Part shown: piece after piece, positions 1 through 37,395 of the stretch
Position numbering within the stretch: position 1 is the first letter of the stretch
Layout: every line of letters begins with the position of its first letter
DNA from: Acidobacteriota bacterium
GTDB taxonomy: Bacteria; Acidobacteriota; JAAYUB01
Direction of reading: 5' to 3'
DNA: 37,395 nt
Assembly (NCBI GenBank): GCA_012517875.1
Contig: JAAYUB010000069.1
Span: forward strand, 1 to 37,395
Translations under genes and position numbers: made by a program
The notes under the pieces: model-generated
The model's input: the letters and a program-made list of their open reading frames with translations, nothing else
Databases searched by the model: none
What the model was told of the DNA's origin: nothing

Positions 1-1739
<1,739 letters not shown>

Positions 1740-1743
<4 letters not shown>

Positions 1744-2216
1744 TTGTGGAAGAAGTTGTCGAGTTCCAGAATCCGGTAGCGCCGCGTCTGGCGGGGGAGC
1801 TGCACCTCGACGGTGCGGCCTTTGCGCTTGTTCAGCAGCCCCATGGCCAGGGGCGCGGTCACGGAGAGCACCTCGTGCCCCTCGAGCTGGTCCAGCTCGC
1901 CGAGGATGGTGAACGTCTGCTGCTGGCCGGACTCCACGTCCTGGATCACAAGCTGCTTGCCGATGGTGACCACGTCAGGCGGGGTCTGGATCTCCTCGAT
2001 GAGCTGCGCGTCGCCTAGCCAGCCGCGGATCTTCATCTCCTCGTTGGCCAGCATGTCCTTTTTCTCTTTCGCCGCGTCGTACTCGGCGTTCTCGCTGAAG
2101 TCGCCGTAGGAGGCCGCTTGCTGCAGCTCCTTGGCGACGTTGTACTTCTCCTTCTGGATCTCCTCCAGGCGCTTGCTCAGGCGGTCCAAAGTGGAACGAA
2201 TCATGTACATGGGCAT
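1740..2216 (-). CDS. greA: Transcription elongation factor GreA
   Basis: GreA enters the RNA polymerase secondary channel and stimulates cleavage of backtracked transcripts. The product is 158 residues, the normal GreA length. It has an N-terminal coiled-coil hairpin whose tip carries the conserved acidic motif ([14 protein letters not shown], residues about 37-50), and a C-terminal FKBP-like domain with the usual hydrophobic pattern. The reading frame extends 19 codons further upstream. I chose the ATG at 2216 because an AGAGGA Shine-Dalgarno lies 7-8 bases ahead of it and the protein then matches family length. An ATG two codons later is a weaker alternative. It overlaps uvrA by four bases and lies 75 bases after the methyltransferase gene. 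Confidence 0.93.
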
Positions 2217-2291
2217 AGGGCCATTCCTCTGTTGGGGTCCGGTCAATGTACTGGAATTTGCCGCCGGTGTCAATCCCTTGCCCGGACGGCC

Positions 2292-3470
2292 TTAGTCCGG
2301 CAGCACCCGATAGGTGAAGCCCTTCAGGTACTGGGTTTCAGGCATCTGGAGAAAATACGGGTGGTCGGCCGCCTGGACGGTTTCGGCGGCTACCAGGAGG
2401 CGCTTGCCGGTCTCACCGGCGGCGATCCGCGCGGCCTCCCGCAGCAGTTCCGGTCCGACGTGGTAGGCGCAGCTGGAGACGTGGAGCAGACCGCCGGGAC
2501 GCAGCATCCGGAGGCAGGGCCGAATGAGGTCCATGAGTAGACCGCGCCCTTTGTTCTGCTGATTCTTGTACTTGATCAGGGCCGGCGGATCCAGGCTGAT
2601 GGCGTCGAAAACGCGGCCGGCGGCGGCCGCCTCGGGAAGCCACGCGAACAGGTCGGCGGTCACGGTCTCGAACCGCGCGGTGACCTCGTTGAGCTCGGCA
2701 TTGGCCGCGGCCAGGGCCAGCGCGGCCTCGTCCTTGTCCACGGCGGTGACCGCCGCACCCATCCGGGCCGCGTACAGGCCGAATCCGCCGGTGTAGGAGA
2801 AGGCGTCCAGCACCCGGTCGCCGGGCCGCAGCAGCGAGGCGAAGTGCCGCCGCGCGTCGCGCTGGTCGGAGAAGAAGCCGGTTTTCTGCCCACCGGGGAT
2901 GTCCACCCAGAAGTGGATGCCGTGCTCCGCGATCCGGACCCGCGGCGGCGTCACGCCCGCCAGCTGGCCGGTCCGGAACGCCAGGCCCTCCTCCTGGCGG
3001 GCGGGCACGTCGCTGCGTTCATAGATCGACGCCGGCCGCCGCAGTTTCTGCAGCAGTTCCACGATGAGGGGCTGGATGCGGTCCATGCCGGTGGTGCGGC
3101 ACTGGATGACCAGGTGGTCGGCGAAATCGTCCACCACCAGGCCGGGCAGATAGTCGCCCTCGGAGTAGACCAGCCGCAGGCCGTTGCTGTGCGCCCGCAG
3201 GGGCTCGCGCAGGGCCAGCGCCTGCTGAAGCCGCCGCCGCCAGAACGCGGCGTCGGGCTCGATGCGCTTGTGGTGGAACAGCCGGACCGTGACGCGGGCG
3301 GTGGGGTGGTAAAATCCGGTCCCGAGAATCTCGCCGCGCGGCGAACGGACCTCCACCGGTTCGCCCGGACCGAGACCGGCGGGTTGGTCCCGCACCTCGT
3401 CGGCGAACACCCAGAGGTAAAAATTGCGGATCTTCTTGACCGCCTCGTCCCTGACGACCACCCGTTCCAT
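2292..3470 (-). CDS. rlmI: Class I SAM-dependent rRNA methyltransferase (RlmI-like, PUA + MTase)
   Basis: Predicted 23S rRNA cytosine-5 methyltransferase of the RlmI/YccW type. The 392 residues start with a PUA RNA-binding domain (residues about 1-75), followed by a linker and a Rossmann methyltransferase domain from about residue 180. Motif I appears as DAFSYTGGFGLYAA, motif IV as DPPALIKYK, and SSCAYHV carries the catalytic-type cysteine expected for a 5-methylcytosine enzyme. Length and domain order match the family. The exact target base cannot be read from sequence, and a close paralogue with a different site is possible. The ATG at 3470 has only a weak purine-rich stretch upstream. It lies 48 bases after the bactofilin gene and is probably co-transcribed with it. 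Confidence 0.85.
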   Translation of the reverse strand: MERVVVRDEAVKKIRNFYLWVFADEVRDQPAGLGPGEPVEVRSPRGEILGTGFYHPTARVTVRLFHHKRIEPDAAFWRRRLQQALALREPLRAHSNGLRLVYSEGDYLPGLVVDDFADHLVIQCRTTGMDRIQPLIVELLQKLRRPASIYERSDVPARQEEGLAFRTGQLAGVTPPRVRIAEHGIHFWVDIPGGQKTGFFSDQRDARRHFASLLRPGDRVLDAFSYTGGFGLYAARMGAAVTAVDKDEAALALAAANAELNEVTARFETVTADLFAWLPEAAAAGRVFDAISLDPPALIKYKNQQNKGRGLLMDLIRPCLRMLRPGGLLHVSSCAYHVGPELLREAARIAAGETGKRLLVAAETVQAADHPYFLQMPETQYLKGFTYRVLPD

Positions 3471-3518
3471 GCGTCTTCACCCCTTGCCCGTCCGAATCCC
3501 ACGCGGCCGCCGGCTCAC

Positions 3519-4037
3519 TTACAGGTTTCTGGCGTTGTTCTTCGCCTTCTCCTTGTCCTTCTCGATCTCCTTCTCTTTCTCCTTTGCCTGGAGCAGCGGG
3601 GCGGCCGCCGGTGGCGTCGCTTTCTTGTCGAGGTTCTTCATGATGATGTTGCCGTCGAACGAGGCGCCTTCGTTGACGATGAACGCGGCGCAGGTGATGT
3701 TGCCCGTGACCATCGCCGAGGGTTTCAGGATCACCCGCTGAGCGGCCGACACGTTGCCGTTGACCCGGCCCAGCACGATGACCGTGTCGCCGTGCACCTC
3801 GGCTGTGACTTGTCCGCCGGCGCCGATGGTCAGAGTCTGGCTGACGTTGACCTTGCCCTCCACTTTCCCTTCGATGAGCAGATCCTCGTCGCCGGTGATC
3901 TCCCCGCTGATTTTCACGTTCTTGCCGATCAGTGAGACGCCCGAACGGACGGATGCGGCATCGGAACCATCGCCACGGGCGCGGGCCGGAGCGGCCGGGG
4001 GACCTTCGTTCGACTGGTCTTTCTTGAACAACGGCAT
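3519..4037 (-). CDS. Bactofilin family cytoskeletal protein
   Basis: Bactofilins polymerise into nucleotide-free filaments that scaffold cell-envelope or cell-shape functions. The 172-residue product has a disordered N-terminus (residues 1-35), a central right-handed beta-helix bactofilin domain (about residues 36-135) with the typical glycine and hydrophobic periodicity (IGKNVKISGEITGDEDLLIEG, V(N/T)G-type turns), and a highly charged Lys/Glu C-terminal tail. The frame opens 34 codons further upstream, but the ATG at 4037 has a GGAGAGG Shine-Dalgarno and gives the standard MPLFKK start. It is first in a minus-strand run with rlmI, greA and uvrA. No peptidase partner such as an M23 protein is next to it, so its specific role is open. 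Confidence 0.9.
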   Translation of the reverse strand: MPLFKKDQSNEGPPAAPARARGDGSDAASVRSGVSLIGKNVKISGEITGDEDLLIEGKVEGKVNVSQTLTIGAGGQVTAEVHGDTVIVLGRVNGNVSAAQRVILKPSAMVTGNITCAAFIVNEGASFDGNIIMKNLDKKATPPAAAPLLQAKEKEKEIEKDKEKAKNNARNL

Positions 4038-4071
4038 CGGTGTTACCTCTCCGCAGATGTGGTGCGTCTTC

Positions 4072-4100
4072 ATTTTAATGGTTGGCCCGCCGAATGTAAA
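4072..4100 (-). promoter_or_regulatory. Sigma-70-like promoter of the bactofilin operon
   Basis: Read on the minus strand, TTTACA (4100-4095) and TAAAAT (4077-4072) are separated by exactly 17 bases. The predicted start site falls about 27 bases ahead of the bactofilin ATG. Pattern match only. Confidence 0.55.
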
Positions 4101-4185
4101 CGACTTGGGTGCGGATCGGCCCGATTCGTGCATCAGCACCGGCCGCGTCCGATTGACAATTCTGCTAACATCGTCTCCCAGCTCG

Positions 4186-4194
4186 TGTTAATAT
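4186..4194 (+). promoter_or_regulatory. Extended -10 promoter candidate for the histidine kinase
   Basis: TGTTAATAT is an extended -10 element (TG-n-TAATAT) in an AT-rich patch of an otherwise GC-rich region, about 120 bases ahead of the kinase ATG at 4313. No good -35 is present at the usual spacing. A TTGACA at 4153-4158 is too far upstream to pair with it. Confidence 0.35.
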
Positions 4195-4312
4195 ATTTTC
4201 CGTACATATCTTCGCAATACGCGCAACTGGCTCCGCCGCTCACGTTCTGAAACGTGGTCCAAGCGTTGCTGCATCGAGTGGATCAACGCAACGCCCAGAT
4301 GGAGTTGGATTT

Positions 4313-5521
4313 ATGAACGCCACCCCCGATCCTTCATGCATTCAGCGTCCGCCGGTTACCGGCCGGAAGGTTCTCCTGGGCGCGGCGGCGGCATACGCCA
4401 TCGCCATGATCGTGCTGGTTGCCATCCATCCGTCCACCGATGGTTTGGCGGAGGCTTTCATCAATGTCTTGGAGATCATCGTCAGCGTTTTCGCCGGCTG
4501 GTGCTGCTTTTATTACGCCGCCCAGCAGCGGTCGGACATCATCCCGGACCGGTTGGCCTGGCGGCTGATCGGCGCGGGCTGTCTCGCCTGGGCCGCCGGC
4601 CAGACGCTCTGGACGCTGTTCGAGGTCGGACTGGGGCAGAAGGTCCCCTACCCCGGCTGGCCGGACCTGTTCTTCCTGGCTTCCTACCCCCTGGCGCTGA
4701 CCGGCATCACCCGCCTGCTCAGCCGCAAGGACATCTTCCGGCAACTCCGGCTGGTGGTGGACAGCATCATCGCCGCGAGCAGCGTCGGGATCCTGAGCTG
4801 GTATTTTGTGATCCGCCCGCTGTGGAACCAGGATGTGTCCATCCTGGAGCGTCTTCTCGGCGGGATCTACCCGTTCGGTGACCTGGCCATCATCTTCTGC
4901 GCGTCGTTTTTGTTCCACGAAGCCAAAGTGAACCGCCCGCTCCGCCTTTCCACGGGCATGCTCGCCGGCGGTTTCATCCTGATCGCCCTGGCCGATACCG
5001 CCTTCCTCCATGCGACCTTGGGTGACACCTACCGAACCGGAACCTGGACTGACGCCGCCTGGAGCTTCGGCTGGGCGCTCATCGGCTTCGCCGCCTTGTA
5101 CCGATTGTGGTATCCCGTCGGCGAGGGCATCCAGCTCGGCGAACAGGTCGCCCTGAACTGGCTCGGCACGGTGGGCCGGGCGTTCTTCCGCGTGTTCGCC
5201 CCTTACCTGGCGGCGGTGGTGGCCCTTGGCCTGGTGCTGACCGCCGAGCTCCACGGCGGTGCCATCAGCACCACCATCCTGGTGCTGGGCCTGATTCTGA
5301 CTCTGCTGATCATCGCCCGTCAAATCCTGTCCATGCTGGAGATCCACCATCTCAACACCCAACTCCGCGGGCTGAACGACGAATTGAAACGGCACCTGGT
5401 GGTGCGAACCACCCAGATGGAGTCAATGAGCGCTGAAATGACCGCGCACCGTCGCGCGGAGGCGGAACTGACGCTGCACCAGGAGCAGTTGTCGGAACAG
5501 GTGCGGGCCCGGACAGCCTAG
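4313..5521 (+). CDS. Membrane sensor part of a hybrid histidine kinase, ended by an in-frame amber codon
   Basis: This is the N-terminal 402 residues of a histidine kinase whose frame is broken by TAG at 5519-5521. It has several hydrophobic membrane segments (at least seven between residues 20 and 340), resembling the multi-pass sensor regions of environmental kinases, followed by a coiled coil (about residues 345-402). The ATG at 4313 has a GGAG Shine-Dalgarno. The same frame stays open after the TAG for 524 codons and encodes the PAS, kinase and receiver domains, so the natural protein would be 927 residues. The coiled coil ends RARTA-stop-LES, where related kinases read RTAELE; a GAG to TAG change explains it. 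As sequenced, the product would be a membrane stub without catalytic domains. Confidence 0.8.
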   Translation: MNATPDPSCIQRPPVTGRKVLLGAAAAYAIAMIVLVAIHPSTDGLAEAFINVLEIIVSVFAGWCCFYYAAQQRSDIIPDRLAWRLIGAGCLAWAAGQTLWTLFEVGLGQKVPYPGWPDLFFLASYPLALTGITRLLSRKDIFRQLRLVVDSIIAASSVGILSWYFVIRPLWNQDVSILERLLGGIYPFGDLAIIFCASFLFHEAKVNRPLRLSTGMLAGGFILIALADTAFLHATLGDTYRTGTWTDAAWSFGWALIGFAALYRLWYPVGEGIQLGEQVALNWLGTVGRAFFRVFAPYLAAVVALGLVLTAELHGGAISTTILVLGLILTLLIIARQILSMLEIHHLNTQLRGLNDELKRHLVVRTTQMESMSAEMTAHRRAEAELTLHQEQLSEQVRARTA

Positions 5522-5584
5522 CTGGAATCGGCCAATCTCAGGATCCGCACGCTCATCGACACCATCCCGCACGGCATCCAGGAG

Positions 5585-7096
5585 ATGGACTGCAATGGGG
5601 TCATCACCTACTGCAACCCCAATCACGCCAAGATTTTCGGATACTCCCCGGAGGAGATGGTGGGCCGGTCCATGCTGGACCTGATTGCCCACGACGCCGA
5701 CCGGGAACGCACCCGCCGGCTGCTGGCCGAGCTGGTGCGCGACCGGCCGACCCCATGGACGCTTGAGACTCAGAACCGAACGAAAGACGGACGGGTGATC
5801 TGGCTGCGCATCGACTGGAATTACCGCCTCAACGAGTCGGGCGAGGTCGTCGGGTTCGTGTCCGTGCTCACCGACGTCACCGCTCGCAAGCGGGCCGAAG
5901 CGGAGCGCCAGGCCATCGAGGCGCAGATCCAGCAATCGCAGAAGCTGGAGAGCCTCGGCGTTCTGGCCGGCGGGATCGCCCACGACTTCAACAACCTGCT
6001 CATGGTGGTGCTCGGCCACGCCGAGATGATTCTGACCGACCACACCTTAAGTGAGCAGGTCCGCGGCAACCTGGCCGATATTGAGAAGGCCGCTCAGCGG
6101 GCCTCCGAGCTGTGCCGCCAGCTGCTGGCCTATTCCGGCCGCGGCCGGTTCGTCATCAAGCCGGTGGACCTCAACGCCTTGATCCAGGAGCTCGGCCGGC
6201 TGTTGGAGGTGTCCATCGGCAAGAACGCCCAGGTGGAGTACCGCCTCGCCGAACAGATCCTGCCGGTGCTGGCCGACGCCACGCAGCTCCGCCAGGTGGT
6301 GCTCAACCTCCTGACCAACGCCGCCGAAGCCATGCCGGCGTCGGACGGCCGGATCACGGTGACCACCGCTTGCCGTCACGTCGAGGAAGCGGAACTCGAG
6401 GGCATGGTGCTGGGGCAGGCGCTGGAGGCGGGCACCTACATTTCGCTCGAGGTGGCGGACACCGGTTGCGGCATGGATCCGGACACCGTCGCTCGGATGT
6501 TCGATCCCTTCTTCACCACCAAATTCACGGGCCGCGGACTGGGCCTGGCGGCCGTGATGGGCATCGTCCGCAGTCATAACGGCGCCATCGCCTGCCGGAG
6601 CCGCCGGGGCGCCGGCACCACAATCGAGGTGCTGCTCCCCGCGCTGACGGGACCATATAGCAGTCTCTCCGACACCGGGCCGTTGGGTGTTCGCACGTGG
6701 CACGGGCAGGGGCTGGTGCTGCTGGCGGACGATGATCCGCAGGTTCGAACCGTCTCGCGCCAGATGCTCGAGAAACTCGGATTGCAGGTAATCGCGGCTG
6801 CCGACGGCGTGGGGGCGGTGGAGCTGTTCCGCGCCCGGTCGGGCGAGTTTGCCTGCGTCCTGCTGGACTTGATGATGCCCCGGCTCAGCGTGGAAGAGGT
6901 GCTGGAGACGATCCGCCAGATCGCGCCGGCCGTGCCCGTGGTCCTGATGTCCGGTTACAGTGACGAAGAAACCGCCCGGCGCTTCGTCGGGCACAACCGG
7001 CTGTGGTTCCTGCAGAAACCTTTTAAAATCAAAAACATTTCCAACATCTTCCGCGAGTTCATGCCGGAGGCAACTTCGCCAAACGCCGCCTCCTGA
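5585..7096 (+). CDS. Catalytic part of the interrupted hybrid histidine kinase (PAS-HisKA-HATPase-REC)
   Basis: This continues the frame of the gene starting at 4313, after the amber codon at 5519. The first ATG after the stop is at 5585, but its purine-rich stretch abuts the ATG and it falls inside the PAS domain, so independent initiation is doubtful. In order: a PAS domain (from 5550), a HisKA dimerisation region with the phospho-acceptor histidine in GGIAHDFNN (codon 5981), a HATPase domain with N, G1 (ADTGCGMD) and G2 (GRGLGL) boxes, and a receiver domain with its phospho-aspartate in LLDLMMP (codon 6866) and a conserved Lys in QKPF. This HDFNN type usually forms hybrid kinases that phosphorylate their own receiver. 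No separate output regulator adjoins it. Confidence 0.78.
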   Translation: MDCNGVITYCNPNHAKIFGYSPEEMVGRSMLDLIAHDADRERTRRLLAELVRDRPTPWTLETQNRTKDGRVIWLRIDWNYRLNESGEVVGFVSVLTDVTARKRAEAERQAIEAQIQQSQKLESLGVLAGGIAHDFNNLLMVVLGHAEMILTDHTLSEQVRGNLADIEKAAQRASELCRQLLAYSGRGRFVIKPVDLNALIQELGRLLEVSIGKNAQVEYRLAEQILPVLADATQLRQVVLNLLTNAAEAMPASDGRITVTTACRHVEEAELEGMVLGQALEAGTYISLEVADTGCGMDPDTVARMFDPFFTTKFTGRGLGLAAVMGIVRSHNGAIACRSRRGAGTTIEVLLPALTGPYSSLSDTGPLGVRTWHGQGLVLLADDDPQVRTVSRQMLEKLGLQVIAAADGVGAVELFRARSGEFACVLLDLMMPRLSVEEVLETIRQIAPAVPVVLMSGYSDEETARRFVGHNRLWFLQKPFKIKNISNIFREFMPEATSPNAAS

Positions 7097-7168
7097 GTCC
7101 GTAAAGTCGCTGTTAATGTCAAGCCGCGTCGGGGCACTGCCCCGCCCGAGAAGCACCTGCATCGGTTG

Positions 7169-7177
7169 TGCTAAAAT
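7169..7177 (+). promoter_or_regulatory. Extended -10 promoter candidate for the YbaK-like gene
   Basis: TGCTAAAAT fits an extended -10 element about 53 bases upstream of the ATG at 7230, in the gap after the kinase gene. No convincing -35 is visible. Confidence 0.35.
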
Positions 7178-7229
7178 TGACTCAAACACGATCCATGCAT
7201 CACGACCATTTTGTCTGATTGGAGGGGTC

Positions 7230-7703
7230 ATGCCGATCAACAAAAAAGTGCGGGATCTACTGGATTCGGCTGGCTGCGGGTACGAGGTGCACGCCCATCC
7301 CGAGGCGTTCACCGCCCAGGGTCTGGCGGCGGTGGAGCACACCCCGGGACACGAGATTGTCAAGGTGGTCATCCTGAAGGGGCACGAGAACTATTACATG
7401 GCGGCACTGCCGGCGCCGTGCAAGGTGGACCTGACCCGCTTTGCCGCGCTGGTGGGAGTGCCTTCAGTTCGCCTGGCCACGGAGGAAGAGTTCAAGGATC
7501 TATTTCCGGGGTGCGAGACGGGCGCCATGCCACCGTTCGGTAGCGTGTTCGGCCTGCCGGTGTTTTTGGAGGAGAGCCTCACCGCTGACGAATTCATCAC
7601 CTTCAACGCCTGTACCCATCGGGAATCGATCAAGCTGCTGCTCGCCGATTATTTGAAACTGGCCAAGCCCAATCTCGCCACTTTCTCAACCCCAGCCGGC
7701 TAG
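7230..7703 (+). CDS. YbaK/EbsC-type aminoacyl-tRNA deacylase
   Basis: A 157-residue stand-alone member of the YbaK/ProRS-editing domain superfamily, which hydrolyses mischarged tRNAs such as Ala- or Cys-tRNA-Pro. The product spans the single domain. It has the conserved GAMPPFG loop (family GxxPPFG) near residue 97, a hydrophobic core motif IVKVVILKG near residue 45, and the C-terminal FNACTHRESIK segment that matches the family FNAGTH-type ending with Gly replaced by Cys. The frame continues upstream into the kinase 3' region, but the ATG at 7230 directly follows a GGAGGGG ribosome-binding site. The exact tRNA substrate cannot be inferred. The gene stands alone. Confidence 0.82.
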   Translation: MPINKKVRDLLDSAGCGYEVHAHPEAFTAQGLAAVEHTPGHEIVKVVILKGHENYYMAALPAPCKVDLTRFAALVGVPSVRLATEEEFKDLFPGCETGAMPPFGSVFGLPVFLEESLTADEFITFNACTHRESIKLLLADYLKLAKPNLATFSTPAG

Positions 7704-7708
7704 CGGTC

Positions 7709-7750
7709 TGTTCGGAATCGGAATCGTGATCGAGGCTCGCGACGCTAGGC
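7709..7750. repeat. Mosaic repeat fragment A
   Basis: A short copy of the dispersed mosaic repeat. It has an ATCG-rich hexamer-like tract (GGAATCGGAATCGTGATCG) followed by the GAGGCTCG module, as in the longer copies at 9690, 11197 and 35183. It lies just after the YbaK-like gene. Confidence 0.5.
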
Positions 7751-7868
7751 GGGCTGCTCGTAACCAGCCTCTCTGATATTACCCCGCGAGTGAACGGTGT
7801 GGGTTGTGAGTCAAGGGTCTGGAATACCCCCCTTTTCTGGACAATTCAAATAGTCAGCCGAAATGGGA

Positions 7869-7901
7869 GATCGTTGAGGGTGCTCAGTCCCCTCAACGAT
7901 C
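7869..7901. terminator. Bidirectional stem-loop between convergent genes
   Basis: A perfect 12-bp inverted repeat (7869-7880 with 7890-7901) with a 9-base loop sits 9 bases past the BON-gene stop and 165 bases past the YbaK-like gene. T-runs are weak on both sides, so it may terminate both transcripts or mainly protect 3' ends. Confidence 0.6.
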
Positions 7902-7910
7902 ATCCCTCTT

Positions 7911-8696
7911 CTATCGCTTTATCTCTTTCTCCAGCACAAGCTCATTGACCACCTCAAAGGCCATGCCGCGGGAGCGAGCCATCAACTCGGCCTGGGTGCG
8001 CTCCAGGCTCGTGGCCACAACGCCTTTGAGGATCACCCGGCCGTTGAACACGATGATGTGGATGGGCGGCAGGGCGCTGTTGGCGTAGCGCTGGAACAGG
8101 GAGCTGCCGTAGATGGACCGGGCGATGGTGGCGCGCAGGTGGTCGTCGAAGCTGGAGACGGGCAGCACCTGGATTTGGTTGTCCAATGCCTTGACACCAG
8201 GCACGTCGGCGACCCGGCGGCCGTAGTCATCTTTGCGCCACGGTTCGCGGGCCCAGCCCGTGAGCGTCACCTGTCCGTCCACCACGCGGCCGTCCACCCA
8301 GTCGAAGATGTCGAACAGGGCGTAGGAGCGGATGGATTGGCCGATGTCGGCGGCGATGGCCTGGTCGGACCGCGGCTCTGATTCGATGACCAGGTTGTTG
8401 TCCAGCCGGACCACGGAGTCGACACCATGGACGGCTTCGGCGGCTTTCAGCTTGTCGGCCAGGCTGTCGACCTTGCCCGTGAACGTCACCACGCCGTCGG
8501 TGACGGACACGACAAAGTTCCCCTCCTTGAGCAGTCCTTCGTTGATCAGCCGGGTCTCGATGATGGTCCGGATGGTGGCGTCGGGGAGCGCCGCCTGGCG
8601 CGCCTGCGCCTGCAGCGGCACCGCCAGGGCAAACAATAGGACCAGGGTTAGGCCGATCAGCCCGATGAACTGGGTTTTCAGATTGTTGGTTTTCAT
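7911..8696 (-). CDS. Exported protein with three BON domains
   Basis: BON domains are about 60-residue alpha/beta modules found in periplasmic and phospholipid-associated proteins such as OsmY. The 261-residue product begins with a signal peptide (Lys-containing start, hydrophobic core at residues 10-28, cleavage likely after AQA), followed by three BON-like repeats at about residues 35-105, 106-180 and 181-258. Each repeat ends in the characteristic G-x-V-x-L-x-G strand followed by a helix (DGVVTFTGKV, DGQVTLTGWA, NGRVILKGVV). The ATG at 8696 has an AGGAGG site 7 bases upstream; the frame's earlier codons are unlikely to be used. The gene ends in TAG just before a strong stem-loop. It is probably a periplasmic stress or envelope protein; no substrate is known. 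Confidence 0.85.
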   Translation of the reverse strand: MKTNNLKTQFIGLIGLTLVLLFALAVPLQAQARQAALPDATIRTIIETRLINEGLLKEGNFVVSVTDGVVTFTGKVDSLADKLKAAEAVHGVDSVVRLDNNLVIESEPRSDQAIAADIGQSIRSYALFDIFDWVDGRVVDGQVTLTGWAREPWRKDDYGRRVADVPGVKALDNQIQVLPVSSFDDHLRATIARSIYGSSLFQRYANSALPPIHIIVFNGRVILKGVVATSLERTQAELMARSRGMAFEVVNELVLEKEIKR

Positions 8697-8719
8697 GTGC
8701 GTCCCTCCTGGTGCAATCC

Positions 8720-8742
8720 GGCGCGGGTGCCGTCCCCGCGCC
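8720..8742 (-). other. Stem-loop in the leader of the BON-domain gene
   Basis: An 8-bp perfect GC stem (8720-8727 with 8735-8742) and 7-base loop lie about 24 bases ahead of the BON-gene ATG, just before its ribosome-binding site. It could affect translation or mRNA stability. It does not resemble a known riboswitch. Confidence 0.4.
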
Positions 8743-8798
8743 GTCATCCGTTAAGATGCAGGGAGTGCGCACAAAGTTCAGCGGGGACCAGCACCACT

Positions 8799-8933
8799 GC
8801 CGCCCCGATGGGGCTTGGATCGGTGGAGGAGGTGGATGTTATCAGGTGTTTCCGCTCACCCGGGGCGCAGCCCCTGGAAGGCTGGGCATCCTTACACATC
8901 AACCATTTTTGCCTTGAGCCCCATCGAGGCGGC
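8799..8933. repeat. REP-like intergenic element with inverted ends
   Basis: The ends are inverted copies: GCCGCCCCGATGGGGCT (8799-8815) and its complement with one mismatch (8917-8933). Inside, at about 8862-8875, is a further CGGGGCGCAGCCCC palindrome. The total of about 135 bp occupies most of the gap between tsaC and the BON gene. The layout resembles non-coding palindromic repeats common in large bacterial genomes. Only one copy is in this window. Confidence 0.5.
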
Positions 8934-8967
8934 ATGACAACCACGCGACACGCCGCGGACGCGCCGA

Positions 8968-9609
8968 TCAGCTCTCCGCCAGCACTGACCGTATGAACGC
9001 GGCCGGCAGGGTGCCCTCGCGCAGAATCGTCGGCGGGTTCACAACAAACGAGACGATGGTGGAAGGCGTTGACTCGGGCAGGAGGCCTCCGTCCACGACG
9101 CACTCCACCCGGCCGTCGAACGCTGCGGCGATGGCCGCCGGCTCATTGAGAGGCGCCGCGCCGGTGACGTTCACGCTGGTGGAGGCGAGCGGGCCGCCGG
9201 CCATTTCGATGAGCCGGGCCAGCACCTGGAAACCCGGCTGGCGGACCGCCACGGAAGTCTCGCCGCCGGTGAGCGCCTCGTGGAATACGCCAGGCGCCGG
9301 CAGCACCAGGGTCAGCGGTCCCGGCCAGAAGCGTTCCATAAGCCGTCGGGCCGCCGGTGGAATGGCGATTCCCGCCGCCGCCAGGTGGTCGGGCCCGGAG
9401 ATGAGGACGACCATCGGTTTCGGCTCCCCCCGCTCCTTGAGCGCCTGGAGTCGGGCCAGCGTCACCGGATGGTCCGCCCGGCAGTGGAAGCCGTAGATGG
9501 TGTCCGTGGGCAGAACGCAAATTTCGCCCCGTTCCAGGCGGCGAGCAACGGCGCGCAGCGTCGAGCGGTCAGGCCGGGCCAGGTCGATTTGGATCAGTTG
9601 GGTGTCCAT
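8968..9609 (-). CDS. tsaC: Threonylcarbamoyl-AMP synthase (TsaC/Sua5/YrdC family)
   Basis: Makes threonylcarbamoyl-AMP from threonine, bicarbonate and ATP, the first step of t6A modification at position 37 of ANN-decoding tRNAs. The 213 residues form a single YrdC domain. Visible motifs are LPTDTIYGF near residue 33, the KERGEPKPM segment (the family K-R-x-x-x-P loop) near residue 58, FWPGPLTLVL near residue 94, and STSVNVTG near residue 142. There is no C-terminal Sua5 domain, so it is the short type. The ATG at 9609 lacks an obvious Shine-Dalgarno, because the upstream region is the mosaic repeat. The other t6A genes (tsaB, tsaD, tsaE) are not in the window. Confidence 0.92.
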   Translation of the reverse strand: MDTQLIQIDLARPDRSTLRAVARRLERGEICVLPTDTIYGFHCRADHPVTLARLQALKERGEPKPMVVLISGPDHLAAAGIAIPPAARRLMERFWPGPLTLVLPAPGVFHEALTGGETSVAVRQPGFQVLARLIEMAGGPLASTSVNVTGAAPLNEPAAIAAAFDGRVECVVDGGLLPESTPSTIVSFVVNPPTILREGTLPAAFIRSVLAES

Positions 9610-9860
9610 CTTAAGTTCACAGGTTCGTCGGTTCCAGGTTCACAAGTTCCTCACCATCGATACGGTTGATAGTTGATGTTTGATGGTCCGTCCTCGTAAT
9701 CGTCATCGTAATCGAGGCTCGAGGCTCGATGCTCGTTCCCGTAATGCGGACATCGGAATTCGGACTTCGGATTTTGGAGTTCGGGATTCGCTCCCAATCC
9801 TCAACAATCAACGATCAACCATCAATATTCTTCGTGCCCTTTGCACCTCTGTGGTGAATC
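9610..9860. repeat. Mosaic repeat B between tsaC and mogA
   Basis: This stretch is made of short degenerate tandem units. In order: TTCACAGGTTC-type units, GTTGATA/GTTGATG units (9665-9687), a (CGTAAT/CGTCAT) tract (9697-9715), GAGGCTC units (9713-9733), GTTCCCG, a (CGGACTT)-like tract (9749-9775), then ATCAAC units (9800-9825) complementary to the first GTTGAT block. It ends with a CTTTGCACCTCTGTGGTGAA segment. I see no coding potential; the element also covers the upstream region of tsaC. Confidence 0.7.
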
Positions 9861-9866
9861 TCCGGT

Positions 9867-10367
9867 CTATCCGCCACACCGGAACGCGTCGCCGCCGGCC
9901 ACCTCGAGCGCGTGGGGCAGCACGGCGGCCAACGCCTCCAGTCCCTCGGTGACGCCCTTGACGCTGCCGGGCAGATTCACGATGAGCACGCCGCCGGCCA
10001 GACCCGCCACCCCGCGGGTGAGCACCGCGCGCGGGTTGCGCCGGGCGCCTTCGGCGCGCAGCAGTTCGGGGATGCCGGGCACCTCGCGGTCGATCACCGC
10101 GCGTGTCGCCTCGGGGGTCACGTCGCGCGGCGCCAGGCCGGTGCCGCCGGTGGTGACCACCAACCGCACGCCGCCCCGGCCACAGAGTTCCCGCAGCACG
10201 GCGGCGATCGCCTCCCGCTCATCGGGCACCACGCGGATTTCGTCGCAGGCGAAACCCTGGCTCCGCAGGAGATCCCGGGCCCGCGGGCCGGACAGATCCT
10301 CCCGCTCGCCGCGGGTGCAGGAATCGCTCACGGTGACGATGACGGCGCGGACGGATTCAGGCGCCAT
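9867..10367 (-). CDS. mogA: MogA/MoaB family molybdopterin adenylyltransferase
   Basis: Adenylates molybdopterin ahead of molybdate insertion in molybdenum-cofactor synthesis. The 166-residue product matches the family in length and carries the MoCF-biosynthesis signature: VIVTVSDSCTRGEREDLSGP near the N-terminus, the TTGGTGLAPRDVTPEAT nucleotide/pterin loop near residue 72, and LPGSVKGVTEGLEAL near residue 135. The frame runs far upstream, but the ATG at 10367 follows a GAGGGG site and overlaps the 3' end of moaE by 11 bases, as expected in an operon. MogA and MoaB are hard to tell apart by eye. moaA, moaC and moeA are not in the window. Confidence 0.87.
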   Translation of the reverse strand: MAPESVRAVIVTVSDSCTRGEREDLSGPRARDLLRSQGFACDEIRVVPDEREAIAAVLRELCGRGGVRLVVTTGGTGLAPRDVTPEATRAVIDREVPGIPELLRAEGARRNPRAVLTRGVAGLAGGVLIVNLPGSVKGVTEGLEALAAVLPHALEVAGGDAFRCGG

Positions 10368-10791
10368 GATACCCCTCGCCATCGATCCAGGCCGAGCCGT
10401 CGGCATAATGCTCTTTTTTCCAGATGGGGATCCGCTCCTTGAGCGTGTCGATGAGGTGGCGGGCGGCATCGAACGCCTCGACCCGGTGCGCCGCCGCCAC
10501 TCCGATGAACACGGCGGCCTCGCCCACGGCCAGCCGCCCGAGGCGGTGGACCAGCACCACGCCTTCCAGGCGGAAGCGCGCCGCGGCCTCCGCGGCCAGC
10601 TCCACCAGCAGCGGCTGGGCCATCTCCGGATAGGCTTCATACTCCATGGCGGTCACGACCCGGCCGCGGTTCTGGTCGCGCACCCTGCCGACGAAAGTCA
10701 CCACGGCGCCGGCGCCCGGCGAGCCGAGCGCCGCCGTTGCCGCCGCCACGTCAATGGGCTCCCGCACAAGGTTGGTAGTAATCTGCGCCAT
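10357..10791 (-). CDS. moaE: Molybdopterin synthase catalytic subunit MoaE
   Basis: Large subunit of molybdopterin synthase; it converts cyclic pyranopterin monophosphate to molybdopterin using sulfur carried by MoaD. The 144-residue product shows the MoaE landmarks: VVTFVGRVRDQNRG near the N-terminus, a MEYEAY strand, HRLGRLAVGEAAVFIGVAAAHR in the middle, and the PIWKKE lysine motif near the C-terminus, which holds the catalytic lysines. The frame also has a GTG at 10809 that overlaps the moaD stop, but the ATG at 10791 is preceded by GGGGAG at good spacing and is preferred. It lies between moaD and mogA in a three-gene unit. Confidence 0.92.
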   Translation of the reverse strand: MAQITTNLVREPIDVAAATAALGSPGAGAVVTFVGRVRDQNRGRVVTAMEYEAYPEMAQPLLVELAAEAAARFRLEGVVLVHRLGRLAVGEAAVFIGVAAAHRVEAFDAARHLIDTLKERIPIWKKEHYADGSAWIDGEGYHGA

Positions 10792-10808
10792 CCGGTTCTC
10801 CCCGCTCA

Positions 10809-11066
10809 CTAGCCGCCGCCCACGGGGGGGAAGAAGGCGATTTCGTCGCCGTCGGCCACCGGGGTGGCCGGGTGGGCGTAGTGGAGGTTCACCGCCAGGA
10901 GCAGCCGCGGCGCCGCCTCGCGGAATGCCGGGAAGCGCGACTCGAGGAATCGAACCACGTCGCCAGCGGTGCGGATGTCGTCGCCGAACCGCTCCCGCAG
11001 GACCGCCGTGCCCAGGGCTTCCCGGATGCCGGCGAAAAACTTCAGGGTGAGGGTCTTCGTTGCCAT
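10809..11066 (-). CDS. moaD: Molybdopterin synthase sulfur-carrier subunit MoaD
   Basis: Ubiquitin-like sulfur carrier whose C-terminal glycine becomes a thiocarboxylate and donates sulfur in the MoaE reaction. The product is 85 residues with a beta-grasp pattern: a KTLTLKFFAGIRE first strand, a middle helix (DVVRFLESRFPAFRE), and the typical DGDEIAFFPPVGGG ending with the essential terminal Gly-Gly. Two in-frame ATGs are possible (11066 and 11075); neither has a clear Shine-Dalgarno, and I prefer 11066 because it gives the usual short N-terminus. It is the first gene of the moaD-moaE-mogA cluster. Its upstream region is the mosaic repeat C. Confidence 0.88.
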   Translation of the reverse strand: MATKTLTLKFFAGIREALGTAVLRERFGDDIRTAGDVVRFLESRFPAFREAAPRLLLAVNLHYAHPATPVADGDEIAFFPPVGGG

Positions 11067-11099
11067 CGGGCCCATTTCAGCACAAGTCGCGGCGGAATG

Positions 11100-11462
11100 C
11101 CAGAGGAGTGAACATCGAACAGTGAACGGTGAACCGTGAGGAGATAGGTGTCAGGAACGGTTGATGGTTGATGGTTGATGGTTGATGGTCGTGTTTGAAA
11201 TTCGTAATCGTAATCGCGCTCGTCATCGAGACTCGAGGCCAGGGGATCGAGGCTCGAGGGTAGAGGCTCGTTCCCGATCATCGGACCGCGGACTTCGGAA
11301 ATCGGACTTCGAACATCCTGCGCCGCTGTTCGGTTCTCGCGTCTCCTCTTCCGTCTACCCTCTCCCGATTCACCCATTCACCTATGCTCATCCCCTATCT
11401 CCCATCTCCCATCTCCTATATCCTAATCTCCTCACTGTTCACCAATCACTGTTCACCGTTCC
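11100..11462. repeat. Mosaic repeat C (longest copy)
   Basis: Together with the ppdK terminator this fills the 458-base gap between moaD and ppdK. Order: GTGAAC-type units (11107-11140), GGAGATAGG, four exact GTTGATG units (11160-11187), CGTAAT units (11196-11215), GAGGCTC units (11225-11270), GTTCCCGATCATCGG, CGGACTT/CGGAAAT units (11288-11312), TCTCC-type and ATTCACC units, CATCTCC units (11400-11432), and finally TCACTGTTCACC units that are the inverted counterpart of the opening GTGAAC block. The outer blocks could fold into a long imperfect hairpin. No open frame here looks genuine. Confidence 0.72.
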
Positions 11463-11464
11463 CT

Positions 11465-11497
11465 AAAAAACATCCGGCCGGGGCGAACCCCGGCCGG
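11465..11497 (-). terminator. Intrinsic terminator of ppdK
   Basis: A perfect 10-bp GC stem (11474-11483 with 11488-11497) closed by a UUCG tetraloop on the transcribed strand is followed by ATG and six T residues (11470-11465). It lies 27 bases after the ppdK stop. Confidence 0.9.
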
Positions 11498-11524
11498 TGT
11501 TTGAAACGATAACCGACGCAGAGT

Positions 11525-12802
11525 CTACTTCTGCTGGGTGCCCTTTTCGGCGCGGCCGGCGGCGACCGCCTGGGCGGCCGCGAGCCGGGCGATGGGCACG
11601 CGGTAGGGGGAGCAGCTCACGTAGTCGAGCCCGATCATGTGGCAGAACTCCACCGACGACGGCTCGCCGCCGTGCTCGCCGCAGATGCCCACCTTCAGCT
11701 TCGGGCGCGTGGCGCGCCCCTGCTCCACCGCCATCTTCAGCAACAGGCCCACGCCGTCTCGGTCGATGGCCTGGAACGGGTCCTTCTCCAGAATGCCCTG
11801 CTCCAGGTAGGCCCGGATGAACCGGCCGGCGTCGTCGCGGGAGTAGCCGAAGGTGGTCTGAGTCAGGTCGTTCGTGCCGAAGGAGAAGAACTCGGCCACG
11901 CCGGCGATCGCCCCCGCGGTGAGCGCCGCGCGCGGGATCTCGATCATGGTGCCCACCATGTACGGCACCTCGATCCCCTGCTCCTGGAACACCTGCTTGG
12001 CCTCGTCGACGACGAGGGCGCGCTGGTGTTCGAGTTCGGCCACCTTGCCCACCAGCGGAATCATGATCTCGGGGAATACGTTCACCCCTTCCTTCTTGAC
12101 GATGCAGGCGGCTTCGAGGATCGCCCGGGCCTGCATCCGGGTGATCTCCGGATAGGTGATGCCCAAGCGGCAGCCGCGGTGACCCAACATGGGATTGAGC
12201 TCGTGCAGCTCCTCGACCCGCGCCAGGAGCGTCTCCTTCTCGCGGATCTTGGCGGCGGGCTCGCGCCGCTCCTTCATCAGGGCGATCTCCACCATCAGCT
12301 CCTCGCGCTTGGGCAGGAATTCGGGGAGCGGCGGATCCAGCGTGCGGATGGTCACCGGCAGACCGTCCATCACCCGGAAGATGCCGACGAAGTCCTCGCG
12401 CTGCATGGGCAGCAGCTTCTGGAGCGCCGCCTGGCGCAGCTCCACCGTCTGGGCCAGAATCATCGCCTGCATGTGGGGCAGCCGGTCGGGGGCGAAGAAC
12501 ATGTGCTCGGTCCGGCACAGGCCGATCCCCTCGGCGCCGAACTCGCGGGCCACCTTGGCGTCGCGCGGAATGTCGGCGTTGGTGCGCACCTTCAGGGTGC
12601 GGATGGTGTCGGCCAGGGCCATGAACCGGCCGAAGAAGCCGCTGCGGAGGTCGGGGTTGCTGGTCTTGAGCGCGCCCTGGTAGACCTCGCCCTTGGAGCC
12701 GTCCAGCGAAATGAAGTCTCCCTTTTTCAGCACAGGCCGCCGGGGAACTCCACCGTCTGCGCCTCTTCGTTGATCTTGATGTCGGCGCTGCCGGCCACGC
12801 AC
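11525..12802 (-). CDS. ppdK: Pyruvate phosphate dikinase, C-terminal PEP/pyruvate domain (after frameshift)
   Basis: This frame carries the C-terminal TIM-barrel domain of PPDK, which binds PEP and pyruvate. Homology begins at about 12741 with [17 protein letters not shown]. Codons upstream of that, including the GTG at 12802, encode an Arg-rich stretch unlike PPDK and lack a ribosome-binding site, so this is not an independent gene start. Motifs include [30 protein letters not shown] and [12 protein letters not shown] with the catalytic-type cysteine. It ends in TAG at 11525 followed by a strong terminator. Joined to the upstream fragment by adding one base, the enzyme would be about 894 residues, the normal PPDK length. 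Confidence 0.85.
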
Positions 12803-14208
12803 GGCGTGCCCATGCCGCGGGCCACCACGGCCGCATGGGAGGTCATGCCGCCGCGGGCGGTGAGGATGCCCTGGGAGACTTCCATGCCATGGATGTCGTC
12901 GGGCGTCGTCTCGATGCGCACCAGGATGACCTTCTCCTTCCCCTCGGCCATCGTGACCGCGTCCTCGGACGAGAAGGCGATCCGGCCCACCGCCGCGCCG
13001 GGCGAGGCGGGCAGGCCTTTGGCGATGACCTGAAACGTGTTGCCCGCGTCGAACACCGGGTGCAGCAACTTGTCGAGCTGCTGCGGCTCCACCTTCAGCA
13101 CCGCTTCCTCGGGGCTGATCAGCCCTTCGTCCACCATCTCGCAGGCGATGCGGATGGCGGCGGCGCCGGTGCGCTTGCCGTTGCGGGTCTGCAGCATGAA
13201 CAGGACGCCGTTCTCGATGGTGAACTCGTAGTCCTGCATGTCGCGGTAGTGCTTCTCCAGCCGCTCGGAGATGGCCTTGAGCTGGTCATAGATGACCGGC
13301 ATGGTCTTCTGGAGCTCCTCCAGCTTGAACGGGGTGCGGATACCCGCCACCACGTCCTCGCCCTGGGCGTTGGTCAGAAACTCGCCGTAGAACTCCCGGG
13401 CGCCGGTGGCCGGGTTACGGGTGAAGCCCACACCGGATCCGGAGCTCTCGCCCATGTTGCCGAACACCATCGCCTGCACGTTGACCGCAGTGCCCAGGTT
13501 GTCGGGGATTTCGTTCATCTGGCGGTACTTGATGGCGCGGGGGTTGTTCCACGATTCGAATACCGCGAAGATGGCCAGCCGGAGCTGCTCGCGGGCGTCC
13601 TGCGGGAAGGTTTTCCCGGCACGCTCCAGGACGAACTGCTTGAAGCGGCGGATCATCTCCTGCATGTCATCGGCGGTGAGCTCGGTGTCGAGCTTCACCT
13701 TCCGGGTTTCCTTGATGTGGTCGATGATCCGCTCGAAGTCGTGCTTCGGCACGCCCAGGACGACGTCGGAGAACATCTGGATGAACCGGCGGTAGCAGTC
13801 GTAGGCGAACCGCGGGTTGCCGGTCTTGACACGCAGCGTCTCGACGGTGTCGTCGTTGAGGCCCAGGTTCAGGATGGTGTCCATCATGCCGGGCATGGAA
13901 AACTTGGCGCCCGAGCGTACCGATACAAGCAGCGGTTCCGCGGTGGAGCCCAGCTGCTTGCCCGTGACGGCTTCGAGCCCGGCCAGGGCGGTCATGATCT
14001 GGTCCATGAACTCCTTGGGCAGGCTGCGGTTGTTCTGGTAGTAGATGCCGCACGCCGCCGTGGAGATGGTGAAACCGGGCGGCACGGGAAGCCCGGCGTT
14101 GGTCATCTCGGCCAGGCCGGCGCCCTTGCCGCCCAGGATGTCCTTCATCTTGCCGTGTCCCTCGGCCTTGCCGCGGCCGAACGAGTACACATACTTGTTG
14201 TCTGTCAT
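12727..14208 (-). CDS. ppdK: Pyruvate phosphate dikinase, N-terminal ATP-binding and phosphohistidine domains (frameshifted)
   Basis: PPDK interconverts pyruvate, ATP and phosphate with PEP, AMP and pyrophosphate. This 493-residue fragment holds the ATP-grasp domain (starting [21 protein letters not shown]) and the swivelling phosphohistidine domain with the catalytic histidine 458 in [16 protein letters not shown]. It ends in TGA immediately after TVEFPGGLC. The remainder of the enzyme continues in the -1 frame. Adding one C to the four-C run at 12742-12745 restores a continuous reading ([14 protein letters not shown]). The ATG has an AGGAGG site six bases upstream. The gene follows glyQ-glyS-ino1 on the same strand; glyQS next to ppdK is a known arrangement in other bacteria. 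Confidence 0.88.
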
Positions 14209-14342
14209 GCGATCCTCCTCAGATTGCGAAACGATTGAGATAAATTGTTTATCCTGGGCCGCAGTCCCGCCAGCCGGTCCGGCCGCCGCTCCGGCGTCCG
14301 CCGGGCGGCAGCGGTCCTGCGCCGCGGGCTGGTCCGAAACCG

Positions 14343-14366
14343 GGTCCCGCCGGGCACGGCGGGACC
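14343..14366 (-). terminator. Stem-loop after ino1
   Basis: A perfect 10-bp GC stem (14343-14352 with 14357-14366) with a 4-base loop lies 9 bases past the ino1 stop. There is no T-run, so it may be a weak terminator or an mRNA-processing hairpin between ino1 and ppdK. The rest of the 166-base gap shows only GC-rich sequence. Confidence 0.45.
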
Positions 14367-14374
14367 GCCGGCGC

Positions 14375-15691
14375 CTAGTCGTAGTACTCCAGGCCCAGGT
14401 GGGTGATCTGCTCCTCGCCCATGAGGTAGCGCATCGTGTTCTTCAACTTCATTTTCTGGATGAACAGATCGTGCTCGGGGTAGAGGCCGCGGAGGTGGTG
14501 CGGGCTCTTGAAGAAGAACGAGAGCCACTCCTGGATGCCGTGCATGCCGCAGCGGCCGGCCAGATCCAGCAGCAGGACCAGGTCGAGGACGATGGGCGCG
14601 GCCAGGATGCTGTCCCGGCAGAGGAAGTCGATCTTGATCTGCATCGGGTAGCCCATCCAGCCGAAAATATCGATGTTGTCCCACCCTTCCTTGTTGTCGC
14701 CGCGCGGCGGGTAGTAGTGGATGCGGACCTTGTGGTACAAGTTGCCGTAGAGCTCGGCGTTGAGGTCCGGGCGCAGGATGTGCTCGAGCACGCCCAGTTT
14801 GGAGATCTCCTTCGTCATGAAGGATTCGGGATCATCCAGCACCTCGCCGTCCCGGTTGCCCAGGATGTTGGCGGAGAACCAGCCGGAGACGCCCAGCATG
14901 CGGGCCTTGAGGCCGGGGGCGATGATGGTCTTCATCAGCGTCTGGCCGGTCTTGAAGTCCTTGCCGCAGATGGGGGTCTTGTTCGCCTTGGCCATCTCCT
15001 CGAGGGCGATGGTGTCGGCGCTCAGGTTGGGCGCGCCGTTGGCGTACGGGATGCCCAGCTTGATGGCCGCGTACGCGTAGATCATGCTCGACGGGATGTC
15101 GGGATCGTTGTTCTTGAGGCCGGCCTCGAGCGCCTCGATGGAGGCGTGCACCGGCCCCTCGGGCAGGTAGATCTCGGTGGAGCCGCACCAGATCATGACC
15201 AGCCGGTCGCACTTCTGCTCGGCCTTGAAGCGCTGGATGTCCTCGATGACCATCTGGGCCAGATCCCACTTGGTGGCGGCCTTCTTCACGTTGGGGCCGT
15301 CCAGCTTCTTGACGTAGCGGCGGTCGAACACCGCCGGCATGGGCCGGATCGCCTCCATCTCCTCCCGGAGCGGCAGGAGGTGGTCGTTGCTGATCACGCC
15401 CGCGTGGACCGCCGACTCGTAGGCGGTGTCCTCGAAAATGTCCCAACCGCCGAAGACCAGCTGGTCCAGGCCGGCCAGCGGCAGGAACTCCTTGACCAGC
15501 GGGGTGCGCTTCTCGGTGCGCTTGCCCAGGCGGATGGTGTCCATCTGGGTCATGGAACCGAACGGACGCGCCAGTCCCCGCCGGATGCTCATGACCCCGG
15601 CGATGAACGTGGTGGACACGGCCCCGAGACCGGGGATCAGGATGCCCACGCGACCTTGCGGCGATGCAATCTTCACACCTTTTTCAATCAT
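14375..15691 (-). CDS. ino1: Inositol-3-phosphate synthase (myo-inositol-1-phosphate synthase)
   Basis: Converts glucose 6-phosphate to 1D-myo-inositol 3-phosphate in an NAD-dependent reaction, the entry step to inositol lipids or inositol-based solutes. The product is 438 residues. It starts with the NAD-binding glycine loop GILIPGLGAVSTT (residues about 15-27), has the NGAPNLSADT segment and the K(D)FKTGQT catalytic-lysine region in the middle, and ends with DLVLLLDLAGRCGMHG, all typical of the Ino1 family. The ATG at 15691 has GAGG upstream. It starts 18 bases after the glyS stop and precedes ppdK, so it is probably co-transcribed with glyQS. What inositol is used for here is not visible. 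Confidence 0.92.
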   Translation of the reverse strand: MIEKGVKIASPQGRVGILIPGLGAVSTTFIAGVMSIRRGLARPFGSMTQMDTIRLGKRTEKRTPLVKEFLPLAGLDQLVFGGWDIFEDTAYESAVHAGVISNDHLLPLREEMEAIRPMPAVFDRRYVKKLDGPNVKKAATKWDLAQMVIEDIQRFKAEQKCDRLVMIWCGSTEIYLPEGPVHASIEALEAGLKNNDPDIPSSMIYAYAAIKLGIPYANGAPNLSADTIALEEMAKANKTPICGKDFKTGQTLMKTIIAPGLKARMLGVSGWFSANILGNRDGEVLDDPESFMTKEISKLGVLEHILRPDLNAELYGNLYHKVRIHYYPPRGDNKEGWDNIDIFGWMGYPMQIKIDFLCRDSILAAPIVLDLVLLLDLAGRCGMHGIQEWLSFFFKSPHHLRGLYPEHDLFIQKMKLKNTMRYLMGEEQITHLGLEYYD

Positions 15692-15709
15692 GATGACCTC
15701 GTCACACTG

Positions 15710-17815
15710 TTATGGGTTAACGGATTTGGTTTCTTCGAGCACGAACCGGGAAAAATCGCAGAACGAATCGAACAGCTCGCCGATGGACCGCAGCAGCCGG
15801 AGCCGGTTGGCCCGGATCGCGGCGTCTCCGTGCATGACCAGCACGCCGTCGAAGAACGCGTCCACGGGCTGGGCGAACTGCTCGATGAGCGCCAGTGCGT
15901 CGGCGTACCGGCGGTCGGTGATGGCGGCGCGGACGCGGGGGCCCAGGTCGCCCAGCGTCGCGCCGAGCCGCCGCTCCGCCGCCTCGGCGTACAGCGTCGC
16001 GTCCGGCTCGCCCTCGGGCGGCGCGGCCTGTTTGTCCAGGATGTTGCGGATCCGCTTGCCGGCTGTGAAGATGGACGCAAAGGCGGTCACCGTGCGGATC
16101 GCCTTGAGCGCCTCGAGACGGCGCCGCCCGTCGGCCGGCCGCCGCACAGCCGCGGCGATCACGGCGTTGATCTCGTCGTAACGGAAGCCAGCCTGCCCGT
16201 AAAGGAAGCGCAAGCGCCCCTCCAGCAGCTCCTGCAGCACGGCGGCCGACTCGTCCGCCGGCGCCGTGGCCAGCTCGCCGAGGCCGGCGGTCGCCCGGAG
16301 GAACACCTCGGCCAGGTCCACGTCCAAATCCTTCTCCAGCAGGATGCGGTAGATGCCGGTGGCCATGCGGCGCAGCCCGAACGGATCCTTCGAGCCGGTG
16401 GGCACGAATCCCAGGCCCAGCATGCCGGCCACCGTGTCGGCCTTGTCCGCGACGGACAGGATCGCGCCGGTGAGGGAGGCGGGGATGGGATCGTCCATGC
16501 CCTCCGGCCGGTAGTGCTCGTAGATCGCCTGCCACACTTCCGGGGGGCAGCCCTCCGCGCGGGCGTACAGGCCGCCCATGACGCCCTGCAGCTCGGTGAG
16601 CTCCTTAACCATCTCGGTGGCCAGGTCCACCTTGCAAAGCGCCGCCGCCTCGGCCACGGCGTCTCGCGTGGCGGCCGATTCGCCCAGGTGCTCCGCCAGC
16701 CAGACAGCCAGGGCCTCGACGCGGTGCGTCTTCGCGCCGTAGCTTCCCAGCGCCTCCTGGAAAAGGATGCCCTCCAGCGACGGCGCCCGCTCGGCCAGCT
16801 TCAGTTTGCGGTCGTTATTCCAGAAGAACTCGGCATCCACCAGCCGGGCCTTGAGAACCCGCTCGTGACCGGTCCGGATCAGGCCCTCGCGGTCGGCATC
16901 CATGTTGATCACGGCGAGAAAGCGGGGGGCCAGGCTCCCGTTGGGCCGGTTGAGCGAGAAATACTTCTGATGGTGCCGCATTACGGTGACCAGCACCTCG
17001 GCCGGGATGGCCAGAAACCGTTCCTCGAAGGCGCCCAGGATGACAGTGGGCGACTCGTTGAGGAACACCACCTGCTCCAGGAGCTCCGGATCGCGCGCCG
17101 CCCGGAGGCCCGTCTCGGCCTCGATCCGGGCGATCTCGGTCTGGATCTTCTCGCGGCGCCGGCCGGCGTCCAGGATCACGCCGTTTTCAGTCAGCCGGCG
17201 CTCGTAGTCGGCAAAGTCCTTCACGGGGAAGGCGGCGGCCCCGAGAAAGCGGTGGCCGAAGGAATGGTCGCCGGCGGCCACGCCGGCCACCTCGAAGGGG
17301 ACCACCACCCCGCCCAGCAGGGCCAGCAGGGAGCGGATGGGCCGCACGAACCGGAACTTGTCCTCGCGCCAGTACATGGTTTTCGGGAAGGGGATGCCGC
17401 GGATGATGCCAGGGAGTGCATCGGCCAGCACGTCGGTGGCGGCGCGGCCGGCGATGCGTTTCCGAATGGCGACGTAGCGCCCCTTGGGGGTTTCCGTCAC
17501 GGCCAGCGCGGCGGCGGCGACGCCCTGCTTGGCGGCAAAACCCAGCGCGGCGCGGGTCCAGGCGCCGGCGGCATCCACGCCGGCCGAGGCGGGCGGGCCC
17601 ACCACCTCCTCGTCGCGGTCGGCCTGCCGCTCAGGCACGTTGGCGATGCGCACGACGAGGCGCCGCGGCGTGGCCGAGCGCCACGCCTCGCCGCCGGCCA
17701 GGCCGTGGCGAGCCAGCGTCTGCGTCACTGCGTCGGCCAGATGGTCCAGGGCGTCCCGGATCATGCCGGCCGGGATTTCCTCGGTGCCGATCTCGAGGAG
17801 AAACTCCGCGCCCAT
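15710..17815 (-). CDS. glyS: Glycyl-tRNA synthetase beta subunit
   Basis: The tRNA-recognition subunit of bacterial alpha2beta2 glycyl-tRNA synthetase. The 701-residue product begins FLLEIGTEEIPAGMI, the hallmark N-terminus. It contains MRHHQKYFSL (residues about 278-287), the FFWNNDRKLKL region, the HD-like section with DLATEMVKELTELQGVMGG, and GTGSKDPFGLRR-type PTGSKDPFGLRR near residue 475; the C-terminal helical anticodon-binding part is complete. Length is as expected (about 690). The ATG at 17815 follows a GGAGG site and lies one base after the glyQ stop codon, so the two subunits are made from one transcript. Confidence 0.96.
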   Translation of the reverse strand: MGAEFLLEIGTEEIPAGMIRDALDHLADAVTQTLARHGLAGGEAWRSATPRRLVVRIANVPERQADRDEEVVGPPASAGVDAAGAWTRAALGFAAKQGVAAAALAVTETPKGRYVAIRKRIAGRAATDVLADALPGIIRGIPFPKTMYWREDKFRFVRPIRSLLALLGGVVVPFEVAGVAAGDHSFGHRFLGAAAFPVKDFADYERRLTENGVILDAGRRREKIQTEIARIEAETGLRAARDPELLEQVVFLNESPTVILGAFEERFLAIPAEVLVTVMRHHQKYFSLNRPNGSLAPRFLAVINMDADREGLIRTGHERVLKARLVDAEFFWNNDRKLKLAERAPSLEGILFQEALGSYGAKTHRVEALAVWLAEHLGESAATRDAVAEAAALCKVDLATEMVKELTELQGVMGGLYARAEGCPPEVWQAIYEHYRPEGMDDPIPASLTGAILSVADKADTVAGMLGLGFVPTGSKDPFGLRRMATGIYRILLEKDLDVDLAEVFLRATAGLGELATAPADESAAVLQELLEGRLRFLYGQAGFRYDEINAVIAAAVRRPADGRRRLEALKAIRTVTAFASIFTAGKRIRNILDKQAAPPEGEPDATLYAEAAERRLGATLGDLGPRVRAAITDRRYADALALIEQFAQPVDAFFDGVLVMHGDAAIRANRLRLLRSIGELFDSFCDFSRFVLEETKSVNP

Positions 17816-17816
17816 C

Positions 17817-18704
<888 letters not shown>

Positions 18705-18735
18705 GCGCGACTCCCTACCGGGGCATATCAAAAGC

Positions 18736-18764
18736 ATTATTTATATCAAAATCCGGAGGTTTAA
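18736..18764 (-). promoter_or_regulatory. Promoter candidate for glyQ
   Basis: On the minus strand TTAAAC (18764-18759) and AATAAT (18741-18736) are 17 bases apart in an AT-rich island. The predicted start lies about 25 bases ahead of the TTG initiation codon and after the upstream ATG. Confidence 0.4.
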
Positions 18765-18779
18765 GGAACAGAAATCAAC

Positions 18780-18816
18780 GGTCCGGCGCCGGATTTTTCG
18801 GGTGGCGCCATGGACC
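18780..18816 (-). terminator. Stem-loop ending the corrinoid methyltransferase operon
   Basis: Paired arms GGTCC...GGACC and GGCGCC...GGCGCC (18780-18790 with 18804-18816) enclose a 13-base loop, 20 bases past the last gene of the operon and just before the glyQ promoter. No T-run follows, so termination strength is uncertain. Confidence 0.45.
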
Positions 18817-18836
18817 GGCCGCCCGCCCGCCGGCGG

Positions 18837-19724
18837 TCAGTGCCGGGCGTCCAGCATCCGGCGCAGTGCCGCGATGTGAGCGGGTGTCGTGCCGCAGCAG
18901 CCGCCGATGATTCCCACGCCAAGCGTCGGGAACGCCGCCGCCCGCCCGGCGTAGACGTCGGGCGTCTCGGGCCACACCGGCGCGCCGTCGCGCATCCGGG
19001 GCAGCCCGGCGTTGGCCTGCACCAGCAGCGGCCGGTCGGTGGCGCGGCGCAACTCGGCGGCCACGGCGACCATGGGCTCGATGCCCACGCCGCAGTTGGA
19101 GCCGAGGATGTGGGCGCCGGCCGCAGCCAGCTCCCGAACCGCGCGGGGGATGTCCACGCCCATGATGGTGAAAAAACCGTTCGGCGTGACGTCGAAGGTC
19201 ATGGTGGCGGCCACGGGCACCCCGGGCGCCGTCGTCCGGGCGGCCGTCACCGCCAGGACCGCCTCGGCCAGGTCGGTCATGGTCTCCACGACGATCAGGT
19301 CCACGCCGGCCGCAGCCAGCGCGGCGAGTTGCCGGGCAAACGCGTCGGCCACCACCGCGGGGGGCGTGTCGCCGTACGGCTGGAGCATCCGACCGGTGGG
19401 CCCGCAGGAGGCGGCCACGTAGACGCCGCCGCCGGCGCCCCGCCGCGCGGCGGCCACCGCCGCGGCGTTGATGGCCTCGGTCTGTCCCTCCAGGCCGTAG
19501 AGGGCGAGCTTCAGGGGGGAGCCGCCGAAGGTGTTGGTCTGAACGATGTCGGCGCCCGCAGCGGCGTAGTCGGCGGAGACGGACGCCACGACGTCGGGGC
19601 GGTCAAGGTTGAGCGCCTCGGGACACTCGCCGGTCTTGAGGCCCCGGGCCATGAGCTGGGTGCCCATGGCACCGTCGGCCAGCAGTACCTCGCCGCAGCC
19701 CACGCGCTCGAGGATCGGCCGCAT
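18837..19724 (-). CDS. Zinc-dependent homocysteine S-methyltransferase (MetH N-terminal module type)
   Basis: A stand-alone homocysteine-binding TIM barrel, as in the first module of cobalamin methionine synthase or in betaine-homocysteine methyltransferase. It would take a methyl group from the neighbouring methyl-corrinoid protein and transfer it to homocysteine. The 295 residues show LLADGAMGTQL at the start, the QTNTFGG strand (residues about 62-68), and the three zinc-binding cysteines: Cys211 in GSNCG and Cys276-Cys277 in GGCCGT. No pterin- or cobalamin-binding domain is fused. The ATG at 19724 is one base after the stop of the corrinoid protein gene, so the two are surely co-expressed. 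The partner acceptor is inferred from the family; the homocysteine-zinc motif is directly visible. Confidence 0.85.
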   Translation of the reverse strand: MRPILERVGCGEVLLADGAMGTQLMARGLKTGECPEALNLDRPDVVASVSADYAAAGADIVQTNTFGGSPLKLALYGLEGQTEAINAAAVAAARRGAGGGVYVAASCGPTGRMLQPYGDTPPAVVADAFARQLAALAAAGVDLIVVETMTDLAEAVLAVTAARTTAPGVPVAATMTFDVTPNGFFTIMGVDIPRAVRELAAAGAHILGSNCGVGIEPMVAVAAELRRATDRPLLVQANAGLPRMRDGAPVWPETPDVYAGRAAAFPTLGVGIIGGCCGTTPAHIAALRRMLDARH

Positions 19725-19725
19725 T

Positions 19726-20364
19726 TCAGCGCGCCTCCATCAGGGCGGCCACCTTGTCCACGGCGCTGGCGCCGTCGTAGCCGTAATCATCGGCGCCGAT
19801 CTCGCGGGCGAAATCGGCCGACACAGGCGCGCCGCCGACGATGACGCGCACGCGGCCCGCCAGGCCTCGCTCGCGGAGGAGGTCCACCACCTGCCGCATC
19901 ACCGGCATGGTGGTGGTCAGGAGCGCCGACAGGCCGATCACCCGGGCGCCCTCCCGCTCGGCCGCGTCGACGAAGGCCGCCGGGGCGACGTTGTGTCCCA
20001 GGTCCACCACTTCGTAACCGGCGCCCCGCAGCATGATGGCCACGAGGTTTTTGCCGATGTCGTGGAGGTCGCCCTGCACCGTACCCAGCACCACCCGCCC
20101 CCGCGCGGGCACCCCGTCCCGGATCAGGAGCGGCTTGAGTTGCTCCATGCCGGCGTACATGGCCCGGGCCGCCAGCAGCACATCGGGCAGAAAGATGTCG
20201 TGGCGCTTAAAGCGCTCACCGACCACGTGCATGCCGGCGATGAGCCCGTCGTTGAGGATCCGGCCGGCAGGAAGCCCCTGCGCCACCGCCGCGCGGGTGA
20301 GCCGGAGCACCTCCTGGTCCTCGCCGCGCTGCAGCATCTCGGCCAACTGGGCCAGCGTATCCAT
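19726..20364 (-). CDS. Methyltransferase corrinoid protein (MtbC/MetH cobalamin domain type)
   Basis: Carries the methyl group on cobalamin between a methyltransferase and an acceptor enzyme. The 212 residues consist of an N-terminal four-helix cap (about 1-85) and a Rossmann cobalamin-binding domain. The lower-ligand motif D-x-H-x-x-G is present as D99-L-H101-D-I-G104, followed by GLSALLTTTM and VGGAPVSADFAREIGAD, the usual B12-contacting loops. A TTG lies two codons further upstream, but the ATG at 20364 has GGAGG at proper spacing. It starts two bases after the stop of the activation-domain gene and is followed after one base by the homocysteine methyltransferase. Function is secure as a class; its methyl donor is inferred to be the MttB-like protein. 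Confidence 0.9.
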   Translation of the reverse strand: MDTLAQLAEMLQRGEDQEVLRLTRAAVAQGLPAGRILNDGLIAGMHVVGERFKRHDIFLPDVLLAARAMYAGMEQLKPLLIRDGVPARGRVVLGTVQGDLHDIGKNLVAIMLRGAGYEVVDLGHNVAPAAFVDAAEREGARVIGLSALLTTTMPVMRQVVDLLRERGLAGRVRVIVGGAPVSADFAREIGADDYGYDGASAVDKVAALMEAR

Positions 20365-20366
20365 CG

Positions 20367-21095
20367 TCAACCTCCGTGGTGAATATCGGTGGAATCGGTA
20401 TCCGCGAGCCGCGCGGCGCAGCTCCGGTCCCGGCAGTGCCGGCAGAACGGGAAACCGGCCTCGAACGCGTGGATCGCGGGCGGTCCGGCCAGGACCACGC
20501 CGGTCACCGACTTGAGCGGTTCCATGAGACAGCTCGCGTTCAGGCTCACGCCGATTGCCTCCGGCCGCAACGCCGCGAACAACTTCCGCTGCGCGGTGAT
20601 GTGCCAGCCGCAGTAGCCCGGGCTGTAGCGCCGCAACCGCCAGGCGGTCGCCGCCGGGTCGGCGGCGTCCAGCGTCGCCGCCCAGTCGCGCTCCACCTCG
20701 TCGGCCGCCTGCTCGGCTGCGGCGGAGGCCACGGCGTCGAGCACTGCGCCTGTGGCGAAATCCCCCGCCGCGAACAGCTCGGCGACGCGCCGGCCCGGCG
20801 CGGGCCCGACCGTGGCGGCAAAGAGCGCGCGGCGCCGCGCCCGCGGCTGGATCCGCGCCAGCGGCGCGTCCGGCTCGTTGAGCCCCTCGCCGGCAATGAG
20901 ATCGGCCAGCTCGGGTTCCGCCGCGTCCTGCCAGAGTCCGCGCGGTTCGGCCAGTCGGAGGAACTCGGCCCGGGCGGCCTCGTGCAGCGCCACTGTCCGG
21001 GCGCCGGGGTCCCGGCTGTCCAGGCCCAGCAACCGATACACGCCGGCGGGCTCGGGCACCACCGCCTGTACCGGGAATTCCAGTCGCCGTCGCAT
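20367..21095 (-). CDS. MetH-activation-domain-like protein with C-terminal Cys cluster
   Basis: Resembles the SAM-binding reactivation domain of cobalamin methionine synthase, which rescues oxidised cob(II)alamin by reductive methylation. The 242-residue product is a separate protein. Residues about 156-164 (RYSPGYCGW) correspond to the MetH R-x-x-P-G-Y SAM-binding loop, and residues 187-201 (ASCLMEPLKSVTGVV) correspond to the E/S...P..SVSG strand. The C-terminus has a C218-x2-C221-x4-C226 cluster (FCRHCRDRSC), which could bind iron-sulfur or zinc; this is inference. The start at 21095 is chosen because GGGGAG precedes it; a GTG one codon earlier is possible. Position between the MttB-like and corrinoid genes suggests it keeps the corrinoid protein active. 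Confidence 0.78.
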   Translation of the reverse strand: MRRRLEFPVQAVVPEPAGVYRLLGLDSRDPGARTVALHEAARAEFLRLAEPRGLWQDAAEPELADLIAGEGLNEPDAPLARIQPRARRRALFAATVGPAPGRRVAELFAAGDFATGAVLDAVASAAAEQAADEVERDWAATLDAADPAATAWRLRRYSPGYCGWHITAQRKLFAALRPEAIGVSLNASCLMEPLKSVTGVVLAGPPAIHAFEAGFPFCRHCRDRSCAARLADTDSTDIHHGG

Positions 21096-21111
21096 CACCG
21101 GTCTCCCCGCC

Positions 21112-22572
21112 TCAGCCGGTGTGGGCGGGCAGCCGGTCCATGCCGAAGCGCCGGGCTTCGGCGCTCATCCGTTCCGTGAGCGCCGCCTGCGCCTCCGCCG
21201 GCAGCCGCACCGGCTCCCAGGCGGCCAGGTGGCGGGCCACTTCGGCCCGCGCCCGCTCGCCCAGGGGCAGGCTCCCCTCCTCCAGCCAGCGCGAGCGCTG
21301 CGCGCGGTCCACCACCGGCCCCGGGAAGAGGTGTTCGTGGCGCAGGTGGCGGCGGGTGTGGGCGGCGATGAGCAGGTGTCCCTCGCGGAACAGCTCCTGG
21401 AACAACGGCGCGGCGGGGAAATCCTCACGCGGCTCGATGCCGGCGCGCAGGCGCCGGACCATGGCGCAGATCTCGTTATCGACCACCAGCTTCTCCAGGC
21501 TCTGGCAGCTCTCGAAGTCCAGCATGCCGGGACCGGACACGCTGTCGATCCCCGCCAGCGCCGCCAGCGTGGCGCCGATGCCGGTCTCCCAGCCGGCCTG
21601 CGCGTCGAGGAGCTTGGCGTCGCTGAGCCCGATGTAGCCCTGCGTCGGCAGGCCAAGGCGGTGGCCGATCTCGCTGTAAGCGCAGTCCATCATCATGGTC
21701 TCGATGGCACCCATGGGCGTGGTCTCGTAGCGGACGTCGAAGATCGCCGGCGAACCGCCGTAGAGCGCCGGCGCCCCCGGAGCGGCCAGCTGTGAGATCA
21801 CGATCCCGCTCAGGGTCTCGGCGGTATGCTGCACCAGCGAGCCCGTCAGGGTCACCGGCGCCATGAAGCCGGCCAGCGGCATGGAGACGTATTCCACCGG
21901 GATGCCGGCCCGGGCGCAATCCACCACATTTTGCGAAGTGGCGCCGCTCCATTTGAGCGGCGCGGTGGGACAGCAGGAGAACACGGCCAGCGGCCGTTCG
22001 CGCAGGGATTCGGCCGAGCCGCGCGCCGCGACGAGCAGGTCGCGCATCACCGGAAAGCCTTCCGCGCTGAAGGCGCCGGTGATCACAGGCTTCTCGCAGT
22101 ACAGCAGGCTCAGGTAGAGACGGTAGCTGTCGCCGATCTGCGCATGCACGTCGGCGGCGATCATGGCGGTGCTCTGGCTGGCGATGTGGGGCAGCCGGCT
22201 CACCAGCTTGGCGTAGCGGACATAATCGGCGGTGACGGGATGGCGCACAGCGCGCGTCGCCTCATCCAGAATGTAGATGGCGGACGAGCCGGGCGTGAAG
22301 GTCACTTCGCCGGAACCGAACGCGTGCGTCGCTTCACCCGTCGCGTCGTACAACCGGAAGGCCGCCGGCGCCGTCGCCAGAGCCCGGTCCACGAGGTTGC
22401 CCGGTATATGTACCCGACCGGTCGCGGCCTCGACGCGGGCGCCGCCGGCGTGGAGCAAGTCCACGACCGCCGGGTTGTGGATCTCGACGCCGACGGCGGC
22501 CAGGAGGTCGCGCGCCTCGTCGAGGATTCGTTGCAGCAGCTCATCGGACAGGAATCGGACGTGCGGGCGCAT
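21112..22572 (-). CDS. MttB-superfamily methyltransferase, non-pyrrolysine type
   Basis: Member of the trimethylamine methyltransferase (MttB) superfamily. Members demethylate methylated or quaternary amines and pass the methyl to a corrinoid protein. The 486 residues have the normal family length and fold pattern, with GVEIHNP near residue 28 and the conserved GLPTQGYIGLSDAK ... ETGIGATLAALAG region near residues 330-370. There is no in-frame TAG, so it is not a pyrrolysine enzyme like the archaeal MttB. Known non-pyl relatives act on glycine betaine, carnitine or proline betaine; this substrate is unknown. The ATG at 22572 follows GGAAGGAGGACC, and the frame's earlier start is rejected. The leader has a TACACT -10-like site at 22652-22647 but no clear -35. 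First gene of the operon. Confidence 0.85.
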   Translation of the reverse strand: MRPHVRFLSDELLQRILDEARDLLAAVGVEIHNPAVVDLLHAGGARVEAATGRVHIPGNLVDRALATAPAAFRLYDATGEATHAFGSGEVTFTPGSSAIYILDEATRAVRHPVTADYVRYAKLVSRLPHIASQSTAMIAADVHAQIGDSYRLYLSLLYCEKPVITGAFSAEGFPVMRDLLVAARGSAESLRERPLAVFSCCPTAPLKWSGATSQNVVDCARAGIPVEYVSMPLAGFMAPVTLTGSLVQHTAETLSGIVISQLAAPGAPALYGGSPAIFDVRYETTPMGAIETMMMDCAYSEIGHRLGLPTQGYIGLSDAKLLDAQAGWETGIGATLAALAGIDSVSGPGMLDFESCQSLEKLVVDNEICAMVRRLRAGIEPREDFPAAPLFQELFREGHLLIAAHTRRHLRHEHLFPGPVVDRAQRSRWLEEGSLPLGERARAEVARHLAAWEPVRLPAEAQAALTERMSAEARRFGMDRLPAHTG

Positions 22573-22718
22573 GGTCCTCCTTCCGGCCCGGACCGCGCGG
22601 GAGACGGCGTCGCGCGGGGGCATGCGCGGGATTGAAACGCAGCGCTAGTGTACACCAGGCATCCCGGCGGGGCGAGCGCTTTTTATCGGCCGGCGTTCGG
22701 GTGGCGGGTCGCCCTGAC

Positions 22719-22753
22719 AAAAAAAACCCGGCGATGTTTTGGGGCACCGCCGG
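22719..22753 (-). terminator. Intrinsic terminator with eight-T tail
   Basis: On the minus strand a 6-bp CCGGCG/CGCCGG stem (22753-22748 with 22733-22728) with a 14-base loop is followed by G and eight T residues (22726-22719). It separates the PLP gene from the methyltransferase operon. Confidence 0.85.
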
Positions 22754-22801
22754 ACCGTGTATGTGGAACGACATGCGTTGCGTCTAATAATACGCAAACG
22801 A

Positions 22802-22828
22802 ACGGGCGGAAGTTTGTCTCCCGCCCGT
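22802..22828 (-). terminator. Stem-loop in the PLP-gene 3' region
   Basis: 8-bp stem ACGGGCGG/CCGCCCGT (22802-22809 with 22821-22828) and an 11-base loop, followed on the minus strand by a moderately T-rich stretch. Second of three hairpins downstream of the PLP gene. Confidence 0.5.
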
Positions 22829-22875
22829 GAATTACAACCGGTTTGTCCTGCAAACGGACCCGTTCGTCCCAGCGT

Positions 22876-22897
22876 CCCCGCCGGCGCTCCGGCGGGG
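22876..22897 (-). terminator. Stem-loop directly after the PLP-gene stop
   Basis: 9-bp perfect stem (22876-22884 with 22889-22897) closed by a 4-base loop, 6 bases after the stop codon. It lacks a T-run, so it is probably a 3'-end hairpin or a weak terminator. Confidence 0.5.
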
Positions 22898-22903
22898 CCG
22901 CCT

Positions 22904-24127
22904 TCAGGACACCAGGCCCACCTTGCGGACGCCCCGCTCGAGCTGCGCCACGCGCTCCTCCAGCGTCCCGGTGATGCCGACGGCGATCCGCAGCAGCCCG
23001 GGCGAAAGGCCCATGCGTGCCTGGTCCTCCGGCGAGATCTCGGATGACGTCGACGAGCCGGAGCACGACATCAGGGTGTCGAAGTAGCCCAGCGACACGG
23101 CGATCAGCCCGAACCGCTCGTCGTTCTGCAGCACGTTCAGCAGGTCGTCGGCCCGCTCGCGGGTGCCGCAGTCCACGGTGAGCATGCCGCCGAAACCGTA
23201 GCCCTCGTTCATCATCCGGGCGAAGAGGCCGTGCTGGCCATGCTGCGGCAGCCCCGGGTAGCTGACCGGGGCGCCGATCGCCTGCAGCCGGTCGGCGGCC
23301 GCCTGGGCGCGCCGGCTGTGCTCGCGCATCCGGATGGCCAGGTGCGGCAGGCGCTGCGCCACGTCGAACGCCACCCGCGCGTCCATGACCGGCCCAAGCA
23401 GCATGATCCGGCCGGTGTGCAGGTCCATGAGCTGGAAGACGAAGTCGCGCGAGGCGCAGACCACGCCGCCGATCACATCGCTGGCGCCGTTGACGAATTT
23501 GGTCAGGGAGTGCACCACCACATGGGCGCCAAGCTGGGCCGGCGACATGATCATGGGCGTGAACGTGTTGTCCACCACCAGGGTGGCGCCTCGCTCGCGG
23601 GCCAGCCGGCCCAGAGCCGGGATGTCGGCCACCTTGAGGGTGGGATTGCCCAGCACCTCGGTGTAGAACACCTTGGTTCGCGGCGTGACGGCGCGGGCGA
23701 ACGCCGCGGTGTCGGTGGGATCCGCAAACGTGGTGGTGATGCCCATTTGGGGGAGCAGCTCGCCCAGCAGGGCAAAGGTGCCGCCGTACACCGTGTTGCT
23801 GGCCACGATGTGATCGCCCGCCCGACAGAGCTGGAGCAGTGTGCAGGAGATCGCGGCCATGCCGCTGGCGGTGCAGATGGCCGCCTCGGTGCCCTCCAGC
23901 GCCGCCAGGTAGCGGGCCAGCACGTCGACGGTGGGATTGAAGTGCCGGCTGTAGAGGTAGCAGCCGCCCGTCTCCGGCCCGCGCACGCCGCCGAAGATCT
24001 CGGGCATGGTCCGGGAATCGAGGACGGTGAACGTGGATGACCGCTCGATGGACGGGCAGACGCCCCCGTGCTCGCCAAATTCGCGCCGGGTCAGGGTCAA
24101 CGCCTGCTCGGGATTGTGTCGGTTCAT
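22904..24127 (-). CDS. Cys/Met metabolism PLP-dependent enzyme (methionine gamma-lyase / cystathionine gamma-synthase-like)
   Basis: PLP enzyme of the gamma-family of the Cys/Met metabolism group; such enzymes form or break C-S bonds at the gamma-carbon. The 407 residues hold Y59-S-R61...NPT (the YSR...NPT motif binding the PLP phosphate of the neighbouring subunit), D186 in VVDNTFTP, and the Schiff-base lysine K210 in HSLTKF. The position equivalent to the methionine gamma-lyase active-site cysteine reads YGGTF, so the reaction cannot be fixed: gamma-lyase, O-acyl-homoserine sulfhydrylase and cystathionine gamma-synthase remain possible. The ATG at 24127 has GGAGGGT upstream and a good promoter. 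It lies upstream of the methionine-forming operon but is separated from it by terminators. Confidence 0.85.
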   Translation of the reverse strand: MNRHNPEQALTLTRREFGEHGGVCPSIERSSTFTVLDSRTMPEIFGGVRGPETGGCYLYSRHFNPTVDVLARYLAALEGTEAAICTASGMAAISCTLLQLCRAGDHIVASNTVYGGTFALLGELLPQMGITTTFADPTDTAAFARAVTPRTKVFYTEVLGNPTLKVADIPALGRLARERGATLVVDNTFTPMIMSPAQLGAHVVVHSLTKFVNGASDVIGGVVCASRDFVFQLMDLHTGRIMLLGPVMDARVAFDVAQRLPHLAIRMREHSRRAQAAADRLQAIGAPVSYPGLPQHGQHGLFARMMNEGYGFGGMLTVDCGTRERADDLLNVLQNDERFGLIAVSLGYFDTLMSCSGSSTSSEISPEDQARMGLSPGLLRIAVGITGTLEERVAQLERGVRKVGLVS

Positions 24128-24190
24128 GGATACCCTCCTTGCCGGTTTCGGGAGGGCCGGCGGTTCGGGCCGTGCGCCGGCCAGCCGCTC

Positions 24191-24219
24191 AGTTTAGCGA
24201 CCCGGAACCGGCTTTGCAA
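24191..24219 (-). promoter_or_regulatory. Sigma-70-like promoter of the PLP enzyme gene
   Basis: On the minus strand TTGCAA (24219-24214) and TAAACT (24196-24191) are separated by 17 bases. Predicted transcription starts about 57 bases ahead of the ATG. Confidence 0.55.
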
Positions 24220-24312
24220 CGGGAAAAGCGCCACCCGCCTCGTGGGTTTTGTGGTAAGCTGGGCATTCGATTCCATGCGTCACTGGTGCACCGTCACACG
24301 CGAGGATCGGTC

Positions 24313-27300
24313 ATGGCACACACCTTGCGGGTTTGTCTGCTGCTGGAACTGGCGGGGCTGGTCCTGGCCGCCGCCACTCAGGTTGGAGCACCGGCGCGCC
24401 CGTCCATCCGGGTGGTGGGCGACGCCGCCTACCCGCCGAATCTCTACCTCAACAGTGAGGGCCGACCCGCCGGCTTCGATGTCGAGGTGCTGCGGCTGCT
24501 GGAGCAGCGGACCGGCCGATCCATCGCTATTCAGCTTATGCCGTGGACGCAGGCGATGACCCGGCTGCGCAGCGGGCAAGCCGACGCACTGATGGGCATC
24601 AACCGAACGCCGGAGCGGGAGCAGGAGTTCGATTTCTCCCTGCCGGTGCTCGAGAACCAGGCCGTCATCTTCGTGCCTTATCAGTCGTTCGTGATCCGCT
24701 CCGCCGATGACCTGCGCTCGCGGCGCGTGGGCGCGCAGCGGGACGCGGCCGTCGTCGCCCACATCCGCAAGCAGCACCCGGAGGTGCTGCTGCGGGAATT
24801 CGAAACCGCCGAGGCGGCGCTGGAGGCCCTTCGGCGGGGCGAACTCGACGCGGTCGTCTGCCACCGGATCACCGGTGACTTCGTCCTGGACAAGCGCAAC
24901 TGGCGGGACGTGTTCAAAGTGGTCGGTACGCCGCTGCTCGAGGCGCCCTATTGCCTGGCGGTCCGCAAGGGCGACACCGCCCTGCTGCAGCCGATCAACG
25001 CGGCGCTCCATGACTTGGAGGCCGAGGGCCGGCTCAAGGCGTTGCGGGACGAGTGGTTCGGGCGCGATTACTTCCTCGATTTCGAGTTCGAGCGCAGCTC
25101 TTCGTTCCGGCTTCTGCACACCCTGTTGCTGGGATTTCTCGGCGTCGCCGTATTGGCGGTACTGGTCATCGTGTTCCTGCGGCACCGCATGGCGCGGGCC
25201 CGCCGGCGCGCGGAGAGCGCCGATCAGTACTTCCAAACGCTGATCGCCGGCAGCACCGACATGATCCTGGTGGTGGGCCCCGACCGCCTGATCCGGCACG
25301 TCAGCCCGTCGGTGAAGCGGATCCTCGGTTTCGAAACGGATGAACTGCTGGGGCGCTCCAGCCACGAGTTCATCCATCCGGATGACAACCACCGCTACGA
25401 GGAGGCCATGGCCGATCTCCGGCGGATCGGCATGGCCGCCATCGAAGCCCGGTTCCAGAGCCGCAGCGGCTGGCGGACGCTGGACGCCATCGCCCGCGAT
25501 CTCACGGAGGATCCGCTGGTTTCCGGAATCGTGATCAACGCCCGGGACATCACCGATAAGCGCCGCCGGGAGCGTGTGCAGCAGGCCACGTACGCCATCT
25601 CGGAAGCGGCCAATTCCGCCCAGTCGCTGGATGCGCTGTATGCGGCAATCCATGCCGTGGTGTCCGAGCTGATGCCGGCGGACAACATCTTCATCGCCCT
25701 CTACGACGCCCGCCGGCAGACAGTCTCTTACCCCTACTGGATCGACGCGAACGACCCCGTGCCCGATCCTGAGCCCCTGGGCAAGGGGCTGACCAGCTAC
25801 GTCATCCGCACCGGCACGCCGCTGCTGGCTGACGAACAAACCCTGAACAGCCTGTTCGGCAGCGGCGAGGCGGAGAAGCTCGGTTCCCCCGCCTGCTGCT
25901 GGATGGGCACGCCCCTGCGGATCGCACAGCAGGTCGTCGGCGCCCTGGTGATCCAAAGCTACACCCCGGGGGTGCAGTACGACGGTGACGACCTGGAGAT
26001 GCTGACGTTCATGTCGGGCCAGGTCGCCATGGCCATCCAGCGGAAGCGGGTGGAGCAAACCCTGGCCGACGAGCGGGAGTTCCTCAGCGTCATTCTGCGC
26101 TCCGTCGGCGAAGGTGTCGTCGCCGCCGATCCGGACGGGCACGTGACGCTCATGAACCTGGCCGCCGAACGGTTCACCGGCTGGACGTCGGCCGAGGCTG
26201 CGGGCCGGCCGCTGGGCGAGGTGGTGGTCACCCGGCGCGAGCGCGATCGCGCACCTGTCGCCGACTGGCCGGCCCGAATCCTCGCCTCCGGCCGGCGGCC
26301 CGACGCGACGGACCAGCTCCTGCTTCTGGACCGGAACGGCGGCGAACGCATCGTTTCGGTCAGCGGTGCCCCGATGCGCGATCCCGCCAACCGCGTGATG
26401 GGATTCCTGCTGGTGTTCCGCGATGTGACCGAGAAGCGCCGCGCCGAGGACAACCTGGCCAACGCCCTCCGCCTGGAATCCCTCGGCCTGATGGCCGGAG
26501 GCATTGCGCACGACTTCAACAACATCCTGACAGGCGTCATCGGCCACATCTCGCTCACCAAGATGGCTGTGCCGCCGCAATCCGAGGCGCACCAGCTCCT
26601 GCTGGAGGCGGAGAAGGCCTCGCTGCGGGCGCGCGAGTTGACCAGCCAGCTCCTCACCTTCGCCCGCGGCGGCTTGCCGGTGAAGGAGACCGCCGCGCTG
26701 GGCGAGTTGCTCCGGGACTCGGCGGGGTTCGCCCTGCGGGGTTCGGCGGTCCGCTGCGAATTTCGCCTTCCGCCGGAGCTCTGGCCGGTCGAGGTGGACA
26801 TCAGTCAGATGAATCAGGTGATTCACAACCTGGTCCTCAATGCCATCCAGGCGATGCCGAACGGCGGCTGGATCGCCATCGCCGGCGAGAACGTGGAGCT
26901 CACCGACACCGACGGCCTGCCGCTGCGGCCCGGCCGCTACGTCAAGATCACCATCGAGGACAGCGGCCTCGGCATCCCGGAATCCCACCTGTCCCGGATC
27001 TTCGACCCCTACTTCAGCACCAAGTCGACCGGCCGCGGCCTGGGCCTGCCCACGACCTACTCCATCATCAAGCGGCACGAGGGGCACATCGCGGTGGCCT
27101 CCACCGTCGGCCAGGGCACGGTTTTCCATGTGTATCTCCCCGCCGGCAGCCAGCCGCCGGTGTCGGCGCGCCCCGCGGCCCAGCCGGTCAAACCGTCCAC
27201 GGGCCGGATCCTGGTCATGGACGACGAGGACGTCGTCCGAAACACGGCGCAGAAGATGCTGTTGCGGCTGGGATACGACGTCGCCTGCGCCCGCGACGGC

Positions 27301-27633
27301 GCCGAGGCGTTGGAGATGTACCGCCAATCCGTGAAGGCCGGACGCGCGTTCGACGCCGTGATCATGGACCTGACCGTCCCCGGCGGGATGGGCGGCCGGG
27401 AGGCGGTGCGATCCCTGGCCGCCATGGATCCCAAGTCCCGGGTGATCGTCTCGAGCGGCTACTCCAACGATCCCATCATGAGCGACTACCGCAAGTTCGG
27501 ATTTGCTGACGTGATCATGAAGCCCTATCGGCTCGAGGATCTGGCCAAGGTGTTGGGACGAGTCATCGGGGCGGCGGAGAAGAACAAAGAGACAGGCGAC
27601 AGGAGATCAGGAGACAGGAAATGGGGTGGGTGA
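24313..27633 (+). CDS. BvgS-like hybrid histidine kinase (SBP-TM-PAS-GAF-PAS-HisKA-HATPase-REC)
   Basis: A 1106-residue hybrid sensor kinase. Order: signal/anchor (1-25); a periplasmic solute-binding type 3 domain (about 30-255, starting IRVVGDAAYPPN); one membrane segment (about 266-290); PAS (about 305-416); GAF (about 430-580); PAS (about 590-705); HisKA with His733 in GGIAHDFNN; HATPase with DSGLGIP and GRGLGL; and a receiver with phospho-aspartate Asp1019 in VIMDLTVPGG. The solute-binding domain implies it senses a small molecule, perhaps an amino acid. The frame continues upstream but the ATG at 24313 has GAGGA six bases ahead. The last 17 residues, rich in Arg, Asp, Gly and Lys, are encoded by the mosaic repeat that starts at about 27589, so the C-terminus is probably recent. 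Confidence 0.88.
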   Translation: MAHTLRVCLLLELAGLVLAAATQVGAPARPSIRVVGDAAYPPNLYLNSEGRPAGFDVEVLRLLEQRTGRSIAIQLMPWTQAMTRLRSGQADALMGINRTPEREQEFDFSLPVLENQAVIFVPYQSFVIRSADDLRSRRVGAQRDAAVVAHIRKQHPEVLLREFETAEAALEALRRGELDAVVCHRITGDFVLDKRNWRDVFKVVGTPLLEAPYCLAVRKGDTALLQPINAALHDLEAEGRLKALRDEWFGRDYFLDFEFERSSSFRLLHTLLLGFLGVAVLAVLVIVFLRHRMARARRRAESADQYFQTLIAGSTDMILVVGPDRLIRHVSPSVKRILGFETDELLGRSSHEFIHPDDNHRYEEAMADLRRIGMAAIEARFQSRSGWRTLDAIARDLTEDPLVSGIVINARDITDKRRRERVQQATYAISEAANSAQSLDALYAAIHAVVSELMPADNIFIALYDARRQTVSYPYWIDANDPVPDPEPLGKGLTSYVIRTGTPLLADEQTLNSLFGSGEAEKLGSPACCWMGTPLRIAQQVVGALVIQSYTPGVQYDGDDLEMLTFMSGQVAMAIQRKRVEQTLADEREFLSVILRSVGEGVVAADPDGHVTLMNLAAERFTGWTSAEAAGRPLGEVVVTRRERDRAPVADWPARILASGRRPDATDQLLLLDRNGGERIVSVSGAPMRDPANRVMGFLLVFRDVTEKRRAEDNLANALRLESLGLMAGGIAHDFNNILTGVIGHISLTKMAVPPQSEAHQLLLEAEKASLRARELTSQLLTFARGGLPVKETAALGELLRDSAGFALRGSAVRCEFRLPPELWPVEVDISQMNQVIHNLVLNAIQAMPNGGWIAIAGENVELTDTDGLPLRPGRYVKITIEDSGLGIPESHLSRIFDPYFSTKSTGRGLGLPTTYSIIKRHEGHIAVASTVGQGTVFHVYLPAGSQPPVSARPAAQPVKPSTGRILVMDDEDVVRNTAQKMLLRLGYDVACARDGAEALEMYRQSVKAGRAFDAVIMDLTVPGGMGGREAVRSLAAMDPKSRVIVSSGYSNDPIMSDYRKFGFADVIMKPYRLEDLAKVLGRVIGAAEKNKETGDRRSGDRKWGG

Positions 27634-27765
27634 ATGGGTGAATCGGGAGACGGGGGAGGAAAGCATCTGGCAAAGGGGAAGACCCGAGCCGCAAACCACG
27701 AAACCCGAGATCCGAAGTCCGATGTACGTCGGTTGGGAACGAGCCTCTAGCATTGGGTTTCCAGC
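27589..27765. repeat. Mosaic repeat D, in reverse orientation
   Basis: Read on the minus strand, this copy runs GAGGCTCGTTCCC, then CGGACTTCGG, then TCTCCCGATTCACCCATTCACC, then CTGTCTCCTGATCTCC units, the same module order as copies C and E. It overlaps the 3' end of the kinase at its start and the yjbQ stop (27747-27749) at its end. No coding content of its own. Confidence 0.65.
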
Positions 27766-28181
27766 CTTGCACTCGTAGCCTCGCCGCCGGCTCGAACGAA
27801 CTGGAGCCAGATCTCGCGGGTGCGGGGACCATCGAATTCGCACAAATAAACGGCCTGCCAGGTGCCCAGGCGGGGCACCCCGTCGGCCAGCGGCACCCAG
27901 GCGCCGGCGCCCACGAGCGACGCCTTGACGTGGGCGTCGGCGTTGCCCTCGGCGTGGCGGTAGTCGCCGCTGCGCGGGACCAGGCGGTCGAAGGTCGCCA
28001 GCAGATCCCGCCGTACATCGGGATCGGCGCCTTCATTGATGGTCACGCCGGCGGTGGTGTGGGGACAAAAGACGTGAAGCACCCCGTCCCGCCAGCCGGC
28101 GGCAGCGGCGCACTCACCGATGCGCGCGGTGATGTCGACACATTCCGTCCGGCGGGTGGTCCGCACGGTGAACGGCATCAT
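27747..28181 (-). CDS. yjbQ: YjbQ/UPF0047 family protein
   Basis: YjbQ is a small conserved protein for which a secondary thiamine-phosphate synthase activity has been reported; the general role is poorly settled. The 144 residues have the signature HTTAGVTINEGADPDV (residues about 41-56) and HAEGNADAHVKASLVG (residues about 76-91), holding the conserved histidines and acidic residues. The first ATG (28181) overlaps the stop of the upstream 66-residue gene (ATGA) and has GGAGG before it. The final residues (about ATSARLETQC) lie next to the mosaic repeat, and the TAG stop sits inside its first module. Confidence 0.85.
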   Translation of the reverse strand: MMPFTVRTTRRTECVDITARIGECAAAAGWRDGVLHVFCPHTTAGVTINEGADPDVRRDLLATFDRLVPRSGDYRHAEGNADAHVKASLVGAGAWVPLADGVPRLGTWQAVYLCEFDGPRTREIWLQFVRAGGEATSARLETQC

Positions 28182-28378
28182 GCCGGCCTCCGCGGAGCCG
28201 GCTCCTCATCGGCTTCGACCATGATGAGCCCGGCGCAGTCGTTCCGGAGCGGGCAGTGGCTGCAGCCGTTGCGCCCGGCGTGTTGTGGGCAGGCCGGTTG
28301 GCGTTGCGACCGCACATACCAGATCAGGGCGCCGACCAGCAGCGCCGCGAGTCCGATCCATTCCAACACGATATCCAT
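28178..28378 (-). CDS. Small Cys-rich membrane protein, 66 residues
   Basis: Not recognised as a characterised gene. The product has one N-terminal membrane helix (residues about 7-22, IGLAALLVGALIWYV) and a cytoplasmic Cys-rich tail with C30-x8-C39-x2-C42-x5-C48 (GCSHCPLRNDC), then an acidic and Pro-rich end. The layout resembles the FeoB-associated Cys-rich membrane proteins, but the neighbours are a symporter and YjbQ, not Feo genes. The ATG at 28378 overlaps the agcS stop and its own TGA overlaps the yjbQ start, and GGAG precedes it. That strict coupling, together with a clean helix and cysteine pattern, makes it a likely real gene. Metal or Fe-S binding is inference. Confidence 0.72.
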   Translation of the reverse strand: MDIVLEWIGLAALLVGALIWYVRSQRQPACPQHAGRNGCSHCPLRNDCAGLIMVEADEEPAPRRPA

Positions 28379-29799
28379 CAGCTTTCTCCGCAATAGCGCT
28401 GGCGGGTGATGCGCGCCACAAGCCCGCTGAGCATCAGCAGGCCGATCAGGTTGGGAAAGGCCATGAACGCGTTGGCCGCCTCGCCGACGAACCAGACGAT
28501 GTTGATGAACGGCCCCTGCACCACCGCGCCGACAAACAACAGGGTGATATAGATGAACCGGTACGGCAGCACGATGCGGATGCCGAAGATGTACTCCCAG
28601 CAGATCTCCCCGTAGTAGCACCAGCCGATGAGGGTGGTGTAGCCGAACAGGAACGAGCAGACGGCGATGATCAGGCTGCCGCTGGGGATCACCGTGGACA
28701 TGGCCGATGCGGTCAGGGCGGTGCTGGTGAGCTCGCCGCCCATCACCGGCGTGAGCTTCCAGACGCCGGTGACCACGATGAGCAGGGTGGTCAAGGTGTT
28801 GACCACCAGAGTGTCGATGAAGACACCGGTCATTGCCAGCAGACCGTTGTCGGTGGGGTCCGACGATCGCGAGGCGCTCTGGGCGATGCCCGCCGAGCCC
28901 AGCCCCGCTTCGTTGCTCAGCACGCCCCGGCTCACGCCCAGGCTGATGGCTCGCTGGACCGAAATCCCGATCACTCCGCCCACCGCCGCTTTAAGCGAAA
29001 AGGCGAAGCCGAATATTGTCGCGAAGGCAGCGGGGATCTCCCGCCAGTGGGCGCCGAGCACGATGATGACGCCGATGAAATAAACGGCGATCATGGTGGG
29101 CACGAGCTTTTCGGCCACGGCGCCGATGCGCTTGATGCCGCCGATGACCACGAGGCCGACGAGCAGCGTGATGACCAGGCCGGAGATCCAAAAGGGACAC
29201 CCACCGACCACGCCGTGCTCTTTGAACGCCGCGTCGACAGCCAGGGCCATCGAGTTGGACTGGGCCATGTTGCCGGTGCCCAGCAGGCAGGCGAAGCCGC
29301 CGAACAGGGCGAATGCCCAGCCGAGCCCCCGGGCGAAGCGGGTGTCCTTGAGGCCGTAGCGGCAGTAGTACATGGGACCGCCGGCCATGGAGCCGTCCTC
29401 CGCCTCGCGACGGAAGTAGACGCCCAGGAACCCCTCGGCGTACTTGGTGGCCATGCCGAAGACGGCGCTGACCCACATCCAGAACGGCGCGCCGGGGCCG
29501 CCGGTGGCGATGGCCGCGGCCACGCCGGCGATGTTGCCGTTACCCACCGTGGCCGCCAGCGCCGTCATCAGCGCGGCATAGGGGGAGATGTCGCCCTTCT
29601 CGTCCTTCGCCGGTTCTTTGCCGAAGGCGCCGTGCAGGAGCAGTTTCATGGACTGCCCGAACAGGCGGAACTGGACGCCGCCGGTGCGGAGGGTCAGGAT
29701 CACGCCCGTGCCCACCAGCAGGGCGATCATCCAGTTGCCCCAGATCCAGTCCCGGGCCACGGAGACGAAATCGAGCACGCCTTGCAAGTATTGGTCCAT
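28378..29799 (-). CDS. AgcS family sodium:alanine/glycine symporter
   Basis: Inner-membrane Na+-coupled amino-acid symporter of the AGCS family. The 473 residues span about eleven hydrophobic helices and contain the family signature TVGNGNIAGVAAAIATGGPGAPFWMW (near residue 85-110, partly quoted), the GGPMYYCRYGL segment and the NEAGLGSAGIAQSAS motif (near residue 285). The ATG at 29799 is preceded by GGAGGG; the frame opens further upstream, without support. Alanine, glycine or a related amino acid is the likely substrate; the exact one is unknown. It is the first of three chained genes and has its own promoter upstream, facing the divergent two-component system. Confidence 0.92.
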   Translation of the reverse strand: MDQYLQGVLDFVSVARDWIWGNWMIALLVGTGVILTLRTGGVQFRLFGQSMKLLLHGAFGKEPAKDEKGDISPYAALMTALAATVGNGNIAGVAAAIATGGPGAPFWMWVSAVFGMATKYAEGFLGVYFRREAEDGSMAGGPMYYCRYGLKDTRFARGLGWAFALFGGFACLLGTGNMAQSNSMALAVDAAFKEHGVVGGCPFWISGLVITLLVGLVVIGGIKRIGAVAEKLVPTMIAVYFIGVIIVLGAHWREIPAAFATIFGFAFSLKAAVGGVIGISVQRAISLGVSRGVLSNEAGLGSAGIAQSASRSSDPTDNGLLAMTGVFIDTLVVNTLTTLLIVVTGVWKLTPVMGGELTSTALTASAMSTVIPSGSLIIAVCSFLFGYTTLIGWCYYGEICWEYIFGIRIVLPYRFIYITLLFVGAVVQGPFINIVWFVGEAANAFMAFPNLIGLLMLSGLVARITRQRYCGES

Positions 29800-29875
29800 C
29801 AGGCCCTCCCGGCCGCCTGGGCGCCCGGTTGGAGCGGTCGGGGCGACCCTCCGCCGGAGCATCGTCAGACGGCGG

Positions 29876-29904
29876 ATTCTATCACCGAAGTCAACCTCTG
29901 CCAA
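29876..29904 (-). promoter_or_regulatory. Sigma-70-like promoter of agcS
   Basis: On the minus strand TTGGCA (29904-29899) and TAGAAT (29881-29876) are separated by 17 bases, about 77 bases ahead of the agcS ATG. A strong pattern match. Confidence 0.6.
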
Positions 29905-29913
29905 TTCTCTTTG

Positions 29914-29942
29914 TTGAACTTTCACCGCCTTTCCTTTATCTT
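29914..29942 (+). promoter_or_regulatory. Promoter candidate of the two-component operon
   Basis: TTGAAC (29914-29919) and TATCTT (29937-29942) are 17 bases apart, ahead of the sensor kinase start at 29995. It lies back to back with the agcS promoter, so the two could share regulators. Confidence 0.45.
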
Positions 29943-29994
29943 TAGCTGCACGGAATCCCGCCTGGACGGGCATCTTTCGGATGAGGCGCCGCGG

Positions 29995-32130
29995 GTGAAA
30001 CTGTTGCGGGGCATGCGGGGCAGAATCCTCCTATGGCTGGTGCTGGCGGGCCTCCTGCCGCTGGCCGCGGCGCTGCTGCTGTTCTATCAGTTCGCCCGCC
30101 GCATCATCGTCGATGACCGCGTCGAAATCTACCTGCACCACCTCTCCCAGCAGACGGCCGACAAGCTGGACCTGTTTCTCACCGAGCGCCGCGAGGAGGG
30201 TGCCGCCATGGCCTCAAACGAGGGTGTCGAAGCCTTCCTGCGCGGCGTCCCGGCGCCGGCGCCAGTCGCCTCACCCACCCTGGCCACCCTCAACGAGTAC
30301 GTCCAGATTCACGAAGTGTACGACCTGATGGTGCTGGTGGACTCCGCGGGAACCATCCGCGCCTGCAACAGCATCAACCGGTTCGGCGACTGGTTCGACC
30401 CGCGGCTGCTCAACGAACTGGTGGGCCAAGCCGTCGACACCTACCCCGTGGAGGCGGCCGCCTGGCGGCAGGCCATGCAGGGACGTGCCGCCGTCCACGA
30501 CTGGTACGCCTCGCCGCTGGCGCACCGGCTCTACTTCTTCGAGGACGACGACGCCAGCCGCTCCTATCACCTGCTGTTCGCGCAGCCGGTCCGGGATCAC
30601 GCCACCGGCCGCGTGCTGGGAGTCTGGCTCAACATTATGAACTGGGAATACATCCAGGCCCAGCTGGATCTGGTGGAATCGGATTTCCGCCGGTACGGGC
30701 TCCCCTCGGGCTACGCGCTCCTTCTGTCGCGGGACGACCGACGCATCCTGGCCGCGCCGCAGCGGCGCAACCGCCGGCCCGGCGACACCGCCAACCGGCT
30801 GGGCGCCGAGCTGGACGCGCAGTCCGGCCTGACCGCGCTGCCGGCGGCCATCCGCGCCGGCGGCGCCACTGTGCACCTGCCCGCGCCCGTTGCGCGGTAC
30901 GGCGGGCTGGCCCGCGTCGGCAGCCGGGACTTCGGCTGGCGCATCGTGGTCACGCTCAGCGAAGAGGACATCTTCAAGCCGGTCTACCAGCTGGCGCTGG
31001 CGTTTACCGGCATCGTCAGCGTCGCCGTGGTGCTCGTCGTGGCCGGCGCGTGGCTGCTGAGCCGCCAGATCAGCCGGCCGCTGCTGTCCCTCACCGAATC
31101 GGCCCGGGAGATCGCCCGCGGGCAGTACCACCGCCGGGTGCAGCCCACGGCCGACGACGAGATCGGCTCGCTGGGCGACGCGTTCAACCAGATGGCCCGG
31201 ACGGTGGAGGAGCGCCAGCAGGAACTCGAGGCCATCAACCGCGACCTTGAGGTCAAGGTCCGCCATCGCACCGAGGAGCTGGAGGCAAGCAACCGCGAGC
31301 TGCGGCAGGCGCTCCAGGACCTCCACGACGCTCAGGATCAACTCGTCCAGTCGGAGAAGATGGCCTCGCTGGGCCGGCTGGTCGCCGGAATCGCCCACGA
31401 GATCAAAAATCCGCTCAACTTCATCTACGGCAACACCCGTTTCCTCGACGAGTACGCCGACAAGCTCGGCCGGTACCTGGCCCGGGTGAACGCCGGCGCC
31501 GCACCGGCTGAGCTGGTGCGGCTGCGCGAGGAGCTCCGCATTGATTTCATCCTCGGCGACATCGGCGGCCTGGCCGCCAACATCCACGAGGGCGCCGAGC
31601 GGATCAAGACCATCGTGGACGACCTGAGGGTGTTTTCGCGCGCCCCCTCCGGCGAACCGGAGGAGGTGGACCTCTGCAAGGTCCTCGACATGTGCCTCAA
31701 CCTCCTGCGCAACCAGTACAAGAACCGGATCCGGATCGTCCGCGAATACGGCGCCATCCCCCCGGCGCGGGTGCTGGTGGGCAAGATGGAACAGGTGTTC
31801 CTGAACCTGCTCAGCAACGCCATCGACGCCATCGAGGGCGAGGGGGTCATCCGGGTCCGCACCTTCACCGAGAACGGCCGGGTGGTGATCGAGGTGGCCG
31901 ACTCCGGACCCGGCATCCCGCCGGAGCACCTGAACCGGATCTTCGACCCGTTCTTCACCACCAAGGACGTGGGCCAAGGCACCGGCCTGGGCCTGAGCCT
32001 CAGCTACAGCATCGTGCAACAGCACGGCGGCGCCCTGCGGGCCCGCAACGGCGCCGACGGCGGGGCCGTGTTCCGGGTGGAGCTGCCGCCCGACGGGCCG
32101 CCGGCGGCGGCCGCGGAGGAGGCGCCATGA
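29995..32130 (+). CDS. Membrane sensor histidine kinase (extracytoplasmic sensor-HAMP-coiled coil-HisKA-HATPase)
   Basis: Sensor of a two-component pair. The product is 711 residues, starting with GTG at 29995 (GAGG eight bases ahead); an ATG at 30013 is a possible alternative. Order: a membrane helix (about 10-35), an extracytoplasmic sensor region (about 36-330), a second helix (about 335-360), a HAMP domain (about 360-412), a coiled coil rich in Glu/Arg, a HisKA domain with His468 in [12 protein letters not shown], and a HATPase with [10 protein letters not shown] and GLGLSLSY. No receiver is fused; the next gene supplies the regulator. Its stop overlaps that gene's ATG. The extracellular region suggests it senses an external ligand; nothing in the sequence names it. 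Confidence 0.88.
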
Positions 32131-33581
32131 GCGACCCGCGGCAGCCGGTCCTCCTCGTCGTGGACGACGAGCCGGCCAACCTGCAGAAGCTGAAGCGGAC
32201 CTTCGTCGCCGAGTACCGCGTACTGGAAGCCGCCTCCGGCGAGGAAGCGTTCGCCATCGCCGAGCGCGAGGACGTGGACCTGGTCATCACCGACCAGAAA
32301 ATGCCGCGGATGTCCGGGATCGAGCTGCTGAAGCGGATCCTCAGGATCAAGCCGGATGTCATGCGGATCGTACTCACCGGCTACACCGAGGTGGAGGACC
32401 TCATTCACGCCATCAACGACGGCCACGTTTACCGCTACATCACCAAGCCGTGGGATCCGGTGGAGCTGCGCATCGTCGTTCGGCAGGCGCTGGAAAAGCA
32501 GGCGCTGGAACGGGAGAACCGCCGCCTCACCGAGGCGCTGCGTCAGGCCAATGAGCGGCTCAGCCGCGAGAACCAGGCACTCCAGGGCGACGTCCGCCGC
32601 TTCCTCGATGCCGAGAACATCGTCTTCCGCTCCCGGGCCATGGCCGAGATCCTGGATTCCGCCCGCCGGGTGGCCGGCGTCGACACCACCGTTCTGCTCA
32701 CCGGCGAGACCGGCACCGGCAAGGAACTCGTGGCCCGATTCATCCACCGCCACAGCCGCCGCGCCGGCGAGGTGTTCGTGGCGGTGAACTGCGGCGCGAT
32801 CCCCCGGGAACTGGCCGAGAGCGAGTTCTTCGGCTACCGCAAAGGCGCCTTTTCCGGCGCGGTGGGCCACAAGAAGGGCTATTTCCAGGTGGCCGACGGC
32901 GGCACGCTCTTCCTGGACGAGGTGGGCGAGGCGCCGGCGGAGCTGCAGGTGAAGCTGCTGCGGGCGCTGCAGCAGGGCGAGATCTGGCCCGTGGGGGCGG
33001 AGAAGCCCGCGCGGGTGGACGTGCGCGTGGTCGCCTCCACCAACCGCGACCTGCAGGCCGAAGTGCGGGCCGGCGCCTTCCGCGAGGATCTGTTCTTCCG
33101 GCTCAACGTGTTCACCGTCCGGATCCCGCCGCTGGCCGAGCGCCGCGACGATATCCGTCCCCTGGTGGCGTTCTTCCTGGAGCGCGCCCAGGCCAAGATG
33201 AACCGCCGCCCGGTTGACCTGTCCGAGGAGGCGTTGCGCCTGCTGGAGGCTTACCGCTGGCCGGGCAACGTCCGCCAGCTGGAAAACGAGGTGGAGCGGC
33301 TGGTTCTGCTCTCGACCGAAGGCGGCACCATCGAACCCGACGCGGTGGCCGCCTACATCCGCGACGAGGTGGGGCACCCGCCCGCCGGCGCCCCTGGCGC
33401 CGGCGGCGGCGACGCCGCCGATCCGGCCATGGACCTGCGCCGGCAGACGGACGCCTTCGAGCGCGGCCTCATCATCGCCGCGCTGGACGCCTGCGGCGGC
33501 AACCGCACCCATGCCGCCGCGCGGTTGCATATCACCCGCCAGTCGCTGCTGGAGAAAATGAAGCGGTTCGGGGTCCGGTGA
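32127..33581 (+). CDS. Sigma-54-dependent response regulator (NtrC family)
   Basis: Output partner of the upstream sensor kinase. The 484 residues contain a receiver domain with phospho-aspartate Asp56 in [13 protein letters not shown]; a linker coiled coil; an AAA+ sigma-54 interaction domain with Walker A GETGTGKE at 193-200 and the sigma-54-contacting loop as GAFSGA (240-245, Ser where the consensus has Thr); [11 protein letters not shown] Walker B; and a C-terminal Fis-type helix-turn-helix ([22 protein letters not shown]). The ATG overlaps the kinase stop (ATGA) and has GGAGGAGG upstream. It would activate sigma-54 promoters; no clear -24/-12 promoter was found in the window. Neighbouring agcS is a plausible but unproven target. 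Confidence 0.92.
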
Positions 33582-33622
33582 ACGGTGAATAGTAAATGGT
33601 TCGTCGTGGGGAGACAGGAGTG
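33582..33622. repeat. Mosaic repeat fragment after the sigma-54 activator
   Basis: GTGAACGGTGAATAGTAAATGG followed by a GGGAGACAGG segment, matching parts of copies C and D. It is a short remnant directly after the stop codon. Confidence 0.4.
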
Positions 33623-33701
33623 AGCAGCGCCGGTCCACTGCATTCATCCGAGCCGGCGCAGCCGGCTCCCGCATGTGGTGATCGCCGATAACAATACACC
33701 A

Positions 33702-33728
33702 CCGGTCGCCTGCGATGCAGACGACCGG
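33702..33728. terminator. Stem-loop between convergent genes
   Basis: 12-base arms (33702-33713 with 33717-33728) pair with one mismatch around a 3-base loop; outer ATCGCCG/CGGCGAT segments (33681-33687, 33726-33732) offer a competing pairing. It lies between the sigma-54 activator and the dehydrogenase gene, which converge. No T-run. Confidence 0.45.
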
Positions 33729-33756
33729 CGATAATCGGTCAAATCGGAACGCGCGT

Positions 33757-34680
33757 TCAGTTGACCTTGAACTTCGCGTCGCCCTTCTCGAAGAACCCGA
33801 CGATCTGGCGGGCGGCCGCCAGGCCGGCGTTGATGTTGGCCTCCTCGGTCTGGGCGCCCATTTTCTTGGCGGTGAAGAAGTAGCGGCCCGCGTACTTGGC
33901 CTCGATCTCGGCCTTGCACGCCGGCTCGACGTCGGCCGCGTACATGAAGTCGGGCCGCTCGGCGAACATCTTGAGGAGCGACGGCTCGTCCACCACCTCG
34001 GCCCGCGCCGTGTTGATGACGGCGGCGCCCTTGGGCAGGAGCGACATCAGCTCGAAGTTGATGGAGCCAATGGTCTCCTTCGTCTTGGGCAGGTGGAGCG
34101 ACACGTAGTCGCACGCTTTGTACATGTCCTTCACGCTGGCGCAGGCGTGGATTCCCTCAGCCTCGATCACGGCCTTGTCCACGTACGGGTCGACGGCGTG
34201 AATCGTCATCCCGAACCCCTTGGCGATCGCGGCCACAGCTCGGCCCACGTTGCCGTAAGCGTGCAGCCCGATCTTCTTGCCCCGCAGCTCCGTGCCGGAC
34301 TTGCCGGTGTAGCCGCGGCGGGCCAGCTGCAGCATCAGGCCGAACACCAGTTCACCCACCGCGTTGGAGTTCTGGCCCGGCGTGTTCATGACCACCACGC
34401 CCTTTGCCGTCGCCGCCTTCAGGTCGACGTTGTCATACCCCGCGCCGGCGCGGACCACGAGCTTGAGTTTCTTTCCAGCCTCCAGCACCTCGGGCGTCAC
34501 CAGGTCGCTGCGGATGATGAGGGCGTCGACGTCCGCCACTGCCTTGTGGAAGTCGGCGACGTCCTTGTAGTTCTCCAGCAGGACCATCTCGTAGCCGGCC
34601 CCTTTCAGGATGTCGGCGATTCCCGTGACCGCCACTTTGGCGAACGGCTTTTCCGTGGCCACCAGCACCTTTCTCGACAT
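33757..34680 (-). CDS. serA: D-3-phosphoglycerate dehydrogenase, short type
   Basis: Oxidises 3-phosphoglycerate to 3-phosphohydroxypyruvate in the first step of serine synthesis. The 307 residues lack the C-terminal ACT domain of long SerA forms. Substrate motif VVRAGAGYDNVDL (near residue 75), NTPGQNSNAVGEL, and a nucleotide-binding loop HAYGNVGRAVA, in which the first Gly of GxGxxG is Ala; this variant is characteristic of the Bacteroidota-type enzyme. The arginine is in NTAR (AVINTAR). The usual catalytic His is not obvious in the last third, where FFTAKKMGAQTEEAN is conserved in that subfamily. The ATG at 34680 has GGAGG ahead; earlier codons are ignored. Confidence 0.85.
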   Translation of the reverse strand: MSRKVLVATEKPFAKVAVTGIADILKGAGYEMVLLENYKDVADFHKAVADVDALIIRSDLVTPEVLEAGKKLKLVVRAGAGYDNVDLKAATAKGVVVMNTPGQNSNAVGELVFGLMLQLARRGYTGKSGTELRGKKIGLHAYGNVGRAVAAIAKGFGMTIHAVDPYVDKAVIEAEGIHACASVKDMYKACDYVSLHLPKTKETIGSINFELMSLLPKGAAVINTARAEVVDEPSLLKMFAERPDFMYAADVEPACKAEIEAKYAGRYFFTAKKMGAQTEEANINAGLAAARQIVGFFEKGDAKFKVN

Positions 34681-34715
34681 GGCATCCTCCAATCATGGTG
34701 AAATACGTTATGCTC

Positions 34716-34744
34716 ATTGTAATTCCGATCGAGGGCGGAGTCAA
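34716..34744 (-). promoter_or_regulatory. Sigma-70-like promoter of serA
   Basis: On the minus strand TTGACT (34744-34739) and TACAAT (34721-34716) are separated by 17 bases, a strong match. The start site falls about 29 bases ahead of the serA ATG. Confidence 0.7.
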
Positions 34745-34761
34745 ACGGCGACGGCGCCCTC

Positions 34762-34791
34762 TTGAGGAAAGCCGAAAAATGGCCGATAATA
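34762..34791 (+). promoter_or_regulatory. Promoter of the small lipoprotein gene
   Basis: TTGAGG (34762-34767) and GATAAT (34786-34791) with an 18-base spacer. The start site would be about 31 bases ahead of the ATG at 34829. It is divergent to and close to the serA promoter. Confidence 0.5.
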
Positions 34792-34796
34792 TCGGC
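34782..34796. promoter_or_regulatory. Palindromic operator candidate over the lipoprotein -10
   Basis: GCCGATaatATCGGC is a perfect 6-bp inverted repeat with a 3-base spacer that covers the -10 element of the lipoprotein promoter. A regulator binding here would block that promoter. No other copy was noticed in the window. Confidence 0.4.
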
Positions 34797-34828
34797 AATC
34801 GCATGCAACACCTGAATCGGAGGGGATC

Positions 34829-35182
34829 ATGAGCACACTGCGTATCGCAAGCGCCGTCGGGTTTCTGGCAGTCGTCGTGGGGCTGCTGGCCGCCTGCGGC
34901 CCGAAGACGCCGCTGCCCGACACGCACAAGGCGTTCGCCGGCCGCTGGGTCGCCGCCGACGGCACCTGGGTTCACATCTTCCTGGATGGCAGCGGCAGCG
35001 TCAAGACCGCCAACACCGAGGTCAACGGCGGCCAAGCCACCATCGAAGGCGCCACCCTGACCATCGGCCTGTTCGGGATCGAGAAAAAATTCACCATCAC
35101 GCAGCCGCCCACCGAGATCGAGGGCCGCTGGATTCTCGTCTTGGATAACATCGAGTACACCCGAGAGTCTCCCGCACCTTAG
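34829..35182 (+). CDS. Small lipoprotein of unknown function
   Basis: Not recognised. The 117-residue product has a lipoprotein signal (hydrophobic residues 6-21, lipobox LLAAC with the acylated Cys at residue 23), followed by a mature domain of about 95 residues with alternating short strands (GRWVAADGTWVHIFLDGSGSVK, partly quoted; IEGATLTIGLFGIEKKFTI). This looks like a small beta-sheet domain similar to those of lipocalin-like or DUF-type lipoproteins. The ATG at 34829 has GGAGGGG ahead and a promoter upstream. It is separated from the nucleotidase gene by a mosaic repeat and a second promoter, so the two are probably independent. Confidence 0.8.
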   Translation: MSTLRIASAVGFLAVVVGLLAACGPKTPLPDTHKAFAGRWVAADGTWVHIFLDGSGSVKTANTEVNGGQATIEGATLTIGLFGIEKKFTITQPPTEIEGRWILVLDNIEYTRESPAP

Positions 35183-35400
35183 TTCGTCATCGTAATCGTC
35201 ATCGAAATCGAAGCTCACGGCTCGTTCCCGATCAACGGACATCGGACTTCGGAATTCGGGGCTCGCGGTTCAGGGTTCGCAGTTCGGATCATTCCGTTTG
35301 CCTGATTCCGTCTTGCGTCTCCCGTCTTTCGTTTCCCGTCTTCCATCTTTTGATGCACCGATTCACCATTTGATCGACTCACCGATTCGCCGAATGATTG
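35183..35400. repeat. Mosaic repeat E
   Basis: Order: CGTCAT/CGTAAT units (35184-35203), GAAGCTCACGGCTCG, GTTCCCGATCAACGG, CGGACTTCGGAATTCGG, GGTTCAGGGTTCGCAGTTCGG, then TTGCGTCTCCC/GTCTTTC/GTTTCCC units (35303-35340) and GATTCACC units (35359-35392). The order agrees with copies C and D. It fills the gap between the lipoprotein and nucleotidase genes and ends at the promoter of the latter. Confidence 0.68.
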
Positions 35401-35426
35401 AAATCCAACCCGATTCCCGTTAATAT
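35398..35426 (+). promoter_or_regulatory. Sigma-70-like promoter of the 5'-nucleotidase gene
   Basis: TTGAAA (35398-35403) and TAATAT (35421-35426) with a 17-base spacer, ending about 23 bases ahead of the ATG at 35450. Confidence 0.65.
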
Positions 35427-35449
35427 GGTGTTTTTCGTTGAGGTGCACC

Positions 35450-37105
35450 ATGAAACGTAGTCGCGTGGCCTTTTTTTCTCTCTCTCTGTCACCTGCTCTG
35501 ACGCTCTTGATGGCGGCGATCATCGCATTCGCCGCGTGCGGCGCCCGTCAGGCGTCGGCGCCGCCGCCGGCCGCCGCGCCGGTCGAGACCGAACTGGTCA
35601 TATTGCACACCAACGACCACCATGGGCATCCCCTCAAGTACGACCTTCCCGGCTGCCCCGGCGTCGGCGGACTCGCCGCCCGGCTGACGCTGATCAACGG
35701 GATCCGGAGCCGTCACGCCAACGTGCTGGTCCTGGATGCCGGCGACGTGAACCAAGGCCGTCCCGAATCGAACCTGTTTCTGGGTGAACCGGATTTCATC
35801 GGCTACAACGCCATCGGCTACGACGCCATGGCGCTGGGCAACCACGAGTTCGACGCCGCCCGCACGGTGCTCATGGAGCAGAAGGCGGCAGCACGCTTCC
35901 CGTTCCTATCCGCCAACATCCTCACCGCCGACGGCAAACCGCTGGTGGAACCGTATCTCATCCGCCGTTTCCCCGGCTTCACTGTGGCCGTCCTTGGCCT
36001 CACCACCGCCGAGACCCGCACTCTGGCACTGCCGCGCAACATCCGCGATCTCACCATCGCCGACGAGGTGGCCACCGCCCGGCGCTACCTGCCCGAGCTG
36101 CGGCGAAAGGCGGACGTGGTCATCGCCCTGGTGCACCTGGGCATCTCCGAGGACCCCGGCTTCGGCTCCCGCCGCCTGGCCCGCGCGTGCCCCGAGTTCG
36201 ACCTCATCGTGGACGGACACACGCACACATTTATGGACCGGCCGTTTTACGAGGGCCGCGTGCCCATCGTCCAGGCCTGGGCCCGCGGGATCGTGATGGG
36301 CCAGGCGACGCTGCGCCTGCGCAATCGCCGGGTGACCGGCTTCGAGTGGCAGCCGTTGCCGGTGAACGTGGCACTCACTCCCGGCGCCCTGTTCCACGAT
36401 CCGAAAGTGGCGCCGCCGGCGGAACGTCTCACTGAGGACGCTGCGCTGCTGAAGCAGATGGCCGAGTACAGCACCAAAGTCGACGCGATGCTGTCCACGG
36501 TAATCGGCCAGTCGCCGGCCACTTATCGGAACAACCCAGGCCGAGCCGGCGGTCCCAGCCTCGGCGGCCTGGTCTGCGATGCCCTGGTCTGGTACACGCA
36601 GGGGAAGGGCGTCGACTTCGCCCTGATGAACCGCGGCTCCATCCGGGCCGATCTGCCCGAAGGCCCCATCCTGCTTAAAGCGGTGTACGCGGCGCTCCCG
36701 TTCGACAACACCGCCGTGATCGTCACCCTGTCGGGCGCCGACGTCCAGGCGCTCTTCGACTACACGGCCACCATCGACAGCTTCCAGGGCGCTTCCCCCA
36801 TCGTCTCGGCCGGCGTCTCAGCCGTCCTCGACCATGCGGCGCGCCGGGCGCGGGACATCCGGATCAACGGGCAGCCCCTGGACCCGGCGGCCACCTACCG
36901 CGTGGTGACCAACTCGTTCGTGGCCGCCGGCGGCGACGGATACGAGGTGTTCAAGCGGGGCCAGCTGTACGACACCACCGTCTACATGCGGGAGATCTTC
37001 GCCGCCTACATCCAGGAATCGGGCGCCACGCTCGTGCCGGACAACCGTCCGCGGATCATCTGGGAGGGCGCCCCACCGCCTGCCGCGCAAAAGCCGGCGG
37101 CCTGA
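35450..37105 (+). CDS. 5'-nucleotidase/UshA-family metallophosphoesterase lipoprotein
   Basis: Periplasmic or surface enzyme that dephosphorylates nucleotides or nucleotide sugars. The 551-residue product starts with a signal peptide and a lipobox-like AFAAC with Cys near residue 31 (Phe at -3 is less usual). The N-terminal metallophosphatase domain shows HTNDHHGH, LDAGDVNQG, LGNHEFD, ALVHLG and DGHTHT, which carry the metal ligands. The C-terminal nucleotidase domain (from about residue 340) has NRGSIRADLPEG, LPFDNTAVIVTLSG and TNSFVAAGGDGYEVF, including the aromatic-lined substrate site. The ATG at 35450 has GAGG six bases ahead; the earlier TTG is rejected. Substrate specificity is not decided. 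Confidence 0.92.
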   Translation: MKRSRVAFFSLSLSPALTLLMAAIIAFAACGARQASAPPPAAAPVETELVILHTNDHHGHPLKYDLPGCPGVGGLAARLTLINGIRSRHANVLVLDAGDVNQGRPESNLFLGEPDFIGYNAIGYDAMALGNHEFDAARTVLMEQKAAARFPFLSANILTADGKPLVEPYLIRRFPGFTVAVLGLTTAETRTLALPRNIRDLTIADEVATARRYLPELRRKADVVIALVHLGISEDPGFGSRRLARACPEFDLIVDGHTHTFMDRPFYEGRVPIVQAWARGIVMGQATLRLRNRRVTGFEWQPLPVNVALTPGALFHDPKVAPPAERLTEDAALLKQMAEYSTKVDAMLSTVIGQSPATYRNNPGRAGGPSLGGLVCDALVWYTQGKGVDFALMNRGSIRADLPEGPILLKAVYAALPFDNTAVIVTLSGADVQALFDYTATIDSFQGASPIVSAGVSAVLDHAARRARDIRINGQPLDPAATYRVVTNSFVAAGGDGYEVFKRGQLYDTTVYMREIFAAYIQESGATLVPDNRPRIIWEGAPPPAAQKPAA

Positions 37106-37395
37106 TCGCCGGCACGCCTGGGCACACCGATTCACTTCACCAAGGCGCCAATCCGCCAGACACTTTTTCGATGGCGTACGCCGTAACGCAGTCGCGCAAG
37201 CAGAGGATATCGACCCGAGGCAATCGACCAGCTGACGAAATCAGATTGCCTTCGCGTCCTCCATGTCTGGTATGTTGAAAGTGTCGAAACGAGTATACAC
37301 TGATCGCGCCGCGGAAGAGAACGGTGTGTGCCATGAGGCGTGACCTCTACACAAAGATTGTTCCTCCCGGCGGGATCGGTCAATCCGGGGAAGTA
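37106..37395. other. Right-end region with no assigned gene
   Basis: The last 290 bases lie beyond the nucleotidase. A 7-bp stem (37093-37099 with 37107-37113) overlaps its stop. Two short minus-strand frames (37137-37334 and 37132-37383) show no motif, no good ribosome-binding site and no composition match to neighbours, so I do not call them genes. Composition is slightly less GC-rich than elsewhere. Confidence 0.5.

Follow-up and report, generated by a model that had tools for sequence, protein, structure and literature searches.

A four-gene operon of an Acidobacteriota bacterium (GenBank assembly GCA_012517875.1, contig JAAYUB010000069.1) probably encodes, as its sequence suggests, a four-protein methionine synthase that is cobalamin-dependent and folate-independent, in which a methyl group would pass from a non-folate donor to a corrinoid protein and from there to homocysteine. 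Methionine synthesis is usually thought to depend on methyl-folate, unless a central C1 pathway feeds one of the known core synthases. In the window (the whole stretch of 37,395 nucleotides that was analyzed, positions 1 to 37,395 of the contig), the operon and its upstream neighbor are as follows:

21112..22572, minus strand: MttB-superfamily (non-pyrrolysine) methyl-donor:corrinoid methyltransferase, 486 aa (Pfam MTTB, 4.2e-73)
20367..21095, minus strand: free-standing MetH-activation-like protein, putative corrinoid reactivase, 242 aa from ATG (Pfam Met_synt_B12, 1e-10)
19726..20364, minus strand: corrinoid (cobalamin-binding) protein, MtgC/MttC-like, 212 aa (Pfam B12-binding, 2.9e-30, and B12-binding_2, 1.6e-20)
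18837..19724, minus strand: homocysteine S-methyltransferase (HMT), 295 aa (Pfam S-methyl_trans, 4.8e-64)
22904..24127, minus strand: Cys/Met-metabolism PLP enzyme (Pfam Cys_Met_Meta_PP, 2.4e-86), 331 bp upstream of the MttB-like gene

The four minus-strand ORFs thus run in the order MttB-like protein (MttB), activation-like protein (ACT), corrinoid protein (CORR) and HMT, with intergenic gaps of 16, 2 and 1 bp when ATG starts are used: the activation-like ORF opens with GTG (20367-21098, 243 aa; ATG at 21095) and the corrinoid ORF with TTG (19726-20370; ATG at 20364). The four genes, single strand, spacing and motifs of the original prediction were all confirmed. Three modules of MetH, i.e., those for homocysteine, corrinoid and activation, are all present in the operon as separate chains (Pfam S-methyl_trans, B12-binding and Met_synt_B12), while the Pfam search found no pterin-binding domain in the operon proteins. 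MetH of E. coli, Thermus and human is a cobalamin-dependent methionine synthase; like MetH, the operon combines these three modules into one functional unit, but unlike MetH it does so in four separate chains, with an MttB-type TIM barrel in the place of the pterin module. No SAM or cobalamin riboswitch reached the Rfam gathering scores in the window or in 39 related loci.

In the proposed mechanism, i) the MttB-like protein would transfer a methyl group from a methylated compound such as a quaternary amine to Co(I) of the corrinoid protein; ii) the zinc-dependent HMT would move it from methyl-Co(III) to homocysteine, yielding methionine; and iii) the activation-like protein would return accidentally oxidized Co(II) to the active state. 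We infer the direction of methyl flow, the acceptor and the reactivation role. The corrinoid motif D99-x-H101-x-x-G104 (counted from ATG; D101/H103/G106 in the TTG-started ORF) was retained in at least 95% of 67 rows, and the zinc-type Cys211, Cys276 and Cys277 of HMT in at least 95% of 54 HMT rows. The best NCBIfam model for the corrinoid protein was that of the glycine-betaine MtgC_2, at 207 bits, under its cut-off of 370, and the solved structure closest to HMT was the N-terminal half of T. maritima MetH (E 6.5e-49).

The four-gene unit is widely conserved. Loci for comparison were picked by MttB similarity alone, and 46 of the 67 assessable ones carried MttB-ACT-CORR-HMT in identical order; thus the arrangement is not a matter of chance. 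The full set was spread over ten or more phylum-level groups, among them Acidobacteriota, Eisenbacteria, Planctomycetota, Zixibacteria, Fermentibacteria/Aegiribacteria, WOR-3/Stahlbacteria, Cloacimonadota and TA06, and the four proteins co-diverge (Mantel r of distance correlation 0.70-0.83, p 0.001). In a more divergent sister group these families were arranged differently, as CORR-HMT-ACT-MttB (L050, L055 and L057) or HMT-MttB-ACT (L058 and L059); the MttB gene was solitary in nine assessable loci, and other loci were without an adjoining HMT or ACT. Comparative genomics supported the original prediction of a unit in which the folate module is exchanged for an MttB-type protein. A wider conserved operon was rejected, since no fifth neighbor family recurred around related loci and the PLP gene and glyQ were conserved in the own genus only (the PLP gene in two same-genus genomes). 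A PLP-enzyme homologue, 32% identical, lies directly upstream of MttB in another locus (L119); the upstream enzyme, outside the conserved unit, is possibly a homocysteine-forming sulfhydrylase.

The MttB-like protein has the fold of its superfamily. The Pfam MTTB match spans the whole protein, its N-terminus is MRP as in homologues, and its AlphaFold2 model (pLDDT 86) superimposed on MttB (7xcl, TM 0.90), MtgB (9yce, 0.90) and the S. meliloti protein (4yyc, 0.87). Leu316 takes the alignment position of pyrrolysine 334 in M. barkeri MttB, which agrees with the label "non-pyrrolysine" given to it beforehand. Its identity was 30% to M. barkeri MttB, 28.7% to MtgB and 27-29% to MttB-family proteins of S. 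meliloti and Ruegeria, which may or may not be the functional MtgB copies. The presumed cognate corrinoid gene lies two genes downstream. Both in fold and in having a corrinoid partner, the protein resembles MtgB/MttB and the Eubacterium limosum proteins MtpB, MtcB, MtyB and MthB, and like MtgB it is non-pyrrolysine. Those systems deliver the methyl group to THF (coenzyme M in methanogens) and use RamA-type activases (PMC9842639, PMC12155760), whereas here the partner is an HMT and no RamA was found in the own genome.

As for the donor, the tree placed the MttB-like proteins in a 44-row clade with 100/100 support that excludes MtgB, MttB and the S. meliloti and Ruegeria proteins, the long branches leaving its exact outer placement unsure. 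Since the characterized MtgB and MttB fall outside the clade, the donor cannot be named, and glycine betaine as donor by kinship was rejected as unsupported. Moreover T135, R151, T165, R184 and E227 are conserved polar residues of the clade that are missing from MttB and MtgB. That separation, together with these residues and the absence of osmolyte genes among the conserved neighbors, is consistent with a shift of the clade away from amines to another kind of methyl donor, such as a sulfonium or methoxy compound, an option that we regard as possible but hardly favored, as acidic quaternary amines are what non-pyrrolysine members have so far been found to use (PMC12155760). The option touches on the donor alone and overlaps with the four-protein synthase proposed here.

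The activation-like protein departs from its MetH counterpart in part. Its predicted model (pLDDT 92) matched best T. maritima TM0269 (1j6r, E 2.4e-11) and then MetH reactivation domains. In the GTG-started 243-aa numbering its motifs are SPGYC with Cys163 and C219-x2-C222-x4-C227-x2-R230; C163 was found in 69 of 69 rows of the alignment, and C219, C222 and C227 in all 68 ungapped rows. From the MetH AdoMet motif RxxPGY, SPGY is kept, but the arginine occurs in just 27 of 69 rows, including R157 of the window protein. The earlier description "MetH-activation-like" thus applies with reservations: unlike its MetH counterpart, the protein is short, lacks conservation of that arginine across the alignment and carries a four-cysteine pattern. 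That this pattern is unique to the operon was rejected, because a C-terminal C-x2-C-x4/5-C is also found in other free-standing activation proteins (e.g., L050-L052 and L158 of Peptoclostridium); only Cys163 is special.

Ten other operon genomes (G174, G175, G177, G178, G180, G181, G186, G189, G191 and G193) encode no MetH pterin domain, MetE/core-MetE or MTHFR. Two of them, G175 (CP070802.1, from WOR-3) and G189 (CP070756.1), are single-contig chromosome records; the other eight are fragmented MAGs, where absences are weaker evidence. With no MetH folate domain, MetE or MetF, the operon is their only recognizable route from homocysteine to methionine. The absence of metH, metE and metF alongside the operon, which had been raised beforehand, was thus found in ten genomes, although the own genome is not among them. 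S-adenosylhomocysteinase was encoded in 14 of the 15 genomes checked for it, nine of the ten among them. Of 23 genomes searched for the RACo C-terminal domain, 20, the own genome among them, had no RamA-type activase. HMT is the sole second methyltransferase of the unit, and seven of the ten genomes have no other S-methyl_trans protein; therefore the methyl acceptor is very probably homocysteine, as the original prediction had claimed.

An alternative acceptor is tetrahydrofolate, reached via reverse MetH or an unrecognized pterin enzyme as in the MtgBCD and Eubacterium limosum systems, with HMT as an accessory. Published MttB-superfamily systems do methylate THF through MtgD/MtqA/MthA (PMC12478193, PMC12155760), the own genome has a MetH and a MetF fusion, and one same-clade locus (L049) has, in place of HMT and ACT, neighboring genes for a pterin methyltransferase and a MetF-like protein, so that a folate acceptor is apparently also open to the MttB-like protein. 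However, the own genome has no free-standing pterin methyltransferase (MtgD), Pterin_bind being limited there to MetH and to FolP as the sole free-standing protein, and in the ten genomes without MetH pterin domain and MTHFR, methyl-THF would be neither formed by reverse MetH nor oxidized by MetF. Transfer to THF is thus quite improbable.

The own genome also encodes MetH and a MetF-type fusion (HMT-MTHFR), while no Meth_synt_2 domain (PF01717, the MetE-family catalytic domain) was matched there. The operon as a stand-in for a missing MetH was therefore rejected for this genome, in which it is an additional route and on paper dispensable for methionine. This redundancy could mean that the set has no real function in its own lineage, but such a reading is very improbable: none of the four ORFs is disrupted, the proteins are 89-99% identical to those of two same-genus genomes, and the known catalytic motifs are retained.

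The purpose of the operon might instead be catabolic, i.e., to strip methyl groups from an osmolyte or amine, with homocysteine as a mere convenient sink. Betaine-homocysteine methyltransferase (BHMT) has been proposed as a catabolic demethylase in some bacteria. The chemistry would be identical, and characterized MttB-superfamily proteins serve methyl catabolism (PMC12155760). On the other hand, the operon has no transporter, dimethylglycine/sarcosine dehydrogenase or C1-oxidation gene as a conserved neighbor, and it is retained where it is the only recognized methionine synthase, leaving this option unlikely.

BHMT itself is a single cobalamin-free protein that transfers the methyl group directly; the overall conversion would match if the donor were betaine, but here the methyl group would travel on a corrinoid. 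The four-gene arrangement was not found in openly accessible literature, the nearest published system being MtgBCDE of Ruegeria pomeroyi and relatives, which combines a glycine betaine demethylase with a split methionine synthase (PMC12478193). The two share an MttB-family protein, a separate corrinoid protein and a separate homocysteine methyltransferase around one corrinoid core, and methionine synthesis coupled to demethylation. In MtgBCDE, however, the pterin methyltransferase MtgD is essential, methyl flow runs via THF, reactivation is by RamA and DUF1638, and mtgE mostly lies apart from the rest (PMC12478193), whereas here the genome is without MtgD, the activation-like protein is inside the operon and HMT is its last gene. 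Methionine is also made without methyl-folate by the core synthases MesA-MesD, MetE-family enzymes that use either corrinoids of the central C1 pathway or a partner that depends on oxygen, MesA-C being thought to draw the methyl group from corrinoid proteins (PMC7857596); in contrast, the HMT here is of the MetH/BHMT family (S-methyl_trans) and has its own donor module.

Tentatively, the operon may be a dedicated folate-free synthase of many uncultured phyla, and the only one in some, which uses a donor used by no characterized MttB-family enzyme and is activated via a cysteine-bound metal or Fe-S site rather than the classical MetH AdoMet site. Operon bacteria without metH, metE and metF would be classed as auxotrophic for methionine, although another methyl source probably allows them to remethylate homocysteine. 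If the donor were named, a large uncharacterized MttB clade would gain a function, the supply of methionine would be tied to the methylated compounds of sediments, groundwater and soil, and a gap in many candidate-phylum genomes would be explained.

The four genes from which the original prediction had drawn a folate-free methionine synthase, with an MttB-like protein as methyl-donor module and homocysteine as acceptor, were confirmed by the ORF map as minus-strand ORFs, with intergenic gaps of 16, 2 and 1 bp if ATG starts are taken. The operon (with its Pfam matches in gene order) and its neighbours are as follows:

18837-22572, minus strand: MttB-superfamily protein (MTTB), MetH-activation-like protein (Met_synt_B12), corrinoid protein (B12-binding and B12-binding_2), homocysteine S-methyltransferase or HMT (S-methyl_trans)
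Downstream of the operon, minus strand: glyQ and glyS (Pfam)
22904-24127, minus strand: Cys/Met PLP enzyme (methionine gamma-lyase / homoserine sulfhydrylase family), upstream of the operon across a 331 bp gap
24154-27633, plus strand: divergent hybrid sensor kinase with SBP_bac_3, PAS, GAF, HisKA, HATPase and response-regulator domains (Pfam)

A 1293-aa ORF at 14045-17926 (plus strand), antisense to glyS and its neighbours, was rejected as a shadow of high-GC coding sequence. Alignments bore out the motifs: the corrinoid D-x-H-x-x-G, three zinc-type cysteines in the HMT and SPGY in the activation protein were all present and conserved among relatives, and Leu316 occupies the pyrrolysine position of the MttB-like protein. 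Family knowledge and gene content point to three steps: i) the MttB-like protein would move a methyl group from donor-CH3 to the Co(I)-corrinoid protein, giving methyl-Co(III); ii) the HMT would convert homocysteine and methyl-Co(III) to methionine and Co(I); iii) the activation protein would rescue Co(II). The homocysteine could come from the upstream PLP enzyme, whose gene is retained in same-genus genomes; at another locus (L119), a homologue (32%) lies immediately upstream of MttB.

A profile from ten MttB orthologues, run on the genome collection, retrieved 274 relatives, of which the best 80 were used; the window's proteins were the tblastn queries for mapping their neighbourhoods. Among the 67 assessable loci in this best 80 of 274 (those with a full set or with 2.4 kb or more of downstream sequence), 46 carried MttB, activation protein, corrinoid protein and HMT in order, while MttB stood alone at nine; the incomplete sets lacked a downstream activation gene (six, including L148 where it lies just upstream of MttB), lacked the HMT (three), or kept only the corrinoid (two) or activation gene (one). 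By phylum, as given in record titles, full sets were found at 13/22 loci in Acidobacteriota, 4/4 in Eisenbacteria, 7/14 in Planctomycetota, 5/5 in Zixibacteria, 5/5 in Aegiri/Fermentibacteria, 4/4 in WOR-3/Stahlbacteria and 3/3 in Cloacimonadota, as well as in TA06 and several single cases. The three partner genes were not near the MttB orthologue at L082, L093, L102, L109, L125, L131, L139 and L153, mostly Acidobacteria. Mean identities across 42 operons were 0.69 (MttB), 0.62 (corrinoid protein), 0.59 (HMT) and 0.43 (activation protein). Pairwise distance matrices of the proteins were correlated (r 0.70-0.83, Mantel p 0.001), which fits inheritance of the operon as a unit, part of the correlation being due to shared species history. 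ORF clustering around the loci yielded no fifth recurrent neighbour family.

With TM scores of 0.87-0.90, the MttB model (pLDDT 86) matched MttB, MtgB and the S. meliloti protein. The tree placed 44 MttB rows, the window's among them, in one clade (support 100/100), outside which MtgB, MttB and the S. meliloti and Ruegeria proteins fell, their outer relations being unsure on long reference branches. Clade-conserved polar residues not found in MttB or MtgB (T135, R151, T165, R184 and E227 among them) suggest that the substrate pocket is likely different, with no substrate assigned thereby. Rfam PYLIS_3, the pyrrolysine insertion sequence of mttB, matched inside the non-pyrrolysine mttB genes of several loci, including L097 (6948-7045) and L126 (6943-7042); as no amber codon stands at the aligned residue, these matches probably reflect coding homology and call for caution with that family.

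The activation protein model (pLDDT 92) matched T. maritima TM0269 and MetH reactivation domains. The MetH-type arginine was kept in only 27/69 activation proteins, while Cys163 was invariant (69/69), as were Cys219/222/227 in the 68 rows ungapped at those positions; these cysteines may form a metal or Fe-S site. The C-terminal C-x2-C-x4/5-C also occurs in other free-standing activation proteins, and the host's own MetH carries SPGYPVWP without such cysteines in that region. RACo/RamA corrinoid activases were absent from 20 of the 23 genomes examined, and a search of the host genome for their C-terminal domain was negative; because they are mostly missing, the activation protein is likely the corrinoid reactivase. 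For the HMT, the nearest solved relative was T. maritima MetH, and a quick tree placed the operon HMTs together (SH-aLRT 91), separate from the host's MetH domain, its HMT-MTHFR fusion and S. meliloti Bmt.

A sister MttB group (~43-49% identical) from other genomes of the phylum combined the same families in different orders: corrinoid-HMT-activation-MttB (L050, L055, L057), HMT-corrinoid-MttB (L056) and HMT-MttB-activation (L058, L059). Within the window's own MttB clade, L049 (1361-3714, 4620-6806) has an MttB-corrinoid pair and, divergently transcribed, a MetF-like gene and a free-standing pterin methyltransferase; neither HMT nor activation gene lies beside the pair. This apparent exchange of the acceptor module supports the view that, at loci with an HMT, this protein is the acceptor enzyme. 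Another cluster in the phylum, L068 (G092:C32:17000-32000), combines several MttB paralogues and corrinoid proteins with a pterin methyltransferase and MTHFR, looking like a THF-linked system.

The host assembly (4.0 Mb, 96% complete; the window is contig C69) encodes one MTTB protein and no MetE-type protein. Besides the operon, it encodes the usual folate-dependent route to methionine, with a 1110-aa MetH adjoining a 625-aa HMT-MTHFR fusion. Pterin_bind matched only MetH and a DHPS-like protein; the translations suggest that the latter is FolP and that the genes on either side of it are FtsH-like and diadenylate-cyclase-like. Thus the genome lacks the pterin methyltransferase MtgD. In R. pomeroyi, by contrast, MtgC and MtgD serve both betaine demethylation and methionine synthesis with MtgE, and methyl flow passes via THF (PMC12478193). 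MttB-superfamily systems that methylate THF (PMC12155760) and the MetE-like core methionine synthases MesA-D (PMC7857596) have also been described. We found no description of an MtgD-less MttB-activation-corrinoid-HMT operon in open-licence literature.

Pterin_bind was searched in 46 operon-bearing genomes, MetE and MTHFR in 25 of them and the host, and S-methyl_trans in the 25. The check proposed earlier, for missing metH, metE or metF, singled out ten (G174, G175, G177, G178, G180, G181, G186, G189, G191 and G193), which had no MetE-type protein, no MTHFR and no pterin domain beyond FolP-like matches (zero in G177, G180 and G181; one extra sub-threshold fragment in G189). The absences in G175 (WOR-3, CP070802.1) and G189 (Zixibacteria, CP070756.1) weigh more because these are single-contig chromosome records; the other eight are fragmented, G177 being just 1.1 Mb. 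Some other, unrecognised methionine synthase may act in these ten genomes, or methionine may be imported and homocysteine discarded. S-adenosylhomocysteinase was present in 14/15 genomes tested, including both chromosomes and nine of the ten (not G178), suggesting that AdoMet turnover supplies homocysteine and that remethylation is expected. Moreover, the operon HMT was the sole S-methyl_trans protein in G177, G178, G180, G181, G189, G191 and G193. From these absences we infer that the operon is the only recognisable candidate for homocysteine remethylation in the ten genomes.

Follow-up and report, generated by a model that had tools for sequence, protein, structure and literature searches.

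How does a corrinoid methyltransferase of the MttB family stay active in a bacterium without the usual reactivating enzyme? Corrinoid methyltransferases are now and then oxidatively inactivated and need a reactivator. Two kinds are well established, one working with SAM plus flavodoxin, as in MetH, the other being the ATP-driven proteins RACo and RamA. The stretch of acidobacterial DNA analysed here (37,395 nucleotides, hereafter the window) carries an MttB-family gene followed by a small gene (Table 1) that an earlier reading of the sequence alone had taken for a stand-alone MetH activation domain and for a possible alternative reactivation route. That reading had also noticed that no RACo or RamA lies nearby. 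This was borne out and extends to the whole assembly (approximately 96% complete), in which no match to PF14574 was found, while the control genome of M. acetivorans was matched.

Table 1. Features of the operon and of the putative activator, in window positions.
Feature	Positions	Strand	Basis
Cys/Met PLP enzyme	22904-24127	-	precedes the operon
MttB-family methyltransferase, presumed methyl donor side	21112..22623	-	PF06253, E 1.5e-73
Free-standing MetH-type activation protein (putative activator)	20367..21095	-	PF02965, AlphaFold model, TM0269 match
Loop R157-YSPGYCGW-165, counterpart of MetH RxxxGY	20604..20630	-	alignment, conservation, codons read
C163, invariant, inside the RYSPGYCGW loop	20610-20612	-	codons read
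MEPLKSVTG, M192-G200	20499..20525	-	M192, P194, K196 and G200 invariant in the 81-row alignment (best 80 of 551)
C219-x2-C222-x4-C227-x2-R230	20409..20444	-	81/81, window's own and best 80 of 551; codons read
Corrinoid protein, cap and B12-binding domain, DLHDIG motif	19726..20364	-	PF02607, PF02310
Homocysteine S-methyltransferase, presumed methyl acceptor side	18837..19724	-	PF02574, E 4.8e-64

The activator and its operon

The open reading frame of the activator spans 20367-21098 on the reverse strand, with GTG at 21098 as mechanical start. The likely start is the ATG at 21095, the position where homologues begin, which gives 242 amino acids. PF02965 (Met_synt_B12) is the only Pfam domain found, with 42 bits for a gathering cut-off of 25. 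The same domain was matched, at E-values up to 5, in all 81 sequences of a set (A2) composed of the window's own protein and the best 80 of 551 confirmed relatives, gathered by a separate scan of named genomes. The relatives at 90% and 89% among these 80 belong to Acidobacteria/Acidobacteriota MAGs. A profile of 31 relatives retrieved TM0269 (1j6r, E 3e-9), followed by MetH activation domains. The AlphaFold model has a pLDDT of 93.5 and a pTM of 0.89. Its top match was free-standing TM0269 (Z 20.4 over 190 residues); MetH domains, including the SAM-bound 6bm5 (Z 16.8), also matched, and the next rows, from other families, fell below Z 7. The protein thus almost certainly belongs to the MetH activation-domain family and fold, and the description as a separate, stand-alone domain holds. 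The TM0269 alignment covers model residues 1-205; the cysteine tail lies beyond it and was modelled less well, with block means of 84, 79 and 72.

The genes of the operon are tightly packed. The activator starts 16 bases past the MttB stop, the corrinoid ATG lies 2 bases past the activator stop, and the corrinoid and homocysteine genes are 1 base apart. For the corrinoid gene the mechanical start is a TTG at 20370, and the ATG start is the one we infer. The corrinoid protein scored under the NCBIfam MtgC cut-offs (207 bits vs 370, 173 vs 310), yet the general corrinoid domains are present. In the homocysteine methyltransferase, we take the zinc cysteines to be those of SNCG and GGCCG. The MttB-family enzyme is of the non-pyrrolysine type, as the alignment places a Leu at the Pyl334 position, and it remained below the cut-off of the trimeth_pyl model (344 vs 525). 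The solved structures nearest to it include a glycine betaine methyltransferase (9yce) and 2qne, identified as MtgB in a passage of PMC9842639. Our best guess for its substrate is glycine betaine. Flanking genes were also searched for a hint at the substrate; beyond the operon's own genes, none recurs in more than 10 of the 80 loci (best 80 of 551), the other large flanking clusters having been taken, by their coordinates, as other frames of operon genes.

The Cys/Met PLP enzyme upstream gave methionine gamma-lyase as best NCBIfam match (275 bits, below the cut-off of 549.7). In the loci compared, near-identical copies occur in the same genus only, and a 32% relative precedes the operon at locus L129.

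Gene order was compared around the best 80 of the 551 relatives. MttB, activator, corrinoid and homocysteine genes follow each other in this order on one strand at 61 of the 80 loci; 12 have MttB and activator with or without the corrinoid gene, and 7 have no recognised MttB. Several of these 19 incomplete operons stop at contig ends. The relatives come from Acidobacteriota, Aminicenantes, WOR-3, Neomarinimicrobiota, Zixiibacteriota, Cloacimonadota, Planctomycetota and others.

The locus had been described as an MttB system. An MttB gene does adjoin the activator, but the PF02574 homocysteine methyltransferase makes the operon look like a folate-free methionine synthase and not like a catabolic MttB system. 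The four genes probably encode a methionine synthesis in which a methylated amine, and not folate, supplies the methyl group. Among 22 operon genomes (21 with the core activator beside MttB, defined below, and G089), the MetE-type domain PF01717 occurs in 1 and MetF in 21. Genome G160, listed as 100% complete with 3% contamination, gave no match to a second PF02965, to PF01717, to MetF or to RACo, and the metH model found there the homocysteine and corrinoid genes of the operon plus one weak B12-domain match. In G160, the operon is the only methionine synthase recognised by these searches.

The window's genome also has MetH and MetF, on contig C33, so that the operon would be a second methionine route here and the two routes would coexist. 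The activator might then serve this canonical MetH and not the operon. We rejected this explanation, which we consider barely credible, because the MetH on C33 carries its own activation domain; moreover, G160 has the operon without a MetH match. In the region C33:3799-8870 (reverse strand) of this genome, G000, the MetH-type reading frame adjoins one of 643 amino acids that matches both the homocysteine and the MTHFR models.

A comparable arrangement is found in Phaeobacter and Ruegeria, where separate PF06253, corrinoid and PF02574 proteins link betaine and methionine, as here (split synthase and MtgBCDE; passages of PMC5764234 and PMC12478193). According to PMC12478193, the roseobacter split methionine synthase shares its corrinoid protein with betaine demethylation and the system has a pterin-binding module, RamA and DUF1638, whereas the operon described here has no pterin module and a PF02965 activator. 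DUF1638 was found in 1 of the 22 operon genomes. A passage of PMC5764234 states that P. inhibens has no PF02965 and that this domain can occur as a separate protein. Core methionine synthases using corrinoid proteins are described for the PF01717 family in a passage of PMC7857596.

Four invariant cysteines and the SAM pocket

The sequence-only reading had noticed three cysteines, C-x2-C-x4-C, at the end of the protein. The motif is present and invariant, but it ends 16 residues before the C-terminus, and a fourth invariant cysteine, C163, had not been counted. C163, C219, C222, C227 and R230 are invariant in the 31 sequences of a first alignment (A1), composed of the window's own sequence and 30 from a whole-protein search; this alignment omits L063 and L067, both truncated at contig ends, as well as L073 and the divergent L065, L066 and L068-L072. 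The same five residues are kept in 81/81 sequences of A2 (best 80 of 551), with a mean column identity of 42%, and every other cysteine column reaches at most 24/81. Because C163 was part of one scan pattern of A2, the figure of 81/81 is biased for this residue only, and its conservation is unbiased only in A1 (31/31), which was gathered without such a pattern. The C163-C219 spacing is 56 in 80 of these 81 rows. As a chance control, the pattern C..C....C..R was found in 1 of the window's 226 stop-to-stop frames of at least 80 amino acids.

An activator tree of 70 rows, including the genome's own MetH and leaving out part of the divergent hits, was computed from an alignment stripped of the tail and of the C163 column. 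It unites the core set in a single group of 31 rows (SH-aLRT 100). Outside this group, C163 is seen only in G092. The motif pattern used with the tree missed C163 in G069, whose loop reads YSPSYCGW. Among the matches listed, further stand-alone PF02965 subfamilies share the C-x2-C-x4-C triad, and we therefore rejected the triad alone as the mark of a new family. The four-cysteine set is, in the sequences compared, special to the core clade and its nearest neighbour G092. In the divergent L066, L069, L071 and L072, position 163 is a Gly and a Cys stands just before the Arg (CRISPGYGxW), possibly the fourth ligand moved to the other end of the loop. This survey of divergent activators comprises the matches listed, so weak activators may be missing; in L155 and L167, the loop was misplaced by the automatic matching.

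Fe-S Pfam models with E-values up to 5 gave no match in the 81 activators (best 80 of 551), and the sole hint at a metal site was zf-FLZ, matched in 2 of the 81 with E-values no better than 0.016. No known Fe-S or zinc Pfam domain was thus convincing across this set. A conserved cysteine ligand set is nevertheless present, which suits Fe-S and zinc equally. A metal at the four cysteines is highly probable, and, if there is such a site, a [4Fe-4S] cluster would be a fairly probable occupant, rather than zinc.

These cysteines would lie close to the putative SAM pocket. In E. coli MetH, the amino-acid moiety of SAM is bound by D946 and E1101 and the ribose by R1134, and Y1139 and Y1189 stack on the adenine (PMC1282579). 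In the profile alignment, RYSPGYCGW and MEPLKSVTG align with the RxxxGY loop of E. coli MetH and with the strand that follows it. The printed chain numbers equate R1134 with R157 and Y1139 with Y162, and counting along the same alignment equates E1097 with E129 and E1101 with D133. The match of Y1189 with H210 also follows by counting, but past the end of the printed alignment, and is the least sure of these equivalences.

Across A2 (window's own and best 80 of 551), position 162 is Tyr in 77/81 sequences, position 210 His in 74/81 and position 129 Asp or Glu in 78/81, and position 133 is variable. R157 is Arg in only 32/81 and lost in 49/81. RxxxGY is complete in the window's protein and its Arg mostly absent across the clade: both segments named as the SAM-binding core do align with the MetH loop and its following strand, but the Arg of the first is not a family feature. 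In stand-alone proteins outside the core clade, the Arg is mostly kept and position 163 is Gly or another residue (among the matches listed). The putative SAM pocket is partly kept, and the activator likely binds SAM; that it depends on SAM for its function we consider highly probable. Y162 is the neighbour of C163, and nine residues separate H210 from C219 in numbering, which should place the four cysteines around this pocket.

The protein might instead have abandoned SAM and become a pure Fe-S reductase giving Co(I) directly, with C163 in the place of the SAM loop. The loss of R157 in most of the C163 clade (best 80 of 551) would agree with this, as would the Arg kept by most stand-alone proteins outside it, which have no C163 (among the matches listed). 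However, Y162, H210 and the acid at position 129 are largely kept (best 80 of 551), and making Co(I) is uphill unless ATP or trapping by SAM assists. We consider this reading improbable.

Distribution of RACo and RamA

In 396 genomes of the phylum, MttB was found in 85 and the RACo C-terminal domain in 69. The RACo/RamA domain occurs in only 1 of the 21 genomes with a core activator beside MttB, compared to 50 of the 64 other MttB genomes (Fisher p 1.7e-9). By family majority, RACo is found in 1/11 vs 16/25 (p 0.0034). This near-absence of RACo from genomes with the operon backs an alternative reactivation route. The exception is G379, where the whole operon and RACo occur together. The 21 genomes omit G089 and G069, where the activator lies close to a contig end and no adjacent MttB was seen, G029 and G361, where MttB does not adjoin the activator, and eight f28 genomes in which the activator lies beside a homocysteine gene without adjoining MttB. 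In these eight, core activator and RACo occur together in 8/8.

Fourteen MttB genomes have neither the core-activator pair nor RACo. Among them, G089 has a core activator at a contig end, and in G005, G035, G060, G119, G229, G317 and G348 MttB is adjoined by a divergent activator. In G026 and G252, divergent triad-bearing activators occur alongside RACo and MttB.

The same distribution bears on the proposal that the protein does not reactivate but helps to assemble the MttB-corrinoid complex or to load its cofactor. A gene placed between those for MttB and the corrinoid protein would suit any partner, but the nearest structural relative, TM0269, is a known activator, and RACo, the usual activator, is missing where this protein occurs. 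We consider such a role very unlikely.

The cysteine triad was compared with RACo among the matches listed. All MttB-cluster activators without the triad come with RACo (13/13), compared to 6/33 with the triad (Fisher p 2.7e-7); G277 was counted as triad-bearing although its spacing is C-x2-C-x5-C. Collapsed to families, the association gives p 0.014. On the tree of 70 rows the triad changes five times, with only 2 supported independent pairs as tests, so that the trade-off between cysteines and RACo is suggestive only. With these figures, a strict replacement of RACo by the cysteines was rejected.

The result also touches the nature of the metal. A structural zinc at the four cysteines might pin the C-terminal tail over the SAM loop, with reactivation following ordinary MetH chemistry, in which SAM acts together with a separate flavodoxin or ferredoxin. 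The two CxxC-like pairs suit zinc, as do the weak zf-FLZ matches (2/81, best 80 of 551), and MetH functions without any cluster. The presence of RACo with every triad-less MttB-cluster activator among the matches listed is a better fit to a redox role, with thin support from the tree. Thus we regard zinc as possible but rather unlikely, and retain the redox reading.

In the f28 loci (L050-L053, L057, L058, L063, L067), the core activator is paired with a homocysteine gene only, the loop, where read, is YCPGHCGW or CPGHCGW instead of YSPGYCGW, and RACo lies elsewhere in the genome, with no adjoining MttB. Another stand-alone PF02965 subfamily (L178-L183, L073) has a tail reading CxLCxRxxCPxR or near it, no MttB nearby and RACo in its genomes.

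Proposed mechanism and relation to known activators

Altogether, these data make it very probable that the protein reactivates the corrinoid protein of its operon. The MttB-like enzyme would demethylate a quaternary amine (glycine betaine being a guess), the corrinoid protein would carry the methyl group, and the PF02574 enzyme would pass it to homocysteine. Whenever the corrinoid ends up as Co(II), the activator would dock on the corrinoid protein and, like the MetH activation domain, use an electron and SAM to restore methyl-Co(III). C163 of the SAM loop would probably form a single metal site with C219, C222 and C227 next to the SAM/corrin face. Its most likely occupant is a [4Fe-4S] cluster relaying the electron, so that ATP-driven RACo/RamA would not be needed. 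To the complete statement, a dedicated, SAM-dependent corrinoid reactivator of a folate-independent methionine synthase with a [4Fe-4S] relay, we give an even chance, which allows for the links between steps.

The complete statement is drawn from the PF02965 family and fold, four cysteines at fixed spacing, the gene order (61/80, best 80 of 551), the distribution of RACo (1/21 vs 50/64) and DUF1638 (1/22), G160 without another recognised synthase, the largely kept Y162, H210 and position 129, and the TM0269 precedent. Against it we counted R157 in 32/81 (best 80 of 551), the lack of an Fe-S Pfam match, the activator together with RACo in the f28 genomes, G379, G026 and G252, and the 2 independent pairs.

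A separate PF02965 protein is already known, from TM0269 and from the statement in PMC5764234. The Thermotoga maritima protein and the activator share the fold and a separate gene adjoining a synthase that lacks the domain. They differ in that TM0269 aligns only with activator residues 1-205, keeps the Arg of RxSPGY, has Gly in place of C163 and has a folate MetH as partner, whereas the activator has an MttB/corrinoid pair. TM0269 works for a synthase without activation domain; reportedly, Huang found in 2007 that it is required to reactivate TM0268.

With the activation domains of E. coli, human and Thermus MetH (6bm5, 1msk, 2o2k, 8ssc), the activator has the fold and the GY of RxxxGY in common, but it is a separate gene with invariant K196 and four cysteines, and its Arg is not conserved (best 80 of 551). 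RACo, RamA and AE (PF14574) share with the activator a presumed task, to reactivate the Co(II) form of corrinoid proteins that serve methyltransferases, but belong to an unrelated family, absent from the window's genome and from 20/21 operon genomes. The C-x2-C-x4-C spacing is also that of CoFeSP (CfsA). The [4Fe-4S] cluster of CoFeSP is said, from work of Menon and Ragsdale in 1998, to serve corrinoid reduction. We found no sequence relation between CoFeSP and the activator, and the 81 activators (best 80 of 551) gave no Fe-S Pfam match.

In the literature searched, which covered few subscription papers, we found neither an MttB operon with its own PF02965 protein nor a report of a cysteine site in this PF02965 family. 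Tentatively, the protein could represent a third class of corrinoid activase, with the MetH fold, a built-in [4Fe-4S] cluster and a fourth ligand in the former SAM loop, replacing RACo/RamA, running an amine-fed, folate-free synthase, and serving in some bacteria the sole methionine synthase; we hold this broad reading to be possible but less likely than not. A protein working as proposed would add a third, compact reactivation solution, found across many uncultured phyla, and would account for MttB systems in genomes without RACo. It would also mark a folate-independent methionine synthase of four genes, which annotation pipelines are unlikely to pick up and which is relevant when the methionine and B12 requirements of uncultured bacteria are to be predicted.

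Elsewhere in the window, the region 11525-14208 (reverse strand) presumably encodes pyruvate phosphate dikinase, which its reading frames resemble. It is split into overlapping frames, 12727-14208 and 11525-12802, that differ in phase, a frameshift that is either real or due to the assembly.
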